Of a stretch of DNA of 64,000 nt, positions 1 to 64,000 are shown one piece after another (the stretch's first letter is position 1; each line of letters begins with the position of its first letter). The position numbers and the translations under genes were made by a program. The notes under the pieces are model-generated. The model saw only the letters and a program-made list of their open reading frames with translations, did not search any database and was not told the DNA's origin. The DNA is taken from NCBI RefSeq assembly GCF_000769655.1, contig NZ_CP008887.1, positions 496,001 to 560,000 on the forward strand, read 5' to 3'. This DNA comes from Thermococcus eurythermalis (GTDB lineage Archaea > Methanobacteriota_B > Thermococci > Thermococcales > Thermococcaceae).

Positions 1-201
1 AACACCGCCGGAACCTACGTCTGCAACACCGCGATGTTTACGGCCCTGCACACGATAGCGGTCTCAGGAATGGAAGCAAAAGCGGGTTTTATCCACGTTC
101 CATTTAACCATGCCCAGGCCCTCGACAAGCCGAGGCCGTCCATGGCCCAGGAAACGATAAACAGAGCGATAAGGCTCGCCTTGGAACTACTCATTGAATA
201 G
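1..201 (+). CDS. pcp: Pyrrolidone-carboxylate peptidase, C-terminal part
   Basis: The reading frame is open at the window edge and ends at TAG 199-201, giving the last 66 residues. It begins NTAGTYVCN, the active-site Cys segment of peptidase family C15, followed by GFIHVPF, which carries the catalytic His. The family removes N-terminal pyroglutamate from peptides in the cytoplasm, using a Cys-His-Glu triad; the Glu lies upstream of the window. The last 15 bases overlap the 3' end of the converging gene on the other strand. Identification rests on both catalytic motifs and is firm although the gene is truncated by the window. Confidence 0.93.
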   Translation, partial: NTAGTYVCNTAMFTALHTIAVSGMEAKAGFIHVPFNHAQALDKPRPSMAQETINRAIRLALELLIE

Positions 202-522
202 CTCGTTGAAGTCAATCTCGTAAACCACCGAGCCGTTAAAGCTCTGGGCCTCCCTGAAGCGCGCTATGAGGGAGCTCAGTGTCTCTATCAGCGCTCCCCT
301 AATTTCGCTCATTATCTTCTCCGCCTCTTCCCTGTTTCTGAGGTCAAAGACTTTGTCCTTGAGCTCGGAGACTCTTATCTCCTCGTCTCCAAGCCGGATT
401 GGGGGGTCTACTCCGTTGAGAACCTTCTTGAGCTCCTCATCGAACTCAAGCTCCCTAACCCTGACCCTGTACACTCCCCTGAGGACGTCGTACTCCTTGT
501 CAAAAACAACCCGCATCTTCAT
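187..522 (-). CDS. Conserved hypothetical protein, 111 aa
   Basis: I do not recognise this protein. It is a short, charged cytoplasmic protein that starts MKMRVVFDKEYDVLRG and has no membrane segment or signal peptide. The middle, about residues 45-95, is probably helical. A GAGGTGAT ribosome site lies 3 bases before ATG 522. It converges on pcp and the two 3' ends overlap by 15 bases. Codon use resembles the neighbouring real genes, and the long opposite-strand reading frame over it lacks a ribosome site, so this strand is preferred. Confidence 0.7.
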   Translation of the reverse strand: MKMRVVFDKEYDVLRGVYRVRVRELEFDEELKKVLNGVDPPIRLGDEEIRVSELKDKVFDLRNREEAEKIMSEIRGALIETLSSLIARFREAQSFNGSVVYEIDFNELFNE

Positions 523-577
523 GCTATCACCTCTTTAGTGTAATTGGCGTTTCACTAAATAACCATTTTGGTGGCAA

Positions 578-586
578 CTTTTTAAA
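578..586 (+). promoter_or_regulatory. TATA box of the DUF460 gene
   Basis: CTTTTTAAA lies about 26-30 bases before the GTG at 612. Transcription would then begin within a few bases of the start codon, so the mRNA is probably leaderless. This fits the absence of a properly spaced ribosome site. Confidence 0.5.
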
Positions 587-611
587 CCACCCTCCCTACT
601 CCCTGTTAGAG

Positions 612-2633
612 GTGGTGCTCATTCTCATACTCGGCATAGATGTGGTTGGCGAGAACCCAAAGCGCTTCGCAGTCGTGAGCTGGTACAACGGGAGGCTTGA
701 GCGAAAGGGTGAGTTTACACTGTACCGCCTGATCCGCTTCATCAGGACTAAGAGGCCGGACATAGTGGCCATTGACAGCGTCACAGAGCTCGGCGACGAC
801 CTTAGAAAGTTCCTCCGGGCCCTCCCGCCTGGGACAAAGCTCGTCCAGGTGACCGGCCGTCCCGGGGAGCAGAGGAGCCTGCAGAGCCTTGCAAAGGAGC
901 ACGGCATAGCCACCGGCGACAGGTTCGACCCCTACGAGGAGGCTAAGCTCTCCGCCCTGCTCGCGAGCAAGGGCGTCGGCTACGAGGTTCTGGCCTTTGA
1001 GGACGAGGTCATAGTCAGGGTCACCCGCGGAAGGAGCCACGGCAAGGGCGGCTGGAGCCAGGACCGCTACAGGAAGCGCGTCCACAACCTCGTCAGGGAC
1101 AAGGTTAGGGAGATTGAAGACAGGCTGAGGCGGGCGGAGATACCCTTCGACCTCGAAACTGAGGAGAAGGACTACGGCCTTGCCAGGGGAGAGTTCAGGA
1201 TATACGCGAGCAGGGAAGAGCTCACCGGAATCGTGAAGCCGATGCGGGGTGGGGATGTCGAGGTCAGAATCCAGCCGGTTGAGAGGGCAGAGCTCGGCTT
1301 TGCCCCTCTTAAAGGAGAGGAGGCCGTGAAGGAGAGGAAGAGCGTTATCGTGGGCATAGACCCGGGTATAACCGTTGGCATAGCCGTGATAGACCTCAGC
1401 GGCAACGTGATAGCCCTCCACAGCGAAAGGAACATGCCCGTAGGTGAAGTGTTCCGGTTCATAAGCGAGATAGGGCACCCTGTTGTTGTCGCGACCGACG
1501 TTTCCCCCGCTCCGGGCTTCGTCGAGAAGATAGCCCGCTCATTCAAGGCCCAGCTCTTCGTCCCGAGGGAGAGCTTGAGGGTTGAAGAGAAGAACGAGCT
1601 GCTGAGGAGCCTTGGCGTCAAGGTCGAAGACGACCACCAGCGCGACGCCCTGGCCGCGGCATACAAGGCCTACCTCCGCCTGAAGCCGAAGCTTGAGCAC
1701 GTCGAGGCCAAGCTCCGCGAGGCGGGACTTCTGAGGAAGGCGGATGAGGTTAAGGCCCTCGTAATTCAGGGCTACAACCTCGGCGAGGCGATGCAGAGGG
1801 TTGCGAGGCGCGAGAGGCCCATGGAAGAGACTCCCGAGCCTGAGGGCGGAGAGAGCGTTGACGTGAGGCCGTACGTGAGGAAAATCCGCGAGCTTGAGGA
1901 GAGGATAGCGCTCCTTGAGAGGGAGAACGAGGAGCTCAGGGGCATCATTAGGGAGCAGAGAAGAACCATCGAGAGGCTTGAGCGTAGAATAGCGGACTAC
2001 GACGAGGAGGTCAGGAGAAAAGTCCTCCGCGAGAGGGAGCTTGAGGCGAAGGTGAAGCGCATTGAGGCCCTTGAAAAACAGCTGAGGGAGGCGAAGGCCC
2101 TAATAGAGCGCCTCAGCAGAGACCTCGTCAAGGTCAAGAGGATGAACGTCGTCGAGGTTCGGGGCAGTGCGGTTCCGTTGAAGGTGCTCCGCGTCCTCAG
2201 CTGGCGCGAGCTTGAAAGGATTGAGCGCGAGGTTGGCCTGAGGAGGGGCGACGTCCTCTTCGTTGTGAACCCCGCGGGCGCTGGAAAAGCAATAGCGGAA
2301 GAGCTCGTGGAGAAGGGAATTAGGGCGCTGATAACGGAGAACCCCCTGCCAGACCCGGTCAGGGAAGTCCTACGCGAGGCGCACGTGCCGTTCTTCACGA
2401 GCGAGGAGCTCGACGTCAAGCGCGTGGACGAGTTTGCAGTCGTCGAGAGGGAGACTCTGGAGAGGGCAATCAAAGAGCTTTTAGAGCGCTGGAAGAAGGA
2501 GGACGAGGAGAGGGAAGCCGAAAGGTTCCTCAAGCTGGTTGAGGAGTACAGGATTGAGCGCATCAGGGAGCTCAAGCGGAGGGCAGAGGAGGAGCTTGAG
2601 TCAGAGAGGTGGCATAAAAAACAAGGGATTTAA
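612..2633 (+). CDS. DUF460 protein: RNase H-like fold with long coiled coil
   Basis: A 673-residue protein of the archaeal DUF460 family (COG2433). The N-terminal part (LGIDVVGENPKRFAVV, about residues 7-22) and a second part from about residue 245 (IVGIDPGITVGIAVIDLSG) both look like the first strand pair of an RNase H/RuvC-like fold, with an Asp at the catalytic position. DDHQRDALAAAYKA (about 338-351) resembles the C-terminal acidic helix of that fold. Residues about 420-520 form a heptad-rich coiled coil, followed by a small C-terminal domain. The function of the family is not established; a nucleic-acid role is inferred from the fold. The start is one of two adjacent GTG codons (612 or 615). 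Confidence 0.85.
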   Translation: MVLILILGIDVVGENPKRFAVVSWYNGRLERKGEFTLYRLIRFIRTKRPDIVAIDSVTELGDDLRKFLRALPPGTKLVQVTGRPGEQRSLQSLAKEHGIATGDRFDPYEEAKLSALLASKGVGYEVLAFEDEVIVRVTRGRSHGKGGWSQDRYRKRVHNLVRDKVREIEDRLRRAEIPFDLETEEKDYGLARGEFRIYASREELTGIVKPMRGGDVEVRIQPVERAELGFAPLKGEEAVKERKSVIVGIDPGITVGIAVIDLSGNVIALHSERNMPVGEVFRFISEIGHPVVVATDVSPAPGFVEKIARSFKAQLFVPRESLRVEEKNELLRSLGVKVEDDHQRDALAAAYKAYLRLKPKLEHVEAKLREAGLLRKADEVKALVIQGYNLGEAMQRVARRERPMEETPEPEGGESVDVRPYVRKIRELEERIALLERENEELRGIIREQRRTIERLERRIADYDEEVRRKVLRERELEAKVKRIEALEKQLREAKALIERLSRDLVKVKRMNVVEVRGSAVPLKVLRVLSWRELERIEREVGLRRGDVLFVVNPAGAGKAIAEELVEKGIRALITENPLPDPVREVLREAHVPFFTSEELDVKRVDEFAVVERETLERAIKELLERWKKEDEEREAERFLKLVEEYRIERIRELKRRAEEELESERWHKKQGI

Positions 2634-2656
2634 GTCCCGGCGCCTTAATCCTTTTG

Positions 2657-3271
2657 GTGGTGGAAATCGGGCGGGAACGGTTTGTCTTGCTCTCCTCGCT
2701 CTTCGTTGTCTTTCTGGGGTTTTTGACTGCCCTACTCAACGGGAGGAGCGACCACATCTACCGGACTCTCGTGGCAATGCTCGGCCTTTCCGTCCCTCTG
2801 GTTCTTCCGAGAAGGCTCCCAGACCCGCCGGCGAAGCTCAGGCCCTTCCTGGCCCCGGTATACAACAAGAAGACAATGGCAGTCCTTTCGGTCTTCATAG
2901 CGGTTCACGTCTCCCTTGTTAACGTCCCCTTTACAAGCTACGACCTCTTTCACAAGGACTGGCGGAACGCGGACATGATAAGCCACTTCCTCGGAGGGCT
3001 GACGGTGTGGCTGATTGTAGCCGAGGTTCTCTCTGGCCTGGAAGCCCTTGGAGTCCGGCTCACAAGAAGGCAGGTCATCGTTTACTCCTTCGTGGTCTTT
3101 TATGCACTCTCCCTCGGCTGGGAGCTGGCGGAAAAGCTGAGCGAAGGCTGGATAGGCTTCATAACCGAGAGCACGGAGAACAAGCTGAGAGACTTGACCA
3201 TGAACACCCTCGGGGCGCTCCTTGGGCTGTGGGTGGTCGAGAAGAGGGGTTATCCCTTCCGGCTGGGATAG
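2657..3271 (+). CDS. Membrane protein, DUF2238/YjdF-like
   Basis: About 204 residues with five or six hydrophobic segments (residues about 10-28, 37-50, 74-90, 112-130, 142-158, 185-198). The conserved-looking core is ISHFLGGLTVWL, then SLGWELAEKL, then LRDLTMNTLGALLGL: a His on one helix, W-E-L-x-E on the next, and D-x-x-x-N-T-x-G-A-L at the end. This pattern resembles the YjdF/DUF2238 and VanZ-like membrane families, whose biochemical role is unknown. TTG 2654, GTG 2657 and GTG 2660 are all possible starts; GTG 2657 is chosen. Confidence 0.7.
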   Translation: MVEIGRERFVLLSSLFVVFLGFLTALLNGRSDHIYRTLVAMLGLSVPLVLPRRLPDPPAKLRPFLAPVYNKKTMAVLSVFIAVHVSLVNVPFTSYDLFHKDWRNADMISHFLGGLTVWLIVAEVLSGLEALGVRLTRRQVIVYSFVVFYALSLGWELAEKLSEGWIGFITESTENKLRDLTMNTLGALLGLWVVEKRGYPFRLG

Positions 3272-3291
3272 GGGACAGGACAAAAGGGTGG

Positions 3292-3591
3292 CTACTCAAT
3301 TCCCTCAAGCACGCTCTTGAGGGCCTTTAAATACCTCGCGGTTTCCTCCACGCCTTTTTCCGTTATCCTGACTGCCGTTCTAGGCCTGTCCGCAAAGACC
3401 TTGTAGAGCTCCACGTAGCCCTCCCTTTCGAGTGCCTTGAGGTGCGAGTCGAGGTTTCCAGGGGTTACTTCCAGGACTTCCAGGAGCTCCTTGAATAGGG
3501 CCTTCCTTCTCGGCAGGAGGTAGAGCACGATGCCCAGTCGAATCGGGTTGCCGAGGACGTGGTTCTTCGTCAGTTCCCTTAGGGGCTCCAT
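3292..3591 (-). CDS. Winged-helix transcriptional regulator (module 1)
   Basis: A 99-residue DNA-binding protein with the pattern LGNPIRLGIVLYLLP, then LEVTPGNLDSHLKALEREGYVEL (recognition helix), then a wing ending RTAVRITEKG. It is an ArsR/MarR-type single winged helix of the kind found in HTH_34 proteins. ATG 3591 is preferred over 3606 because GGTGAT lies 3 bases upstream of it. The gene follows the membrane protein at 3596-4216 with 4 bases between them, so the two are cotranscribed. A paralogous pair lies at 5729-6596. By analogy, the pair may be a membrane sensor with its regulator, but no target is evident. Confidence 0.85.
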   Translation of the reverse strand: MEPLRELTKNHVLGNPIRLGIVLYLLPRRKALFKELLEVLEVTPGNLDSHLKALEREGYVELYKVFADRPRTAVRITEKGVEETARYLKALKSVLEGIE

Positions 3592-3595
3592 CGTA

Positions 3596-4216
3596 TCACC
3601 GTTCAATGGCTTTGAAGGCCGAGTGGAGGTACCAGAGAACCGTAAAGGAGTACCCCGCCGTCACGACGAAGCCGGCCCAGACTACGGCACCCGTCTCCAT
3701 TCTCCATACCACTGGGATTGCGAGGAGCGGGAGTACGAACGATGGCATCATCTCGCGCTCTCCTCTTCCGCGGGTCATGAGGAGCCACATGCCGAAGATG
3801 GAGATGGCTATGAAGCTCAGGAATCCAACTCCAAGTCTCGCATCTGTGCTGACCCCCACCCATTCAAGGGACGGTATGAGTCCCCACCCCACGATGCTTC
3901 CGATGGCCCAGGGGAGGCCTATCAAGAAGGCGGCTTTTTTGTCTCCCCTCTCTTTCGCGTCTGGGTAAACTGCCGAGTACAGTCCCTCCAGCCTTCTCCA
4001 AATCCTGGCCGTCAGCGGCACAACGACCATAATGGCCCCCGCCCAGTAGAGGGCTGAGGCCCAGCCGGACATATCAAACACTCCGTACAGCGTGTAGAAG
4101 ACCGCCATGGCGGCGAGCCATATCCCGAAGTTCATCGCGCCGTACATCTTCCCCGCCGCTATCAGCTTCCCCTCAACCCTCTCAAGGACGTTTTTCAGCT
4201 CATCGATTTCCTCCAT
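3596..4216 (-). CDS. Integral membrane protein paired with winged-helix regulator (module 1)
   Basis: A 206-residue protein with an amphipathic N-terminal helix (EEIDELKNVLERVEGKL) followed by about six membrane segments: residues about 27-45, 52-70, 98-115, 128-146, 160-176 and 182-200. A GGTGAT site lies 5 bases before ATG 4216. It is homologous in layout, and at the N-terminus, to the 189-residue protein at 6027-6596, and each is followed directly by a winged-helix regulator. The function is unknown; an anti-regulator or sensor role is only an inference from the pairing. Confidence 0.75.
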   Translation of the reverse strand: MEEIDELKNVLERVEGKLIAAGKMYGAMNFGIWLAAMAVFYTLYGVFDMSGWASALYWAGAIMVVVPLTARIWRRLEGLYSAVYPDAKERGDKKAAFLIGLPWAIGSIVGWGLIPSLEWVGVSTDARLGVGFLSFIAISIFGMWLLMTRGRGEREMMPSFVLPLLAIPVVWRMETGAVVWAGFVVTAGYSFTVLWYLHSAFKAIER

Positions 4217-4354
4217 CCTTTATCACCAGTTGAGAATGAGCGTTTCTCCTATTTATAGCGTGGGCTTTTTCTGAATTTCAGAATGTAGCGATCGCGAATT
4301 GAGGGGTAGTGTTAAATATTTTGAATTCTAAACTTTCCATAAGAGGTGGAGAGT

Positions 4355-5116
4355 ATGGAAGTCCTCAGCGCGGGAATCCCAATTCTCGATGAGGCCCTTG
4401 GAGGAGGTCTCCTTGAAGACAGCAACCTCTTGATAGTCTACGACACGTATTCAAACGGCTGGGCCCTTGGCTTTGAGATTGTGAGGCGCAGGATAGGTAT
4501 GGGTGACTTCGGGGTTATCCTCGATTCCGTCCTTCCTATCACACCCCTCCGCATGGAGCTTATGGCTATAAACTTCGATATCGACGAGCTCGGAAGAAGG
4601 GGTGACCTCGCGGTCGTGGACATATTCTCCTCCTTCTACGGCCTCAAGTACTCGGAGGATTACATCTACACGGATCCGACCATAGATGGGAGCACATTCC
4701 TCCCCAAGTACAACGGCCTCTACTACCGCGTTCTCAAGGAGCGGATCGGCGATAGAAGGCCAGTAGGAATAGACGTTACAGTTGATGGAATGGCCTTCCT
4801 TCTCGGTGAGAAGAACTTCATCCGCGTCTTTCAGAGGCTCATGGCCTTCAAGGAGCGCGCCAGAATTTCAGAAAAGAGGAAGAGGCCCCTCAACATATTC
4901 CTCCTCAACCGGAGCCGCGCTTCCGATGAGCTCGTTTCCTGGATGTCCCTGTACAGCCAGTACGTCATAGAGTTCCAGCCCACCGAGAACTTTGGCGTCG
5001 AGAAGTTCTTTGTCAGAAGCTCACCGCTCCCCGATTTTGAGCCGAGTGTTGAGGGTTATACTTTCAGGCTGATAAGGGGAAGGGTCGAGATAGAGAAGCC
5101 AGAAAAGTCCGGTTAG
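4355..5116 (+). CDS. DUF257/KaiC-like protein lacking a P-loop
   Basis: A 253-residue protein that opens like a KaiC/GvpD-type RecA protein (ILDEALGGGLLEDSNLLIVYD), but where a Walker A loop should follow it has TYSNGWALGFE, so nucleotide binding by the usual P-loop is lost. VILDSVLP and LAVVDIFSS follow at the positions of later core strands. It is clearly homologous to the protein at 40148-40891 (shared GWxLGFEI, IDELxxxGxLxxVDxF and a C-terminal PDFEP/PSFEP) and more distantly to the DUF257 proteins in this window. ATG 4355 is chosen because GAGGTG lies 6 bases upstream. No role is known. Confidence 0.75.
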   Translation: MEVLSAGIPILDEALGGGLLEDSNLLIVYDTYSNGWALGFEIVRRRIGMGDFGVILDSVLPITPLRMELMAINFDIDELGRRGDLAVVDIFSSFYGLKYSEDYIYTDPTIDGSTFLPKYNGLYYRVLKERIGDRRPVGIDVTVDGMAFLLGEKNFIRVFQRLMAFKERARISEKRKRPLNIFLLNRSRASDELVSWMSLYSQYVIEFQPTENFGVEKFFVRSSPLPDFEPSVEGYTFRLIRGRVEIEKPEKSG

Positions 5117-5736
5117 TTTTCGTTTTTCTCTCTAAACCTTAAGACAATCAGTCCCGCCAAATTCGCCGAGGAGTGAAGCACGATTGCAGGGAGTATGCCT
5201 CCAAGTGCTAAGAGGTAGCCGGCCAGCGAGCCGAGAACGAAGGCTCCCCCGACAGCAACAATCTTCCGTTTTTTGCTTCCTTCGTAGGCCCTCCAGTGGG
5301 GGAGTGCGAAGAGCAAAGCTGAGAAGAGTATCGCACTCCAGAAGTGGTCATGGCTCAAAAGATAGCCCTCGATGAGCCCCCTTGTAAAGACTTCTTCTCC
5401 CAGCGGAGCTAGAATGAGGAGGAGAACGAGCCTTTCAACGCCCTCGGGCATGAACTCCTCCATCGGCACCGAGGGATTGCCTTCGAGCAGGTTGATTATA
5501 AGCGAGGCACCAAAGCCGAGAACAACTGCCTGGGGAACGTATCTGAAGCTTACACCGAGACCGAACTTCCCCGGCCCGCCCATGAGCTCGATCACCGCAA
5601 GCGAGAGGAAAAACATCGTCAGTTGCATCGCGAAGCCGGCCTTTTTCGCCCATCTCCCGGCGACCAGGGTGGCAACGGCCCCTGAAGCGGATAAAATCAA
5701 CAGCCACAGGGCAAAGGCAACCGCGAACTCAATCAT
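5113..5736 (-). CDS. CPBP-family intramembrane metalloprotease
   Basis: About 207 residues, nearly all hydrophobic, with the three CPBP (Abi/Rce1-type) motifs: GEEVFTRGLIEGYL (E-E-x-x-x-R), then FALPHW, then LHSSANLAGL. These Glu and His residues form the metal-dependent active site of prenyl-protein protease Rce1 and its relatives, inside the membrane. The substrate is unknown. ATG 5736 overlaps the end of the upstream winged-helix gene by 8 bases, and the three genes 6596 to 5113 form one operon. The context suggests membrane-linked signalling or peptide immunity, but this is inference. Confidence 0.85.
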   Translation of the reverse strand: MIEFAVAFALWLLILSASGAVATLVAGRWAKKAGFAMQLTMFFLSLAVIELMGGPGKFGLGVSFRYVPQAVVLGFGASLIINLLEGNPSVPMEEFMPEGVERLVLLLILAPLGEEVFTRGLIEGYLLSHDHFWSAILFSALLFALPHWRAYEGSKKRKIVAVGGAFVLGSLAGYLLALGGILPAIVLHSSANLAGLIVLRFREKNEN

Positions 5737-6025
5737 CTCCGGCAACCTTCCTTAAAATTTTGAGGACTTCCCTGAGCTCTTCAATTCCATCTTCGGTTAT
5801 TTCGACGAACTTCCTCGGCCTCCTTCCAAAGCCATAGTATGTCCTAACGATTCCGGCCTCCTCAAGCGCCTTCAGGTGAAATTCAAGGTTTCCGGCGGTG
5901 AGCTTCAAGGCTTTTCTCAGGCCTGCGAAGGTCGCCCTCTCCCTCGACAGCAGGTAGAGCGCTATTGCCAGCCTCGTCGGATTGCCGAGCGGAGACCTTG
6001 AAAGCTTTGCCAGTTCTTCGAGCAT
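5729..6025 (-). CDS. Winged-helix transcriptional regulator (module 2)
   Basis: A 98-residue winged helix, alignable end to end with the regulator at 3292-3591: LGNPTRLAIALYLLS matches LGNPIRLGIVLYLLP, and LTAGNLEFHLKALEEAGIV matches VTPGNLDSHLKALEREGYV. It sits one base after the membrane protein 6027-6596 and overlaps the CPBP protease by 8 bases, so it is the middle gene of a three-gene operon. It is likely an autoregulator of this operon, by inference. Confidence 0.85.
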   Translation of the reverse strand: MLEELAKLSRSPLGNPTRLAIALYLLSRERATFAGLRKALKLTAGNLEFHLKALEEAGIVRTYYGFGRRPRKFVEITEDGIEELREVLKILRKVAGDD

Positions 6026-6026
6026 G

Positions 6027-6596
6027 TCACTCCCTCATTGCCCCCTTCAGGTGGAGGTAAGCCGTGAGCGAGAATGCGAAGGCAACGGCCATCACGGCGT
6101 AGCCAAAGCCCGTGTAGAGAGCCGTCGAGGAGAGCAGTATCACCCCTGCCAGCGCTGTCTTCCAGTCCCTTTTTCCAATGAAGATGAACTCAACGCCCGT
6201 CAGGAGGAACAGGCCGAGTCCTATGAAGACCAGCAACCATAGACCCTCGTTTTCGGTGTACACGCTGGCAATCAGGGCCGAGAGTGGCCACACGATAACC
6301 TGAGCAAGAACGTAACCCCTGGACGTTTCCTCAATGTGCCCCAGGGCCTCTTCCAGCTGAATAACTCTTCTGAAGGTCTTTCTCTCTTCGGCGATGAATC
6401 CCACGACTGCCGCCAGAGAAAGCCACTGGATGGCGTTTCCTTCACTAATCCCGGCATACTTTGACAGGATTTGTGCGAGGAGGTAAACCCCGGGCATCGC
6501 CCACGCCCAGTAGAGGAAAACGCTCGCCCTGTACGCCTTCTTCGCGAAGTTGAGCTCCCTCTCGATGGCCTTTAGAGCTTCACTGAGTTCCTCCAT
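6027..6596 (-). CDS. Integral membrane protein paired with winged-helix regulator (module 2)
   Basis: A 189-residue protein beginning MEELSEALKAIERELNFAKKAYRA, an amphipathic helix like that of the module 1 protein (MEEIDELKNVLERVEGKL), and then about five membrane segments. A TTTAAA TATA element lies about 30-35 bases upstream at 6627-6633. It is the first gene of an operon with a regulator and a CPBP protease. Function unknown. Confidence 0.75.
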   Translation of the reverse strand: MEELSEALKAIERELNFAKKAYRASVFLYWAWAMPGVYLLAQILSKYAGISEGNAIQWLSLAAVVGFIAEERKTFRRVIQLEEALGHIEETSRGYVLAQVIVWPLSALIASVYTENEGLWLLVFIGLGLFLLTGVEFIFIGKRDWKTALAGVILLSSTALYTGFGYAVMAVAFAFSLTAYLHLKGAMRE

Positions 6597-6658
6597 GCTC
6601 TCACCGAGAAAAGTTTGAGTGAGCCTTTAAATACCCGCCCGGAAGTTTGGGGCGCAAA

Positions 6659-6853
6659 CTAACCGCCGGCCCTCGCCAGTCGGAACTTCCCCATGAAGCG
6701 CTCGATTTCCTCAGGAGGGCCTTCCACGAGAATCCGATTGAGGACTATCCCGTTCCTCTCGATGGTTTCGAGAAGGGTTAAGCCAACCCCAGCCCCGCTC
6801 TTTCGCCTTATCTCCTCGAGCTCCTCAAAGGGAACGGCCGTCTCGATAATCAT
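6659..6853 (-). CDS. Small hypothetical protein, 64 aa
   Basis: A 64-residue protein (MIIETAVPFEELEEIRRKSG at the start) with an alternating strand/helix pattern and no membrane segment. It follows the PIN toxin gene after 10 bases on the same strand and may be cotranscribed with it. I do not recognise it; the beta-alpha-beta feel could suit a small ACT-like or ferredoxin-like fold. The opposite-strand frame over it has no ribosome site. Confidence 0.55.
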   Translation of the reverse strand: MIIETAVPFEELEEIRRKSGAGVGLTLLETIERNGIVLNRILVEGPPEEIERFMGKFRLARAGG

Positions 6854-6863
6854 AACGCCCCTC

Positions 6864-7304
6864 TCAACAGAGTCTCTTTAGAATCTCATGGTAGAACTCT
6901 ATCGGCTTGAGAACCTTTATCTCGTGGTCTTGAAGCGTTAATTCCTTGTTCTCGTCCCGCAGGGTCAGAAGGTCGTCGTCCCAGGTCAAAATATACTCTG
7001 CCTTCCCCTCGTATGCTATCTCAAGCCACTTGTTATCATCTGGGTCTCTGGAGAGGTTTACCCTCACCGAGGGCGCTACAATCACGGAGCCTTTCAGATA
7101 CCGGGCGAGAATTCGCTTCCATTCGCTTGATAGCTTTCCCATCTCGGCCAGGATTCCCATCTTTAGGCTGAGTTCTGTTAGGGCTTCTTCGCTCGTGTAA
7201 TTCACGAAGAAACGTCCGTCGAGTGCCTTTATGAGAAGAGCTGAGAGGCCATCTGGTTTTATCATTGCGCCAAGAACCACGTTGGTGTCCATGACGACTT
7301 TCAT
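6864..7304 (-). CDS. PIN-domain toxin (VapC-like, COG1569)
   Basis: A 146-residue PIN nuclease. Acidic active-site residues are visible in VVMDTNVVLGAM (first Asp), SEEALTEL (Glu), RDPDDNKWLEIA (Asp) and ILTWDDDLL (Asp), the usual PIN quartet. These enzymes cut RNA using divalent metal. The TGATG junction with the ribbon-helix-helix gene upstream (stop and start share one base) marks a toxin-antitoxin operon. ATG 7304 is chosen over GTG 7307. RNA target unknown. Confidence 0.88.
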   Translation of the reverse strand: MKVVMDTNVVLGAMIKPDGLSALLIKALDGRFFVNYTSEEALTELSLKMGILAEMGKLSSEWKRILARYLKGSVIVAPSVRVNLSRDPDDNKWLEIAYEGKAEYILTWDDDLLTLRDENKELTLQDHEIKVLKPIEFYHEILKRLC

Positions 7305-7624
7305 CACTCGGCACCCATTAGCTTCTTGTACTCCCTCTCGACCTCCCTGAGAATCTCTTTCACTTCTTCCCCTTCGTCCTCAAATTCACCTTTCCTTAGT
7401 CTCTCCCGTGCTCCCTCACTCTCCTCCCTGATTTCCTCTTCCCTGAGGCTTCTTGCCAGTTCTTTCGCCTCTTCGAGCATCATCTGGCCGAGCGTGAAGG
7501 TAACGGCGAACTTTATGAAGTCCGAACGACTCCGGAATTCCCTTTTCTCTATGAGCTCGTCTATCTTCCTGACAACGTAGCCCGGCAGTCTAACGGAAAT
7601 CGGGTATTCCACCCTCTCAGCCAT
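7304..7624 (-). CDS. Ribbon-helix-helix antitoxin
   Basis: A 106-residue protein with an N-terminal ribbon-helix-helix: YPISVRLPGYVVRKIDELIE then FRSRSDFIKFAVTFTL. This is followed by a highly charged helical tail (about residues 55-106) that would wrap the toxin. It is the first gene of the operon with the PIN toxin and probably represses the operon, as in VapBC-type systems. AT-rich sequence just upstream (about 7640-7660) carries the likely promoter. Confidence 0.85.
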   Translation of the reverse strand: MAERVEYPISVRLPGYVVRKIDELIEKREFRSRSDFIKFAVTFTLGQMMLEEAKELARSLREEEIREESEGARERLRKGEFEDEGEEVKEILREVEREYKKLMGAE

Positions 7625-7667
7625 GAAATCACCAATACGAATTAACTACAATTGTATTTAACCTTTG

Positions 7668-8645
7668 CTACTCAACCCTGAACGTCAGCCCCTTCTCCCT
7701 CGCCTTCCTCTCGACCTGAAGGCGGAACTGGCAGGCCTTGCATATCTCCCCCGTCGTCGGCTGGCCGCATATCTTACAGCGGTTCAGCTCGCTGGTTTTC
7801 TTCGTGTAGGTCTTCGCTATGAGCGGGAAGAGCTTGTCGTAGCTCCTGAGGATTTGATACTTCGTTCCAGGGTGTCTTTCCTCCATCTCATTGAGCCAGT
7901 CGCGGATTTCAGCTCTGAAGGCCTCGACCGCGTAGGGGCATTCGCTTAAATCGACCTCTATGTTGTTCAGAACCGCGTAGAGGACAATCTCCTTCTCGGG
8001 AATCTCGCGGAGGGGCTTTATCCTCGGGACGAGCTCCGGGTGGATTTCCTCATAGTAGGGGCCCGTTCTTCCCAATCTCGCTATATCGCCCCTCAGAATG
8101 TTCATTATGAACATCTGCACCTCGTCGTCGAGGTTGTGGCCGACGGCGAGTTTGTCGGCGCCGACGTCCTTGGCCGCGTAGTTGAGGAGCCAGCGCCTCC
8201 AGACACCGCAGTAGGAGCACGCGCCGACGCGTTCGCCCCTCTCAAAACTTCCCATTATCTCAACCGTCTCGTCGAGGGTAAAGCCAATGTATTCCTTAAA
8301 GGAATAAACGCGGTGCTCTATACCGAGCTTCTTCGCGTTCCTCTTCGCTATCTCAACACTTGGAGGCCTGTAGCCGGCTATGCCCTCGTCTATCGTTATC
8401 GCGACGAGTTCAAACGGAAACTTCTCCCGGAGCTTGGCCAAGAGGTGCATGAGAACGACGCTGTCCTTTCCGCCTGAAACCCCAACCGCTATTCGCTCGC
8501 CCTTCTCTATGAGGCAGTACTTCTTGACGGTCTCCTTGAACTTCTTCTCCACCATCTCGTTGAAGTGCTTGTGGCAGTAGTACCTACCCGTGTAGCGCGC
8601 GTGGTAAACGGCTGGACGACCGCACTTGGAGCAGACTGCTGGCAT
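7668..8645 (-). CDS. TtuA-like tRNA 2-thiolation protein (TIGR00269 family), copy 1
   Basis: A 325-residue PP-loop ATPase. It begins with a zinc finger (CSKCGRPAVY...CHKHF), then GVSGGKDSVVL (PP-loop), ACSYCG plus LSECPY (three Cys that hold a 4Fe-4S cluster in TtuA), VGHNLDDEVQMF, and a C-terminal zinc finger (CKICGQPTTGEICKAC). TtuA adds sulfur to U54 of tRNA for heat stability; the related Ncs6 acts on U34. This protein is one of two paralogs in the window (other at 27130-28050). Which tRNA position each serves cannot be told from sequence alone. It is a single gene with the start at ATG 8645. Confidence 0.9.
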   Translation of the reverse strand: MPAVCSKCGRPAVYHARYTGRYYCHKHFNEMVEKKFKETVKKYCLIEKGERIAVGVSGGKDSVVLMHLLAKLREKFPFELVAITIDEGIAGYRPPSVEIAKRNAKKLGIEHRVYSFKEYIGFTLDETVEIMGSFERGERVGACSYCGVWRRWLLNYAAKDVGADKLAVGHNLDDEVQMFIMNILRGDIARLGRTGPYYEEIHPELVPRIKPLREIPEKEIVLYAVLNNIEVDLSECPYAVEAFRAEIRDWLNEMEERHPGTKYQILRSYDKLFPLIAKTYTKKTSELNRCKICGQPTTGEICKACQFRLQVERKAREKGLTFRVE

Positions 8646-8740
8646 GGGTTGTCATACGATTGGAGCTTTTAAAAAGGTTGGTGCATGGGTAGGTTTGCGG
8701 TGTCTAAACGATAAGAAACGAGAAATAGAGAGCAGAGCCG

Positions 8741-9901
8741 CTACCCTGCGAGGTTGAGAAGGGCCGGGAGGAGGTTCAGTGCGAGGAGGAACAGGCCGAT
8801 TCCTATCGTCGCGTACCTCACGGGCCTTGCTACCCCCTCCGGCAGGTATTCCTTTATGACGTCGTCAAGCATCCTCCCGCCGTCGAGGGGGACGAGCGGG
8901 AAGAGGTTCATGAGGCCTATTCCTATGTTGAGGACGTAAATCCAGTACAGGGCGAAGAACAGGGGCAGAACTATTCCTTCGTGCCCCACACGGGAGGCGA
9001 CGTGCTGGACGGGGTGGATGCCTATGAAGCCCTTGCCCGGGTTGTCCGGGTTTTCTGCGAGGGTCAGCTGCAGGTTAAGCTCTTTTCCCTCCCTGAGGAC
9101 TCTAAGCGTTATTGTCTCTCCCGCTTTCGTTTTGTTCATTACCGTGATGAACTCGTCCATGGTTTTAGTGCTCTCTCCGTTTATGGCGAGGATGACGTCT
9201 CCCTTCTGGAGAACCCCGTCCGCGGGGGTGCCCTTTATCACGCCGCCGACTTCTACCCCGTTGGGTGTGAGGAGGGGGCTCACCGCGTAGCTTATGAGGA
9301 GCGCCGCGAGGATTGCCGTCAGGACGTTTGCCAGTGAACCGGCCCCGTAAACGCGGAGCCTTGAGCGTAGGGGTGCCTTTAGAAGTTCTTCCTCGTCGGG
9401 TTCAACGAAGGCTCCGGGGATAACCGCGAGCAGAACCAGGCCAACCGATTTCAGCGGGAGCCCTTCAGCTCTAGCGACCACACCGTGGCTCAGTTCGTGG
9501 ACGACCATGACAACCGCGAGCCCTATCAGTCCGTACCAGAGGGGTATCGTGACGCCGGGGATAACGAGCTGGACTCCGGCGGGGCTTTCCTTGGTCTGGA
9601 GGGTCTTCAGCGCCGTCGTAAGGAGCATAAAGAAGACGCAGGCCATGCCCATGTAGCCGAGTGCTATTCCGATATCGCTGTAAACTTTCCAGAAACGCCT
9701 GTTGGCCCTGGAAACACGGTCTATGAAGCCGAGCAACCTTTTGGTTCTCCACATCGCTACGAGAAAGTCAACGCTCAGTCCCTCTTCTTTCTCCACAGGT
9801 GCCCCTGTTTCGGGGTCTACCTCCTTCTTTCCGAACAGCGTGTAGAGGATTAGCCAGAACGCGGTTATTGCCGCCACCACGATGACCACAGTGCTTGCCA
9901 T
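8741..9901 (-). CDS. Site-2 protease-type M50 metalloprotease with PDZ domain
   Basis: A 386-residue membrane protease. MVVHELSHGVVARAEG carries HExxH and NLFPLVPLDGGRML carries the second metal ligand (Asp), both in membrane segments. A PDZ domain lies between them, about residues 215-290 (GVLQKGDVILAINGES). N-terminal and C-terminal hydrophobic segments flank the core. Such proteases cut membrane-bound regulators within the bilayer. It is monocistronic and has a TATA element (TTATAAAC on the minus strand) near 9945. The substrate is unknown. Confidence 0.92.
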   Translation of the reverse strand: MASTVVIVVAAITAFWLILYTLFGKKEVDPETGAPVEKEEGLSVDFLVAMWRTKRLLGFIDRVSRANRRFWKVYSDIGIALGYMGMACVFFMLLTTALKTLQTKESPAGVQLVIPGVTIPLWYGLIGLAVVMVVHELSHGVVARAEGLPLKSVGLVLLAVIPGAFVEPDEEELLKAPLRSRLRVYGAGSLANVLTAILAALLISYAVSPLLTPNGVEVGGVIKGTPADGVLQKGDVILAINGESTKTMDEFITVMNKTKAGETITLRVLREGKELNLQLTLAENPDNPGKGFIGIHPVQHVASRVGHEGIVLPLFFALYWIYVLNIGIGLMNLFPLVPLDGGRMLDDVIKEYLPEGVARPVRYATIGIGLFLLALNLLPALLNLAG

Positions 9902-10072
9902 GGTTCAACACCTTTTTCTGCTGGGATAACTTGGTCGGCGGGTCTTATAAACGTTAGCGGGCGGGCTTTAAGTAGCTGGAGTGTCCTTGGTGGAGTCCTG
10001 CGTCCGACCTTATGTCTCACCTGGATACCGAGGCGGGGGAAATGTATTAAAGGGTGCCAACGAAGAACGGCC

Positions 10073-10130
10073 TGCGATGATGAGTGATGGGCGAACCGAA
10101 GGATGAGGAAGGAAAGGTGATCGCTGAGCA
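10073..10130 (+). ncRNA. Box C/D guide RNA candidate 1
   Basis: Boxes and spacing fit the archaeal C/D pattern: C box ATGATGA at 10077-10083, 12-nt spacer, D' CCGA at 10096-10099, 3 nt, C' ATGAGGA at 10103-10109, 14-nt spacer, D CTGA at 10124-10127. TGC before box C can pair with GCA after box D. A TATA-like GTATTAAAG lies about 25 bases upstream (10044-10053). The guides are GTGATGGGCGAA (D') and AGGAAAGGTGATCG (D). Such RNAs direct 2'-O-methylation by fibrillarin; the targets were not determined. Confidence 0.72.
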
Positions 10131-10153
10131 ATAAAAATTTGAAAAAGGGTGAT

Positions 10154-11877
10154 TTACTGTCTCTTAATCTTTTTGGCACCAAGAACTGAAAGTGCCAACA
10201 TCACAAATAGTCCAGGGCCACATATTCCGAGTCCGGACTCTTTTGGGTTTTCTGTCTGTTGTGAGGTGTATGCCACTTTCTCCTTGTTGGATTCCGTAGT
10301 GGTTGATTCTTCTTTTGTGTTTTCTGATGAGGATGCAGGTTCCCTGCTTTGAGTGTTAACTTTTGTGAGGGTAACTACAATTTCGTTCTGGACTCCCGGC
10401 TGTATGTTTATCTGTTTGATGTACTCCTCGTATCCTTCCATCACGACCCGAATTTCATGAGTTCCTGGTTCAAGTTCGACTGTAATGGGGGCGGACCCGG
10501 CGTACCTGTTGTCTATGTATACATTGGCTCCCTGGGGGCTCGTCTGAATCGTTAGCACTCCAAATTCGGGCTCTAGTTTTGCTTCCACTAAAACAGTTGC
10601 TCCCGGCCGAACGTCTACCTGTTTTGTAAACTCTTTGTACCCATCCTTCACTATCTTGATGTTATGTACACCAGCCTTGAGCTTTAGGTCGTTGATGGGA
10701 GTCGTGCCAACTAGCTCGTTATCTACATAAACCTGTGCTTCTGATGGCTCCGAGCGGACTTGGACTGTACCCCAGTTCGGTTTTAAGGTTGCGGTTATTG
10801 ATTTTGTTGACCCGGGAGATATCTCCACCTGTGTAACATACTCCTGATAATCTTCTTTTACAATACGGACTTCATGAGTTCCAATGGTTAAATTGAACTC
10901 TTTTAAGGGGGTTGTTCCTACTAGCTGACCGTCTATGTAGACATCGGCTCCTGAGGGTTCAGAATAAACGTTCACTAGGCCCCAGTCCGGTTGTAGCCTA
11001 ATTGTTATAGTGGTGCTCCCTGATACTGTTATCTCTTTTTGCACGGGGAGATAGTGCTCTTTGGTAACTTCAACAATGTGGTTTCCAGGCGTTATCTCTA
11101 CCGTTACTGGGCTCTTTCCCATGTATTCGCCATCGATACTGACGTCTGCGTTAGTGGGTACAGTGTTTATCGTCACCGTGGATAGGAGTCCCACTTGAAA
11201 GTCTATTGAGTAGCCGGCGTCAAAGGACACCTCCCTAATGTCCCACTGAAATGTTTTTGAACCAAACACGTAGTCTACGATAAGCTTGAATCCTTCTTTC
11301 ATTTTGAACTCTGGATAGAGTTTTACCGTAGTTATGCTATCTGTTGTGTATGGGGCTGGGATGTAAATCGTCGTTTCAGATGACTGGATTGAATATTCCC
11401 TGCTACCTGCCCTGAACTTTAGAATTGGTTCCTCTAGTAATGCATATATTTCTCCACCGGCCAGTATCTTGAAAGTTGCTATATGTAACTCCTCGTAGCC
11501 TCCTATGTTCAGGTGTGCTGTTGAAGTTTTGATTCTCTCATCGTTCACGTACATCTCCCACTCCACGGCCACGTCGTTAATTTGTATTCTCACAGGTATT
11601 TCACGGGCTTTGCGGGATATGTACTTTGGACGGCTAATTGTGCATTGGACTTTGACAACCGTTCTTTCTGTTACCTTTATCCCCACTCCAGCAACCCAAC
11701 TTCGAAAATCGTAGTTGGGTCTCCCGTGAACACTATGTTATATGTGTTGTCTATCCACTCGGTGCTGTATGGTTGGGATGCGCTGACTGTGGGCAACTGT
11801 ATAGTGAGACTACTAATACCAAGAAGCAAAAGAACAACTACAACTATGCCACCACCTTTTTTGGAGTTCCCTGTCAT
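10154..11877 (-). pseudogene. PEGA-repeat, CGP-CTERM surface protein split by a frameshift
   Basis: The first segment (ATG 11877 to stop at 11677) encodes a signal peptide (IVVVVLLLLGISS) and ends LLEWG. The second (11686-10154) continues with GIKVTERTVVKV, four PEGA repeats (for example ADVYIDGQLVGTTPL), a Thr/Ser/Glu-rich stalk and a CGP-CTERM anchor (CGPGLFVMLALSVL plus basic end). One extra G in the GGGG run near 11679-11683 would join them as EWGIKVTERT. An anchor without its own signal peptide makes no sense, so this is one gene broken by an indel or a sequencing error. PEGA proteins are cell-surface proteins. A GGAGG site precedes ATG 11877. The composition is more AT-rich than the neighbours. 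Confidence 0.85.
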
Positions 11878-11973
11878 ATTACTCACTCCTCCCAAGTTTT
11901 TTGGAGTGTATGTATCTCTTAGCAAATGATTTTAGAACAATTAGTTTTTAAACTTTAATTACATCCTCTGTGT

Positions 11974-12030
11974 TGGGATGATGAGTTCAGCCTTGTCCGA
12001 GCTGTGACGAGGGAGTGACGGACTGACCGC
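11974..12030 (+). ncRNA. Box C/D guide RNA candidate 2
   Basis: C box ATGATGA at 11978-11984, exactly 12 nt, D' CCGA at 11997-12000, 3 nt, C' GTGACGA at 12004-12010, exactly 12 nt, D CTGA at 12023-12026. A TATA element (GTTTTTAAAC) lies about 25 bases upstream. The D' guide contains TTCAGCCTTG, which from memory is complementary to the conserved CAAGGCTGAA of archaeal 16S rRNA. The fifth base before D' would then address the G after CAA, about position 902 in E. coli numbering. The D guide GGGAGTGACGGA has no target I recognise. Confidence 0.8.
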
Positions 12031-12113
12031 GAGCCTAATTGAATTCTGCAATTTTTATGGGGGCCCTCTGGGTGAGTGTGAAGAAGTAGAGACGGAGTAG
12101 AGGGTGTTGCCGA

Positions 12114-13268
12114 TTAGACTCCCATCATTACGTCTCTCAAATCCCTCAAAAACTCCTTCAGGTGCTCCTCCCTGACGTGGGGCATCAAGACAATCCTGAT
12201 GTAGCCGCGGTGGGCGCTGATTCCCCAGCCCCTTCTCTTCAGCTCCTCTTCCACCGTTTCGAGGTTCTCCGTGCCGAAGGAGACGATGTTGAGCACGGGC
12301 TCGCGTATCAGGTACACGCCGGGGATTTTCTTCAGCTCGCCCGCGAACCACCGGCTCAGCTCCATAGCCTTTCTCACGATTTCCTTGTAGCCCTCGAAGC
12401 CGAGGTGCTTTATCATCGCCCAGACGGCCAAGGCGTTTGCGCCCGGCCTCGTCCCGGTTATCGTCGCCTGCCATATCCTTCCTCCCGCGAGGTAAGGGGC
12501 CAGAACGCTTATCGCGTCTATGTATTTCTTCTCCCTGAAGATTATTCCCCCGGCCGGAATCGGCACCATGCCCATCTTGTGGGGGTCTATGGTGATGCTC
12601 TTCACGCCCTTCAAGCGAAAGTCGAAGTCCGGGATATCGTAGCCGAGGGCCTTCGCGAAGGGAATGACAAAGCCCCCAAAGGCGGCATCAACGTGGAGTG
12701 GAAGCCCGTAGTCGAGAGCCAGATCGCTGAGCGCAGGGATGTCGTCCACTACTCCGAGGCCGGTTGTCCCGGCTATTCCGACGATTCCAATGGTGTTGTC
12801 CGTAATCTTACTCTCCACGTCCTTGACGTTGACGGTGTAGTCCTCGTTGAGCTCCGCCCACACGAGCTTGACCCTCAGCATCTCGCCGGCCTTGATGAAC
12901 GAGAAGTGCGCGCTCTTTGGCAGAATCAGCTCTGGTTTTTCAACATCGGCTAAATTGCGGAAGGCCCTCACGGCCAGGATGTTCGCCTCGGTACCCCCGG
13001 AGACTATGTGTCCGTAGCCCCTTTCGAGGCCGAGAAGACTGGAAAGCATCTCGATGGCCTCTTCCTCAACTTTCCTGCTCCCCACGTGGAGCCCGGGGTC
13101 TCCGAGGTTTCTGTCTATGAACTCGGTGATTACCTTTATCGCAAAGGGGTGGGGGTAGGTGCACATGGAGCCGAGAATCCTTCCGGAGTCGAACGTTAAA
13201 TCTTCGGCGGTTTTCCGCCTTAACTCACTCAGCACTTCCTCCTCGCCCGCTCCCCGCTCTGGAAACAT
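12114..13268 (-). CDS. mfnA: L-tyrosine/L-aspartate decarboxylase (MfnA)
   Basis: A 384-residue PLP-dependent group II decarboxylase. SGGTEANILAVRAF binds cofactor phosphate, HVDAAFGGF stacks on the PLP ring, and TIDPHKMGMVPIPAGG contains the Schiff-base Lys. In Thermococcales the MfnA homolog makes beta-alanine from aspartate for coenzyme A; in methanogens it makes tyramine for methanofuran. The aspartate role is therefore more likely here, by family knowledge rather than from residues. A GGTGAG site precedes ATG 13268. It is separated by 20 bases from the antiporter gene upstream on the same strand. Confidence 0.92.
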   Translation of the reverse strand: MFPERGAGEEEVLSELRRKTAEDLTFDSGRILGSMCTYPHPFAIKVITEFIDRNLGDPGLHVGSRKVEEEAIEMLSSLLGLERGYGHIVSGGTEANILAVRAFRNLADVEKPELILPKSAHFSFIKAGEMLRVKLVWAELNEDYTVNVKDVESKITDNTIGIVGIAGTTGLGVVDDIPALSDLALDYGLPLHVDAAFGGFVIPFAKALGYDIPDFDFRLKGVKSITIDPHKMGMVPIPAGGIIFREKKYIDAISVLAPYLAGGRIWQATITGTRPGANALAVWAMIKHLGFEGYKEIVRKAMELSRWFAGELKKIPGVYLIREPVLNIVSFGTENLETVEEELKRRGWGISAHRGYIRIVLMPHVREEHLKEFLRDLRDVMMGV

Positions 13269-13288
13269 GCTCTCACCGGTGGTCGCTC

Positions 13289-14476
13289 TCAGGATAATGA
13301 TTTAAGCTTTTGCCTTTTGAGGTACGCCTTGAAGAAGACCGGCGTCGTGAGTGCCGTCAGCATGGAGACTATGATGACGCTGGCGAAGAGGCCCTGGTCT
13401 ATCAGCCCGGCATTGAGGCCGAAGGTCAGGATTGCCAGCTCAAGGCTTCCCCTGCCCCCCATTCCTATGCCGACAGCTATGGAGTCGTCCCAGCTGAGGC
13501 CCGAAAGCTTTGCGCCGAGACCGCAGCCGATAAGCTTTCCGAGGACTGCCGAGACGTAGAGGCCGGCTATCAGCGGGAGGCTGACCTGGTTCAGGGGCGG
13601 GTTGAACATCAGGCCGACATAGATGAAGAAGAGCGGGATGAAGAACTCGGTAAGGACTACCTGCAGGTCTTCGATCAGCTCATTGAGCTTAATCCTAGTT
13701 ACGACCAGGGGGTCTTTCCTCTCACGGAGCCTGCTTATCGTTAGACCGGCGAGGTAGGCGCCGATTATCTGGTTGAGGCCGATGTTCTCCGCTATTATGG
13801 CGAGCAGGAAGGTCAGTATGAGGGTGAACGTGAAGAACACGTTGAGGTTCCTGACGATGTTCCTGAACCACCCGGCCTTCTTGAAGACGAACTCAGAGAT
13901 GAGGAGGGTTGCGGCTATAAAGGAGAATATCTTGAGGGTGAGCACTCCAAATGCCTGCAGGTTGAGGCTCCCCTTCGCCATCGCCGTGACGATGCCGATG
14001 AGGTAAACGGCGAGTATGTCGTCGGCGAAGGCGGCGCCCATGAGTACGGAGGAGATGACCCTCTTCACCCTCTCCTTGACGAGGACACCGCTAGTAACCT
14101 CTATGGCCGTGTTTCCGAGGGTAACTCCGATGAATATGGCAGCTGCCATGCCCTTTCCGAAGAAGGAGACTGTAAGAAACCCCAGCACGAAGGAGACCGC
14201 AACTCCCAGGGTCGCCACGACTACAGCTTTCTTGGTGTTCTGGGCTATCGCCGAGAAGTTGCTCGTCAGCCCCATGTAGAGCATCATCATTATCAGCCCG
14301 AACTCCGCGAGAACCCTGAGCTCCTCACTTGGGTGGACTACCCCAAGGGCAAACGGCCCGAGGGCTATTCCGGTGAGCACATGCGCCAGTATCGGGTGTA
14401 TCTCAAACCTCTCGAAAAACCATTCGAGGCTCTTAGCGGTAACGAGTAGAACCGCAAGGGCAGCCAGGAACTCCAC
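13289..14476 (-). CDS. CPA2-family cation:proton antiporter
   Basis: A 395-residue protein with about 12 membrane segments (Kef/NapA-like). The conserved Asp pair of the transport core is in MGAAFADDILAVYL. The start is GTG 14476, one base after the stop of the DUF131 gene and preceded by GGAGGGGATGA. No cytosolic nucleotide-binding (TrkA-N) domain is present. It probably exchanges Na+ or K+ for H+ across the cell membrane. It is related to the two antiporters at 34239-36522 but more distant from them than they are from each other. Confidence 0.9.
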   Translation of the reverse strand: MEFLAALAVLLVTAKSLEWFFERFEIHPILAHVLTGIALGPFALGVVHPSEELRVLAEFGLIMMMLYMGLTSNFSAIAQNTKKAVVVATLGVAVSFVLGFLTVSFFGKGMAAAIFIGVTLGNTAIEVTSGVLVKERVKRVISSVLMGAAFADDILAVYLIGIVTAMAKGSLNLQAFGVLTLKIFSFIAATLLISEFVFKKAGWFRNIVRNLNVFFTFTLILTFLLAIIAENIGLNQIIGAYLAGLTISRLRERKDPLVVTRIKLNELIEDLQVVLTEFFIPLFFIYVGLMFNPPLNQVSLPLIAGLYVSAVLGKLIGCGLGAKLSGLSWDDSIAVGIGMGGRGSLELAILTFGLNAGLIDQGLFASVIIVSMLTALTTPVFFKAYLKRQKLKSLS

Positions 14477-14477
14477 G

Positions 14478-14726
14478 TCATCCCCTCCTTGCGATCAGGG
14501 CCCCAATTATCCAGAGCACCATGAGCAGAACTGCCAAAATCGAGACCAGTGTGACAGCTTCCCTGTTCGTGCCGAAGACTATCGGAATGGGGCCTATCAT
14601 TATCACGCCTCCGCCCTCGACTTCCCCTTCTCCTCCCAGGGCGGAAATCAGAGTCCCCAGGAACACTAGAAGGAACCCTATGAATATCAGGGCTATGCCC
14701 GCTATGATAAGCGTATCCCCCCTCAT
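14478..14726 (-). CDS. DUF131 (TIGR00304) small membrane protein
   Basis: An 82-residue protein with two membrane segments (residues about 5-28 and 55-76) joined by GGVIMIGPIPIVFGT, the hallmark of the archaeal DUF131/TIGR00304 family of unknown function. A TTTAAA TATA box lies about 25-30 bases upstream, so the transcript is probably leaderless. It heads an operon with the CPA2 antiporter one base downstream, suggesting an accessory role in ion transport (inference). Confidence 0.85.
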   Translation of the reverse strand: MRGDTLIIAGIALIFIGFLLVFLGTLISALGGEGEVEGGGVIMIGPIPIVFGTNREAVTLVSILAVLLMVLWIIGALIARRG

Positions 14727-14838
14727 CGAACGATTATCTGTGGCGCTTTCTTTTAAACCTTCCCCCGAACACTGGCTTTTGTTATGGTGGGGCTTGGGGG
14801 AATGTTAAGGTTTAAAATGCCTCCACCGAACTACCTGT

Positions 14839-15534
14839 ATGCTTGTGCTTGTTGACCTCGACGACACCCTCTGCAACACGTGGGAGGCCGGGAAAAGAGC
14901 AATGCTCCGCGCTATTCCCTTTCTCCTGCGCAGGCGCAAGTTCAGGGCGCTCTTCTACTTCCTCACTGCCAGGTATAGGGGGCTTGAGGGCCTTAAGAGG
15001 CTCCACACTCTCGACCTCCACGAGCTCGTGGAGGAGCTGTTTAGGGGGATATACCCCGGAATAAGTGGGGAGGAGCTTGTCGAGTTCTCGGCCTTCCTTG
15101 AAAATCACTTTTTCAGACATTTGAGGCTTTATGAAGATGCTCTTCCGTTTTTGAGGAGCCTTAAGGGGCTCGGCGCGAAGCTAGTTCTCGTCACTGACTC
15201 ATCAACCAACTGGCAGAGGAAGAAGCTTAAAGTCCTCGGGATTGAGGAATACTTTGACGACGTAATCATAAGCGGTGAGACGGGACACAGCAAGTTTGAG
15301 GACTACAACTTCCGCCTCGCCCTGGAGAGGTTTCCAGACAGCGAAGTCTACGTCGTCGGCGACCGCGACGAGACCGACATGGCCGGTGCGAGGGCAATCG
15401 GGGCCGTTGGAATCCTCGTGAGGCGGGGCTACTTCAGCGGCAGGAAGGTCAGAAACGCCGACTACGTTGTTAAAGACCTTTTGGAGGCCCTGGAGGTGAT
15501 TAAACGTGAGCATAAAAAGAGAAATCAAGCGTAA
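14839..15534 (+). CDS. HAD-superfamily hydrolase
   Basis: A 231-residue HAD phosphatase. LVDLDDTLCNTW is motif I (DxDxT), LVLVTDSSTNWQRKK covers motif II and the Lys region, and VVGDRDETDMAGARAIG is the acidic motif. The helical cap (about residues 15-85) places it in subfamily I. The substrate is unknown. A TTTAAAA TATA box lies 20-29 bases upstream, so the mRNA may be leaderless. It overlaps the next gene by 29 bases, and the two are probably cotranslated; a polyprenyl or lipid phosphate substrate is a speculative link. Confidence 0.88.
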   Translation: MLVLVDLDDTLCNTWEAGKRAMLRAIPFLLRRRKFRALFYFLTARYRGLEGLKRLHTLDLHELVEELFRGIYPGISGEELVEFSAFLENHFFRHLRLYEDALPFLRSLKGLGAKLVLVTDSSTNWQRKKLKVLGIEEYFDDVIISGETGHSKFEDYNFRLALERFPDSEVYVVGDRDETDMAGARAIGAVGILVRRGYFSGRKVRNADYVVKDLLEALEVIKREHKKRNQA

Positions 15535-16132
15535 AGCCCTCCATATTACCGGTCTAACCGTTCCTGCCGTTTACATGGCCTTTGGGAGGGACTTCACCCT
15601 CGCATTTGTCGGGCTTGCGTTCCTCCTGTTCGTGATTCTGGAGCCCTTCCGCGTGATTGAGGAGTGGAGGGACAGGATAAAGAAAGAGCTGGGCCTCTAC
15701 GTCTCCCCGGATGTCCTTGAGAAAATAGAACTCATTGAAAACCACATCGACGAGATAACGAGGGAGCACGAGAGAGACCGCGTTGCCGCGCACATCTACT
15801 TCGCGGCGGCGTCCTTCATAGTGGTCTATTTCTTCCCGAAGGAGGTCGCGGTCGGCGCCATAGCCCTCGCGACCCTCGGAGATGCCCTCGCCGCCATAGT
15901 CGGGAAGAGTCTTGGCAGGCACCGCTTTTCAAACGGAAAGAGCGTTGAGGGGAGCCTCGCATACTTTCTCGCTGGTCTGGCAGTGCTCACTCCGCTCGTG
16001 GGCCTCCCGCTCGCGGTTGCCGGCTCTCTGACCGGGACGATAGCCGAGTTCTACAACCTCCCGCCCGACGACAACTTCTCTAACCAGCTCGCTGTGGCGC
16101 TGGCCGTTTACCTGGCGGGACTCGTTATCTGA
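15506..16132 (+). CDS. Polyprenol/diacylglycerol kinase-like membrane protein (SEC59/DGK1/VTE5 family)
   Basis: A 208-residue protein with about six membrane segments and the family signature GDALAAIVGKSLGRHRFSNGKSVEGSLAYF. This family includes CTP-dependent dolichol, phytol and diacylglycerol kinases and resembles CDP-diglyceride synthases. In archaea it may phosphorylate a polyprenol lipid carrier or geranylgeraniol. GTG 15506 is preceded by GGAGGTGATT at a good spacing, inside the end of the HAD gene. Confidence 0.82.
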   Translation: MSIKREIKRKALHITGLTVPAVYMAFGRDFTLAFVGLAFLLFVILEPFRVIEEWRDRIKKELGLYVSPDVLEKIELIENHIDEITREHERDRVAAHIYFAAASFIVVYFFPKEVAVGAIALATLGDALAAIVGKSLGRHRFSNGKSVEGSLAYFLAGLAVLTPLVGLPLAVAGSLTGTIAEFYNLPPDDNFSNQLAVALAVYLAGLVI

Positions 16133-16173
16133 GCTAAAAATCCAGAAATGTAGAAAAGGGAAGAAACGGGCGG

Positions 16174-19100
16174 TCACTCTGTGGTGACCGTGGCGAACTG
16201 GGTGAATGTATCCGCGTCGCCCCACTCCTGGCCTGGCTCGGTGTCCTTGACCGCGTCCTGGAGCGGTAGCGAGTCAACCGCCGAGTCGCCGGCGCCCTGT
16301 CCGGTGACGTAGGCGACAATGTTTATCTCTCCTGGCTTGACGCCGAGGGCTTCCCACGGAATCGCTATCTCAAGGGTCTGGAGGCCGTCTTCTGCTCCGC
16401 CGGTGTAGGCGTAGAACCCCACTAACTGGAGGTCCTTGTACTCCCAGCCGGTTCCATTCCAGAGGACGAGCTGGGCGCTGGTTATCGTGCTGGTTCCGGG
16501 GTCTCCGAAGAATTCTCCGTTCCAGAAGAAGTACAGCTGAGCGTCTATTCCCCTGCTGAAGCTGACCTTCTTGCCCCAGGAGTCCTGGTCTCCGGTGTAG
16601 CCGCCGTCCTTGTAGTCCAGCGAGATGCCGTAGGCAATCCTCCAGGAGGCCCTGTTCTCGGTTGTTAGGGCTATGTAGAGGAACTGGTCGTCGTAGTCAA
16701 CGTAGAGGGCCTTGAGGTCTGCTCCGTCCTGTCCATAGCCGGCCTCATCAACGGCCACCTGCGGAACGCTCCAGTCGTCTAGGTTTCCGTCTATGGTCTT
16801 TGTGAGGTTCTTGGAGAGCTCCTCGAGGTGCTGGAGCTTTTCGAAGTTGCCCTCTTCAACCGTCACCTTTAGAGCTTCCATTTCCTTGAGTACTCTCTTC
16901 AGCCCAGTGTATGCGCGGAATATCTTGAGTGAGGCTCCGAAAGCGGCGTTTCCTTTATCAATGCTCTCCTTGCCCTCGTTGTAGAGTTTGAGGAGGTCTG
17001 TTACGGTGTCTTCATATTCCCTGACTTTCTCCGCGATTTCATCTGGGAGGGTCGCGTTCTCGAAGTACTCGCGGAGCTCAAGGTAGCGCTCGTAGTCGTT
17101 CTTGAAGTGCCAGACTCCGTAGTACCTGTTTAGGGCGATGAAGTTACCCCAGAACTCCTGCAGCTCCATTTTCCTGCGCACTAGGGTGTAGTCTACGGCG
17201 TTTGCCTCCTTGACTATACCGTTGGTCTCGATTTTGATGTAGTAGTCGAGGTATCCGTCAAGGACTTCATCCTTTGTAGGCTTGTCGCTCAGCACGTCAA
17301 CGGCGTCGCTGATGTCGTCGTCGTTGAAGGGGTCTCCAAAGTTCCAGACTCCACCTCCCCAGCTTAGGCCGGTGGCAACCTGGAAGCTGAACTTGGTCGC
17401 TCCACCGAAGACCTCCACCGGAACCTTGACCTCAACTGTGTTCGCGGTGAGGTTTACGGCAACGACTGCCCCATTCACTGTGACTATGTTGTTGTCAGGG
17501 TCTATGAAGTACAGCATGGACTCAACGCTGTTGCCCGCGGGCATTACAGCGGTGTCGCCGGTGCATCCCGAGCACTTGAGGTTAACCGCCATCTGGATGT
17601 CCCACTCTATAACCGAACCCGTGTCCATGCTACCCGCGAAACGCCCGGCTTTTCCACCGTCCCTGTAGTCTATGGGGACGGCTATGAACGTTGCTCCGTT
17701 TGCTCCGAGCTTCATGTTGCTCATGTTTCTGAACTTGAAGAGGAAGTAGACGTAGTGGTCGTCCTTTGTAACGGCCACCTCTGTGAGGTCTGCATGGCTT
17801 GAAGTGTAGTCGGTTTCTGAGAGATAGATGTCTTTGTCAGTCCTGTGGTCGTTCTCAGCGTCCTTCCAGATGAACGTGCCGCTGACTACGTCGTAGGTGT
17901 TGTTTGACAGCTCTGCGGTTGGCCAGTCGTCCGGGTTGCCGTCAACCTCTATTTTTCCAACCCACACCACATCAACGTCCATTGTGATGACGTTGTTGTC
18001 CTCGTTGGCCTCCTCGATAAGGTTGTCCTCATCCACCGTAACCTTCAGCGTGTACCGGCCAGTTTCGTTTGGTTTCCACGTGAAAGTGAGCTCCCTCTCC
18101 TCTCCGGCACCGAGGTCTACCGTCCAGTTGGAGATGAGTGTGTCGTTTACGTAGGCCCTGACCTCAGCATCGGAGGCCGGAAGGGAACCGAGGTTCTTCA
18201 CGGTGACACGGTATTCGGTCGTTCTGTTGAGTCCCGCGATAGTGGGGCCGGTTATACTGGCGGTGAGGTCTGCCATAAGGAACCATTCACAGAGAAACAT
18301 ATTGGTAAGTATGTCTTGGTCTGTCCATTCGCTGTTTATGTTTGAGTAGTCTATTGCGGGGTCAATTGGAAGAGTGTCAACTGCAGAGTCTCCGTCATTG
18401 TTTCCTGCAATCCATGAAATTATTGCGAACTTTGAACGCTTTCCTCCGAGGGCTGACCAGGGTATTTTTATTTCTATGGTCTGGATTCCTTGGTCTCCTC
18501 CGACATAAGCGTAGTCTCCGATGTCTTTTACGTTACCCATGCTTCCCCATCCGCTTCCAGTCCAGTCATGCATTCCCATCCAGGTAATCTCGCCATTTTG
18601 AGCTTCAGCGTAGATTATGTAATCTGGGAGGAACTGTCCTGAGAACTGTATATTTTTCGCCCAGGGGTCTGTGGTTCCACCATTGCCACTTCCGGGGTCA
18701 ACATCGATGGCTATGCCATAGTCTGGCCACCACTTTTCGGTATTGTTCGTTTTTATCGCAATGTAAAGATACTGATCGTCCCATGAGATGTACATCTTGT
18801 CTAAGTTAGCTCCAGCCAGCCCATTGTCATGTCCGACAACTACGATGTCGGAGGTGTCCCAGTCGTTCAGGTCGCCATCTATAGTCTTGGGTGCGACTGA
18901 GATTTCCGCGAGGCTAGTGAGTATGTCTCCGTCCGTCCATTCTCCGTCTCCAGCTGTCGGGTAATCAACATCGGGATCAACGGGGAGAGTGTCTATTGCC
19001 GAGCTGTGGGCGCCATCTCCCGCGAGCCAGGCGATTAGAGCAATTTTCTCTGGGCGCCCGCCGAGGGCCTCCCAGGGGATTGCAAGCTCCACCGTTCCAA

Positions 19101-19629
19101 ATGATGGGTCCGGAGATGATGCGTACTTGACGTTTCCTATCCCAACGTCGTCCCAGCCGTTTCCGTTCCAGTGCTTGAAGTCTCCACCGCCGATTCTCTG
19201 GTTCCCGGAGTCGTACCAGAAGTAGAGCTCGTAGTCTATTGCGTAGCCTCCCCCGAAACCGATGTTCCGCCACCAGATGTCCTCAAAACCGTTCGAGGGG
19301 TCGCCATCCTGGTCGGCCCCGACGTAGCCGTTCCCAGTTCCGGGGTCGATGTCAATTCCAACTCCGAGGACGGTGTTCCAGTGTTCGGTGTTGTTCGTCT
19401 TTATCGCGATGTAGAGGTACTGGTCGTCCCAGGCAACGTAAAGCCTGTCAAGGTTGGCCCCGGCAAGGCCGGTGTCCTGCCCGACCGCTATTAGGTCGCT
19501 TGCCGTCCAGTCGTTTAGATTACCATCTATAGTCTTCGTGCCGTACATGGCACTTACAAAACTATCTGTAGGATGCACTAAACCGAGCAGCAACAGAAAA
19601 ACCAACAGGATTGCAGTTGTTTTTCTCAT
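16174..19629 (-). CDS. Secreted multi-domain protein with repeated CBM9/glucodextranase-like domains and CARDB
   Basis: An 1151-residue exported protein. ATG 19629 gives a signal peptide (KTTAILLVFLLLLGLVHP) and is preceded by GGGTGGT. At least three copies of a beta-sandwich beginning KTIDGxLxDW and containing YVAWDDQYLYIAIKTNN and IEIPWEALGG occur (about residues 20-190, 195-380 and 965-1150), like the C-terminal sugar-binding domain of glucodextranases and CBM9. A CARDB domain follows at about 395-500 and another DOMON-like domain at about 510-740, then a helical linker. No catalytic motif was seen. It is divergent from the GH57 enzyme and probably binds starch or glycans at the cell surface. 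Confidence 0.82.
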   Translation of the reverse strand: MRKTTAILLVFLLLLGLVHPTDSFVSAMYGTKTIDGNLNDWTASDLIAVGQDTGLAGANLDRLYVAWDDQYLYIAIKTNNTEHWNTVLGVGIDIDPGTGNGYVGADQDGDPSNGFEDIWWRNIGFGGGYAIDYELYFWYDSGNQRIGGGDFKHWNGNGWDDVGIGNVKYASSPDPSFGTVELAIPWEALGGRPEKIALIAWLAGDGAHSSAIDTLPVDPDVDYPTAGDGEWTDGDILTSLAEISVAPKTIDGDLNDWDTSDIVVVGHDNGLAGANLDKMYISWDDQYLYIAIKTNNTEKWWPDYGIAIDVDPGSGNGGTTDPWAKNIQFSGQFLPDYIIYAEAQNGEITWMGMHDWTGSGWGSMGNVKDIGDYAYVGGDQGIQTIEIKIPWSALGGKRSKFAIISWIAGNNDGDSAVDTLPIDPAIDYSNINSEWTDQDILTNMFLCEWFLMADLTASITGPTIAGLNRTTEYRVTVKNLGSLPASDAEVRAYVNDTLISNWTVDLGAGEERELTFTWKPNETGRYTLKVTVDEDNLIEEANEDNNVITMDVDVVWVGKIEVDGNPDDWPTAELSNNTYDVVSGTFIWKDAENDHRTDKDIYLSETDYTSSHADLTEVAVTKDDHYVYFLFKFRNMSNMKLGANGATFIAVPIDYRDGGKAGRFAGSMDTGSVIEWDIQMAVNLKCSGCTGDTAVMPAGNSVESMLYFIDPDNNIVTVNGAVVAVNLTANTVEVKVPVEVFGGATKFSFQVATGLSWGGGVWNFGDPFNDDDISDAVDVLSDKPTKDEVLDGYLDYYIKIETNGIVKEANAVDYTLVRRKMELQEFWGNFIALNRYYGVWHFKNDYERYLELREYFENATLPDEIAEKVREYEDTVTDLLKLYNEGKESIDKGNAAFGASLKIFRAYTGLKRVLKEMEALKVTVEEGNFEKLQHLEELSKNLTKTIDGNLDDWSVPQVAVDEAGYGQDGADLKALYVDYDDQFLYIALTTENRASWRIAYGISLDYKDGGYTGDQDSWGKKVSFSRGIDAQLYFFWNGEFFGDPGTSTITSAQLVLWNGTGWEYKDLQLVGFYAYTGGAEDGLQTLEIAIPWEALGVKPGEINIVAYVTGQGAGDSAVDSLPLQDAVKDTEPGQEWGDADTFTQFATVTTE

Positions 19630-19671
19630 CGTACCACCCCCAATGTGTGGAAGTCCCACGGGTGTGCAATA

Positions 19672-19686
19672 GTCACCTACAGTGAC
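19672..19686. promoter_or_regulatory. Imperfect TGM-like inverted repeat
   Basis: GTCAC-N5-GTGAC is a perfect 5-bp inverted repeat with a 5-base centre. It has the architecture of the Thermococcales glycolytic motif but differs at one or two bases in each half. It lies about 43 bases before the start of the CBM9-like gene, so it may bring that gene under the same sugar-responsive regulator. Confidence 0.45.
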
Positions 19687-19701
19687 AGATGAAAGAAAAG
19701 G

Positions 19702-19709
19702 TTTATATG
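19702..19709 (+). promoter_or_regulatory. TATA box of the GH57 gene
   Basis: TTTATATG lies about 52 bases before ATG 19762. Transcription would begin near 19730, inside the TGM operator. Confidence 0.5.
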
Positions 19710-19721
19710 TCTTTCTTTTAA

Positions 19722-19738
19722 TATCACTGCTAGTGATA
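19722..19738. promoter_or_regulatory. Thermococcales glycolytic motif (Tgr/TrmBL1 operator)
   Basis: TATCAC-N5-GTGATA is an exact match to the motif bound by Tgr (TrmBL1). It lies downstream of the TATA box and across the predicted transcription start of the GH57 gene. In the known Thermococcus scheme this position means repression that is lifted by maltooligosaccharides. Confidence 0.85.
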
Positions 19739-19761
19739 ACATTGGTCAGAGGGTGGTTGCC

Positions 19762-21720
19762 ATGGTGAACTTTATCTTTGGAATCCACAACCACCAGCCC
19801 TTGGGAAACTTTGGCTGGGTCTTTGAGAGTGCTTATGAAAGGTCGTACAGGCCCTTCATGGAGACACTGGAAGAGTACCCGAACATGAAGGTCGCGGCCC
19901 ACTACTCCGGCCCGCTCCTTGAGTGGCTAGCCGAAAACAAGCCCGAGCACATAGACCTCCTCAGGAGCCTCGTGAAGAGGGGACAGCTTGAGATAGTCGT
20001 TGCCGGCTTCTACGAACCGGTACTCGCGGCCATCCCGAAGGAGGACAGGATAGAGCAGATAAAGCTCCTCAAGGACTTCGCAAAGAAGCTCGGCTACGAC
20101 GCAAGGGGTGTCTGGCTCACAGAGCGCGTCTGGCAGCCAGAGCTCGTTAAGAGCCTCCGCGAGGCTGGGATTGACTACGTCATCGTTGATGACTACCACT
20201 TCATGAGCGCCGGCCTGAGCAGGGAGGAGCTCTACTGGCCCTACTACACCGAGGACGGGGGAGAGGTCATAACGGTCTTCCCGATAGACGAGAAGCTCCG
20301 CTACTTAATCCCGTTCAGACCGGTCGAGAAGACTATAGAGTACCTCCACAGCCTCGACGACGGTGATGAGAGCAAGGTCACGGTTTTCCACGACGACGGC
20401 GAGAAGTTCGGTGTCTGGCCTGGAACGTACGAGTGGGTCTACGAGAAGGGCTGGCTCAGGGAGTTCTTTGACAGGGTCTCAAGCGACGAGAGGATAAACC
20501 TCACCCTCTACTCGGAGTACCTCAAGAGGTTCAAACCAAAGGGTCTCGTCTATCTACCCATAGCTTCTTACTTCGAGATGAGCGAGTGGTCGCTCCCGGC
20601 CAAGCAGGCTAAGCTCTTCGTCGAGTTCGTCGAGAAGCTGAAGGAGGGGGGACAGTTCGAGCGCTACCGCATATTCGTCCGCGGCGGAATCTGGAAGAAC
20701 TTCTTCTTCAAGTACCCGGAGAGCAACTACATGCACAAGCGCATGCTCATGGTGAGCAAGCTGGTGAGGGAAAACCCTGAGGCCAGGCACTTCGTCCTCA
20801 AGGCCCAGTGCAATGACGCCTACTGGCACGGCGTCTTCGGTGGCGTCTACCTGCCTCACCTTAGGAGGGCCATCTGGGAGAACATCATCAAGGCCAACAG
20901 CCACGTTTCCACCGGAAGCTTCGTGAGGGATATTGACTTCGACGGTCGCGATGAGGTCTTCCTTGAGAACGGGAACTTCTACGCGGTCTTCAAGCCCGCC
21001 TACGGTGGAGCCCTCTTCGAGCTCAGCTCCAAGAGGAAGGCAGTCAACTACAACGACGTGCTCATGAGGCGCTGGGAGCACTACCACGAGGTTCCTGAGG
21101 CGGCCACGCCGGAGGAGGAGAGCGAAGAGGGTGTTGCTAGCATACACGAGCTCGGCAGGCAGATACCTGAGGAGATCAGGCGCGAATTAGCGTACGACAG
21201 CTACCTTAGGGCTATCCTCCAGGATCACTTCCTCGACCTGGAGACCACCCTCGACGAGTACCGCCTCAACAGGTACGTTGAGCTCGGTGACTTCCTTGCT
21301 GGCGCCTACGACTACAGCCTCTTCGAAGGCGGTGTCGCCCTTGAGCGCGACGGCACCGTCGCAGGGAAACCTGCGAGGGTCGAGAAGACCTTCCACATGA
21401 CTGAGGACGGCTTCGTCGTGGACTACGCCGTGAGGAGCGACGTAAAAGCTCTCTTCGGCGTCGAGCTTAACTTAGCCGTCCACAGCGTCATGGAGGAGCC
21501 CGCTGAATTCGAGGCAGATAAGTTCGAGGTGAACGACCCGTACGGCATCGGAAAGGTCGCCATAGAGCTCGACAAAAAGGCGAGAGTGTGGAAGTTCCCG
21601 ATAAAGACCCTCAGCCAGAGCGAGAGCGGCTGGGACTTCATCCAGCAGGGCGTCAGCTACACGGTGCTCTTCCCGGTCGGGGGGGAGCTGAGGTTCAGGC
21701 TCTCCTTCAGAGAACGCTAG
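19762..21720 (+). CDS. 4-alpha-glucanotransferase, GH57
   Basis: A 652-residue enzyme closely resembling the Thermococcus litoralis 4-alpha-glucanotransferase along its length. GIHNHQPLGNFGW is GH57 region 1, WLTERVWQPE carries the nucleophile (Glu121 here, Glu123 in T. litoralis) and VFHDDGEKFG carries the acid/base Asp212. The C-terminal beta-sandwich starts near residue 390. It transfers maltooligosaccharide segments between glucans (EC 2.4.1.25) in maltodextrin and glycogen use. ATG 19762 is preceded by GGGTGGT. Control is by the TGM operator at 19722-19738. The stop codon overlaps the stop of the converging DUF257 gene. Confidence 0.95.
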   Translation: MVNFIFGIHNHQPLGNFGWVFESAYERSYRPFMETLEEYPNMKVAAHYSGPLLEWLAENKPEHIDLLRSLVKRGQLEIVVAGFYEPVLAAIPKEDRIEQIKLLKDFAKKLGYDARGVWLTERVWQPELVKSLREAGIDYVIVDDYHFMSAGLSREELYWPYYTEDGGEVITVFPIDEKLRYLIPFRPVEKTIEYLHSLDDGDESKVTVFHDDGEKFGVWPGTYEWVYEKGWLREFFDRVSSDERINLTLYSEYLKRFKPKGLVYLPIASYFEMSEWSLPAKQAKLFVEFVEKLKEGGQFERYRIFVRGGIWKNFFFKYPESNYMHKRMLMVSKLVRENPEARHFVLKAQCNDAYWHGVFGGVYLPHLRRAIWENIIKANSHVSTGSFVRDIDFDGRDEVFLENGNFYAVFKPAYGGALFELSSKRKAVNYNDVLMRRWEHYHEVPEAATPEEESEEGVASIHELGRQIPEEIRRELAYDSYLRAILQDHFLDLETTLDEYRLNRYVELGDFLAGAYDYSLFEGGVALERDGTVAGKPARVEKTFHMTEDGFVVDYAVRSDVKALFGVELNLAVHSVMEEPAEFEADKFEVNDPYGIGKVAIELDKKARVWKFPIKTLSQSESGWDFIQQGVSYTVLFPVGGELRFRLSFRER

Positions 21721-22367
21721 ACCCTGAGGGAGACCCCCTCCATGTCCTTTCTTATTGACTTGACGACGTTGAACTCCGACATTCTTCCCAGGGACGACAC
21801 CCTAATGACCGTCGTGGCAACGTCTTCCAAGAGCCCCAGGAGAAACTTTCTGCTCTCATCTAGCAGGGACGTCTTGATGAGGTGAACCGCCAGCCTGTCC
21901 TCGTTTCCAACGTATTGGGCTAGGAGGCTGAGGAGCAGATGAACGTTTTTGGGCACCACCTCTGAAGTCGCGAAGAGCTTCTCGATACCCAAGGCTATCG
22001 TTAGAACGGGTGCGTTTTCCTCCACGAACTTCTCGTACGCCTCTTTAAACTTTCCCATCAGTATGACAGGTTCGCTGAGGTCGCTTATCCAGGCAACGAC
22101 ATTTCCGTTCTTTATTTTCCCTCCTATCTTTATGACGTTGACGTTCTCAAACGTCTCGCCATCGAAGCCTGCCAGCTTGGCCTTGGCCTTTATGAGGTGC
22201 AGGGAATCAATGACATCAACAACGAGAACTGTGTATCCTTTGGAAAGTCCCCAGGTTATGAGGTGGTGCAACCCAAAGTACTGGTCTTTAACGTCCGTTC
22301 TCTCTATCAGCACGATTTCCCCCGGCTTTAGTGAATCCCATAGGCCGTTGATGACGTTCCCGAGCAT
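21717..22367 (-). CDS. DUF257 family protein
   Basis: A 216-residue protein of the Thermococcales-specific DUF257 family: LKPGEIVLIERTDVKDQYFG (strand 1), VLVVDVIDSLHL (strand 2), then VNVIKIGGKIKNGNVVAWI and VLTIALGIEKL. The strand order resembles a RecA/KaiC core, but the loop after strand 1 lacks a Walker A motif. Function unknown. A GGGGTGG site precedes ATG 22367, with a TATATAAA box further upstream at about 22415-22422. Its stop CTAG is shared with the converging GH57 gene. Confidence 0.88.
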   Translation of the reverse strand: MLGNVINGLWDSLKPGEIVLIERTDVKDQYFGLHHLITWGLSKGYTVLVVDVIDSLHLIKAKAKLAGFDGETFENVNVIKIGGKIKNGNVVAWISDLSEPVILMGKFKEAYEKFVEENAPVLTIALGIEKLFATSEVVPKNVHLLLSLLAQYVGNEDRLAVHLIKTSLLDESRKFLLGLLEDVATTVIRVSSLGRMSEFNVVKSIRKDMEGVSLRV

Positions 22368-22502
22368 TCGTCCACCCCCTTTGATAACTTTGGGTTAGTT
22401 TATGCCCTCGGGGTATATAAACGATTCGAAATACCATCGGGGGGGGCTAAATAAAAAAAGAAAACCCGTTTGCAAGCCATTACATTTTTCTTTCGAAAGC
22501 CC

Positions 22503-22558
22503 GCTTCCGAATGAATGGGCAAACCATCTTAGAGGTCTACCGTTTACCCAGCGGAAGC
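22503..22558. ncRNA. Long imperfect hairpin in an intergenic region
   Basis: GCTTCCG (22503-22509) pairs with CGGAAGC (22552-22558) and GGGCAAAC (22517-22524) pairs with GTTTACCC (22542-22549, one G-T), with a 7/2-nt internal loop and a 17-nt apical loop. The element lies in a gap of about 210 bases between the DUF257 and PTPS-related genes. It could be a small RNA or an mRNA 3'-end structure; the strand is uncertain and it does not fit C/D or H/ACA rules. Confidence 0.35.
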
Positions 22559-22578
22559 CTCGGATAGGGTGGCCCTCA

Positions 22579-24834
22579 TCACAGCTCAGGGCCCGAAAGT
22601 CTCCTCATCGGTGCGAACTCCAGCAGTGTGTAGGCTGCGATTATTGCCCATGCGAGGGCCGAATAGTAGCGGAGTTTGATGAATGGGTCAATGAACGCGG
22701 CGCTGATTTCAGAGCTTCCAGCCCCGACGCTTACGAGCGTAAGCCCCGTCCTGTCGTCCCTTACGACATTGGCCTCGCGCCCGTTTACCTTTACTTTCCA
22801 GTGGGGGAAGTAAGCCTCCGATACCCTTAAGAGCACGGGCTTTTTGGCCGTTATCCTGAACGAATACCGGCCGTCCCCGCGGACGAGTTGGTCTATCTGA
22901 ATCCGGGCCTCCTCTTGGGGGATAAGGCTCTTCAGGACTTCCAGCTCGTACTGGGAGCCCGTGTAGGCTATGTGGTACAGGAAGTTGCCTCCGAGGACGT
23001 AGAGGGTTCCGTTTCCAATCTGTTTGGCCCCTATCAGCGTCCACTTTCCCATGCTCACTATTGGGCTCACGTTCGTGAACACCGGCCCGTACCACGGGAA
23101 ATCCCCGTACCTGAAAGACGCGAAGCGGGAGACGTTGTAGACCTCGGAGGAGAGCTCTGAAGCGTTTATCGGCCTTACCTGAGCTCTGACTCCGAAGAGC
23201 GTGTCTGTGCTTTCAGGGACCCATATGAGCGTCCCTCCGCTTTTTACGAACTCCCAGAGATTTTCTGCCGTGTGGTTGTCCGGGTTGCCTGAATAGATAA
23301 CGGCGATTACCCCCGAGAGGTTCGAGGGGAGCTCTTCGGTGTACGCGTAGTCGAGGGGCAGGTCATAGAAGTGGCCGGCCATGAGGGTTGAAACCGGCTG
23401 GACGAAGCTCACGTTGGAGTCATAGACCCTGCACCCTCCTACGGTATGTCGGTATGTGTAACCGTAGGGTGCGGTATCCGTGCAGCTTATGAAGAATCTC
23501 ACCGCGTATGCTCTGAGATACGGAGTCGCGTTCTTTCCTGTCTCCAGGAGAGACCACATCCGCCATTCTCCGTCTCCGGCGGGGTTTCCCTCATGGTACC
23601 AGCCATTCATTGTACCCTTTGAACTTAGAACAGGAAGGTAGCTGTAATGGGCAACCCCTAAAAGGGGGTACAGTGTGAACCTCCAGTCGTCCCCGGGCTG
23701 TTCTCTGAGAAATCTTCCAATCTCAACTAAATTTTGGGGGTAAGGCCCAATATCGGGCATTAGCACCGCTGTTGGAATTGCCGCAATAAGCACCAGAGCG
23801 AGTCCAGCAATGGCTTTTGGCCTCGGCTTCATGCCCTCAAGGGAGTCCGCTACAATCAGGGGCACTAAAATTGATGTAACGTCGAGCCATCTGTATGGCG
23901 GGATGAGTGATACAATGGGAAGGTGGTAGAGCCATCTGGTTGGGGAATACTGGCCGAGTGATAGGTACGCGAATGTCCCGATCAGTGTAACTTTTTTTGT
24001 ATCCAATTTCTGCCTCCGGATTCCGATTGCCACTGCTGTGGCCAGTAATGCCACCATAAAGATTCCTGGGGGAGTTATGAACCGGTCGGGGGACACGCTG
24101 TATCCATGAAAGAGCCATTTGTTTGTGGATATGTTCCAAAAGTGTGTCCATTCCCTGTCATAGAAGAAAGGTATGTACCAGAATGCGGTGAGAAAGATTA
24201 CCGCCCCCGTGACCCTCAGGGCGTTCCCGATAGCACGGAGCTCCGTAAGGCTCTCCCAGTGCAGTGCGAGTGCGAGGATGAGGAGGGGAATCACAATTGA
24301 GTGGTGGGTGATGACGACCAGCGAAATCGAGAGGGCCGAGAGGAGCAGGTATCTCTCCCTGTATTCCCGCAGGAGGAGGACTCCGAGGAGGAAGAGAGGG
24401 GCAAGATGGATGGCGTTCGCCCTAGGGAAGTTGCCCTCGATGTACGCGACGCCGAGGTGCCACGGGAAGAGCAGGAAAACGAGCGGTGCTACGTAGGGCT
24501 CTTTTTCAAGCCTCTTCAGGTAGGTATGCAAGGCGAGGGCACCGAGGAACGCCGTCAGCATGAGGGTCGCCGCGTAGCCCCTGACTGCACTCCCAAAAAC
24601 CTTCCCGAAGAAAGCCGCGATAATGTACGAACCGGGGGGATAGAACCTGAGGAGGGGGAAGCCCGCATACCATTCCTCTATCCACGGCTCCCAGCCGTCC
24701 TCCATTAGCTTGTGGACTTTAAAGAGGTGTCCGAGGCCGTCGCCCTTCAGGTCGGGGTTGGCTGGGGCGAAGAAGAGGGGCAGGAACTCCACCACTGAGA
24801 CAGCAAGCAAAAGGAGGACGTACCCCCGCTTCAT
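22579..24834 (-). CDS. 6-pyruvoyl-tetrahydropterin synthase-related membrane protein, GT-C-like
   Basis: A 751-residue protein with a dozen or so membrane segments in the first 370 residues and a soluble extracellular part at about 380-720, followed by a last membrane helix. The N-terminus (NPDLKGDGLGHLFKVHKLMEDG) has the acidic first loop usual in GT-C glycosyltransferases and the PTPS-related membrane family. It is not a pterin enzyme; the family name is historical. It probably takes part in surface glycan or lipid-linked sugar metabolism. It is translationally coupled (ATGA) to the upstream 143-residue gene and near a GT2 gene. Confidence 0.8.
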   Translation of the reverse strand: MKRGYVLLLLAVSVVEFLPLFFAPANPDLKGDGLGHLFKVHKLMEDGWEPWIEEWYAGFPLLRFYPPGSYIIAAFFGKVFGSAVRGYAATLMLTAFLGALALHTYLKRLEKEPYVAPLVFLLFPWHLGVAYIEGNFPRANAIHLAPLFLLGVLLLREYRERYLLLSALSISLVVITHHSIVIPLLILALALHWESLTELRAIGNALRVTGAVIFLTAFWYIPFFYDREWTHFWNISTNKWLFHGYSVSPDRFITPPGIFMVALLATAVAIGIRRQKLDTKKVTLIGTFAYLSLGQYSPTRWLYHLPIVSLIPPYRWLDVTSILVPLIVADSLEGMKPRPKAIAGLALVLIAAIPTAVLMPDIGPYPQNLVEIGRFLREQPGDDWRFTLYPLLGVAHYSYLPVLSSKGTMNGWYHEGNPAGDGEWRMWSLLETGKNATPYLRAYAVRFFISCTDTAPYGYTYRHTVGGCRVYDSNVSFVQPVSTLMAGHFYDLPLDYAYTEELPSNLSGVIAVIYSGNPDNHTAENLWEFVKSGGTLIWVPESTDTLFGVRAQVRPINASELSSEVYNVSRFASFRYGDFPWYGPVFTNVSPIVSMGKWTLIGAKQIGNGTLYVLGGNFLYHIAYTGSQYELEVLKSLIPQEEARIQIDQLVRGDGRYSFRITAKKPVLLRVSEAYFPHWKVKVNGREANVVRDDRTGLTLVSVGAGSSEISAAFIDPFIKLRYYSALAWAIIAAYTLLEFAPMRRLSGPEL

Positions 24835-25262
24835 CTCCCTGCCTCCAGGATTTCAATGAGCTCTGCTATCCCCTGAACTGTCGCAGAGAAGAGCCAGTTC
24901 GTCCCGTCCCACCCAATCCAGAGCCCTTCTCCGGCATGGGTGATGCCAATTCTTCCCCCTGGAACCTCTATGAAGGCCTCTTTCGGGAGTTCCCGGCCGG
25001 GCAGGATTCCCACAACGAGGGCCTTTCCAAGGTACTGGGTGAGGCCTAAAATTCTCTTTAGAACGCTTACAGCGGCTTTCTCCTCGAACCACACAAAGAT
25101 TTCTCCCGTTTTGTATTCGTGGGTCACCCTGCACCTGCGCCCACCCAGAAGAAATTCGGCAAAGTACCTTTCAGTGCTCTCGCTTTTGAGCGCCCCCTCA
25201 CCGGCCAGCTCCCTGGCCAGCCTGCCCGCGTGAGATGCCCCTATGATTTTTATCCCTGCCAT
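24831..25262 (-). CDS. Hypothetical protein, 143 aa
   Basis: A 143-residue soluble protein starting MAGIKIIGASHAGRLARELA; I do not recognise a family. It has an alpha/beta pattern with a Gly-rich first turn and a central hydrophobic strand-helix region (LGKALVVGILPGRELP). Its stop overlaps the start of the PTPS-related membrane protein (ATGA), so the two are cotranslated and probably act together. A symmetric TATATATA element at 25275-25282 lies between this gene and the divergent GT2 gene. A start further upstream at 25322 is possible but less likely. Confidence 0.65.
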   Translation of the reverse strand: MAGIKIIGASHAGRLARELAGEGALKSESTERYFAEFLLGGRRCRVTHEYKTGEIFVWFEEKAAVSVLKRILGLTQYLGKALVVGILPGRELPKEAFIEVPGGRIGITHAGEGLWIGWDGTNWLFSATVQGIAELIEILEAGR

Positions 25263-25305
25263 TTTAACCAGAGGGTATATATACTTCCAGAATAAAACCC
25301 TTGTG

Positions 25306-26646
25306 ATGAGGCCGTCCCTCAAGTTCCAATCAGTGCTTTACCTGTACATTCTCCTGCTGGCGGGGCTCTCCCTGTTGATTCCGGTTCCTTACATACTTGA
25401 GGCAGTCCTGTTTTTCCTGTTCGTCATGGTCTCGTCGGGCCTCGTCTTCTACACGCTCCTCATCTTTGCCACCCAAAGGGACTATCCGGCGAGGCCGAAA
25501 CCAGTTCCCAGGGGTTTCTTTGAGCCAACGGTTTACGTCCTCATTCCCGCCCACAATGAAGAGGCGGTCATAGAGAAAACGGCCCGTTCTGTGCTTAACC
25601 AGGACTACTCAAACTTCAAGGTCTTTCTGATAAACGACAACTCCACCGACCGGACGCTTGAGGTAATGAAGAAAATCGAATCGGCCTGGAGGGGCAAAGC
25701 GGTTGTCATCAACGTCCCGTCCCACAGGGGACGGAGCAAGCCGAGGGCCCTGAACTACACCCTTGAGGTCATAGAGGCCGCGTTCAAGTGGCCTGACTAC
25801 ATTTTTATTCTCGATGCGGACTACCTCCTCGGGCCTGATGCTCTGAGGACTCTCGTGGGCATCATGGAAAGTGCCCCCAACTACGTCATTGGGGTGCAGG
25901 GTAACGTCAGGCCGAGAAACTGGAACAGGAACTTCATCACCCGCTTTATAACCCTTGAGAGGCTCGTGGGCTTTAACGTTGCCATAGAGGGGGACATGAA
26001 GCTCAATGAAAATGGAAAGTACGGCGGAACGGTCGCTCTTCTCCGCTTTTCGCATCTCCTTCGCCTGGGCAAGTTCCGTGAGGACTCCGTTACCGAGGAC
26101 ACGGACCTCTGGGCGAGGGCGCTGATAGAGGGCTACCGCTTCTGGTACTACCACGGTGTTACTGGCTGGGAAGAGGCCGTCGAGACGATGAAGGACTACA
26201 TCAAACAGCGCTCCCGCTGGGCGCAGGGACACCTCCAGGTCATGCTTGAATACTACTGGCCAGTCCTGAGGAGTTGCTCTGGCCTTACTGAGGCCTTCAT
26301 AGAGCACTTTTACATGATGAGCTACCTTGTGCCGGTGTTCTGGTTCCTCTCGGTTCTTCTCAACGGCTACCTCGTCCTCTCGGGGGGCGTTCCCCTGGCC
26401 CTCGCCAGGCCCAGACTCTTTCTCGTGATTTCAGTCCTCGCGTTCCTTGTCTTCTGGGTCTCGGTTGCCTATTCGAACTGGCTTGAAAAACGGAGAACTG
26501 GGTTTGGAGTCCAGTGGTGGTTCGTTGGGGCTTACCCCGCTTACTTCCTTCTCTTCGTCCTTGCGGGGGTTGTTTACACGATGCGTGGCCTGCTGAGGCT
26601 CCTCGCCGGCAGGCTCCACTGGGAGAAGACGAGGCGCTTCACTTAA
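25306..26646 (+). CDS. GT2-family membrane glycosyltransferase
   Basis: A 446-residue processive-type glycosyltransferase. Two membrane segments (about residues 8-50) are followed by a GT-A domain: YVLIPAHNEEAVIEKT, FLINDNSTD, FILDADYLLGPD (the DxD-type metal site), EDTDLWARA and QRSRWAQGH (the QxxRW-type acceptor motif). Three or four C-terminal membrane segments follow. It would add sugars from nucleotide donors to a surface polymer or lipid. TATATATA lies 25-30 bases before ATG 25306, suggesting a leaderless transcript. It is divergent from the PTPS-related glycosylation operon. Confidence 0.9.
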   Translation: MRPSLKFQSVLYLYILLLAGLSLLIPVPYILEAVLFFLFVMVSSGLVFYTLLIFATQRDYPARPKPVPRGFFEPTVYVLIPAHNEEAVIEKTARSVLNQDYSNFKVFLINDNSTDRTLEVMKKIESAWRGKAVVINVPSHRGRSKPRALNYTLEVIEAAFKWPDYIFILDADYLLGPDALRTLVGIMESAPNYVIGVQGNVRPRNWNRNFITRFITLERLVGFNVAIEGDMKLNENGKYGGTVALLRFSHLLRLGKFREDSVTEDTDLWARALIEGYRFWYYHGVTGWEEAVETMKDYIKQRSRWAQGHLQVMLEYYWPVLRSCSGLTEAFIEHFYMMSYLVPVFWFLSVLLNGYLVLSGGVPLALARPRLFLVISVLAFLVFWVSVAYSNWLEKRRTGFGVQWWFVGAYPAYFLLFVLAGVVYTMRGLLRLLAGRLHWEKTRRFT

Positions 26647-27133
26647 AGGGGTCTTTCAGGGCAATCCTGTCGAGGTCTCCGGTAAGGACTTCCGAGTACA
26701 GGAAGGAAGCTGCCTTCAGGTTCTCCGCGAGCCCCTGAAGTACATGTTCAAAGACTCCCTTTAGGATAAGCATGAGGGCGAGGGGACTGTAGCCGCCCTG
26801 AACGAGGTCTGCGGTTATAAAGACCAGACCCGTGAGTATGTGGAGCACTGCGTAGCCACCGAGGGGAGGGGAATAGCGGCTGAAGAACCGCCAGTACACC
26901 GTGAAGCGTGTTCTCCTGAGCTCCTCCTCCAAGTCCGAGTTCATGAGCGCCGAGGCAGTGAAGAACGCCCACGCTGTCAGGTATATGAGCGCGGGGGCTG
27001 TCCGCCCCGTCGCTGCGTTTATGCCGGCCATTACTGCCGAAACTGCCGAGCATGCCCACAGGAACACCTTATACGCTCCCATAGCGCGTATGAGTGTTTT
27101 TCTGAGCCTCGGGAACGTGGCGACTACCCTCAT
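26639..27133 (-). CDS. Hypothetical membrane protein, 164 aa
   Basis: A 164-residue protein with four hydrophobic segments (about residues 22-42, 47-63, 93-112 and 116-132). It is coupled by ATGA overlap to the TtuA-like gene upstream and converges with the GT2 gene, overlapping its end by 8 bases. I do not recognise it, and a role linked to tRNA thiolation is not evident; the coupling may be incidental. Confidence 0.65.
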   Translation of the reverse strand: MRVVATFPRLRKTLIRAMGAYKVFLWACSAVSAVMAGINAATGRTAPALIYLTAWAFFTASALMNSDLEEELRRTRFTVYWRFFSRYSPPLGGYAVLHILTGLVFITADLVQGGYSPLALMLILKGVFEHVLQGLAENLKAASFLYSEVLTGDLDRIALKDPFK

Positions 27134-28050
27134 CTTTTCACCCTGAAGTCTATCGGCTCTTCAAGGCGCCAGAACCTGCAGAACGAGCAGACTTCTCCGC
27201 TCGACGGCATGCCGCAGACTCTGCACTCTCTCAGCTCCGCCTCCTGAAGTTCGGCCTCGAAGAGGTGCCTCTTTCGTAGAAAGCCCTTGACGAAGTTGAT
27301 TTTCGTCCCGGGCCTCTTCTCTTCCATCTCGTTGAGTATCTCCTTGTATTCAATCGTTGTCGCTCCAACGGAATAGGGACACTCCTCCATCATGTACTCG
27401 ATGCCATTAGCGAGAGCGTAGGCCACCACTTCCCTCTCTGTGACCTCGTACAGCGGTTTGACCTTCTTCACGAGCTTGCCGTTGAACTGGCTCGGCGTCA
27501 CCGGCCCCTGCTTCGCTAAGTACTGTGTGTTCCAGTGCATCATGTTCGAGAAGATGAAGCTCGCCTCGTCGTCGAGGTTGTGGCCGGTGGCGACGGCGTC
27601 AAAGCCGTTGTCGTAGGCGAACTTGTTGAAGATGTAGCGCTTCGTTAAACCGCAGTAGGAGCAGGTCGGCCTCCTTGTCCTAACTTCTCCGATTCCTTTG
27701 CCGAGAAGCTCTTTGACGCGGACTATGTGAAGAGGAACCCCTAAGGCCTCGCACTGTTTCTTAGCGTAGCTCTCGCTCTTTTCCGAGTACTCGCCGATTC
27801 CGAGGTTTATGTGGAGGCACTCTATGTTGTAGCCGAGCTTCTTGAGGATGTAAGCGGTGACGGCCGAGTCCTTGCCACCGCTGACGACCACAAGAACCCT
27901 TTCATCTGGTTTGAGCATTTTGTAGCGCTCTATCGTTCGTTTGACCTTTCTCTCGAAGTACTCCTTGAAGTGCTCCTCGCAGAGGTACATCTTTGGGTAG
28001 TGAAGCTTGATGAAGGCTGGTTTCTTACAGAACTTGCATCTCATCGGCAT
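27130..28050 (-). CDS. TtuA-like tRNA 2-thiolation protein (TIGR00269 family), copy 2
   Basis: A 306-residue PP-loop ATPase with an N-terminal zinc finger (CKFCKKPAF...CEEHF), VVSGGKDSAVTAY (PP-loop), PTCSYCG and MEECPYSV (cluster Cys), ATGHNLDDEASF and a C-terminal zinc finger (CRVCGMPSSGEVCSFC). It has the same architecture as the protein at 7668-8645 but differs throughout, so the two probably serve different tRNA uridines or partners. A GGTGA site precedes ATG 28050. It is the first gene of a two-gene operon with a membrane protein. Confidence 0.9.
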   Translation of the reverse strand: MPMRCKFCKKPAFIKLHYPKMYLCEEHFKEYFERKVKRTIERYKMLKPDERVLVVVSGGKDSAVTAYILKKLGYNIECLHINLGIGEYSEKSESYAKKQCEALGVPLHIVRVKELLGKGIGEVRTRRPTCSYCGLTKRYIFNKFAYDNGFDAVATGHNLDDEASFIFSNMMHWNTQYLAKQGPVTPSQFNGKLVKKVKPLYEVTEREVVAYALANGIEYMMEECPYSVGATTIEYKEILNEMEEKRPGTKINFVKGFLRKRHLFEAELQEAELRECRVCGMPSSGEVCSFCRFWRLEEPIDFRVKR

Positions 28051-28168
28051 TTTTCTTCACCTTAGAACCCTTCTTTTAGGCTAATTAAATGTTTGTGGTG
28101 ACGTAGCAAGGCATATAACCTTTGGGAACGAAGCTTACTATTGAAAATGGAGGGTTCCGGCCATAAGG

Positions 28169-29908
28169 TTGGATACAATCGTTGCACCAATTCTAATAGC
28201 GGTTCTTGTTAGTGTCGTTTTTTCATCTGCGTGCATTGAGGGAGGGGGTACTGCGACCCAAACGCCCAAGGAGCACGTTACATCGAGGGTTCCTTCAGGC
28301 ACTGGTACTGACACGATAGTATCTAAGGAGGTGGACTCCGATGGGGATGGCCTCTCAAATTGGGATGAAATAAACGTTTATAGGACGGATCCTGACAGGA
28401 AAGACACGGATGGCGATGGTTTGGACGATGGTGAAGAGGTTAAGATTGGGACTAACCCATTGGGGGCCGACACGGATGCGGATGGGATCCCTGATGGAGA
28501 GGAACTTGAACTTAAAACTAACCCCTTAACCAATGACACCGATGGCGATGGGTTGAGTGATTACAGGGAAGCCTTTATCTTGAATACGAGTCCGGGCCTC
28601 GAGGATACTGACGGTGATGCTCTTTTAGACGGCGTGGAGTTATCCAAAGGAACCAACCCGTTGAAGGCCGACACGGATGGTGATGGTCTCAGCGATGGAG
28701 ACGAGGTTCTCACCTACGGAACGAATCCCTTAGTGAACGATACTGACCGGGATAACTTGACAGATGGGCGGGAGGTTTTAGTCTACTACACCAATCCCCT
28801 CATGATGGACACCGACGGGGATTACCTGCCTGACGGATACGAGGTTGGGATTGGAACCGACCGACTCATGACTGGAGGTACGAAGGAACTGAAACAGACG
28901 CCCTCAAATCCGCCCTAAGTTTTCTGCTGAGAAAAAAGTTGAGAATATCTCATCGCGCTTTTTGGGGTATACTTCAGCCCTTGACTGGGCGTGGGCGGTT
29001 TTGGGGTGGATTGATGAAAATATCGAGTACAACTATACAAAGGCGGAGTACGTGAACCAAAGTGTTGAGTTGTGGGACTCTCTTAATGAGAGCGAAAAGG
29101 AACGGTACCTCAACCTTACAATGCTCCAGGCTACCAACGACACGGCTTTTGCCCTGCGTAGCGGGATATGCACAGACTACGCAATTCTAACCGCCGACCT
29201 CCTCCTCGACGCCAACGTTAGTCCAGTTTACGTTCTCAGCATCGACTACTGGAACCAAACGATAGGTCACGCAACAGTAGCGATAAAAATCAACGGCACG
29301 TATTTTGTCCTCGATCAGGAACTCCCGATAATCCCCCTTGGCAACTACTACTGGTACTCAATCGAGAGGGGTATGGGCGAAATAGAGAACGTGACGTTCT
29401 ACAGGATTTCTCTGGACGGGAAGGGTGAGGTTAACGTGGAGAACTGGACGTGGGCCTGTGAGAGGCTTGGAAGTATGGCGTACAGAATGACCTGGGAGGA
29501 CATTGGGCTAATCGAGAATCTAACTGAGGAGCTACTCCTTGAGAGGTATCCTCAATACCACAGGGATGTGAGGCTGAAAGAGAACGCTGAATCTGACTTT
29601 GAATCGCTGGTGAACACTGGACGACCTGCCAATAATTATCTTCCGTATGGATTTACGGAAGGGTGGGTTTTATACGGGATATCCGATTTGGCGCTTTATT
29701 ACCATCCCCTACTGGCGGAGAAGCTCGTCCGCTATTACTGGCTGGGGCCTCGGTTCGGGGAGAAAGTGAATGGGATAAACCGCTGAGGGAGTGCGACGCC
29801 TACTACATGAAGATAGGTCTTATCAACGATGAAATTAGGATATCCGCACATACAGGCGACTCCTGGAGCTATCCCGGGTTAGTGATTGTATTGGAGGTGG
29901 CAAGGTAA
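28169..29908 (+). pseudogene. Lipoprotein with TSP3-like calcium repeats and transglutaminase domain, frameshifted
   Basis: The first segment (28169-28918, 249 aa) has a lipobox (VVFSSACIEGG) and about eight Asp-rich repeats of the type DTDGDGLxDGxE, as in thrombospondin type 3 calcium-binding repeats. The second, open from about 28890 and ending at 29786, is a transglutaminase-like domain with RSGICTDYAILTADLL (Cys), TIGHATVAI (His) and YFVLDQELP (Asp). A third frame to 29908 carries WDKPLRECDAYYMKIGLIND and ends LEVAR. The pieces follow one another with single-base frame changes near 28900 and 29765. The TTG 28169 start is weak because the only good ribosome site (28149-28154) is out of place, so a third lesion may exist. 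Confidence 0.7.
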
Positions 29909-29933
29909 AGGGAGCCTGCTGTTCTCTCTTGTT

Positions 29934-29953
29934 GAGTTTTCTATTTTTTCTTT
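29934..29953 (+). terminator. T-rich termination tract
   Basis: A run of T-rich sequence (GTTTTCTATTTTTTCTTTC) follows the end of the frameshifted lipoprotein gene. Oligo-T tracts terminate archaeal transcription. Confidence 0.4.
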
Positions 29954-30047
29954 CAGTTATGGCTTTTTGAAGCCCCTCCCACTGTGAGGGCTCTTCTTAA
30001 TGTCATCTATGTGATGTTAGCCTTGTTTTGTGGGGGAACCTTCGGTA

Positions 30048-30578
30048 TTAGCCTCTCCTTATCTTAAACGGATACCTGCCCTTCTTTTTTGCCACGATGG
30101 CGGCGTAGTAGAACTTATCCTTCCTCCACTCCTCGGCTATGCGCTCGGTGCTCTTCATCAGCTTGATGTAGACTTCGTCGATGTTGTTGTATTCCCTTAC
30201 AACCGGCCGGCCCTGCTTTGCTGTCCTTACCTTAATCTTTGGAACGTTCTTTTTGAAAGGAAATATTCCTCTTTGTTCATATTCTACTCCCCCGAATTTA
30301 CCCGCGTAGGCTCTCCCCTCACTGTCCACTATGATAATCGTTGCGCTCTTGGGCATGTTCTCCAGAAGAGCGCGTTTGTCTATCTTAACGGCGTGCTTGA
30401 TGGCCACTTTGGTGTTCTGGCGGTTTTTTGGAGTTATGTTGTACTCAGGGTCTTTGAACATTCTGACGATGTTGAGCCCCCTGCTGAGCTCAAGCTCCTC
30501 CTCCCATTCTCTTTCCTTTCTCCAGGACAGAACCAGGTATGCAACCGCGGACCCGATGACCATGGCCAGGGCTTCCAC
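30048..30578 (-). CDS. Hypothetical protein with N-terminal membrane anchor, 176 aa
   Basis: One membrane segment at residues about 4-18, then a basic and acidic cytosolic part with strands such as SATIIIVDSEGRAYAG and a Lys-rich end. I do not recognise it. GTG 30578 is preceded by GGTGAT three bases away, which sets the start. It is monocistronic and lies downstream of the DUF257 pair on the same strand. Confidence 0.65.
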   Translation of the reverse strand: MEALAMVIGSAVAYLVLSWRKEREWEEELELSRGLNIVRMFKDPEYNITPKNRQNTKVAIKHAVKIDKRALLENMPKSATIIIVDSEGRAYAGKFGGVEYEQRGIFPFKKNVPKIKVRTAKQGRPVVREYNNIDEVYIKLMKSTERIAEEWRKDKFYYAAIVAKKKGRYPFKIRRG

Positions 30579-30701
30579 ATAATCACCCGTGACGTAATTT
30601 TATCAGGACTTTAAGAAGTTTTTCTGTCCCGGCTGTTTGGAATATCATTAGGGGAAATAAAACAGAAAAGATGCTGTAATCTCGCTGTTTTCTTCTCCGC
30701 A

Positions 30702-31316
30702 TTACTTAAGCTCTATCTCGCGCCCTTCCTCTCCAATTTCAAGAGATTTCAGGACTGTGAGCTTTGTCTTTTCCGTGAATGCCAGAACCCGCGTGAAGGC
30801 CTCCTCAAGGAGGGCCAGGTACCCTTTATCCGCGATCTCCCCGTTGATGAAGTAGAAGGCAACTTTCCGGGGGTTTCCGAGGAATGCGGACGCCATGTCT
30901 GCGAGTGCCAGTATAAAACTCCTGTCCCCGTTTTGGAGGGGGACGAGTCTCTCGGGGTTCATGATGAGGGCTACAGTAAAGTCGTTTTTTGAGTACAACC
31001 TCTGCACAGTCTTGGTTACCTTACTCATAAAGATTCCCGGGTCATTGTACGGGTTAACGTCCAGCACCACGTTGCCCCAGCTTGAGACCCCTCCCACCTT
31101 TATTCTTCTGATGTTGGTGGGAACGCCGCTGCCTGAGAGCCTGAGCCACCTGAGAACTATCAGGCTGGAGTCTATCACGTCAATAAGAAGGATTCTGTCC
31201 CAGCCGTACTTCTCGCCAATTCTGTAGAATGCGAGGGGATATGCTGACAGGGAGGTGTGTTCGATGAGGACGCTCTCCCCGGGAGAAATCCTTGATAGGT
31301 ACTCCTTAAAGTCCAT
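30702..31316 (-). CDS. DUF257 family protein
   Basis: A 204-residue DUF257 protein: PGESVLIEHTSLSAYPLAFY, ILLIDVIDSSLIVL, IRRIKVGGVSSWGNVVLDV and VALIMNPERLVPL are the family's core strands. No Walker A loop follows strand 1. GGGGTGA precedes ATG 31316, which lies 11 bases inside the end of another DUF257 gene, so the pair is cotranslated. Function unknown. Confidence 0.87.
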   Translation of the reverse strand: MDFKEYLSRISPGESVLIEHTSLSAYPLAFYRIGEKYGWDRILLIDVIDSSLIVLRWLRLSGSGVPTNIRRIKVGGVSSWGNVVLDVNPYNDPGIFMSKVTKTVQRLYSKNDFTVALIMNPERLVPLQNGDRSFILALADMASAFLGNPRKVAFYFINGEIADKGYLALLEEAFTRVLAFTEKTKLTVLKSLEIGEEGREIELK

Positions 31317-31911
31317 TTTCAGTCACCCCCGGCGACTTTAAGAGCTGGACGTTCCTGCCGTCTATTTTCACCACGTAGTCAGAGTCCAGTTCAAGCCCCT
31401 TCCTGAGGTACTCGGAGGCGATGTCCGTGTTGAGGAACAGAAAGTTGGTTCTGTTCTCTATGGTCAGGTATCTTCTTGTTACTCTTTCAAAATACCGCTC
31501 CAGCTTGGGGGGGTTGTCTATGAATGGAAATGAGAACTTCTCCATCCCCACTACTATCGTGTGGTTCCTTGACTGCTCTGGGACTCTCCTTGCGAGCTGG
31601 CCATAGGCCGCGAGGTGGTAGTCAAAGTCTTCCATGACATCAACCCGTCCTATGAGCTTTCCTGTCTTAACGACGCCCCTTTCCTTTATCACTGGAACGT
31701 CACTGATGTCCAGCTCCTTCCCCTCAAACTTCAGGTTCTGGATAAAAATGTGAAGGGTGTCCCAGATATCGACTATAAGGGGGGTTATACCTTTCTGCCT
31801 CCACCTGTTGACAATTTCAAAGAACGTCAGTTCGGGGTGGCCCTTCGATGGGTACTCCACCAGGATTATGCCCTCTCTGGCGTTTGTGAGGGCATCAAGG
31901 ATTGTATTCAT
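31306..31911 (-). CDS. DUF257 family protein
   Basis: A 201-residue DUF257 protein: AREGIILVEYPSKGHPELTF, PLIVDIWDTLHIF and HTIVVGMEKFSF. It is the first gene of a DUF257 pair overlapping by 11 bases. ATG 31911 is chosen because GGGTGGTG lies just upstream. An AT-rich TATA region (ATTTATGCAT on the minus strand) is at about 31943-31952. Function unknown. Confidence 0.87.
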   Translation of the reverse strand: MNTILDALTNAREGIILVEYPSKGHPELTFFEIVNRWRQKGITPLIVDIWDTLHIFIQNLKFEGKELDISDVPVIKERGVVKTGKLIGRVDVMEDFDYHLAAYGQLARRVPEQSRNHTIVVGMEKFSFPFIDNPPKLERYFERVTRRYLTIENRTNFLFLNTDIASEYLRKGLELDSDYVVKIDGRNVQLLKSPGVTENGL

Positions 31912-32027
31912 ATACACCACCCAGAACTAAAATACAGTGTCAATGCATAAATACTTTTCTCAATGCTCTTCTATGTGTGTTAATGGTTAGCGTATATGGG
32001 AGAATTGGGAAAAAGTAGTGATGGGAG

Positions 32028-33491
32028 TCAGCTGAGCGACTCTATCTTTTCCTTCCAGTTCCCCGGCTTCCTGAAGTCCTTCTCGGTGTAGAGGCCCTCC
32101 TTCTTGAGTATTCCCCTCGCGGCGAGGAGGCCGGTGGCGGCTGCGTTTACTATGTCCCTGCTCAAACCGGCTCCGTCTCCAGCGGCAAAGATGCCCTCGA
32201 TGCTCGTCTCAAGGTTCTCGTCTACCTCGACCTTCATGGCATAGTACTTGATTTCCGGCGCGTAGAGGAGTGTGTGGTCGCTTGCAACGCCCGGAAGAAC
32301 GCGGTCGAGCTTTTCCAGGCCCTCTATGATGTTCGTCACGACACGGTGCGGTAAAGCCATCGCTATGTCTCCCGGCGTTACGTTCTTTAAGGTGGGCTCG
32401 ACGTCGCTCCTCCTTATCCTCGCCCACGTGCTCCTCCTTCCCCTCCTCAGGTCGCCGAGGCGCTGAATGAGGGGCTTCCCACCGCCTATCGTGGTAGCTA
32501 ACTGCGCTATGCTCTTGCCGTAAGCTGTCGTGTCCTCAACGGGCTCGGTGAGCTCTATCCTGCTCAGGAAGGCGAAGTTGGTGTTGTTGCTCTTCTTCTC
32601 GTGCATCGAGTGACCGTTTACACCGACGTAGCCGTCGTAGCGCTCCTCGACGACGAAGCCGTTCGGGTTGGTGCAGAAAGTCCTCACGAAGTCGTCGTAG
32701 GTGTCGGTGTAGATGTGGAACTTGGGGTCGTGGTTTATGCTCGTTATCGGCTCCATGACTATCGCCGGAACCTCAACGCGGACGCCAACGTCAATGGGCC
32801 CGTGCCTCGCCTTTAGGCCTATCCTCTGGGCCACCTCGTGGAACCAGTCCGCCCCGCCCCTTCCGGGGGCAACGATTATGTAGCGGGCTTTAATCTCGAA
32901 GACGTCCTTTCCGCGCCTCACTTTGACCCAGCCCTTTCCGAACTCCAAAGCCTTCGTCCAGAGGAGAAACTTGACCCCTTTGCTCTCCAGATACCGCTTT
33001 ATGTCGTCTATGACCTCGGGCGTCCTGTCGGAGCCTATGTGCCTCTGGATTATGGGTATGAACTTCACTCCCGCCTGTGCCGCCTTCTGCTCCCAGTACT
33101 TCACCTGCTCCGGGTTCCCCTTGAAGAGGTTCCTCGGTGCTTTATGCTTTAGAAAAATCTGGTCAACTTCCCATACGAGCTGCCAGGCGTAGTTCTCATC
33201 GTTCGTCAGCTCGGTTAGGTCACCGCCAATGTCCGGACGGAGGTTTATCGTGCCGTCGCTCAGACCGCCGGCGCCGCCGACACCGCTCATTATGTGGCAG
33301 GGCTTGCACTCGACACAATAACCGAGCTCGTACATCGGACAAACGCGCTGCTTGACGTCGCCGCCTTCATCTATGACGAGAACGCTCAGGTCGCTCTTCT
33401 CCGCCAGCTCGTAGGCCGCGAAAAGTCCAGCGGGGCCAGCTCCAACAATAACGACGTCGTAGGTCTTTCCGTCTCCGGTTCCAGAAACCAT
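32028..33491 (-). CDS. FAD-dependent dehydrogenase (COG2509)
   Basis: A 487-residue flavoprotein. VVIVGAGPAGLFAAYELAE is the FAD-binding GxGxxG fold; CPMYELGYCVECKPCHIMSGVGGAGG follows with several Cys near a Gly-rich loop; GIFAAGDGAGLSRDIVNAA is the second FAD motif. The family is widespread, but its substrate is not known. The start is ATG 33491. The promoter region contains one arm of an inverted repeat (33531-33540). Confidence 0.88.
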   Translation of the reverse strand: MVSGTGDGKTYDVVIVGAGPAGLFAAYELAEKSDLSVLVIDEGGDVKQRVCPMYELGYCVECKPCHIMSGVGGAGGLSDGTINLRPDIGGDLTELTNDENYAWQLVWEVDQIFLKHKAPRNLFKGNPEQVKYWEQKAAQAGVKFIPIIQRHIGSDRTPEVIDDIKRYLESKGVKFLLWTKALEFGKGWVKVRRGKDVFEIKARYIIVAPGRGGADWFHEVAQRIGLKARHGPIDVGVRVEVPAIVMEPITSINHDPKFHIYTDTYDDFVRTFCTNPNGFVVEERYDGYVGVNGHSMHEKKSNNTNFAFLSRIELTEPVEDTTAYGKSIAQLATTIGGGKPLIQRLGDLRRGRRSTWARIRRSDVEPTLKNVTPGDIAMALPHRVVTNIIEGLEKLDRVLPGVASDHTLLYAPEIKYYAMKVEVDENLETSIEGIFAAGDGAGLSRDIVNAAATGLLAARGILKKEGLYTEKDFRKPGNWKEKIESLS

Positions 33492-33530
33492 ATTTCCCTT
33501 ACCGGTGTCTCTGGGTTGTTCCTTAAAAAG

Positions 33531-33597
33531 TTTTTGGCAAATTCCTGGTTAATCTGTTTTCATTTTTTCCCTGCTATTAACACGAACTTGCCAAAAA
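33531..33597. promoter_or_regulatory. Separated inverted repeat in a divergent promoter
   Basis: TTTTTGGCAA at 33531-33540 and its exact complement TTGCCAAAAA at 33588-33597 lie between the FAD dehydrogenase and the CBS gene. Each arm is close to the TATA region of one gene, so a shared regulator may bind both. Confidence 0.4.
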
Positions 33598-33650
33598 ATC
33601 CCCGAAACCTTTAAACACTTTTGTGTATTATTAAATTCAGTGGGTGCATT

Positions 33651-34208
33651 ATGGAGCAAGTAAAGACCTTTGAGAATAACAAAGCTACAAAGGCCAAGAA
33701 AGTGAAGATAATCCACAGCAAGCGCAGAATGATACAGCTCCAGCGCAAGGAGGAGCTCAGCCACAACATCCGCTACATCTCCAAGGTTCCCGTCAGGCTG
33801 GTCATGGACAGGGAGTTCCTGACGCTTCACCCTGAAGACCCCCTATCAAAGCTCGTGCAGAGCCTCAGGGACGAGGAAAGCTCCGCTGTCATCGTTGATA
33901 ATGAGGGCAAGCTCCTTGGCTTCGTCACCATGAAGGACATTCTCCGCTTCTTCGAGCCCCCCAAGAGGTACTCCATAGTCGGTGTCGGCCTGCTGAAGAA
34001 GTATTCCATTAACCGTGCCTCCCGTGTGGGGGACATAATGGTTCGCAGGCCCGTAACCATCCACGTCAATGACAACCTCGGTCGGGCGATAGGGATAATG
34101 CTCGAAACGGGAAAGCACCACCTCCCGGTTGTTGACGATGAAAACCGCGTCCACGGCGTCCTTGAGGTCAAGGACATAATCCGTCTGATTCGCATAGTCT
34201 CCTCGTGA
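33651..34208 (+). CDS. CBS-domain protein
   Basis: A 185-residue protein with a basic N-terminal tail (TKAKKVKIIHSKRRMIQLQRK) followed by two CBS motifs forming one Bateman module: SSAVIVDNEGKLLGFVTMKDILRFF and HHLPVVDDENRVHGVLEVKDIIRLI. Bateman modules bind adenine nucleotides and control partner proteins. It lies 30 bases before two CPA2 antiporters and may regulate them in response to energy state (inference from position). TTTAAACAC near 33609 is the likely TATA box. Confidence 0.88.
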   Translation: MEQVKTFENNKATKAKKVKIIHSKRRMIQLQRKEELSHNIRYISKVPVRLVMDREFLTLHPEDPLSKLVQSLRDEESSAVIVDNEGKLLGFVTMKDILRFFEPPKRYSIVGVGLLKKYSINRASRVGDIMVRRPVTIHVNDNLGRAIGIMLETGKHHLPVVDDENRVHGVLEVKDIIRLIRIVSS

Positions 34209-34238
34209 GCCTCTAAAAACCAAAGCGGGATGATAATC

Positions 34239-35381
34239 ATGGACGTGTTCCTGGAGCTGGCGCTGATACTCGTAGTTGCAAAGCTGTTCGGCTACCTCAC
34301 AGTTCGCTTTGGGTTTCCTGCGGCCCTCGGCCAGCTGATTGGTGGCATTTTAATAGGTCCGTCACTGTTAAACTTGGTGGCATATGATGAAGGAATTAAA
34401 CTAATCGCTGAGCTCGGCGTCGTCATGCTGCTTTTCCTGGCAGGCCTCGAAACCGACATCGAGGAGTTCAAAAACGTCGGTGTTCCCGCCTTCATAGTGG
34501 CAGTTCTTGGCGTTATAATCCCATTTATTCTTGGGTACGTCAGTGCCCTTGCATGGGGGTATTCCCACCTCCAGGCACTATTCTTGGGTGGAATTCTGAC
34601 TGCCACGAGCGTCGGTCTGACAACGAGCATCCTTATGGAGATGAAAAAGCTCCGTACAAGGGTCGGCACAACGATTCTCGCGGCTGCCGTCGTTGACGAC
34701 GTCCTTGGTATCATAATTTTAACGGTTCTCGTCGCCATGAACACAAAGGGGAGCGTTTATCCCGTGGACGTCCTTATAATCCTCGGTGAAGTTGTCCTCT
34801 TTTTCATCCTTGGTCTCCTCCTTGGCAGTCCCGCGGTAAAGGAAGCCCTGAGGGCGTCTGAGAGAATAAACCTGCCGGAGACGGTAACGGCCTTTGCAAT
34901 AGCCATAATGCTCATTTTTGCCTACATCGCCGAGCGGTTCCAGCTGGCGGGCATAACGGGCGCTTACCTTGCCGGCCTCATTGTGGCGGGCAGTGCCGAG
35001 GCGAGAGAAATCACCAGCAAGACCCTGACCATCGGCTACTCGCTATTTATACCAGTCTTTCTCGTCAGCATAGGCATTGAGACCAACGTCCACGTCTTGG
35101 CCCACGTAGGGGCCTTTGCAGGACTCTACGCGGTTATGGCGATAGTTGGAAAAATTATCGGCTGTGGAATTGGTGGAGTGCTCACAGGGTTTAAGGCTCG
35201 GGAAGCCCTTCAGGTTGGGGTTGGCATGGTTCCGAGAATGGAGGTGGCCCTTATAATGGCCAACATAGGCCTCCGGGAGGGCGTCTTTGACAGGGGGACG
35301 TTCTCGATACCCGTCAGCATGGTGATAATAACGACGCTGGTTACTCCTTTCCTCCTGAAGTGGGCCTTTTCGAGGGAATAG
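34239..35381 (+). CDS. CPA2-family cation:proton antiporter
   Basis: A 380-residue protein with 12 or so membrane segments. The transport-core motif is TTILAAAVVDDVLGI with the conserved Asp pair. LGQLIGGILIGPSLL and GITGAYLAGLIV are typical of the family. ATG 34239 is chosen since GGATGAT lies 4 bases upstream. It is the middle gene of CBS - antiporter - antiporter. There is no TrkA-N domain, so regulation may come from the CBS protein. Confidence 0.9.
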   Translation: MDVFLELALILVVAKLFGYLTVRFGFPAALGQLIGGILIGPSLLNLVAYDEGIKLIAELGVVMLLFLAGLETDIEEFKNVGVPAFIVAVLGVIIPFILGYVSALAWGYSHLQALFLGGILTATSVGLTTSILMEMKKLRTRVGTTILAAAVVDDVLGIIILTVLVAMNTKGSVYPVDVLIILGEVVLFFILGLLLGSPAVKEALRASERINLPETVTAFAIAIMLIFAYIAERFQLAGITGAYLAGLIVAGSAEAREITSKTLTIGYSLFIPVFLVSIGIETNVHVLAHVGAFAGLYAVMAIVGKIIGCGIGGVLTGFKAREALQVGVGMVPRMEVALIMANIGLREGVFDRGTFSIPVSMVIITTLVTPFLLKWAFSRE

Positions 35382-35391
35382 GGGCGATAGC

Positions 35392-36522
35392 ATGGAGATA
35401 CTCCTCCTGATAGCGGTAATGCTTGCAACGGCGAAGCTGATGGGCTATATCTTCGAAAGGTTTGGCCAGCCTGTGGTTCTGGGCCAGATATTTGGGGGCC
35501 TGTTGATTGGCATATTCTTCGAGACGAACGAGGTTATAAGCCAGTTTGCCAACCTTGGAGTCCTGTTGCTCCTCTTCATAGCGGGCCTTGAGAGCGAGCT
35601 GGAGGAGTTCAAGCGCGTCGGGAAGCAGAGCGTTGTAGTTGCAGGGGTAGGTGTTCTCGTTTCTTTTCTCCTCGGCTTTGCCGTCGCTTACTTTTTCGTC
35701 CCCCTCCACGAGGCCGTCCTCTACGGCGCCATGATGACGCCGACGAGCGTGAGCATAACGGTGAAGGTATTAATGGAGCTCAGAAAGCTCAACACGCGCG
35801 AGGGGACGACGATTCTCGCGGCTGCCGTCGTTGACGATATCCTTGGAATTCTCGTACTCACGGTGGCAATCTCGATTATAAAGGGCGGGAGCGTTGACTA
35901 CTCCAGCCTCCTTGAGGTCATTATCTCTGTTTCATTGCTCCTCTTTTTCTTCCTCTACTTCGGGCCCGGCCTCGCGGACGGGGCTTTTCGCTTTATCTCG
36001 CGCATAGACCTTCCTGAGAGCGAGACTGCCTTTGCCCTGGTCTTCCTTATCGTCTTCGCATACTTGGCCGAGCACCTGAACCTCGCTTCAATACTTGGAG
36101 CGTACCTCACGGGCCTCGCACTCGGCCAGAGCTCCAAGAAGAAGGCGATAATGGACCATATGAACGTCCTCGGCTACTCCCTCTTCATTCCACTGTTCTT
36201 TGTTGAGGTGGGCATGAGAATAGAGCTTGGCTACATACCTCACGCTGGCCTCTTCGCCGTCCTGTACACCATCATGGCCATAGTGAGCAAAATAGTTGGA
36301 TGTGGCCTCGGTGCAAGGCTTGCCGGCTTTGACTGGGCGTCCTCTCTCAGAATCGGTGTTGGAATGGTTCCCAGAATGGGCGTCGAGCTGGCGATGCTCG
36401 CCGTTGCGATGTCGAGCGGTGTAATCGGTTCGGACGCACTAACCGTGGCCATTCTCATGGTGTTCGTGACGACGGTGATAACGCCGCCCCTGCTTAAGAC
36501 TGTGTTTTCCGCGGGACACTGA
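35392..36522 (+). CDS. CPA2-family cation:proton antiporter
   Basis: A 376-residue paralog of the preceding antiporter, 10 bases after it. TTILAAAVVDDILGILVL is the core motif; SILGAYLTGLALG and GVGMVPRMGVELAML are also shared. A 29-base stretch at 35809-35837 is identical to 34671-34699 in the neighbouring gene. The two may form a heteromer or differ in ion preference. Confidence 0.9.
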   Translation: MEILLLIAVMLATAKLMGYIFERFGQPVVLGQIFGGLLIGIFFETNEVISQFANLGVLLLLFIAGLESELEEFKRVGKQSVVVAGVGVLVSFLLGFAVAYFFVPLHEAVLYGAMMTPTSVSITVKVLMELRKLNTREGTTILAAAVVDDILGILVLTVAISIIKGGSVDYSSLLEVIISVSLLLFFFLYFGPGLADGAFRFISRIDLPESETAFALVFLIVFAYLAEHLNLASILGAYLTGLALGQSSKKKAIMDHMNVLGYSLFIPLFFVEVGMRIELGYIPHAGLFAVLYTIMAIVSKIVGCGLGARLAGFDWASSLRIGVGMVPRMGVELAMLAVAMSSGVIGSDALTVAILMVFVTTVITPPLLKTVFSAGH

Positions 36523-36639
36523 TGTGCACATCTTTACGTTCATTTGTGTTGTTTTTATTATATCTAGGCACGATATTGGTCACAAAATTTTATAATTGCA
36601 ACTTTTTGTTACTATAATCGAGTTATGGGGGTGGTGAAA

Positions 36640-37054
36640 ATGGAGGCAAGGTCATTTGGAGAGTTTTCCCGCATCATGAGGGCCTCAGAGAAAGACATCA
36701 TTGAAGCAGTCAAGGTGGTGCGGCTTCGACCTCGCATGCCCTGATTGCGGTTCAAGAGATGTCGTCAGGATAGGCTATTTGGACAGGGGTAGCTTCAGGG
36801 TTCAGCGCTTTCAGTGCAAGCGCTGTGGCAGAACATTCACGGAACTCGAAGACACGCCCTTTAAGGGGGTTCATGACCCAAAAGCCCTTGTGGCGGTGGC
36901 GTATCTCCGCCTCAGAGCTGGCTTGAAGGAGTCTGCCATAGCCAAATTGCTGGGGATGTCGTATCCCTCTGTTAAAAGACTATCAATAAGAGCGTACAAG
37001 CACAGGAAGTTCTTGGAGCGGGTGCTGGACGTGTTACTAAAGGCTCGTTCGTAA
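36640..37054 (+). pseudogene. Zinc-ribbon/HTH protein (transposase N-terminus-like), frameshifted
   Basis: ATG 36640, with GGGGTGGTG upstream, opens a frame (MEARSFGEFSRIMRASEKDI...) that stops at 36744. The +1 frame continues with CPDCGSRDVVRIG and CKRCGRTFTELEDTP, a four-Cys zinc ribbon, and an HTH-like end (KESAIAKLLGMSYPSVKRLS). Alignment with the intact paralog at 37330-37761 shows the two frames belong together, so a single-base shift lies at about 36715-36740. The ribbon resembles that of IS1 InsA and IS1595 transposases, but no DDE catalytic domain is present. Confidence 0.75.
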
Positions 37055-37329
37055 GGTCTCTTGAAAGAATGTTGTTGGGCATTTTGTTTTTTCATTCTTT
37101 GTCTTCGGATCTTGTGTGTTTTGAGTTTTTTTGTTTTTCATATTATGATATGCTGGTTTTGATTCCAGTTTGAACGTTAAACTTGCAACATTTTTTGAGC
37201 TTCCGTTTAATAGGTAATGTTTTTTGATTAAAACAATAATTATCGTTAAATATTTCCATAATTTCATTTCAAGAAATCACAATAAAACCTAAAAAATATA
37301 AACAGAATTAGGCTCGTCTGGGTGAAATT
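37055..37329. other. AT-rich spacer without a gene
   Basis: This stretch between the two zinc-ribbon genes is strongly AT-rich, with T runs near 37082-37140 that may end the upstream transcript and AAAAAATATAAAC (37291-37303) as TATA box for the downstream gene. No coding signal was seen. Confidence 0.5.
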
Positions 37330-37761
37330 ATGGCGTCGATGGACTCTCTGAGGGAGCTTGAGCAAATTCTCTCTATCCCTGAAGAAGTAATTATCAGAAG
37401 GGCATCAACACTAGTTCCCCCAAAGTGCCCTGTCTGTGGCTCAACATCACTTGTGAGAATCGGCGGCGTGGTTAAAGCTAACGGTTTAAGGATTCAGCGA
37501 TTCAGGTGCAAGTCCTGCGGTAGGACGTTCACTGAGCTGGAAGGGACTCCTCTAAAGGGGCTTCATGATTTGAAATTCTCGTTGGTAGTTGCGTATCTTT
37601 ATTTGTGTTTAAAGGTGGAACCAGGGGCAATAGCCAAGATGACAGGTCGTTCCTTTTCTACGGTATCTAGACTCGTGGGGCGGGTAAAAAATCATAGAAG
37701 CTTCTTTGTCAAATTGTTAGAATCTTTGGGTGTTACAGTTGGTACTAGGTGCAAGGTCTAA
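37330..37761 (+). CDS. Zinc-ribbon/HTH protein (transposase N-terminus-like)
   Basis: A 143-residue protein. An N-terminal helix (MDSLRELEQILSIPEEVIIR) is followed by a zinc ribbon with CPVCGSTSLVRIG and CKSCGRTFTELEGTPLKG, then a helix-turn-helix (PGAIAKMTGRSFSTVSRLVGRV). The zinc ribbon matches those at the N-terminus of IS1-type and IS1595-type transposases. The protein stops before any catalytic domain, so it is either a domesticated DNA-binding protein or a remnant. GGTGA lies 4 bases before ATG 37330. It is an intact paralog of 36640-37054. Confidence 0.75.
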   Translation: MASMDSLRELEQILSIPEEVIIRRASTLVPPKCPVCGSTSLVRIGGVVKANGLRIQRFRCKSCGRTFTELEGTPLKGLHDLKFSLVVAYLYLCLKVEPGAIAKMTGRSFSTVSRLVGRVKNHRSFFVKLLESLGVTVGTRCKV

Positions 37762-38026
37762 TAAAAAACTTTGTTGAACCTCTATTTTATTATATTGTCT
37801 GGGTGTTGTCTCTAACTCTAAAGGTTTCAGTTTTGACCTTTGGACATTTTATTTTTAAACTATTGAGCATTACTAAACAGTTTTTTAAACTATTTACTTT
37901 GTGTTTTATTTTGTAAGATTTTCAATTGATTTTGAATTGGATTGGATAGTTTATGTAACTAAAATATGCAAAAACATTTAAAAATAGCACATTCTTTCCA
38001 AAATTTTGAGAAGGGGGGTGTATTGA

Positions 38027-38671
38027 ATGGGTATCGCGAAGATAGTAATGAGTCAAAAGGCGAGTGTGCTAATAGAACATACTTCCGAGGACATAGTTGG
38101 GTATGTGTTGGTTAAGCTTCTTAGAGATGTCTTTGAATGCTGCGGAGATTCCCAAATAGACTTAGTCGTGACTGACTTCTTTGACGCCTTTTCAGTGTAT
38201 CTCTACCACGCGGAGCTTTTGGGTATGGATACCGACTTTATCAGCAACATCTCGGTAATCAAAGTTGGGGGTAAGATAAACGTTGGAAACGTCCTTCAAA
38301 CAGTGCCTATCTCCCCATATCCCGTTTACAAGGTTCGCTACGAGGAAGCGCTGTCTAGGATATTGAGGAGCGATGACAATAACAGAGTCAAACTCAACAT
38401 ACAAGTAGGTATTGACATGATTATGAACCTCTTCGACAAAAAGGAGCTGATTGAGCAGATACACGACATAGGCAGACAAATAATACAGAACAAAGATGTT
38501 ATCAACGTGGTCTTTATTAACTCCGAATCAGTGGGACAGGCTTCTTTTGAGGCCCTTCCCCTCCTAAGGCTAATGTTTCCGATTGTCCTCCAACTCGAAA
38601 GGGGCGGAGAGGGATTTGTTGTAAAGAAAAGCGTTTTCCCAGAACTCAGGGGAATAAAGGGAGAGGTGTGA
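38027..38671 (+). CDS. DUF257 family protein (chemoreceptor cassette)
   Basis: A 214-residue DUF257 protein: MSQKASVLIEHTSEDIVGYVL, DLVVTDFFDAFSVY, ISVIKVGGKINVGNVLQT and NIQVGIDMIMNLF are the core strands. No P-loop follows strand 1. The stop lies 3 bases before the chemoreceptor start, so the two are cotranscribed. The preceding 265 bases are AT-rich, hold no gene, and carry TTTAAAAATAG near 37978. A signalling partnership with the receptor is inferred from gene order. Confidence 0.87.
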   Translation: MGIAKIVMSQKASVLIEHTSEDIVGYVLVKLLRDVFECCGDSQIDLVVTDFFDAFSVYLYHAELLGMDTDFISNISVIKVGGKINVGNVLQTVPISPYPVYKVRYEEALSRILRSDDNNRVKLNIQVGIDMIMNLFDKKELIEQIHDIGRQIIQNKDVINVVFINSESVGQASFEALPLLRLMFPIVLQLERGGEGFVVKKSVFPELRGIKGEV

Positions 38672-38674
38672 GCC

Positions 38675-40135
38675 ATGGACTTCAGAAGGAAGCTTTTCAT
38701 GGCTATTGCCATTCCCCTGGTTCTTGTAGTTCTCAGCGCCATTATCGTCCAGCAGATTGCTATGAAGCAGCTTACAGGGGCCCTAGCGTCTGCAGGAGCC
38801 TCTGTGCAGGCTGTCCTCAGCTCACACAGGCGTATCCTCTGGATGAACATAGGGATAATGGCACTCACTGCCCTTGTGTCGGGCGGGATAGCCTTCAAGC
38901 TGATGGGCTCCGCCCTTGAACCGGTAGTTGAAATGACACGCGTTGCGAACGCGATTTCTGAGGGCCGGCTCAAAGAAGCGGAGCAGATGATAGGGAGAAT
39001 CCGCTACCGTGAAAATGATGAGATAGGTAGGCTTCTTGAGGCTTTCAAAGTAATTTCGACAGATGTTCTTGAGACCCTTGAACTCATAGCTGAAAGAATG
39101 GAGAAAATATCCCAAGGCGACATAACTGAAGAGTTAACGGCCCACGCTAAGGGTGACTTTGAGGAAATTCTCAACTCAATGCGTTCTGCGATAGTGAATC
39201 TGAAGAGCCTTATGGTGACTGTCAAGGAGCTTGCTACGACTCTTGAGAACCGGGCTGACGACCTCACTAAGATTACATCTGAGATAAGTGAAGCTGTAGG
39301 TCAGGTCGCTGAGGCCATTAGTCAGGTCAGTACAGAGGCGCAGAGACAGCAGGAGAGCATCACAATGATAACGGACAGCGTTAACATGACTGCGGACTTG
39401 ACTAGGAAGACTATGGAGGCCGTTGAGGAGTTCAGTGGTATTGTAGAGGAAGTTCTTAACATAGCCAGGGAAGGTGAGGAGAACGGACAGCGGGCCATTT
39501 CTCAGATTGGGCAGATTCAGAGCTCAATGCGCTCTATAAGTGAGGCTGTCTCAGAGGTTGCCGACAGGAGCAGGCATATTGACGAGATAATAAACGCAAT
39601 CAGCTCAATTGCGGAGCAGACTAACCTTCTGGCACTCAATGCGGCCGTTGAAGCGGCGCGGGCGGGTGATGCTGGGAAAGGATTTGCCGTCGTTGCCGAG
39701 GAGATCAGGAATCTAGCGGAGGAGAGCAAACGGGCGGCTGAGAAGATAAAGGAGATAGTTAACGAAATCCAGGACAAAGTGGAGAACGCCGTAATTGAGA
39801 CAAAGAACGGCTCAAGGGTCATAGACGAGTCTGTGGACTTCCTGAGGGAGACCGTTGGTTACCTGGTCAATATCAGCGAGCTCTTGAAGGACGTCGAGGA
39901 GCGCTTCTCGGGGCTTAAGTCTGAGATAGGGCGGACGAACGAGGAGATGGAAGAGGCCAAGAAGGCCCTTGAGAACCTTGCCGCGAGTGCCGAAGAAACA
40001 ACTGCCAGCGCCGAGGAGGTCAGTGCGAGTGCTGAGGAGCAGGCCTCTGCCCTGGAGGAAGTCAGGAGGAACATCCTTGAACTGAGACAGATAGTTGGAG
40101 AGCTCAGGCACGCCGTGGAGTTCATAAGAGCCTGA
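38675..40135 (+). CDS. Methyl-accepting chemotaxis protein
   Basis: A 486-residue receptor. Two membrane segments (about residues 9-27 and 52-72) enclose only about 25 extracellular residues, so no ligand-binding domain is present. A HAMP domain follows (about 73-125, [16 protein letters not shown]), and then a long helical signalling domain with the conserved tip [20 protein letters not shown] and [19 protein letters not shown]. Methylation helices rich in Glu/Gln flank it. It would control CheA. GAGGTG lies 8 bases before ATG 38675. The flanking DUF257-type genes suggest the input comes through cytosolic partners. Confidence 0.93.
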
Positions 40136-40147
40136 ACGGGGGATACT

Positions 40148-40891
40148 ATGCCGCGCGTTAATGGTGTGGATGTGGTCAGTGAGCTCATTGTAGAGAGCGT
40201 AGAAAACGGTTCGGTAACCTCAATACTCTATGACGCCTACTCCCTTGGTTGGACACTCGGGTTCGAAATTCTCAGGGCCCTCGTAGAGGAGGATTTTTTT
40301 GGCGTTGTTCACAACTACTCCCTTCCTGTCCCTCGACTTATTTCCCGGGCATCTTTTGCGGGACTTAATATTCCCGAGCTAGCCAAGCAAGGATTTCTGA
40401 AGATTGTTGACCTCTTTGGGTCTCGCTATAACATTCCACCTTTTGATGACTATGTTATCAGGGTTGATAATCCAACAGAAGATACCCTAGCGCCCAAAAT
40501 AGAAAAAATCTACCGAGACGTTATATACCCCCTTTCTGAAGGCAAAGGAATAATTAAGCTGATATATACCCTCGATGGTACTGTGGTAATGTTCGGGGAG
40601 AAGGCAACTCTCAAGCTTCTGAACTCTGAAGTTGCATTTCTTGCCAGAGAGTCACTCAACAGAACGATATCAACAATACTCCTTGTTAACACAGACGTTG
40701 TTTCCGAGCGTCTTGTTGCGTGGGTTTCAAGCATCTCTGACACAATGGTAGCTTTCAAGTCTAGCATAAAAGATGATACGCTTGTTGAGAGAATGGTCGT
40801 ACTCAAAACTCCAAGTCCGAGCTTTGAACCCCATGACCTACGACTTCAGGCTCTCGACGAAAAATGGGAAAATGCACCATCTCCGCTTTGA
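40148..40891 (+). CDS. DUF257/KaiC-like protein lacking a P-loop (chemoreceptor cassette)
   Basis: A 247-residue homolog of 4355-5116. VTSILYDAYSLGWTLGFEILR matches the strand-loop-helix of the other (LLIVYDTYSNGWALGFEIVR), GFLKIVDLFGSRY matches the next strand, and PSPSFEP is shared near the C-terminus. No Walker A loop is visible. It lies 12 bases after the chemoreceptor and has GGGGGAT 3 bases before ATG 40148. The role is unknown; association with chemotaxis is inferred. Confidence 0.78.
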   Translation: MPRVNGVDVVSELIVESVENGSVTSILYDAYSLGWTLGFEILRALVEEDFFGVVHNYSLPVPRLISRASFAGLNIPELAKQGFLKIVDLFGSRYNIPPFDDYVIRVDNPTEDTLAPKIEKIYRDVIYPLSEGKGIIKLIYTLDGTVVMFGEKATLKLLNSEVAFLARESLNRTISTILLVNTDVVSERLVAWVSSISDTMVAFKSSIKDDTLVERMVVLKTPSPSFEPHDLRLQALDEKWENAPSPL

Positions 40892-40899
40892 AAAGCTCG

Positions 40900-40960
40900 A
40901 CTAGCTCGGCCAACCGAGTGCTCATCATACCTCAGACAGTGCCGGTCTCGTCATCGCTTG
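40900..40960 (-). ncRNA. Box C/D guide RNA candidate 3
   Basis: On the minus strand: C ATGACGA (40954-40948), 12 nt, D' CTGA (40935-40932), 3 nt, C' ATGATGA (40928-40922), 12 nt, D CCGA (40909-40906). A TTTAAAAAG TATA element lies about 25 bases upstream on this strand (about 40977-40986), shared with the divergent MarC promoter. The guides are GACCGGCACTGT (D') and GCACTCGGTTGG (D). No target was identified by eye. Confidence 0.75.
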
Positions 40961-41007
40961 TTCAATATGAGGGGTAGCTTTTTAAATCGCTTTCCCCAGC
41001 TCCGAAT

Positions 41008-41622
41008 ATGAGTGAACTGTCAACCATACTGAGCTCCGCACTGCTGATGCTCATCATGATAGACCCGAGCGATAAGATACTCCTCGTCAGCTTTCTGCGC
41101 GAGGACTTCCACATAGAGGACATTAAAGCCCTCATCATAAGGGCCAACCTTATAGGTTTCCTTCTCCTGGCGAGCTTCGCCGTGGCCGGCCAGATAATTC
41201 TGCGGGAGATTTTCCACATAGACATAAACGCCCTGAAGGTTGCTGGGGGCTTCGTTCTCTTCAAGATAGGTCTGGAAGCGCTGGAAGGCGGCGGAATGTT
41301 CACGCTGAAGAGGGAGCGCGACATACTCGCTCTAGCCGCCGTTCCCGTTGCGATGCCCCTGATAGCCGGTCCCGCCGCGATAACTGCCGCCATCACCCTC
41401 ACGGCCGAGTATGGCTACCTCGTTTCCCTTTCGGCCACTGCCATAGCGATAGCTATCGTTGCCATCTCGATGTTTGTTGCGCTTTACATGATGAAGTCGG
41501 TCAATAAGACGTTCCTGAGCGTCACGATAAGGATAATCGGTCTCTTCATAATGGCCATTGGGGCTCAAATGATGGTCGAGGGCGTCGTCGGGATATACCT
41601 CCTCATGACATCTTCTGGATGA
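41008..41622 (+). CDS. MarC-family (UPF0056) integral membrane protein
   Basis: A 204-residue protein with six membrane segments. [13 protein letters not shown] and [16 protein letters not shown] are the two conserved repeat motifs of the MarC family, with Asp-Pro and Gly-Pro in the half-helices. The role of the family is unsettled. CTTTTTAAAT lies about 28 bases before ATG 41008, so the transcript is probably leaderless. Confidence 0.9.
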
Positions 41623-41686
41623 ACGTCAAACCTTGTCGGGATAACCTTTTAACTTCTCCCTCCTCTCTTCTGAAAAGGTGAGAGAA

Positions 41687-42994
41687 ATGAAAGTTGAGCG
41701 CGTTAAGGGGACGAGGGACTTTTTACCAGGAGAGATGGCGAAGAGGAGATGGGTGCTTGACAAGATTCGCGAAACCTTTGAGCGTTATAACTTTCACGAG
41801 GTCTTAACGCCCACTTTTGAATACACTGACCTCTTTAGGCTCAGGAGCGGTGAGGAAGTCGTTAAACAGCTCTACGCCTTCCTCGACAAGGGGGGTAGGG
41901 ACATCTCCCTGAGGCCGGACATGACTTCGAGCGTCGCGAGGCTCTACGTCTCATCTTTCCAAACGGCTCCGAAGCCCATCAAGTGGTACTACATCGCCAA
42001 CATGTTCCGCTACGAGGAACCACAGAGCGGCCGCTACCGTGAGTTCTGGCAGGCGGGCGTTGAGCTCATCGGGAGCGATAAGGTCGAGGCCGATGCTGAG
42101 GTAATCGCGCTCTTCACAGAGAGCTACCTCGCCACAGGCCTTGAGGACTTCACAGTGAACGTCGGTGACAGAATTCTGCTCGACGAGTTCGCCAAGATGC
42201 TCAGCGTCAAAGACGACATCGGGCTCATGAGGCTCATAGACAAGAAGGACAAGCTTACCCAAGAGGAGTTCGTTAAAGCTTTGAAAGACTTTGGGCTGGA
42301 CGATGAGGGCGTCGAGAAAGTCCTCTCGCTGATTGAAATAAAGGGCGAGCCGAACGAGGTTCTCCCGAAGGCGGAAGAGCTCTTCACGAGCGAGAAGGCT
42401 AAAGAAGAAATCAAGCGCCTCTACGAGCTGGTTGACCTGCTCGACGCCTATGGAGTCTCGAAATGGATTAGGATTGACCTCGGAATAGCGCGCGGTTTTG
42501 ACTACTACACGAGCGTCGTCTTCGAGGCGATAGCGCCGAACGACCTCGGAATCGGCTCGATAGGCGGCGGTGGAAGGTACGACAACCTCATCGAGGTCTT
42601 CGGTGGCAAGCCGACGCCAGCGACGGGTTTCGCAATAGGCGTTGAGAGGCTCATTCCAATCCTCGAATGGAAGGGCCTAATTCCGGAGCCGAAGCTGAGA
42701 CCCGACGTCTACGTGATTCCAATCGGAAACGAGGCTGAGCTCAAAAAGACCGCAGTTGATGTGGTTTCGGCCCTCAGGAGGGCTGGCGTTAAGGCCGACG
42801 TTGAGCTGACCGGCAGAAAGCTTAGGAAGGCCCTTGACTATGCTGGAAGGCTCGGTGTCCCCTACGTCGTACTCATCGGTAAGAGAGACCTCGCCGAGGG
42901 CAGGGTGACTATAAGGGACATGGAGAGCGGAGAACAGAGGGCCGTGGAGAAGGAGAGGGTTGTGGAAGAAGTGCTGGCCCTTCTGGGCCTCTGA
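41687..42994 (+). CDS. hisS: Histidyl-tRNA synthetase
   Basis: A 435-residue class II aminoacyl-tRNA synthetase. RVKGTRDFLP is the N-terminal motif, FRYEEPQSGRYREFWQAGVE is motif 2, GIARGFDYYTSVVFE is the His-binding segment, and GGGGRYDNLIEVFGG with GFAIGVERL forms motif 3. The C-terminal anticodon-binding domain starts near residue 335 (RPDVYVIPIG). ATG 41687 is preceded by GGTGAG. It charges tRNA-His in the cytoplasm. Confidence 0.97.
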   Translation: MKVERVKGTRDFLPGEMAKRRWVLDKIRETFERYNFHEVLTPTFEYTDLFRLRSGEEVVKQLYAFLDKGGRDISLRPDMTSSVARLYVSSFQTAPKPIKWYYIANMFRYEEPQSGRYREFWQAGVELIGSDKVEADAEVIALFTESYLATGLEDFTVNVGDRILLDEFAKMLSVKDDIGLMRLIDKKDKLTQEEFVKALKDFGLDDEGVEKVLSLIEIKGEPNEVLPKAEELFTSEKAKEEIKRLYELVDLLDAYGVSKWIRIDLGIARGFDYYTSVVFEAIAPNDLGIGSIGGGGRYDNLIEVFGGKPTPATGFAIGVERLIPILEWKGLIPEPKLRPDVYVIPIGNEAELKKTAVDVVSALRRAGVKADVELTGRKLRKALDYAGRLGVPYVVLIGKRDLAEGRVTIRDMESGEQRAVEKERVVEEVLALLGL

Positions 42995-42996
42995 AC

Positions 42997-43107
42997 TCAT
43001 TTCTTAACTTCAACTCTAAACTCTCTGGCCTTTCTTTTCATCTTCCCCGCCTCAAACTTTCTCACGAAGGGAGGGCAGGAGCGCTACTTCAGGTATATCC
43101 AGACCAC
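42997..43107 (-). pseudogene. Short basic peptide gene interrupted by an in-frame TAG
   Basis: After a TATA-like TTTTTTATAC (about 43143-43152) and AAAGGGGTGG, GTG 43107 opens VVWIYLK, a TAG, and then in the same frame RSCPPFVRKFEAGKMKRKAR and EFRVEVKK to TGA. The downstream part has the look of real Thermococcus coding sequence. It may be a remnant of a small gene, or the TAG may be a sequence error. No family is recognised. Confidence 0.35.
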
Positions 43108-43158
43108 CCCTTTCTATGGTTCTGTGTAGTGTGAGAAGTATAAAAAAGTGTGGAGGAC

Positions 43159-44046
43159 TCAGGCCTCCCTTCTGACGTCCTCGAAGTACGCTATTACCCT
43201 CTCTGCCATTTCCCTGGAGCGTATCCGTACGCTCACCTCGTGGTTCCAGTACAGGGCGCTCTCGCTCCAGTTGTGGCTCCCGATGAAAACTATTTCGCCG
43301 TCAACAACTATGACCTTTGCGTGGAGGGTCGTTTGGGGTGAGTCAAAGGAAACATCTACTCCGTTGGAGCGGAGGTACTCGTAGGCCTCCCTGTTGTCTT
43401 CGAGGCTGTCTTCAAGGAGCACGTGGACTTCGACGCCCCTTCTCCTGGCGCTGACGAGGGCCCGTATGAGGTCGTTGGCCCAGTCAAAGCTGTCCCCTGG
43501 GTCGTACTTCATCAAGAACATCATAACGTATACACTCTCCCTGGAGTTATCTATTGCACTTATGGCCCTGCGGTAGTACTCTTCGTCAGGCAGAAGCTCA
43601 ACGCTTGTAGTGTTGCCGGACATGTTTTCAAGCCGCTCCCTGCAGGACTCCAGCTCCGCCGTTGTCTCCCTCAGTTTCTCCCGGGTTCTGGCTAGGTCGT
43701 CCTCGCATGCCTTCAAGCTTTTGCTTGTATTCCTCTGGCTTTCAACTTCCACTAGGCAGGCTTTGTAGCTCTCGCTGAGGTTTTTTAGTCTCTCCATCGT
43801 CTGGTTAAGGGCCTGCTGGAGTAGCAGTACCTGGCTATTGCACTTTGAGAGGTTCTCGGCAAGCTCCATCTCCGAGCTCCTGTTCTCCACGGGGACGATT
43901 TTAGTGGTCGTTGTTGTCTCTGTAACTGTCCTGTTCTTCTCGACGGTGACCGTCCCTGCGTTCTCAACTGTTTTCCCGCCGAGGCACCCTGCAGTGAGGA
44001 GTACCGCGGCGACTACTAACACCAGCACGTAGTTTTTTGCCCTCAT
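43159..44046 (-). CDS. Lipoprotein with coiled coil and single-HKD phospholipase D-like domain
   Basis: A 295-residue exported lipoprotein. The lipobox is LLTAGCLGG, followed by a Thr-rich stalk, a coiled coil (about residues 60-150) and a PLD-like domain with one HKD motif (HAKVIVVDGEIVFIGSHNWSESAL). Nuc-type nucleases with one HKD work as dimers, and the coiled coil could provide dimerisation. The likely role is a surface-bound nuclease or phosphodiesterase. ATG 44046 is chosen over earlier starts because it gives the signal peptide MRAKNYVLVLVVAAVLL. Confidence 0.85.
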   Translation of the reverse strand: MRAKNYVLVLVVAAVLLTAGCLGGKTVENAGTVTVEKNRTVTETTTTTKIVPVENRSSEMELAENLSKCNSQVLLLQQALNQTMERLKNLSESYKACLVEVESQRNTSKSLKACEDDLARTREKLRETTAELESCRERLENMSGNTTSVELLPDEEYYRRAISAIDNSRESVYVMMFLMKYDPGDSFDWANDLIRALVSARRRGVEVHVLLEDSLEDNREAYEYLRSNGVDVSFDSPQTTLHAKVIVVDGEIVFIGSHNWSESALYWNHEVSVRIRSREMAERVIAYFEDVRREA

Positions 44047-44113
44047 GGGGCGACCGTCCCCCGTGACATTTAAATAAATTACTTGCGGGTGAATAGTTGC
44101 CGTATAGTTGCCG

Positions 44114-44173
44114 TTTGGGATGATGAGTCTGGAGCCCCCTGAGCGGTGAGGAGGTTTCGCGGGGCTGACCGAG
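44114..44173 (+). ncRNA. Box C/D guide RNA candidate 4
   Basis: C ATGATGA (44120-44126), 12 nt, D' CTGA (44139-44142), 3 nt, C' GTGAGGA (44146-44152), 12 nt, D CTGA (44165-44168). All spacings are exact. The start codon of the next gene is at 44174, so the RNA either shares its leader or is processed from it. The guides are GTCTGGAGCCCC (D') and GGTTTCGCGGGG (D). No target was identified by eye. Confidence 0.78.
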
Positions 44174-44470
44174 ATGATAAAGAGGAAAATCTGCCGCGAG
44201 TACATCGAGGAGATTGAGAGGCTTGAGCGCTCCATCCGCGAGCTTGAGGAGGAGATAATAGAGCTTAGAATGCAGCTCAGGAGGAAGACCGAGGAAGCTA
44301 CAAACCTGAGCATCGAGAACGCCAGCCTGAGGCACAAGGTTGAAATGATGGAGAGGCGCGAAAGACAGCTGTTTGAGCTCCTCCAAAAGCTCAAGGTTCC
44401 GCTTGTGTACATAAATGAAGAGGAGTTCGAGGACGTGGACGTTGACCTTTCCCTTGACTCAAAGGAGTGA
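44174..44470 (+). CDS. Small coiled-coil protein, 98 aa
   Basis: A 98-residue protein that is almost entirely a heptad-repeat helix (RLERSIRELEEEIIELRMQL and onward to about residue 72), ending with an acidic tail (EEEFEDVDVDLSLDSKE). No family is recognised. It lies 56 bases upstream of alaS and 5 bases after the D box of guide RNA 4. No clear ribosome site precedes ATG 44174, since the guide RNA occupies that place. Confidence 0.65.
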   Translation: MIKRKICREYIEEIERLERSIRELEEEIIELRMQLRRKTEEATNLSIENASLRHKVEMMERRERQLFELLQKLKVPLVYINEEEFEDVDVDLSLDSKE

Positions 44471-44526
44471 GGGAAAGGTTAATTAGGAGCTCCCCTCTTT
44501 TTAGGTCAGCTTAAGGGGTGATGCTA

Positions 44527-47268
44527 ATGAGCATGGACATGACCACGAGAATGTTCAAAGAGGAAGGATGGATTAGAAAGCAGTGCCCCAAGTGCGGCAA
44601 GTACTTCTGGACGCTCGACCCTGACAGGGAGACCTGCGGCGACCCGCCGTGTGACGAGTACGGGTTCATCGGAAAGCCGGGCATTCCGAAGAAGTACACC
44701 CTCGACGAGATGCGCGAGAAGTTCCTGAGCTTCTTTGAGAAGCACGGCCACGGAAGGGTGAATCGCTACCCGGTTCTTCCGCGCTGGAGAGACGACGTCC
44801 TGCTCGTTGGAGCGAGCATAATGGACTTCCAGCCGTGGGTAATCAGCGGTGAGGCCGACCCTCCAGCCAACCCGCTCACCATAAGTCAGCCCTCGATAAG
44901 GTTCACAGACATTGACAACGTCGGAATAACGGGCAGACACTTCACGATTTTCGAGATGATGGCCCACCACGCCTTCAACTACCCGGGCAAGCCAATCTAC
45001 TGGATGGACGAGACCGTTGAGCTGGCCTTCGAGTTCTTCACGAAGGAGCTCGGCATGAAGCCAGAGGACATCACCTTCAAGGAGAACCCCTGGGCTGGTG
45101 GAGGAAACGCCGGGCCGGCGTTCGAGGTGCTCTACCGCGGTCTTGAGGTTGCAACGCTCGTCTTCATGCAGTACAAGAAGGCCCCCGAAAACGCCGACCC
45201 GAGCCAGGTGGTTGAGATAAAGGGCGACTACTACGTCCCGATGGAGACCCGCGTTGTTGACACCGGCTACGGCCTTGAGAGGCTCGTCTGGATGAGCCAC
45301 GGAACGCCTACCGCTTACGACGCCGTCCTCGGCTATGTCATCGAGCCCCTGAAGAAGATGGCCGGCGTTGAAAAGATAGACGAGAGAATTCTGATGGAGA
45401 ACTCCCGCCTCGCTGGAATATTCGACATCGAGGACATGGGCGACCTGCGTTACCTCCGCGAGCAGGTGGCGAAGCGCGTCGGCATAACCGTCGAGGAGCT
45501 TGAGAAGGCCGTTAGGCCCTACGAGCTCATCTACGCCATAGCCGACCACACCAAGGCCCTGACATTCATGCTCGCCGACGGTGTAATCCCGTCCAACGTT
45601 AAGGCAGGCTATTTAGCTAGGCTCCTCATAAGGAAGAGCATAAGACATCTGAGGGAGCTCGGCCTCGAAGTTCCGCTCGCTGAAATCGTCGCGATGCACA
45701 TAAAGGAGCTCTCACCGACGTTCCCCGAGTTCAAGGAGATGGAAGATGTTATTCTCGACATAATCAACGTCGAGGAGAAGCGCTATCAGGAGACCCTCAA
45801 GAGGGGAAGCGACCTCGTCAAGCGCGAGATAGCGAAGCTCAAGAAGAAGGGCATCAACGAGCTCCCGCTTGAGAAGCTGATACTGTTCTACGAGAGCCAC
45901 GGCCTTACCCCTGAGATAGTGGCAGAAGTGGCGCAGAAAGAGGGCATAACGGTCGAGATTCCGGACAACTTCTACACGCTCGTGGCTAAACAGGCCGAGA
46001 AAACCGAGAAGAAGACCGCCGCTGAATACGTCGTTGACTTCGAGCTGGTCAAGGATTTGCCCGAGACGAGGACGCTCTACTACGAGGACCCGTTCATGAA
46101 GGAGTTCGATGCCGAGGTTCTCAAGGTCATAGACGACTGGGTCGTGCTCAACCAGACGGCCCTCTATCCGGAGGGTGGCGGTCAGCCCTACGACACCGGA
46201 ACGCTTGAGGTTAACGGAGAGGAAGTCAGGGTCACCAACGTCCAGAAGGTCGGGAGGGTAATCCTCCACAGGGTCGAGAGGCCGGAGCTCTTCAAGCCGG
46301 GCGTTAAAGTTCACGGGAAGCTCGACTGGGACAGGAGAATACAGCACATGCGCCACCACACGGGAACGCACGTCCTCATGGGAGCTCTCGTCAGAGTCTT
46401 AGGAAAGCACGTCTGGCAAGCTGGAAGTCAGCTCCACACCGACTGGGCGAGGCTGGACATAAGTCACTACAAGCGCATCACCGAGGAGGAACTTAGAGAA
46501 ATCGAGCGCCTCGCCAACCGCGTCGTCATGGAGAACAGGGAGGTGACCTGGGAGTGGCTTCCGAGGACCGAAGCAGAAATGAAGTACGGCTTCCGCCTCT
46601 ACCAGGGTGGCGTCGTTCCCGGAAGAACGATAAGGGTCGTTAAAATAGAGGACTGGGACGTTCAGGCCTGTGGTGGAACGCACCTGCCGAACACCGGTCT
46701 AATAGGCCCGATTAAGATCCTGAGGACCGAGCGCATACAGGACGGCGTTGAGAGAATAATATTCGCCGCCGGAGAGGCCGCTGTTGACTGGATGCAAGAG
46801 ACGGAGAGGCTCCTCAAGAAGACCGCTGAAATCTTCCGCGTTCCAGTGGAGAAGGTGCCAGAAACCGCGGAGAGGTTCTTCAACGAGTGGAAGGAGGCCA
46901 GGAAGGAGGTCGAGAAGCTCAGGAAAGAGTTAGCCAAGCTCCTCGTCTACGAGCTCGAAGACAAGGCCGAGAAGGTCGGCGGGGTGGAGTTCATAGGTGC
47001 AGTTGTCGAGGGCACGATGGACGACCTCCGCGAGGCCGCCAACAGGCTCAGGAAGGAGAAGAGGGTTGTAGTCCTCATCAGCAGGGAGGGCCACTTTGTC
47101 GTTGCCGTTGGCGACGGCCTTGACCTTAAGGCTGAGGAGCTGGCGAAAATAATAACCTCCGTCGCTGGCGGTGGCGGTGGCGGAAGGAAAGAGCTCGCCC
47201 AGGGCAGGATAAAGAACCCGCTGAAGGCCGAGGAGGCGATAGAGGAGGTCAAGAAGAGGCTCGGGTGA
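44527..47268 (+). CDS. alaS: Alanyl-tRNA synthetase
   Basis: A 913-residue archaeal-type AlaRS. An N-terminal zinc ribbon ([23 protein letters not shown]) is followed by the class II core, an editing domain with [12 protein letters not shown] and [12 protein letters not shown] (the HxxxH and CxxxH zinc sites), and a C-terminal domain ending [18 protein letters not shown] 44527 is chosen because GGGGTGAT lies 4 bases upstream. It charges tRNA-Ala and clears mischarged Ser and Gly. Confidence 0.97.
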
Positions 47269-47336
47269 GCTTTGGTGAATGTCCTTTGAGAAGCCGTTAT
47301 CTTTTTAAATCCTCTCTCTAACTTTTCTCGGTTGAA

Positions 47337-48134
47337 ATGAGGGACGGCCTTAGAATAGTCCGCGAGTTCTTCGAGGTTCAGAGGGCGATCTTTTTCAGCT
47401 ACCGCTGGGATGTGGTCAGCTATCTGATAGGCCTTCTAATCCAGGTTGTGGTGATGGGGATATTCGCCAGTCTGGTGACTATAAATGCGAACATCGAGCA
47501 GTACGGAACCGACTCATTCCTACAGTTCTTTCTGATAGGCTTCATCGTGCATAACATAATATTCCTTCCGCGGGGTAGCCTTTCCAAGCTCCTGATTGGG
47601 CGGAGCTTCCCAATGCTCTACGCCTCTCCAGCAGGAATGGTGGCGATCTTCGTGGGGATAAACGCTTGGAACGTCGTCTGGAGCCTTATGATAATGGGTC
47701 TGATAACGGCAGTCTTCGTTTTCTTCTACGGCTTGGTCATACACATCAACCTCGGTGCTTTGCTTGTTATCCTCGCGGGCTTCACCCTCACTTTCGCCCT
47801 TGAACTTTTTTCAGCGGGCTTTCGGGCCGCAACTAAAGCCAGACAGGATCCCATAAACTGGTTTCTGAACCTCACGTCTCAGCTCGTTAGTGGTCTTTAC
47901 TTTCCACCCCAAGTTCTCCCTTGGTGGCTCCAGCCTATTTCCAAGATACACCCCGAGAGGTACATTCTTGAGATGGCCAGGCTGACTATGGGCGGGGGCT
48001 ATTCAGTGTCCCAGATCTGGCCCAGCTTCGTTAACCTCGTCATCACCACTGGGGTCATGCTGGTCGTTGGCGTAGCGATGTTCCGCTGGGGGGTCGGCAA
48101 GGCGATGCAACTGGGCACCCTCGGGCACGTCTGA
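47337..48134 (+). CDS. ABC-2 type transporter permease
   Basis: A 265-residue protein with six membrane segments in the ABC-2 arrangement (FIVHNIIFLPRGSLSKLLIG, GLYFPPQVLPWWLQPISKIHP). The conserved loop before the last helices marks the family. CTTTTTAAAT lies about 28 bases before ATG 47337. It is followed after 9 bases by its ATPase. Substrate unknown. It could serve the peptide cluster downstream, but its composition is that of the core genome. Confidence 0.88.
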   Translation: MRDGLRIVREFFEVQRAIFFSYRWDVVSYLIGLLIQVVVMGIFASLVTINANIEQYGTDSFLQFFLIGFIVHNIIFLPRGSLSKLLIGRSFPMLYASPAGMVAIFVGINAWNVVWSLMIMGLITAVFVFFYGLVIHINLGALLVILAGFTLTFALELFSAGFRAATKARQDPINWFLNLTSQLVSGLYFPPQVLPWWLQPISKIHPERYILEMARLTMGGGYSVSQIWPSFVNLVITTGVMLVVGVAMFRWGVGKAMQLGTLGHV

Positions 48135-48143
48135 GGTGGTCAG

Positions 48144-49136
48144 ATGATAGAGGCGGAGCACCTGACCAAGTACTATCCTCCCCCGTTCCGGGGCTTCTTC
48201 GACCTGAAGAGCATAAAGGACTTTCTAGGTAAGCCGAGGGAGGAGATTCCGGCCCTAGTGGATTTGAACTTCAGGGTTCGGGAGGGGGAAATATTCGGCC
48301 TCCTCGGCCCGAACGGTGCGGGAAAGACGACCCTCTGTAAAATTGCCAACGGCCTGCTGGAGCCGAGTTCTGGGAGGTTGCTCATAGACGGCCATGACAG
48401 CTTCCGGGAGCACGGCAAGGTTGCGGGCAAGATGTTCACGGTTTTCACTGGCGAGAGGGACATGTGGGGCATATTCCAGTGGCGTTTAAGCATTCAGAGG
48501 AACCTCCGGTTCATTGCGAGGCTCTGGAAGGTTCCGGAGGGGGAGATAGGGGAGCGCATAGAGTACGCGCTCAAGCTGTTGAACCTGTGGGAGAAGAGGG
48601 ACGAGTGGTACCAGAAGCTCTCGGCCGGAATGAAGCAGAAGGTTTACATCGCCTCCGCCTTGGTGGTGAGGCCGAAGTACCTCATACTCGACGAGCCGAC
48701 GGTTTTTCTCGACGTCATAACCAAGGGTGAGATACACGACGCGATACTGACTATGGCAAGGGACTTCAGGACCACGGTCCTGCTCACCACCCACGATCTA
48801 GGGGAGGCCGAGAAGCTGAGTGACAGGGTTCTGCTCTTCAACAAGAGGCCTATCCTGGAGGGAAAGCCCGAGGAGATAAGTAGAAAGCTTAGGGTTCCAG
48901 TTGATAAGAAGGTTGTGGCCCTGGTGGAGGGAAAATTCGACTGCAACTGTGACGGTCTTGTGAAGTGCACCTTTAAGAACGGCTATACTCATCTCGTTGC
49001 GTATCTTAAGGTTGACGAAGTTGATGAGTTCGTGAGGTTTCTCTCCTTGAAAGGTGCCCTTCAGATTAAGGTGGAGGATCTATCACTTGAGGACGTGTTT
49101 TTACTTATCTTTGATAATAGGTTATTTGGGGGATGA
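48144..49136 (+). CDS. ABC transporter ATP-binding protein
   Basis: A 330-residue ATPase: LLGPNGAGKTTLCKI is Walker A, KLSAGMKQKVYIASAL is the signature, LILDEPTVFLDV is Walker B and TTHDLGEAEKL holds the switch His. A C-terminal extension of about 90 residues (DCNCDGLVKC at its centre) may be regulatory. It pairs with the ABC-2 permease just upstream. Its end marks the left edge of the AT-rich region. Confidence 0.92.
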   Translation: MIEAEHLTKYYPPPFRGFFDLKSIKDFLGKPREEIPALVDLNFRVREGEIFGLLGPNGAGKTTLCKIANGLLEPSSGRLLIDGHDSFREHGKVAGKMFTVFTGERDMWGIFQWRLSIQRNLRFIARLWKVPEGEIGERIEYALKLLNLWEKRDEWYQKLSAGMKQKVYIASALVVRPKYLILDEPTVFLDVITKGEIHDAILTMARDFRTTVLLTTHDLGEAEKLSDRVLLFNKRPILEGKPEEISRKLRVPVDKKVVALVEGKFDCNCDGLVKCTFKNGYTHLVAYLKVDEVDEFVRFLSLKGALQIKVEDLSLEDVFLLIFDNRLFGG

Positions 49137-49184
49137 TGATTTTTCGTGGAATTTCTGTAAATTTGTTGAACAATTGGTAATAAC

Positions 49185-50135
49185 CTATAATGGATTTTTG
49201 GAGCTTTTGAAGTATTCTCTTATGAATACCTCTCTCAGATGGGGTGGTGCTTTTAGGAGGGCTTCGACTAGTTGTTTTTGAAAGTTGATTTGCTGGGGAA
49301 CTCCGGTTTTTTCAAACTCTTCTTTGAATGGTTTTCCATACTTTATAGACCTGAAGAGAGCATGGGAGGAAATTATGGAGGGTCTTATTCCTTCGCCAGT
49401 TAGGGGGTACACTGCCCCCAGCGCCTCTCCTATAACTGGATACTTAAAATTGTACAACTCCTCTTTTATGCCTCCGGCATAAATGTGTGCGCCTTCTTTT
49501 CTTTCAATTTTTGTGTATCTAAAACGCTCATCATTTTTAATGAAAGAGTCAAGTCTCGCTTTCAATTCGTCATGGCTTAAAAATCCTCCAATGCCCACAT
49601 CTGCTTTATTTCCTCGTGGGAATACCCAGATGTAGCCGACGAAATCAGTGTAAAACCTAATTTCTATAATATCATCTTCGATTTTGGCATCTTTAAGTAT
49701 ATATTGGTACGTCAGAAACTTCCACTTGCTTTCATTATGAAATATGCTTCCTGTTGCAATCACAGTGATATCACCGTCTCTCGTTCTTAGTTCTGGCTCT
49801 TGTCCCTTAAATTTGATGGATTTGCCTAGTTTAACGTCCACTCCATCCAAAAGCCATTTAATGAATGATGGTTTGTTGAGTATATACCCCTGCGGTAATC
49901 TTTGATAATTTTCACTCAGTAGCTTATTGTTAAGATATATCTTTTGTCCATATATCTTGTTTAAAATGACTTCCTCTGGAATTTTGATATATTTTTCCAA
50001 ACTTCTTGGAACTGCCCAAGCACAGGGTTTTGCTCCGGGGGATTTCCTTATTTCATAACCTCTTACTTTAAATTCATCTTTAAGGTAGTAAGCTAAAGAT
50101 GCCCCTGCCGGTCCTACACCAACTATGTGAATCAT
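49185..50135 (-). CDS. FAD-dependent oxidoreductase, geranylgeranyl-reductase-like
   Basis: A 316-residue flavoprotein. HIVGVGPAGASLAYYLKDEF is the FAD-binding motif. KPCAWAVPRSLEKY resembles the Cys-containing KPCG motif of archaeal geranylgeranyl reductases, and VFPRGNKADVGIGG plus AVYPLTGEGIRPSI are the later FAD contacts of the group. It is shorter than typical lipid reductases (about 390-450 residues). It is divergent from the peptide genes and AT-rich like them. It may reduce an isoprenoid or oxidise a peptide side chain; a role in peptide tailoring is inference. ATG 50135 is chosen with GTGATG upstream. Confidence 0.8.
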   Translation of the reverse strand: MIHIVGVGPAGASLAYYLKDEFKVRGYEIRKSPGAKPCAWAVPRSLEKYIKIPEEVILNKIYGQKIYLNNKLLSENYQRLPQGYILNKPSFIKWLLDGVDVKLGKSIKFKGQEPELRTRDGDITVIATGSIFHNESKWKFLTYQYILKDAKIEDDIIEIRFYTDFVGYIWVFPRGNKADVGIGGFLSHDELKARLDSFIKNDERFRYTKIERKEGAHIYAGGIKEELYNFKYPVIGEALGAVYPLTGEGIRPSIISSHALFRSIKYGKPFKEEFEKTGVPQQINFQKQLVEALLKAPPHLREVFIREYFKSSKNPL

Positions 50136-50288
50136 TGGCATCACTTATTCTAATTGGACAAATAACTTATTAATTAAGTTTTTGCTAAACCTTTTGCCAG
50201 TATGACACAAGGAAAAAAAAAGATTTTCAACATACTTACAACATTAAGAGCGAAAAAGTTAAATACGATATAGTGACTAATATGAAAC

Positions 50289-50311
50289 GCAAAAACTTAA
50301 TGGAGGTGATG
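50289..50311 (+). repeat. Leader repeat, copy 1 (before peptide 1)
   Basis: Twenty-three bases identical to 50492-50514, including AAAAACTTAATGG and the GGAGGTGAT ribosome site. It places the start of peptide 1 at ATG 50316 (5-base spacing), not ATG 50313. Confidence 0.85.
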
Positions 50312-50315
50312 TATG

Positions 50316-50426
50316 ATGGAGAAGCCGGAGTATGAACTGCCAAAAGTTAGGGTTTTATCTGAGGAGGGGGTTCAACCAGAGGGATGCTTCGGAGGCTCGA
50401 TATCAGATCCCTGTTGTAACGACTGA
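50316..50426 (+). CDS. Predicted RiPP precursor peptide 1, 36 aa
   Basis: A 36-residue peptide. It begins MEKPEYELPKVRVLSEEG and ends PEGCFGG then SISDPCCND. Cys residues are at 24, 33 and 34. It aligns without gaps with peptide 2: shared MEKxxYExPKV, then LSE, P-x-GCxGGxI and CCxD. The first half looks like a leader recognised by PqqD and the second half like a Cys/Gly core. The ribosome site GGAGGTGAT is very strong and 5 bases away. A radical SAM enzyme and PqqD follow. The modification (Cys-to-carbon thioether) is inference; no protease site is obvious. Confidence 0.8.
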   Translation: MEKPEYELPKVRVLSEEGVQPEGCFGGSISDPCCND

Positions 50427-50491
50427 ATGAATGTGTAATGTGTTATCTTTGAATTTTTCCTAATATCTTTCAGTAGTCAGTAAATCGTAAT

Positions 50492-50514
50492 GCAAAAACT
50501 TAATGGAGGTGATG
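50492..50514 (+). repeat. Leader repeat, copy 2 (before peptide 2)
   Basis: Identical to 50289-50311 over 23 bases. It ends with the GGAGGTGAT ribosome site, 5 bases before ATG 50519. With the peptide similarity it shows a tandem duplication. Confidence 0.85.
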
Positions 50515-50518
50515 AGCT

Positions 50519-50629
50519 ATGGAGAAGTCGAAGTATGAACCGCCAAAGGTTATATCTCTGTCAGAAGACGACTGTGAACCAACAGGATGCCCGGGAGGTT
50601 GTATAAATGCGCAGTGCTGTTTTGACTAG
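50519..50629 (+). CDS. Predicted RiPP precursor peptide 2, 36 aa
   Basis: A 36-residue peptide beginning MEKSKYEPPKVISLSEDD and ending PTGCPGGCI then NAQCCFD. Cys residues are at 19, 24, 28, 33 and 34; three of these (24, 33, 34) are shared with peptide 1. The core contains GCPGGC and CC, which suits thioether crosslinks. It lies 92 bases after peptide 1 and 38 bases before the radical SAM gene. Both peptides keep the C-terminal Asp. The gene is too short for usual ORF cut-offs but is supported by its ribosome site, its twin and its context. Confidence 0.82.
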   Translation: MEKSKYEPPKVISLSEDDCEPTGCPGGCINAQCCFD

Positions 50630-50667
50630 TGGGGAGTTTTTCCTAGAAAAGTTGGGGGGTGTAATCC

Positions 50668-51867
50668 ATGGTCATGCTAGATTATCATGCATATAGTATA
50701 GGAGTTGAGTGGCATTTAACATTCAGGTGTAATCTTAATTGTGCTCACTGTTCAGTTGCTTCTTATAGAAATGAAGAGTTTATTAATAAGGTTTATAACT
50801 TGGGTGACTTAAAGAACATCCGTGAGTTGAGATACAGCGAGTGGATACCTTTCTTAGAAATGTTGGAAAAATCCCATTATACTGCAATTCGTGTAGTTTT
50901 CTCTCCTACAAATGGAGAGTCAACAGTACATCCTGATTTTGTGGATATATGGAACACATTGTCGGATATTAAAAATGTGTCGTCCTTGTGGATAGCTACT
51001 AATGGAACAATCTTATGGAAATATTTAGATAAGATGGATTTGACGAAACTGGGGCGTATTACCTTTAGTATTGATGGTGGAACTGCAGAAGTGCATGAAA
51101 AAATAAGGGGAAGAGGCACGTTTGATTCACTTTGGAAATCAATTGAACTTATTGATAGTTTGAAACATGATGATCCAGGCTTTTATCTTCAGGTAAACTA
51201 TGTTATTAATGGGTTAAATGCGGATTCTCTTAAGAATTTACCCCATCTATTTAGACACATAAAAAGCAAAGTAATCATAAATGTATTCCCAATTGACATT
51301 TCCAGTGGAAATGCTCGTGTTAATTATAAGTTATTGAGTATCTCCTGGGACGAAGTTGAAAAAAACTTCGCTAAAATGTACGCTGAACTAAAAAAAATTA
51401 ACTATGAACGAAACCAAGAAAACTTGCCCCCAATAAAGGTGTATATGCATGAGGTTTCTAGCAGAGTATTTCGGTTATTTAAACGTTTAAATGGTCTTTC
51501 ATTGAAAGATTTTAGCTTTAATATACAATCTACACAAAGCACTTGGAAAAGCTGTGCAGCATACAATAAAAGAAGAATATATTTGGATCCCTATGGGAAT
51601 GTGTACCCATGTGGCAAATTTGCAGAGCCAATATTTAGAAAAATTTTCTATGGGGAAAACGGGTATTATGCTGTCCCAAATATCATGGATGGGCTTGTTA
51701 CTATTGAGGACATCCTAAACTCTGAATTTTTTGTAATGGCGAGGAGGTGGATAGATGAGTTATATGAAAAAATACCATGTAGAAATTGCCCTTTAAAGAC
51801 TTCTTGTCCATTCTGCCCAGTAGCGGCATACTACGGAGGTGTCAAAGATGAATGTCTCAAAATTTAA
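50668..51867 (+). CDS. Radical SAM-SPASM peptide maturase
   Basis: A 399-residue radical SAM enzyme. CNLNCAHC (Cys21, 25, 28) binds the SAM cluster. The C-terminus has a full SPASM Cys set: Cys296 and Cys315 with GNVYPC (G-x4-C), then Cys371, 374, 380, 383 and 396 in CRNCPLKTSCPFC and DEC. SPASM enzymes crosslink or modify peptides using two auxiliary clusters, as in sactipeptide, ranthipeptide and PQQ pathways. GGGGGGTG lies 7 bases before ATG 50668. It overlaps the PqqD gene by 20 bases. The substrates are most likely the two peptides just upstream. The sequence is AT-rich. Confidence 0.92.
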   Translation: MVMLDYHAYSIGVEWHLTFRCNLNCAHCSVASYRNEEFINKVYNLGDLKNIRELRYSEWIPFLEMLEKSHYTAIRVVFSPTNGESTVHPDFVDIWNTLSDIKNVSSLWIATNGTILWKYLDKMDLTKLGRITFSIDGGTAEVHEKIRGRGTFDSLWKSIELIDSLKHDDPGFYLQVNYVINGLNADSLKNLPHLFRHIKSKVIINVFPIDISSGNARVNYKLLSISWDEVEKNFAKMYAELKKINYERNQENLPPIKVYMHEVSSRVFRLFKRLNGLSLKDFSFNIQSTQSTWKSCAAYNKRRIYLDPYGNVYPCGKFAEPIFRKIFYGENGYYAVPNIMDGLVTIEDILNSEFFVMARRWIDELYEKIPCRNCPLKTSCPFCPVAAYYGGVKDECLKI

Positions 51868-52105
51868 ATTAAAGGAGTTTTGTATTATTACCGAAGACAA
51901 TTTTTTAGTGAATCTCTCCACAGGAAGAGTATACGAACTTAATACTACGGCAAGAGATTTTATATCATTGTTGCAAGAAGGCAGAGACTTTGAGCAGGCA
52001 TGTCAGGAGATTTCAAGGAAATATTCTATCCCCCTAGAACAAGTTCGTAAAGATTTTTTGGAATTTGTGAATCAACTTAGAGAGCTTGAGATAATAGATC
52101 TGTAA
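51848..52105 (+). CDS. PqqD-like peptide-recognition protein
   Basis: An 85-residue protein with the PqqD pattern: NFLVNLSTGRVYELNTTARDFISLL, then ACQEISRKYSIPLEQVRKDFLEFVNQL. PqqD (RiPP recognition element) domains hold the leader of a precursor and present it to the maturase. ATG 51848 has GGAGGTG 6 bases upstream, within the end of the radical SAM gene, so the two proteins are cotranslated. A free-standing PqqD next to precursors strongly supports a RiPP pathway. Confidence 0.88.
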   Translation: MNVSKFKLKEFCIITEDNFLVNLSTGRVYELNTTARDFISLLQEGRDFEQACQEISRKYSIPLEQVRKDFLEFVNQLRELEIIDL

Positions 52106-52150
52106 CATAGTAACATATTTAGGACAATATACAGATTGAAGGTGAGCAAA

Positions 52151-53308
52151 ATGGAAAAGAGTGGTGTAGTGTTGGGTATAGACATTGGATCATCTCATAT
52201 CAAGACGACTACTCTACACATTTCTTCAAAAAAGATTGACTTTAACGTGTATCCTATTTCATACATTACTGGTAAGCTCAAGCTATCTGGCACGATGAAG
52301 GGGAGAATAGAGAAGCTTATTATTCCAGCATTGGATGCGACACTTTCAAAATATTCAAAGAAGTATGATACCGTATATGTGAATTTGGTAACGTCACTAG
52401 AAGCTGCTGCCCCGTGGTATGACTATTTATCAAAATTTAAAGAAATTGAAATAAAATATGAAAATGTAATTCTTCACACTATGACCAACAGTCTTTCGGT
52501 TGAACAACTGACTTCTCTCAAATCTTGGCAGTATATGTCTTCAATACACGCTGTTAGATATATTGCGGAAAAACTCTTGGAAAATGGAATGTTAATACAT
52601 ATGAACTCCGCTTCTACTTTATTTATCCCGGTGCTTTCTGGACGGGCCATCCCTATGGAAATACATTATTCTTCTGGTGTCGCCTTATGGGTTGGAGCGC
52701 TATACACTCCGCTACCTAGTGTATCTAGCAATGTGTTAGTATTTGGTAAAAAATCTCCTTCTTCTCCAACTACAAATATTAAACTTTATAAGGCCTTATC
52801 TCTCATAGCTAAAACAGAGGTTGCTCGAGCATTAAAAGAATATAAATCCCCGTATCAGATAGACTCTATTAACTCTTCTGAAATGATTTTACAATTTATT
52901 GGATGTTTTCCTAACAAAAAATATCTGAACAAAATCACAAATACGCCGTACAATCTACACAATCAGGCAAAAATTTCGACATTTTATATTTATAGCACCT
53001 ATCTAAACAAAATTCTTGAAAATGTCCTCATGGTTCTTTCTGAGGTAGATATTCCGATAGATACTGCAAAATTCTTAGTAAGTGGAATCGGGAAAGATCT
53101 CATACTTAAGGATGCCCTGTATCTGTTTGCTGATCAATTAGTGGACATTGAGACTTATATACCAAAACCATATTGTATCTTTCTCGAATCATTTGGTGCC
53201 GCACTTTCGTTATATGAGTATCTCACTAGCGAAAAAATAAGCTTGACAGCGGGTCAGTTTTGGCAAACATTCAATGGTGGTGAAAATGATCGAAGCCCAG
53301 AACGTTGA
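52151..53308 (+). CDS. ASKHA-fold protein related to hydantoinase/oxoprolinase and TIGR03123
   Basis: A 385-residue protein. VVLGIDIGSSHIKTTTLH is a phosphate-1 loop of the actin/hexokinase/Hsp70 fold. The middle, GMLIHMNSASTLFIPVLSGRAIP then SSGVALWVGALYTPLP, lines up with the DIGSTTTD...dG...GELVYTG...RTP segment of the TIGR03123 family, but both Asp of DIGSTTTD are replaced. FLVSGIGKDLIL and SFGAALSLYEYL resemble the adenosine-binding end. It follows PqqD by 45 bases, with GGTGA before ATG 52151, and overlaps the ABC ATPase by 23 bases. It may bind ATP or act as a partner protein in peptide maturation; the activity is not known. Confidence 0.6.
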   Translation: MEKSGVVLGIDIGSSHIKTTTLHISSKKIDFNVYPISYITGKLKLSGTMKGRIEKLIIPALDATLSKYSKKYDTVYVNLVTSLEAAAPWYDYLSKFKEIEIKYENVILHTMTNSLSVEQLTSLKSWQYMSSIHAVRYIAEKLLENGMLIHMNSASTLFIPVLSGRAIPMEIHYSSGVALWVGALYTPLPSVSSNVLVFGKKSPSSPTTNIKLYKALSLIAKTEVARALKEYKSPYQIDSINSSEMILQFIGCFPNKKYLNKITNTPYNLHNQAKISTFYIYSTYLNKILENVLMVLSEVDIPIDTAKFLVSGIGKDLILKDALYLFADQLVDIETYIPKPYCIFLESFGAALSLYEYLTSEKISLTAGQFWQTFNGGENDRSPER

Positions 53309-53957
53309 GAAGGTGTATGAGTTTGGCAAAGTTCGGGCTTTAAAGGGGATTAACCTGAAGTTCGAGGAGGGGAGGTTTTACATCATAGCCGGCGCTTCGG
53401 GGAGCGGGAAGACCACCCTTCTCAACATCTTGACAGGCATTGACAGGCCGACGGGTGGCAGGGTCATAGTGGACGGGACCGATATGACCGCAATGGGGGA
53501 GAAAGAGCTGAGGCGCTACCGCCTGGAAAACTTCGGGATAATATTCCAGTTCTTTTACCTTGTGCCCTACCTGACCGGCCTCGAAAACGTCATGCTCCCG
53601 ATGAAGTACTCCCGGAAAATCAGGAACTCCGAGGGGAGGGCGCTGGAGCTGTTGAAGCTGGTCAACGCGGAGCACTTAGCGGACAAACTGCCCGAACACA
53701 TGAGCGGTGGAGAAAGGCAGAGGATTGCAATCGCGAGGGCTTTAGCTAATAAGCCGAGATACCTCTTCGCGGATGAGCCGACTGCCAATTTAGACTGGGA
53801 GAACAAGATGAGAATCTGGCGTCTGCTGAGGGAAATAAACGAGGAAGAGGGCGTTACTGTTATAGCGTCAACCCACGAGAGGGAGTTTTTCGAGTTCGCC
53901 GACGTTTTAATAATCCTCAGGGACGGTGAGGTTCATGAAGTTAAAAGTAACCCTTAG
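53286..53957 (+). CDS. ABC transporter ATP-binding protein (LolD/MacB type)
   Basis: A 223-residue ATPase: IAGASGSGKTTLLNIL is Walker A, HMSGGERQRIAIARAL is the signature, LFADEPTANLDW is Walker B and STHEREF contains the switch His. ATG 53286 is chosen (GGTGGTGA at 5 bases), inside the end of the ASKHA-like gene. GC content is back to the genome norm from here on. It pairs with the FtsX-like permease downstream, overlapping by 23 bases, and may export or detoxify the modified peptide. Confidence 0.93.
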   Translation: MIEAQNVEKVYEFGKVRALKGINLKFEEGRFYIIAGASGSGKTTLLNILTGIDRPTGGRVIVDGTDMTAMGEKELRRYRLENFGIIFQFFYLVPYLTGLENVMLPMKYSRKIRNSEGRALELLKLVNAEHLADKLPEHMSGGERQRIAIARALANKPRYLFADEPTANLDWENKMRIWRLLREINEEEGVTVIASTHEREFFEFADVLIILRDGEVHEVKSNP

Positions 53958-55881
53958 AAAGCTCAGGCACGAAAAGAAAAGGGTTGCTATTGTATTCCTG
54001 GCGTTTCTCTTTGTAAGCCTCGGTTTCAACTTTACACTCTCGGCGGTTGGCAGTATAAGCAAGGCCGTTGAGGATTTTGCCAAGCGGGGGAACGTGGAGC
54101 TTGCCGTCGAGGGGGTCACGGTCGAGGAGCTGGGCAGGTTTGGGGAAGTCGTGAACTACGTCTACTTTAACGACACGGAGGTGGAGTTCAACGGGAAAGA
54201 ATACCGGGCATCGGTTGGCTACGGTGAGTTCAAGTCCCTCCACGTGAAAACACCTGAAGATGGTGCCGTTGTTTTGGCATTCCTGAGGATAAAGAAGGGC
54301 GATAGAATTAAGATTGGGGACAGGGAGTATGAAGTCAGGGCTTCGTACTACTATCTCTCAGGCGTTCCATTTGTGCTGGTAAATAAAAAGGGTCAACATC
54401 TTTACGCCCTTATGCGTTGCAACAACACGGAAGCCCTGGCCATGTTCTTAATGGAGAACGCGAAGGTTGATTATTTCCAGGTCTATGAAGACAGTGAAAT
54501 TCCATACATGGACAGCTTGAAGAACATCAAAAACTTCGCAATGAGCTTTTTCTACCTGCTCCTCGGTGCCTCGCTGGTCGTCATCGTCCTCCTCACGGTG
54601 ACGCACGTCAAGGGAAATGTAAGAGAGGTCGGGATTTTAAAAGCGCTGGGCCTTTCAGATTCCTTCACGTTCTCCCTCTTTGCTGGAGACTATCTTCTCA
54701 TCGCTTTAACTGCATATTTGGTCGGCATTCCGCTTGGAATAAAACTCGGCCATTCCTACGTATCTTCAAGATTCCCGCTCTCAACGAGTCCGGATTGTCT
54801 CTACCCGCTGAAGTTCGATGTCATAATTCTGCTCGGCACAGCCTTAATCCTCTCGCTCCCCTACCTCTACGTTTCGAGGATTCGGACGATCGAGGCCCTG
54901 CGCTTCACCCCCAGAAAGAGCTCCCGGCTCAGGTTCTTCGCCGCCTTTTTCGTCGTTTTCTTAGCCTCCTCCTCGGCATACTTTGGCGTCAAGGGGATTG
55001 AAAACACACTAACCCTTGAACTTCCCTATAATCTTGAGGTGTGGGGTGATCCTTCGAAAATAGCACAGATTCCCGGGGAGAAGGCCGGCTATCTGAGCGG
55101 GCAAAAGGTTAACGGAATGACCACGGAGATATACTTCTTTGACTATGAAAGCATCTTTGAGAAAACCCTCATCGCCGGCCGGTGGTTCGAGAAGGAAGAC
55201 GAGGCGGTCATTGAGAAGGGCCTCGCGAGGAAGCTCGGCCTGAAGGTGGGCGATACGATTAAAGTCCAGCTTCTCGGGGAGGAGAGGGAATACCGCGTTG
55301 TTGGGATAAGCGACATGTACTTCTACGACTTCAAAGCAGTGTTTCTTCCGAAGATTAACGCTGTCCCAGATAGAGTCGCCTTTCTGAACGCGGAAAACCC
55401 GGAGGAGCTAAAGGAGGAATATGAGAGGCTTGGGTTGAAGGTGCATACCATAGATGATTTAAAGAGGCAGACGGAGAACAACTTAATGCTCTTTAAGGCT
55501 GCGGCTTACGGGGTGATGGGCATAATCTTCCCCATAAGCCTCTTCGCGCTCTTCGCCTTAATTTACCTCGAAATCGAGAGCAACGAGAAGGTCTACGCAA
55601 CGCTCAAAGCTGTCGGAATCCCGAACTCCCACGTCTGGAAAGAGTCCCTGAGAAAGGCTCTGCCCTCGCTGATTGCAGGCTCGCTCCTGGCCCTGCCGGT
55701 AAGCCTTAAGGTCGGGGAGTACATCGGGAATATCGTTCTGCCAGCGGAGCTTGGTGTGGGCGATTTGACTAAAATATTCCCTCTACTGCTGGTGCTTTAC
55801 CCCTTCTATGGGGTCTTCATAGTTCTGCTGACGGAGAGGGCGCTTAACAGGCTTGACGTCGTTAAAGCGCTGAGGAGCTAA
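53935..55881 (+). CDS. FtsX-like ABC transporter permease
   Basis: A 648-residue protein with an N-terminal membrane segment, a large outside domain (about residues 45-190), then membrane segments with VREVGILKALGLSDSFTFSL, a second outside domain (about 350-510), and a last trio of segments with YATLKAVGIPNSHVWKES. This two-repeat layout is that of MacB/LolC-type permeases that expel lipids, peptides or toxins from the membrane. GGTGA lies 5 bases before ATG 53935. Confidence 0.9.
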   Translation: MKLKVTLRKLRHEKKRVAIVFLAFLFVSLGFNFTLSAVGSISKAVEDFAKRGNVELAVEGVTVEELGRFGEVVNYVYFNDTEVEFNGKEYRASVGYGEFKSLHVKTPEDGAVVLAFLRIKKGDRIKIGDREYEVRASYYYLSGVPFVLVNKKGQHLYALMRCNNTEALAMFLMENAKVDYFQVYEDSEIPYMDSLKNIKNFAMSFFYLLLGASLVVIVLLTVTHVKGNVREVGILKALGLSDSFTFSLFAGDYLLIALTAYLVGIPLGIKLGHSYVSSRFPLSTSPDCLYPLKFDVIILLGTALILSLPYLYVSRIRTIEALRFTPRKSSRLRFFAAFFVVFLASSSAYFGVKGIENTLTLELPYNLEVWGDPSKIAQIPGEKAGYLSGQKVNGMTTEIYFFDYESIFEKTLIAGRWFEKEDEAVIEKGLARKLGLKVGDTIKVQLLGEEREYRVVGISDMYFYDFKAVFLPKINAVPDRVAFLNAENPEELKEEYERLGLKVHTIDDLKRQTENNLMLFKAAAYGVMGIIFPISLFALFALIYLEIESNEKVYATLKAVGIPNSHVWKESLRKALPSLIAGSLLALPVSLKVGEYIGNIVLPAELGVGDLTKIFPLLLVLYPFYGVFIVLLTERALNRLDVVKALRS

Positions 55882-55892
55882 CGGAGCTTCGG

Positions 55893-55920
55893 GCGGCTTT
55901 TCATTCATTTTTTGGTTTTG
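55893..55920 (+). terminator. T-rich termination tract
   Basis: Several T runs (CTTTTCATTCATTTTTTGG) just after the FtsX-like permease gene. They may end the transcript, since the next gene has its own TATA element (CTTATAAAAG near 55971). Confidence 0.4.
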
Positions 55921-56015
55921 GGCGGTTGGAAAAATTTTAACACCCTGATAACTCCTCGGAGATAGAAAAATCTTATAAAAGTCTTTGTAGCTTCTGTCTG
56001 GAGGGATGTGGTTTA

Positions 56016-57272
56016 ATGTCGGAGGTCGTATGGCGCGGGGCATATCCGGTGTTTACGCTCGAATCGCTGAAGCTCAAGTGGAATGTGTTCCTGCTCTACG
56101 CGATGGGATTAGCCCTTTATCCCCTCCTCGATGATGCCCGCCTCGTGTTACCCTACTTTGTTGCGGGTTTTCTCTTCGTGGCGTTCTCCGGTGATTTCTG
56201 GGAGACAGCCCAGGTTTTTCTCTCCAAGCCCTACCGGCGACTGCACCTCTTTTTTGAGCTCTTTCTCTCCAACCTACTGATTGTTTTCCTTATGATTGCC
56301 CCATTTGCTCTCTTTGACGTCCGCTCTGTGGTCTTTGCCCTTTTTGCCATTCCCTTCCTCCCGCTGGGTTATCTGACTTCCCTTGCAATTAAGAGCCCCA
56401 AAAAGGCCATGACCGCGGGCATTGTAATTTTTCTCCTGCTCACCTTTGTCCCCCCGGGAATCGTCCAGCTTAAGGCCCAGGAAAAGGCCCAGAGTGCCCT
56501 TGAGATAAAGAGCCTGGAAGACTACGAGGCTAATAAAGAAGAATATGGCAGGCTCGTTACTGAGCTTGAGAGACGTTACTCAAACTACGCCTTCTTTTCT
56601 CCCGGTGCACAGCTTGAGCTCTTCGCGAGGGACGTTGAAACTGACGACAGGGAAGATGCTTTCCTCCGGCTCTCCATAACGCTGGCCACCTTCTTGGCCC
56701 TCACTTCCCTTGCCCTTTTCCTCTTTCTTCGCTTCGAGCCGGGAACCGTTATCAAACCCTCTCTCCCTGCACTGTATATCCCCTCCCTTCCCTGGTGGAT
56801 TGGAAAAGAACTCGCTGGCCTGTGGGCCTCAAGAACTTTTCAGGCCCTTCTCGTTCTCCTGATTCTTCCCGTTGACGGGACACTGAAGTCCTTCGCACTG
56901 CTATTCCTCCTGCCCCTCGCCTCCCTTGAAGTTCTCTCGGAGAACCCCGTTTTAATACTCAGCAAACCAGTTGGCAGGAGCTACCTCCTGAGGCGCTTTC
57001 TCATTACTTCCCTGCTCTTTGGAATCTCAATCCCCGTGTGCAGGTTTTCCTTTGGAGTGGCCTTCTTTTTAGCGTCCCTGACTTTCTTCATAGGACTGTT
57101 CACGAGGAAAGGTGCTCTAATCCTTATTCCGGTGCTCGCGCTCCTTTTCGCTCCGGCGATTAGCTCAGCGGAGGCGTCTCTGGTTCTTATGGTGCTCTCT
57201 GCTATCCCGCTCATCCTTTCAGCGTTCAGGCTTTCGAGGATGGACTTCAGCGCTTGGGGTGGTGTAGGATGA
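56016..57272 (+). CDS. ABC-2-like permease, large membrane protein
   Basis: A 418-residue protein with about twelve hydrophobic segments and a soluble loop at about residues 150-215. Repeated phrases such as VFLSKPYRRLHLFFELFLSN and LILSKPVGRSYLLRRFLI resemble the SKPxxRxxxxxGK motif of ABC-2 permeases of the NosY/CcmB type. ATG 56016 follows GGAGGGATG. It is coupled to the next gene (ATGA). No ATPase lies directly beside it, so it may use the ATPase at 53286 or one elsewhere. Confidence 0.78.
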   Translation: MSEVVWRGAYPVFTLESLKLKWNVFLLYAMGLALYPLLDDARLVLPYFVAGFLFVAFSGDFWETAQVFLSKPYRRLHLFFELFLSNLLIVFLMIAPFALFDVRSVVFALFAIPFLPLGYLTSLAIKSPKKAMTAGIVIFLLLTFVPPGIVQLKAQEKAQSALEIKSLEDYEANKEEYGRLVTELERRYSNYAFFSPGAQLELFARDVETDDREDAFLRLSITLATFLALTSLALFLFLRFEPGTVIKPSLPALYIPSLPWWIGKELAGLWASRTFQALLVLLILPVDGTLKSFALLFLLPLASLEVLSENPVLILSKPVGRSYLLRRFLITSLLFGISIPVCRFSFGVAFFLASLTFFIGLFTRKGALILIPVLALLFAPAISSAEASLVLMVLSAIPLILSAFRLSRMDFSAWGGVG

Positions 57273-58792
57273 GGCATAGGCTCGCGCTCTTCCTCCTTTC
57301 CCTCTTCCCGGCCGTAGCGGTCGAGATAGACGTTAACAGGTTTACCGCTCACTACCCCAACGTGTCTCCCGAAAAACTCGGCTACCTGATAACGGCCGAT
57401 TTGCTCTCTAAGTGGCTTCCAAACTTCATCAAGTTCCTTTTGATTCCACTCGTCTTAGTCCTTCTCCTCTCGCGCTTTGGGTCGGAATTCGAGCGGGGCA
57501 ATGTCCGTTTACTCCTCTCAAAGCCCCTCACGAGGAGGCGCTACTTCCTCGGCTGGGCTCTTGAGGGGCTGAAGCTCGCACTAATTTCCGCTCTTGGGAT
57601 TTCACTCTCGGGAGCGCTCGCGATGCTCGCCCACGGTCTTGAAGTTAGGGACTACATCATCGGCTCCCTCGCCCTTTCGCTCTCGCTGGTTGGTGTAGTC
57701 GGAATCGCCCTGCTCCTCCTCCCTTTAGCGACCTCCCGCGATTCGGGGGTCTTCCTCGGGCTGGGAGCGTTTGTAGTTCTCCTTCTCCTTGGAAAGTTCG
57801 ATTATTCCTTCATCCCGACCGCTTATCTTGATGGGGCAATCTCCATCGGGGGGAGCGTTTCCGTCTCCCATAAGGCCGTTGGAGGACTTTTGGCCCTTTC
57901 CGTTGGCCTGTCGCTCGCGGGAATGGAGGCCTTCCGGAGGAGGGAGCTGAGGGCTTCTGAGTCTATCACCGTCCCCGGTTTTTCCTTCTCTCCACGCGGG
58001 CTCTACGGCGTTTTCCTCGGGCTGAGCCTCCAGAGCAAGCGCTTCATGGCTTTCATAGCTCTGGCAACCCTAACGGCCTTCCTTAACTTGGACATGCTTG
58101 GGGATTATTACGCCAGCTGGGGAGTCCCCGGCATTTTGAACGCCCTAATTTCGGCTTTGGCCGGTGTATTCCTCCCCTTTGTTGTCCTCCCCCTCGGGGC
58201 GGTCTCGATAGGCTCGGCCATCGAGACCGGCACTGTTAGAGTTCTGCTGAGCAAGCCGTTGAGGAGGAGGGACTTTTTCCTCGGGACGCTCCTGAGCGAT
58301 ATCTCTGCCGTCTTCATCGGGGCTACCCTCTATCTGGCCACCCTCGTTGCCTACGCCCTCCACCTGGGTGCCCCCCTGAGTAAAACCCTTGAGCTTGGCC
58401 TTGCCTTTGGCTCCCTCCTTTTCCTCTCGCTCGTCCAGTACTTAGCGCTCGGCTATTTGCTTTCGGCCTTTATGCGGGGCAGGAAGGCGCTTTTCGTCTC
58501 GCTGGTTCTCGCGTTCCTGCTGAGCTTTGCAGTTCCAATCGCCGTCATTGCGGCCTCAAACTCGGCGGGGGAGTCGTTAGTTGATGTTCTAGCCCGCAAC
58601 TCCCTTCACGTGCCGAGTCCTAACCTGCACTACACCGTGCTTGCAAGGGCGGTTTCTCCGAAGAGAGGCCTTCCGCCGAAATCGCTATCAGAGGTTCTCA
58701 ACTATCCAGGCAACCTGGCCCTGCTGGTCGTCCCGACGCTCGTTTACCTGGCAGTCTCGTGGTTAAAGTTCAGGAGAGCGGACTTGAGGTGA
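57269..58792 (+). CDS. ABC-2 type transporter permease
   Basis: A 507-residue protein with two copies of an ABC-2 pattern: GNVRLLLSKPLTRRRYFLGWAL near residue 75 and GTVRVLLSKPLRRRDFFLGTLL near residue 322, each followed by several membrane helices. It is probably a fusion or internal duplication of two permeases. ATG 57269 overlaps the previous stop and follows GGGGTGGT. Substrate unknown. Confidence 0.85.
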   Translation: MRHRLALFLLSLFPAVAVEIDVNRFTAHYPNVSPEKLGYLITADLLSKWLPNFIKFLLIPLVLVLLLSRFGSEFERGNVRLLLSKPLTRRRYFLGWALEGLKLALISALGISLSGALAMLAHGLEVRDYIIGSLALSLSLVGVVGIALLLLPLATSRDSGVFLGLGAFVVLLLLGKFDYSFIPTAYLDGAISIGGSVSVSHKAVGGLLALSVGLSLAGMEAFRRRELRASESITVPGFSFSPRGLYGVFLGLSLQSKRFMAFIALATLTAFLNLDMLGDYYASWGVPGILNALISALAGVFLPFVVLPLGAVSIGSAIETGTVRVLLSKPLRRRDFFLGTLLSDISAVFIGATLYLATLVAYALHLGAPLSKTLELGLAFGSLLFLSLVQYLALGYLLSAFMRGRKALFVSLVLAFLLSFAVPIAVIAASNSAGESLVDVLARNSLHVPSPNLHYTVLARAVSPKRGLPPKSLSEVLNYPGNLALLVVPTLVYLAVSWLKFRRADLR

Positions 58793-58860
58793 TGCTCATG
58801 TTGAGGGTGAAAATCGGAAGTAGAGTATCTTTTTAACTCCCGCTTCTTTTATCCTTTGAG

Positions 58861-59229
58861 GTGTTTCAAATCAAGGTCAAAACCCTGACACGTCAGATAA
58901 TCGCGCTCGCAGAAGAGCTCGGCCTTAACGCCGTCCTGGAATACAGGACGCCGGACGGCACGAGAATAGACGTTGCAATCCTTGACGGCGAGGAAAAAGT
59001 TTTGGCGATAGAGCTCGAAGCATCTTTCAAGTGGTTTCCGCAAAGGGTTCTCTACGACGTGGTTAAGGCCCACCGCGCCGGCTTTCCGGAGCTGTGGGTG
59101 ATAACACCCTTCAGAGCTAGTCCTGGCTGGGTTCTCAAATACGCGGAAGAGGTTGGGCTCGTCCTCAGAATAATGGGAGAAGAAAAGGTTCTCTCAGAGC
59201 TCAGGACTTCTCTTCCTTCCGGTACTTGA
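58861..59229 (+). CDS. PD-(D/E)XK-nuclease-like protein, 122 aa
   Basis: A 122-residue protein. EYRTPDGTRIDVAILDGEEKVLAIELEASFKWF has the Asp and Glu spacing of a PD-(D/E)XK core strand pair, but the usual final Lys is replaced (IELEAS). QRVLYDVVKAHRAGFPELWVI forms the following helix and strand. GTG 58861 follows CTTTTTAAC about 30 bases upstream, suggesting a leaderless transcript. It might be an inactive or variant nuclease. It overlaps the converging gene by 29 bases. Confidence 0.6.
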   Translation: MFQIKVKTLTRQIIALAEELGLNAVLEYRTPDGTRIDVAILDGEEKVLAIELEASFKWFPQRVLYDVVKAHRAGFPELWVITPFRASPGWVLKYAEEVGLVLRIMGEEKVLSELRTSLPSGT

Positions 59230-59674
59230 TGTAGATTATGTCCTCAGCGTGCCAGAAAGGTACCTGCTCGCCGACAATCCTTATCTCAGGGCTCTCGCCC
59301 TCGTATATCACCTTCCTCGTGAGTTCTTTCGGGAGCTGGAACTGGACGTAGACCTGGTTCGGCAGGCTGTCCTTGCTCACCTTAATCTTGAACGTTCCAG
59401 TTCCTCTGTACGTCTCATCTCCGTACCTGACGAGGTAGCTCGTACCCTCTGGGAATTCGATTCTCAGCTCAAATGAGCTTATCTTTGGCTCTATTTCCAT
59501 CGTGAAGAGCCCGAAGCCGTCTTTTGTAATGAACGTAACGCTCTGGTTGTTCATGTAGAACACTTCTTTGTACTCGATTGTTGCTGGCGGTAGCTGGGCC
59601 GTCTGAAATGCATACGCGACGAGTGCAATGGTTATGATGGCCATAATCGCTAGGGCCTTGTTCACCGTGGTCAC
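59201..59674 (-). CDS. Hypothetical membrane-anchored protein, 157 aa
   Basis: An N-terminal hydrophobic segment (residues about 6-24, KALAIMAIITIALVAYAF) is followed by a beta-rich extracellular domain with no Cys and no known motif (SSFELRIEFPEGTSYLVRYG). It is probably membrane-anchored, with the domain outside. A GGTGACC-like site precedes ATG 59674. It converges on the nuclease-like gene. No family is recognised. Confidence 0.65.
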   Translation of the reverse strand: MTTVNKALAIMAIITIALVAYAFQTAQLPPATIEYKEVFYMNNQSVTFITKDGFGLFTMEIEPKISSFELRIEFPEGTSYLVRYGDETYRGTGTFKIKVSKDSLPNQVYVQFQLPKELTRKVIYEGESPEIRIVGEQVPFWHAEDIIYIKYRKEEKS

Positions 59675-59741
59675 CTAAAAAGTGTTTGTTTCGACGTGTT
59701 ATTAATACTTTTGTGTAGGTGGTTACGCCAAAAAATGGAAT

Positions 59742-60494
59742 TCAAAGGCCGGTCGGCTCGTCTATGAAAAAGACATCGAGACCAAAGCGCTCCCTAATGA
59801 GCTTCATCAGGGCCTTGACGCCCAGCGTCTCCGTCTTGTAGTGTCCCGCAACCAAAACGCTCTGGGGCAGGTCAAGGGCCGTTAAATAATCTGCGTGGCC
59901 GAATTCGCCCGTTATCAGGAGGTCTATCCCCTTTCTGTAGGCTTCTTCCAGCGCAAAGGCACCGGCGCCGCTTATCGCACCAACTGTTTTAATAACTCTC
60001 TTCCCGAACTCGTAGGTTCTAACTGTTGTATCGAGCTTTTCCGCTATTATTTGGGCAACTTTCTCAATCGGCTGAGGTTCCTCAAACTCGCCGTAGAAGC
60101 CTATGCTCAGGCTTTTGTACTCGCCGAAGGGCCTTTTGGGCTCTAAATCGAGCAGGCGGAGCAGGCCGACGTTGTTGCCGACCTCTGGGTGCGCATCGAG
60201 GGGCAGGTGAGCCACGTAGAGGTTCAGGTCGTTCTCGATTAGCATCTTCAGCCTTTTGTAGTGGATACCTGTTATGTAGTTAAGGCCTCCCCAAATCATT
60301 CCGTGGTGCACTATCATCATGTCAGCCTTGCCCTTAACGGCCCCTTCAATGGTTTTGAGTGTTGTGTCAACGGCAAACGCTATCCTTTCGACCTCCGCCT
60401 TCCCCTCCACCTGGAGGCCGTTGCTCGACTTGTCCGGGTAAGCCGAAACCTGAAGGTAATCGTCGAGGAAAGATACAAGTTCGTTGCGGTTCAT
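59742..60494 (-). CDS. Nif3-like dinuclear metal-centre protein
   Basis: A 250-residue protein of the NIF3/DUF34 family: KSSNGLQVEGKAEVERIAFAVD at the N-terminus, MIVHHGMIWGG (metal His), YVAHLPLDAHPEVGNN, TGEFGHADYLTAL and LVAGHYKTETLG. The His, Asp and Glu residues hold two metals in a hexamer. The physiological reaction is not agreed; GTP cyclohydrolase-like and tRNA-related roles have been proposed. ATG 60494 follows GGTGAT. It is divergent from elp3. Confidence 0.9.
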   Translation of the reverse strand: MNRNELVSFLDDYLQVSAYPDKSSNGLQVEGKAEVERIAFAVDTTLKTIEGAVKGKADMMIVHHGMIWGGLNYITGIHYKRLKMLIENDLNLYVAHLPLDAHPEVGNNVGLLRLLDLEPKRPFGEYKSLSIGFYGEFEEPQPIEKVAQIIAEKLDTTVRTYEFGKRVIKTVGAISGAGAFALEEAYRKGIDLLITGEFGHADYLTALDLPQSVLVAGHYKTETLGVKALMKLIRERFGLDVFFIDEPTGL

Positions 60495-60521
60495 GGTTAT
60501 CACCTATTCACTTGGTAAATT

Positions 60522-60538
60522 ATTCAGTAACTGAATAT
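60522..60538. promoter_or_regulatory. 17-bp perfect palindrome between nif3-like gene and elp3
   Basis: TATTCAGT, one centre base, then ACTGAATA. It lies 28 bases before the Nif3-like start and 53 bases before elp3, upstream of the CTTTTAAAA TATA box of elp3. A dimeric regulator could bind it. Confidence 0.45.
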
Positions 60539-60590
60539 GCCCCGCAAACCCTTTTAAAACCCCGCCCTACATCAAGCGAGAGGTGTTGTT

Positions 60591-62360
60591 ATGGACGAGT
60601 TTGAAAAGGCCGTCGAGGAGCTTGCGAGACTCGTGATGAGCGGCGAGATAAAGACCCGTGAGGAGCTTAACAGGTACAAGATAGCCGTATCCAGGAAGTA
60701 TCACCTCTCAAAGATTCCAGGTAATTCTGACATACTCAAGGCAATCCCCGAGGAGAGGAGGGACGAGTTCAGAGACCTGCTCAAGAGAAAGCCGACGAGG
60801 ACGATAAGCGGCGTCGCGGTCGTTGCAATGATGACGAAGCCCTTTCCCTGTCCCCATGGGCGCTGTATCTACTGCCCCGGTGGGCCGAGCGTCGGCTCGC
60901 CCCAGAGTTACACCGGAAGGGAGCCTTCTGCCCTTAGGGCCGTCCAGAGCGCCTATCATCCATACATCATCATGATGCGCCGCCTCAAGCAGCTCACCGA
61001 CATAGGCCACGACGTTGACAAGGTCGAGGTTATAATTCAGGGCGGGACTTTTCCGGCGGTTGATCTCGATTACCAGGAGTGGTTCGTCAAGTGCGCCTTC
61101 AAGGCGATGAACGACTTCCCGTACTTTAAGGATATAGAAAACCTCGAAGAGAAGCTGATTAGGCTGATAGTGAAGAAGGACGAGTCCGTTTTTGAGGAGG
61201 ACCCGAAGTTCAAGGAAGCCTGGGAGAAAACCCACTCAAAGCCCTACTACTACCTCGAAGACGAGCAGAGGAAGAACGAGAAAGCTAAGGTTAGAATGGT
61301 CGGCCTTACCATAGAGACCCGCCCGGACTGGGCCTTCGAGAGGCACATAGACAGGATGCTCAAGCTGGGAACTACGCGCGTTGAGCTTGGCGTCCAGACG
61401 GTTTTCAACTTCATCCACGAGAGGACTAAGAGAGGTCACGGCGTCGAGGAGATAGTTAAGGCCACACAGCTCCTCCGCGATGCTGGCTTGAAGATAAACT
61501 ACCACATAATGCCCGGTCTGCCGGGGAGCAACTTCGAGCGCGACCTTTACACATTCCGCACAATCTTTGAAGACCCCCGCTTCAGGCCGGACATGCTCAA
61601 AATCTACCCGACGCTCGTCACGAGGGACGCCCCCCTCTACCGCTGGTGGAAGGAAGGCAAGTACCGCCCCTACCATACTGAGGAGGCCGTGGAGCTCCTC
61701 GTCGAGGCCTACAAGCTCTTCCCGAAGTGGGTTCGCGTCATGAGAATTCAGCGCGACATTCCAGTCCAGCTCATCGTTGACGGCGTCAAGCACTCCAACC
61801 TGGGCCAGCTCGTCCTCAACGAGCTGATAAAGCGTGGCATAAGGCCGAGGGAGATTCGCTTTAGGGAAGTCGGCCACATGATGGAGAAGTTCGGAATCCA
61901 GCCCGAGGTCGAGCACATCAAGCTCCTCCGCGAGGACTACGATGCCGCTGGCGGAAGGGAAATCTTTCTGAGCTTTGAGGACGTTAAGAACGATATCCTG
62001 ATAGGCTTCCTCCGCCTGAGGATTCCGAGCGAGAAAGCCCACAGGAAGGAGATAAACTGCTGTCCCTCGGCCATAGTCAGGGAGCTCCACGTTTACGGCC
62101 CGCTCGTGCCGATAGGTGGGAAGCCGAGGTACGAGTGGCAGCACCGGGGCTACGGAAGGGAGCTTCTGGCCGAGGCAGAGAGAATAGCGAGGGAGGAGTT
62201 CGACGTCAAGAAGATGCTCGTCATAAGCGGTGTTGGCGTCAGGGAGTACTACAGGAAGTTCGGCTACCGTAAGAACGGGCCCTACGTTGCAAAGAGGCTC
62301 GACAGGAGCTACGCTGATTACAAAAAGAGTAAGGAGTTCGACGCCCACCTGAACACTTAA
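60591..62360 (+). CDS. elp3: Elp3-like tRNA uridine-34 carboxymethylation radical SAM/acetyltransferase
   Basis: A 589-residue protein. The radical SAM domain carries CPHGRCIYC (Cys-x4-Cys-x2-Cys) around residue 88, with FPAVDLDYQEWF and HIMPGLPGSNFERD as further conserved parts. The C-terminal GNAT domain (about residues 450-585) has ELHVYGPLVPIG and WQHRGYGRELLAEAERIA, the acetyl-CoA-binding site. Archaeal Elp3 alone makes cm5U34 in tRNA. CTTTTAAAA lies about 40 bases upstream, and GAGGTG before ATG 60591. Confidence 0.95.
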   Translation: MDEFEKAVEELARLVMSGEIKTREELNRYKIAVSRKYHLSKIPGNSDILKAIPEERRDEFRDLLKRKPTRTISGVAVVAMMTKPFPCPHGRCIYCPGGPSVGSPQSYTGREPSALRAVQSAYHPYIIMMRRLKQLTDIGHDVDKVEVIIQGGTFPAVDLDYQEWFVKCAFKAMNDFPYFKDIENLEEKLIRLIVKKDESVFEEDPKFKEAWEKTHSKPYYYLEDEQRKNEKAKVRMVGLTIETRPDWAFERHIDRMLKLGTTRVELGVQTVFNFIHERTKRGHGVEEIVKATQLLRDAGLKINYHIMPGLPGSNFERDLYTFRTIFEDPRFRPDMLKIYPTLVTRDAPLYRWWKEGKYRPYHTEEAVELLVEAYKLFPKWVRVMRIQRDIPVQLIVDGVKHSNLGQLVLNELIKRGIRPREIRFREVGHMMEKFGIQPEVEHIKLLREDYDAAGGREIFLSFEDVKNDILIGFLRLRIPSEKAHRKEINCCPSAIVRELHVYGPLVPIGGKPRYEWQHRGYGRELLAEAERIAREEFDVKKMLVISGVGVREYYRKFGYRKNGPYVAKRLDRSYADYKKSKEFDAHLNT

Positions 62361-62362
62361 GC

Positions 62363-62921
62363 TTAAGCCAGAACTCCGCTTTTTTCTTTCTCAACTTTAG
62401 CCGCCAGCGCTATCGCTATGAAGTTCGCACCGCTCATCAGCAGGTCAACTGAGACGAACAGTCCGATTGCCCAGAGGCTTGACCAAGGCCACTGGAGCAC
62501 TATCATTGCGCCTAGGAGGATTGTGACGACGCCTGAGAGGATCATCAGGGCCCACTTGGTTGACGTCCTTGTTCTGGAAGGCCACGCCGATCCTTATCGC
62601 GCCTATCGCTATCAGCGAGAACCCGAGGACGAGCGTCAGCACTGTCGTCGCGAGAACGGGATTCTCAAGGGTCGCTATACCGCCGATAACGTAGATAATG
62701 CCCATGAGAATGTGCAGGCCCCTGCTCTTCCAGTCCTTCGTTTTGGCGATTCCCTGCGCAATCTGGAGCGCTCCACCAACGACCATGAACGCTCCGAACA
62801 CCGCAACGCTCGTTATCGTCATCAGCGGCAGGAGGAGCAGTCCCGCGACTCCAAGTGTTGTGAATATCACGCCAAGCACGAGCATCCATGCCCAGTTCTT
62901 CTTGAGCTCACCGGATTCCAT
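62363..62921 (-). pseudogene. HdeD-family (DUF308) membrane protein, frameshifted
   Basis: From ATG 62921 (GGGAGGTG upstream) the frame encodes five membrane segments of an HdeD/DUF308 protein (VFGAFMVVGGALQIAQGIA, LHILMGIIYVIGGIATLENP) and then runs into non-membrane sequence after FQNKD. From about 62560 a second frame continues with KWALMILSGVVTILLGAMIV and another pair of segments to 62363. Together they give the usual length and segment number of the family, so a single-base shift lies near 62555-62575. HdeD proteins are linked to acid stress in bacteria; the archaeal role is unknown. Confidence 0.75.
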
Positions 62922-63021
62922 GGAACCACCTCCCAACTTTTTTCACCAAAAGTAACTTTAAGTCCTTAAAAAGTTTTCTGTGGAAAAGTTAGTAAAATGG
63001 GGGAAAAGAAGAGAACGGGGC

Positions 63022-64000
63022 TTAACGCCTTCCGTACTTCCTCAGCAGGAGCCCGAGCACGAGGAGTGCTCCCAGGATTATGGCCATTCCCAAGTACGTC
63101 TGACCGCTTCCCTTATTTACGGTGACTCTGAGGCTCGTCTCTCTGCTCTTCTGGTCGCTGACGGCCTTTACTGTGATAACGTAGTCTCCCGCGTCGGTGT
63201 TTTCGGGAACCGTCACCTCCAACGTAAACTCGACTTCCTCGTCCCTTCCGAGGGAGGGCACTTTGCGGGGCTCCACCTTTACGTTCCACCCTTTGGGGGC
63301 CTCTACCTCCAGCCTGACGTTGGTCAGCGGGCTGGTTCCCGTGTTGTACACCCTAACGGAGGTCTTTGCCTCGTCTCCCGCCTCTACCTTCAGGCTGTAC
63401 CTTTCCAGGGTCGCGGTCATCCCGTAGCTGCCCGTCAGCCTTGCCGTGAGGTCTATTTCCCTGCTCTCCCCGCTTCCCTCGGAGGTCACGCTGAGTTTTG
63501 AGCTGTACGTCCCGAGCTCGGCCGTGTCTGGGGGTATCAAGATTACGTAGAGGTGCTTTTCTTCTCCCGCCTTCACGTAGGCGCTCGTTATTCCCGTGTG
63601 AGAGGTGGGGTCTTCAACCACCATTCCGCCCCAGTTCTCTGGCACCTGCAGGCTCAATGAGTACGTGTCGTCCTGCGTTCCGAGGTTCTTCAGGACAACG
63701 GGGTAGATGAACGTCTGCCCAAGCACCTGGCTCTTTGAGGGCTCCGGAGCGCTCACCTCAAGGTAGTAGGGGAGCTTCTGCATGCTTACTTGGAGCTCTC
63801 CTTTCCTGCCCGCCCTTATCTCGACGTTTTTCTCAACCTCTCTGTAGGCCTCCTTTGAAATCCGGACGGTGTAGCTCCCTTCGGGGGCCTCTATAACTGC
63901 CGTCCCGTCGGAGAGCGTCTTTGCTTCCGCAACCATCTCCCCGCCCCGTAGAAGCTCAACCCTTGCGCCGGCGATGTACGACCCGGACTCCCTGTCTGTG
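63022..64000 (-). CDS. NEW3/PEGA-type cell-surface protein, C-terminal part
   Basis: The frame is open at the right edge of the window (326 residues visible). A carboxypeptidase-regulatory/PEGA-like beta domain (ELLRGGEMVAEAKTLSDGTA, PEGSYTVRISKEAYREVEKN) is followed by two NEW3-type Ig-like domains (YPVVLKNLGTQDDTYSLSLQ and VRVYNTGTSPLTNVRLEVEA with GWNVKVEP) and a C-terminal membrane helix with basic end (LGMAIILGALLVLGLLLRKY). It is an exported, membrane-anchored surface protein. Its N-terminus lies outside the window. Confidence 0.8.
   Translation of the reverse strand, partial: TDRESGSYIAGARVELLRGGEMVAEAKTLSDGTAVIEAPEGSYTVRISKEAYREVEKNVEIRAGRKGELQVSMQKLPYYLEVSAPEPSKSQVLGQTFIYPVVLKNLGTQDDTYSLSLQVPENWGGMVVEDPTSHTGITSAYVKAGEEKHLYVILIPPDTAELGTYSSKLSVTSEGSGESREIDLTARLTGSYGMTATLERYSLKVEAGDEAKTSVRVYNTGTSPLTNVRLEVEAPKGWNVKVEPRKVPSLGRDEEVEFTLEVTVPENTDAGDYVITVKAVSDQKSRETSLRVTVNKGSGQTYLGMAIILGALLVLGLLLRKYGRR

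Follow-up and report, generated by a model that had tools for sequence, protein, structure and literature searches.

Twin predicted RiPP precursor genes with a shared 23-nt leader beside a radical-SAM/SPASM maturase in Thermococcus eurythermalis

Archaeal radical-SAM RiPPs (ribosomally made, enzyme-modified peptides) have been predicted in numbers, and characterised archaeal RiPP products are few (PMC12144867). The closest described systems are the radical-SAM/SPASM RiPPs with a discrete PqqD protein, such as sactipeptides, ranthipeptides, PQQ and mycofactocin, in which a short leader-bearing precursor is accompanied by a PqqD-type recognition element and a SPASM maturase bearing motifs for two auxiliary clusters. 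We describe here a locus of similar composition in Thermococcus eurythermalis, within a window of 64,000 nucleotides (the whole stretch of DNA analysed), where four sequence hallmarks of PqqD-partnered radical-SAM RiPPs occur together: a CX3CX2C motif, SPASM, PqqD, and a precursor divided into leader and core. The open-licence literature contains, as far as we could find, no description of Thermococcales RiPPs or of the present precursor-maturase family, although one may have appeared elsewhere.

Twin precursor genes and their leaders

Two small genes lie in tandem behind a predicted promoter, and each is preceded by the same 23-mer, GCAAAAACTTAATGGAGGTGATG.

50250..50265 (+): predicted BRE/TATA promoter GCGAAAAAGTTAAATA, TATA-like box at 50259-50265, from upstream alignment
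50289..50311 (+): first copy of the 23-nt leader, a predicted 5'UTR that includes the full Shine-Dalgarno GGAGGTGAT, exact repeat
50316..50426 (+): precursor peptide 1 gene, MEKPEYELPKVRVLSEEGVQPEGCFGGSISDPCCND, alternative start 50313, start-codon position conserved in the related genome G084
50492..50514 (+): 23-nt leader copy 2, exact repeat
50519..50629 (+): precursor peptide 2 gene, MEKSKYEPPKVISLSEDDCEPTGCPGGCINAQCCFD, from sequence

Because G084 has only the second of the two adjacent ATGs, ATG 50316 is the likelier start of peptide 1, and from it and ATG 50519 the peptides are 36 aa each and align with zero gaps. They share 20 of 36 residues (13/23 in the leader and 7/13 in the core) and the genes 71 of 111 nucleotides. 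Peptide 1 has cysteines at positions 24, 33 and 34, and peptide 2 at 19, 24, 28, 33 and 34; the gapless alignment thus bears out an earlier, sequence-only reading in which peptide 2 has two additional cysteines (19 and 28), and the gene duplication proposed there is supported as a tandem one. The same reading spoke of diversification of the core under selection, and in this respect it is not supported. Nei-Gojobori estimates for the twins are dN 0.37 and dS 1.12 (dN/dS about 0.33), pN/pS is 0.50 (bootstrap 0.28-0.88), and identity is about equal in leader (57%) and core (54%), so that the core carries no sign of selected diversification; we reject positive selection on it, and note that 36 codons are too few for demonstrating such selection. 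The twins are an old duplication followed by purifying selection.

The 23-mer is the longest repeat within 50146-50668, where the longest repeat in first-order Markov simulations was 14 nt (n=1000), and the identity noticed earlier ahead of the start codons is thereby confirmed. The twin copies are mismatched 5' of the element and also unlike between it and the start codon. It is exact in G000 (twice), G063 and G084, which are three of the 115 Thermococci genomes, and absent from the remainder. The promoter is kept in four genomes of the upstream alignment, in some with one or two substitutions, and since the BRE/TATA centre lies about 26 nt before 50289, the predicted +1 is the first base of the 23-mer; we infer that the element is the predicted 5'UTR of gene 1, reused ahead of gene 2. 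Only three plus-strand occurrences of GGAGGTGAT are present in the window and two of them are the precursor-gene sites; high precursor expression, judged from this Shine-Dalgarno site, is plausible. With synonymous divergence of the twins near 0.58, the 23 unchanged leader bases imply either constraint or conversion, which supports the suggestion that a translation signal is being maintained, and the identity is more readily explained by a constrained 5'UTR together with a ribosome-binding site. The short 5' leaders fold weakly (about -2 kcal/mol), and folding them revealed nothing distinctive as 5'UTR structure. Elsewhere in the window, Rfam identifies C/D box guide RNAs sR1 (10073-10129), sR60 (11974-12028), sR47 (22558-22612, minus strand), snoPyro_CD (40903-40958, minus strand) and sR23 (44118-44170); these Pyrococcus-type RNAs and the relatives recovered place the genome in Thermococcales.

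The sequence TTTTTCCTA is present 3' of both precursor genes (50454-50462 and 50637-50645, about 28 and 8 nt past the stop codons), and these copies are possibly weak T-run terminators lowering maturase expression.

The maturase and its partners

The genes surrounding the precursors are as follows.

47337..49136 (+): ABC-2 permease and ATPase, Pfam ABC_tran, with ABC2_membrane marginally under cut-off
49185..50144 (-): FAD-dependent oxidoreductase, geranylgeranyl-reductase superfamily, oriented divergently from the precursor genes
50668..51867 (+): radical SAM/SPASM peptide maturase, 399 aa, from Pfam, Cys positions and relatives
51839..52105 (+): PqqD-type RiPP recognition element, 88 aa, Pfam PF05402
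52136..53308 (+): MfnF-like ASKHA-fold protein, 390 aa, conserved maturase partner, from profile and fold matches
53274..53957 (+): LolD/MacB-type ABC ATPase, candidate exporter, LolD family at 208.7 bits, under cut-off
53926..55881 (+): FtsX/MacB-type permease, candidate exporter, Pfam FtsX and MacB_PCD

The maturase passes the Pfam cut-offs for both Radical_SAM (58.1 bits versus 29.5) and SPASM (23.5 versus 21.5). All ten of its cysteines fall within these motifs, three in the CX3CX2C (C21, C25 and C28) and seven in SPASM (C296, C315, C371, C374, C380, C383 and C396), corresponding to two auxiliary Fe-S clusters. It reaches the cut-off of no NCBIfam maturase equivalog model, the best being TIGR04317 (63 bits versus 380), and the sactipeptide and ranthipeptide maturase models are not reached either (StsB 44.5 bits versus 625, AlbA 31.4 versus 850, and GggB 27.2 versus 650). 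A partial match to viperin is confined to the radical-SAM core, and we reject this identity because the SPASM cysteines, PqqD and precursors suit a peptide maturase; a search of a defence-system library gave no convincing match. A second radical-SAM/SPASM maturase-like gene of 477 aa is found elsewhere in the same genome (L002 853-2286, C1 about 1462200-1463630). It adjoins an ABC ATPase, shows about 30% identity across part of its length, and possibly marks another peptide cluster.

The PqqD neighbour adjoins the maturase and is a clear PF05402 member (E=4.1e-14, 53.1 bits versus a cut-off of 23.4). The proposal of twin RiPP precursors is supported, and we consider it highly probable that the tandem 36-aa genes, which lie 5' of the maturase and PqqD genes, encode precursors of such a peptide. 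It is also very likely that PqqD recognises the precursor leader; retention of a leader for enzyme recognition had been suggested before, and for PqqD-type recognition this agrees with the presence of Y-E-x-P in two phyla beside unlike cores.

The 390-aa protein matches nothing in Pfam and scores 26.7 bits with NCBIfam MfnF, far under the cut-off of 520. Its sequence profile matches PDB 3c0b (E=5.8e-12), and the top fold matches of a low-confidence structural model (pLDDT 55) are ASKHA proteins led by the same 3c0b (E=4.9e-10), so the fold match agrees with the profile in predicting an ASKHA fold. Its gene is next after PqqD in all five maturase-bearing loci, and the LolD ATPase gene is 3' of it in every island examined. 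The FAD oxidoreductase matches Pfam GGR_cat and also TIGR02032 (E=3.6e-30), yet under the cut-off of the latter; strong orthologs are present in five of the 115 Thermococci genomes, the very five with the ASKHA gene, although this co-occurrence may reflect linkage rather than function. LolD-FtsX is not specific to the cluster, being found in 14 of 115 genomes of which nine, all Thermococcus, have neither maturase nor ASKHA gene, with other neighbours in those inspected. No dedicated leader protease was seen at the locus. GC content is 34-42% from the FAD gene through the ASKHA gene, versus 51-58% in the flanking genes, marking a low-GC island.

Distribution and cassette exchange

The maturase gene is present in three and the ASKHA gene in five of 115 genomes of the class. 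A single-sequence genome scan found no maturase relatives, and a three-sequence alignment retrieved two more, in two DHVE2/Thermoplasmata genomes; no additional members were found in 400 genomes of the Thermoplasmata class and 117 of the order of G116. Family members are about 41-45% identical to the window maturase. The DHVE2 gene order is precursor, maturase, PqqD, ASKHA, ABC-2 permease, ABC ATPase, LolD and FtsX, and the small precursors MVYEAPSIKKVAGGPAPTSPAGAVICCFCTK and MAYEAPSLKKASGGPAPASPTGVAVCCICNAE, with a YEAP leader, are directly 5' of each maturase. Together with the twins and the G084 precursor MEYEAPKIEAVENGVEPYGMDIHIHCPS, this gives five precursors from four genomes; in G072 and G110, whose contigs break at the site, no precursor is visible. 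The invariant residues M1, Y6, E7, P9 and P21 are all within the leader, and a CC pair near the C-terminus is present in four of the five, the G084 core having one Cys and no such pair; a conserved leader with a variable core beside the maturase is thus seen across all five.

Comparison with G084 tentatively suggests exchange of the cassette. Across 46006-50321, which ends six bases into the precursor gene, it matches the window at 92% DNA identity; from there until 53276 (LolD) it is unrelated, and a similar context then resumes (sharp junctions at L011 5854 and 10132). The interval holds another precursor-maturase-PqqD-ASKHA-ABC cassette, with maturase and ASKHA proteins 44% and 47% identical, on one MAG contig in which flanking genes are frameshifted, so that the arrangement is provisional. 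The G110 contig ends 5' of the maturase, with no precursor visible there, in sequence present elsewhere in G084, which is likely an insertion element. In G063, loss of the DNA corresponding to 50365-52018 has taken out peptide 2 and the maturase entirely, along with the end of peptide 1 and most of PqqD, and about 147 bp of the FAD-oxidoreductase gene is inverted (L012 7552-7698; 97% identical, opposite strand). Frameshifts in orthologs had been named as evidence against functional precursors, and the loss in G063 is instead one deletion across several genes.

A different radical-SAM maturase of about 483 aa is found beside the same ABC-2/ATPase pair in G091, G043, G037, G075, G038, G081 and G114. 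It is related to nif11, PapB, QhpD and SCIFF maturases, under their cut-offs, and is followed by two small Cys-rich CxxD-type precursors with MFKKLN-type leaders. These ranthipeptide-like cassettes, in at least seven Thermococcaceae genomes, have ABC genes matching window 47337-49136 and are located as follows.

L053 7730-9543: ranthipeptide-like cassette
L054 7791-9569: ranthipeptide-like cassette
L055 3740-5497: ranthipeptide-like cassette
L056 7030-8772: ranthipeptide-like cassette
L057 3451-5233: ranthipeptide-like cassette
L058 4491-6269: ranthipeptide-like cassette
L060 4072-5863: ranthipeptide-like cassette

A further copy in G060 appears decayed, and in G063 the ~483-aa maturase is intact past FtsX while the island is decayed; in G000, G072 and G084 the island is present and the ranthipeptide-like cassette is absent at the site. 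The locus is probably a site at which peptide cassettes are exchanged beside an ABC exporter, and from the pattern across species, twin precursors and replaceable cassettes seem to be a property of the locus. Close to the ABC homologs of G094, the opposite strand also carries an ORF for a Gly/Cys-rich peptide of 60 aa (L061 1202-1384), perhaps another small-peptide system.

Proposed pathway and relation to known systems

The explanation that we favour, with a probability of about 0.85, is that tandem RiPP precursors are bound by PqqD, cross-linked by the SPASM enzyme, tailored by the ASKHA and FAD proteins, and exported by an ABC transporter. The gene anatomy, its conservation and the island are direct observations. 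Several features favour the RiPP reading: the precursors-maturase-PqqD-ASKHA order recurs in the two DHVE2/Thermoplasmata genomes, the low-GC island is absent from most relatives, G063 lost precursors and maturase together with rearrangement of the FAD gene, the same ABC genes in relatives adjoin a different cassette for radical-SAM peptides, invariant precursor residues are confined to the leader with a CC pair in four of five cores, and the maturase cysteines all lie in radical-SAM/SPASM motifs. Both precursors would depend on the 50250-50265 promoter, and a full-strength ribosome-binding leader ahead of each would put the peptides in excess over the maturase. PqqD would bind the leader through the Y-E-x-P motif and hand over the core, to be cross-linked by the radical-SAM/SPASM enzyme, most likely via Cys 24, 33 and 34 (in peptide 2 also 19 and 28). 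The Cys-bearing cores are compatible with thioethers from Cys to an alpha- or a non-alpha-carbon, and we give a cysteine thioether, as opposed to another type of cross-link, even odds; such chemistry may not be general, because the cores are very short and that of G084 has a single Cys and lacks the CC pair. The ASKHA protein may carry out additional ATP- or flavin-dependent steps, and so, in Thermococcales, may the FAD enzyme. The product would leave via LolD-FtsX and/or the adjoining ABC-2 transporter; export is somewhat more probable than not, and the nine Thermococcus genomes that have LolD-FtsX but neither maturase nor ASKHA gene weigh against the scheme. An antagonistic, archaeocin-like role is a tentative suggestion with slightly less than an even chance.

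That the twin genes are chance small ORFs without translation is extremely improbable: they are very short and match no NCBIfam model, but gapless twin homology, pN/pS below 1, perfect ribosome sites, and a leader motif common to two phyla at the same gene position all argue for real genes. The 23-nt identity might also reflect recent gene conversion or plain inheritance and not functional constraint. The G084 upstream DNA is near-identical over about 170 bp, and identity there is therefore inherited; in the window, however, the 23-mer flanks differ on both sides and twin synonymous divergence is about 58%, which makes 23/23 by drift very unlikely, and in G063 the element is 23/23 although the 23 bases directly 5' of it have diverged. 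We consider this explanation unlikely.

Other alternatives accept the modified peptide and differ in what it does. The twins could form a two-component product acting jointly as in thuricin CD, one enzyme maturing both, consistent with their retention with unlike Cys patterns under purifying selection and with the two unlike precursors per enzyme in the unrelated cassette that relatives have at this locus. However, G084 and the two DHVE2 loci, with the same maturase family, have one precursor each, and joint action is somewhat unlikely. Less likely again is that the peptide is not secreted but serves as substrate in the synthesis of a small molecule, either a redox cofactor or a metal ligand (compare PQQ and mycofactocin). 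The PqqD partner, the very short core, the FAD enzyme, the relationship of the ASKHA protein to a cofactor-biosynthesis enzyme, and the tungsten-cofactor and mycofactocin maturases among the nearest maturase models speak for such a pathway; the patchy island with transporters, the variable twin cores and the cassette swapping speak against it, and in cofactor pathways the core is usually invariant.

Returning to the exported RiPP pathway, a bolder version would make it a new archaeal class spanning Thermococcales and DHVE2, with a radical-SAM cross-link followed by an MfnF-like ASKHA ATP-dependent step and with precise exchange of precursor-maturase cassettes behind a promoter and 23-nt leader that stay fixed; taken as a whole, this is doubtful. 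The gene set common to Thermococcus and an unrelated vent archaeon points to an unnamed archaeal modified-peptide family, and the alternation of two unrelated cassettes next to one exporter suggests competition or signalling among vent archaea via changing peptides. The locus is compact and testable, having two precursors, a single maturase, a single leader-binding protein and a ribosome-binding leader that is fixed, and some Thermococcus species are genetically tractable.

The system differs from the PqqD-partnered radical-SAM/SPASM RiPPs in that no equivalog cut-off is met, in its archaeal host, and in its ASKHA partner, for which we found no description in such clusters in the open-licence literature. 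PDB 3c0b is both the profile match and the best fold match to that partner, which is unlike MfnF of methanofuran biosynthesis both in score and in its linkage to a peptide maturase. Likeness to PapB/SCIFF-type ranthipeptides (PapB: PMC9413430) lies outside the window, in the cassette of other Thermococcus, whose PapB/nif11/QhpD-like maturase is a distant relative of the window maturase. Thuricin CD (PMC12093266) resembles the locus in the co-production of two Cys-containing precursors and in radical-SAM maturation, but uses two maturases where the locus here has one, and two-component action of the Thermococcus twins is hypothetical.
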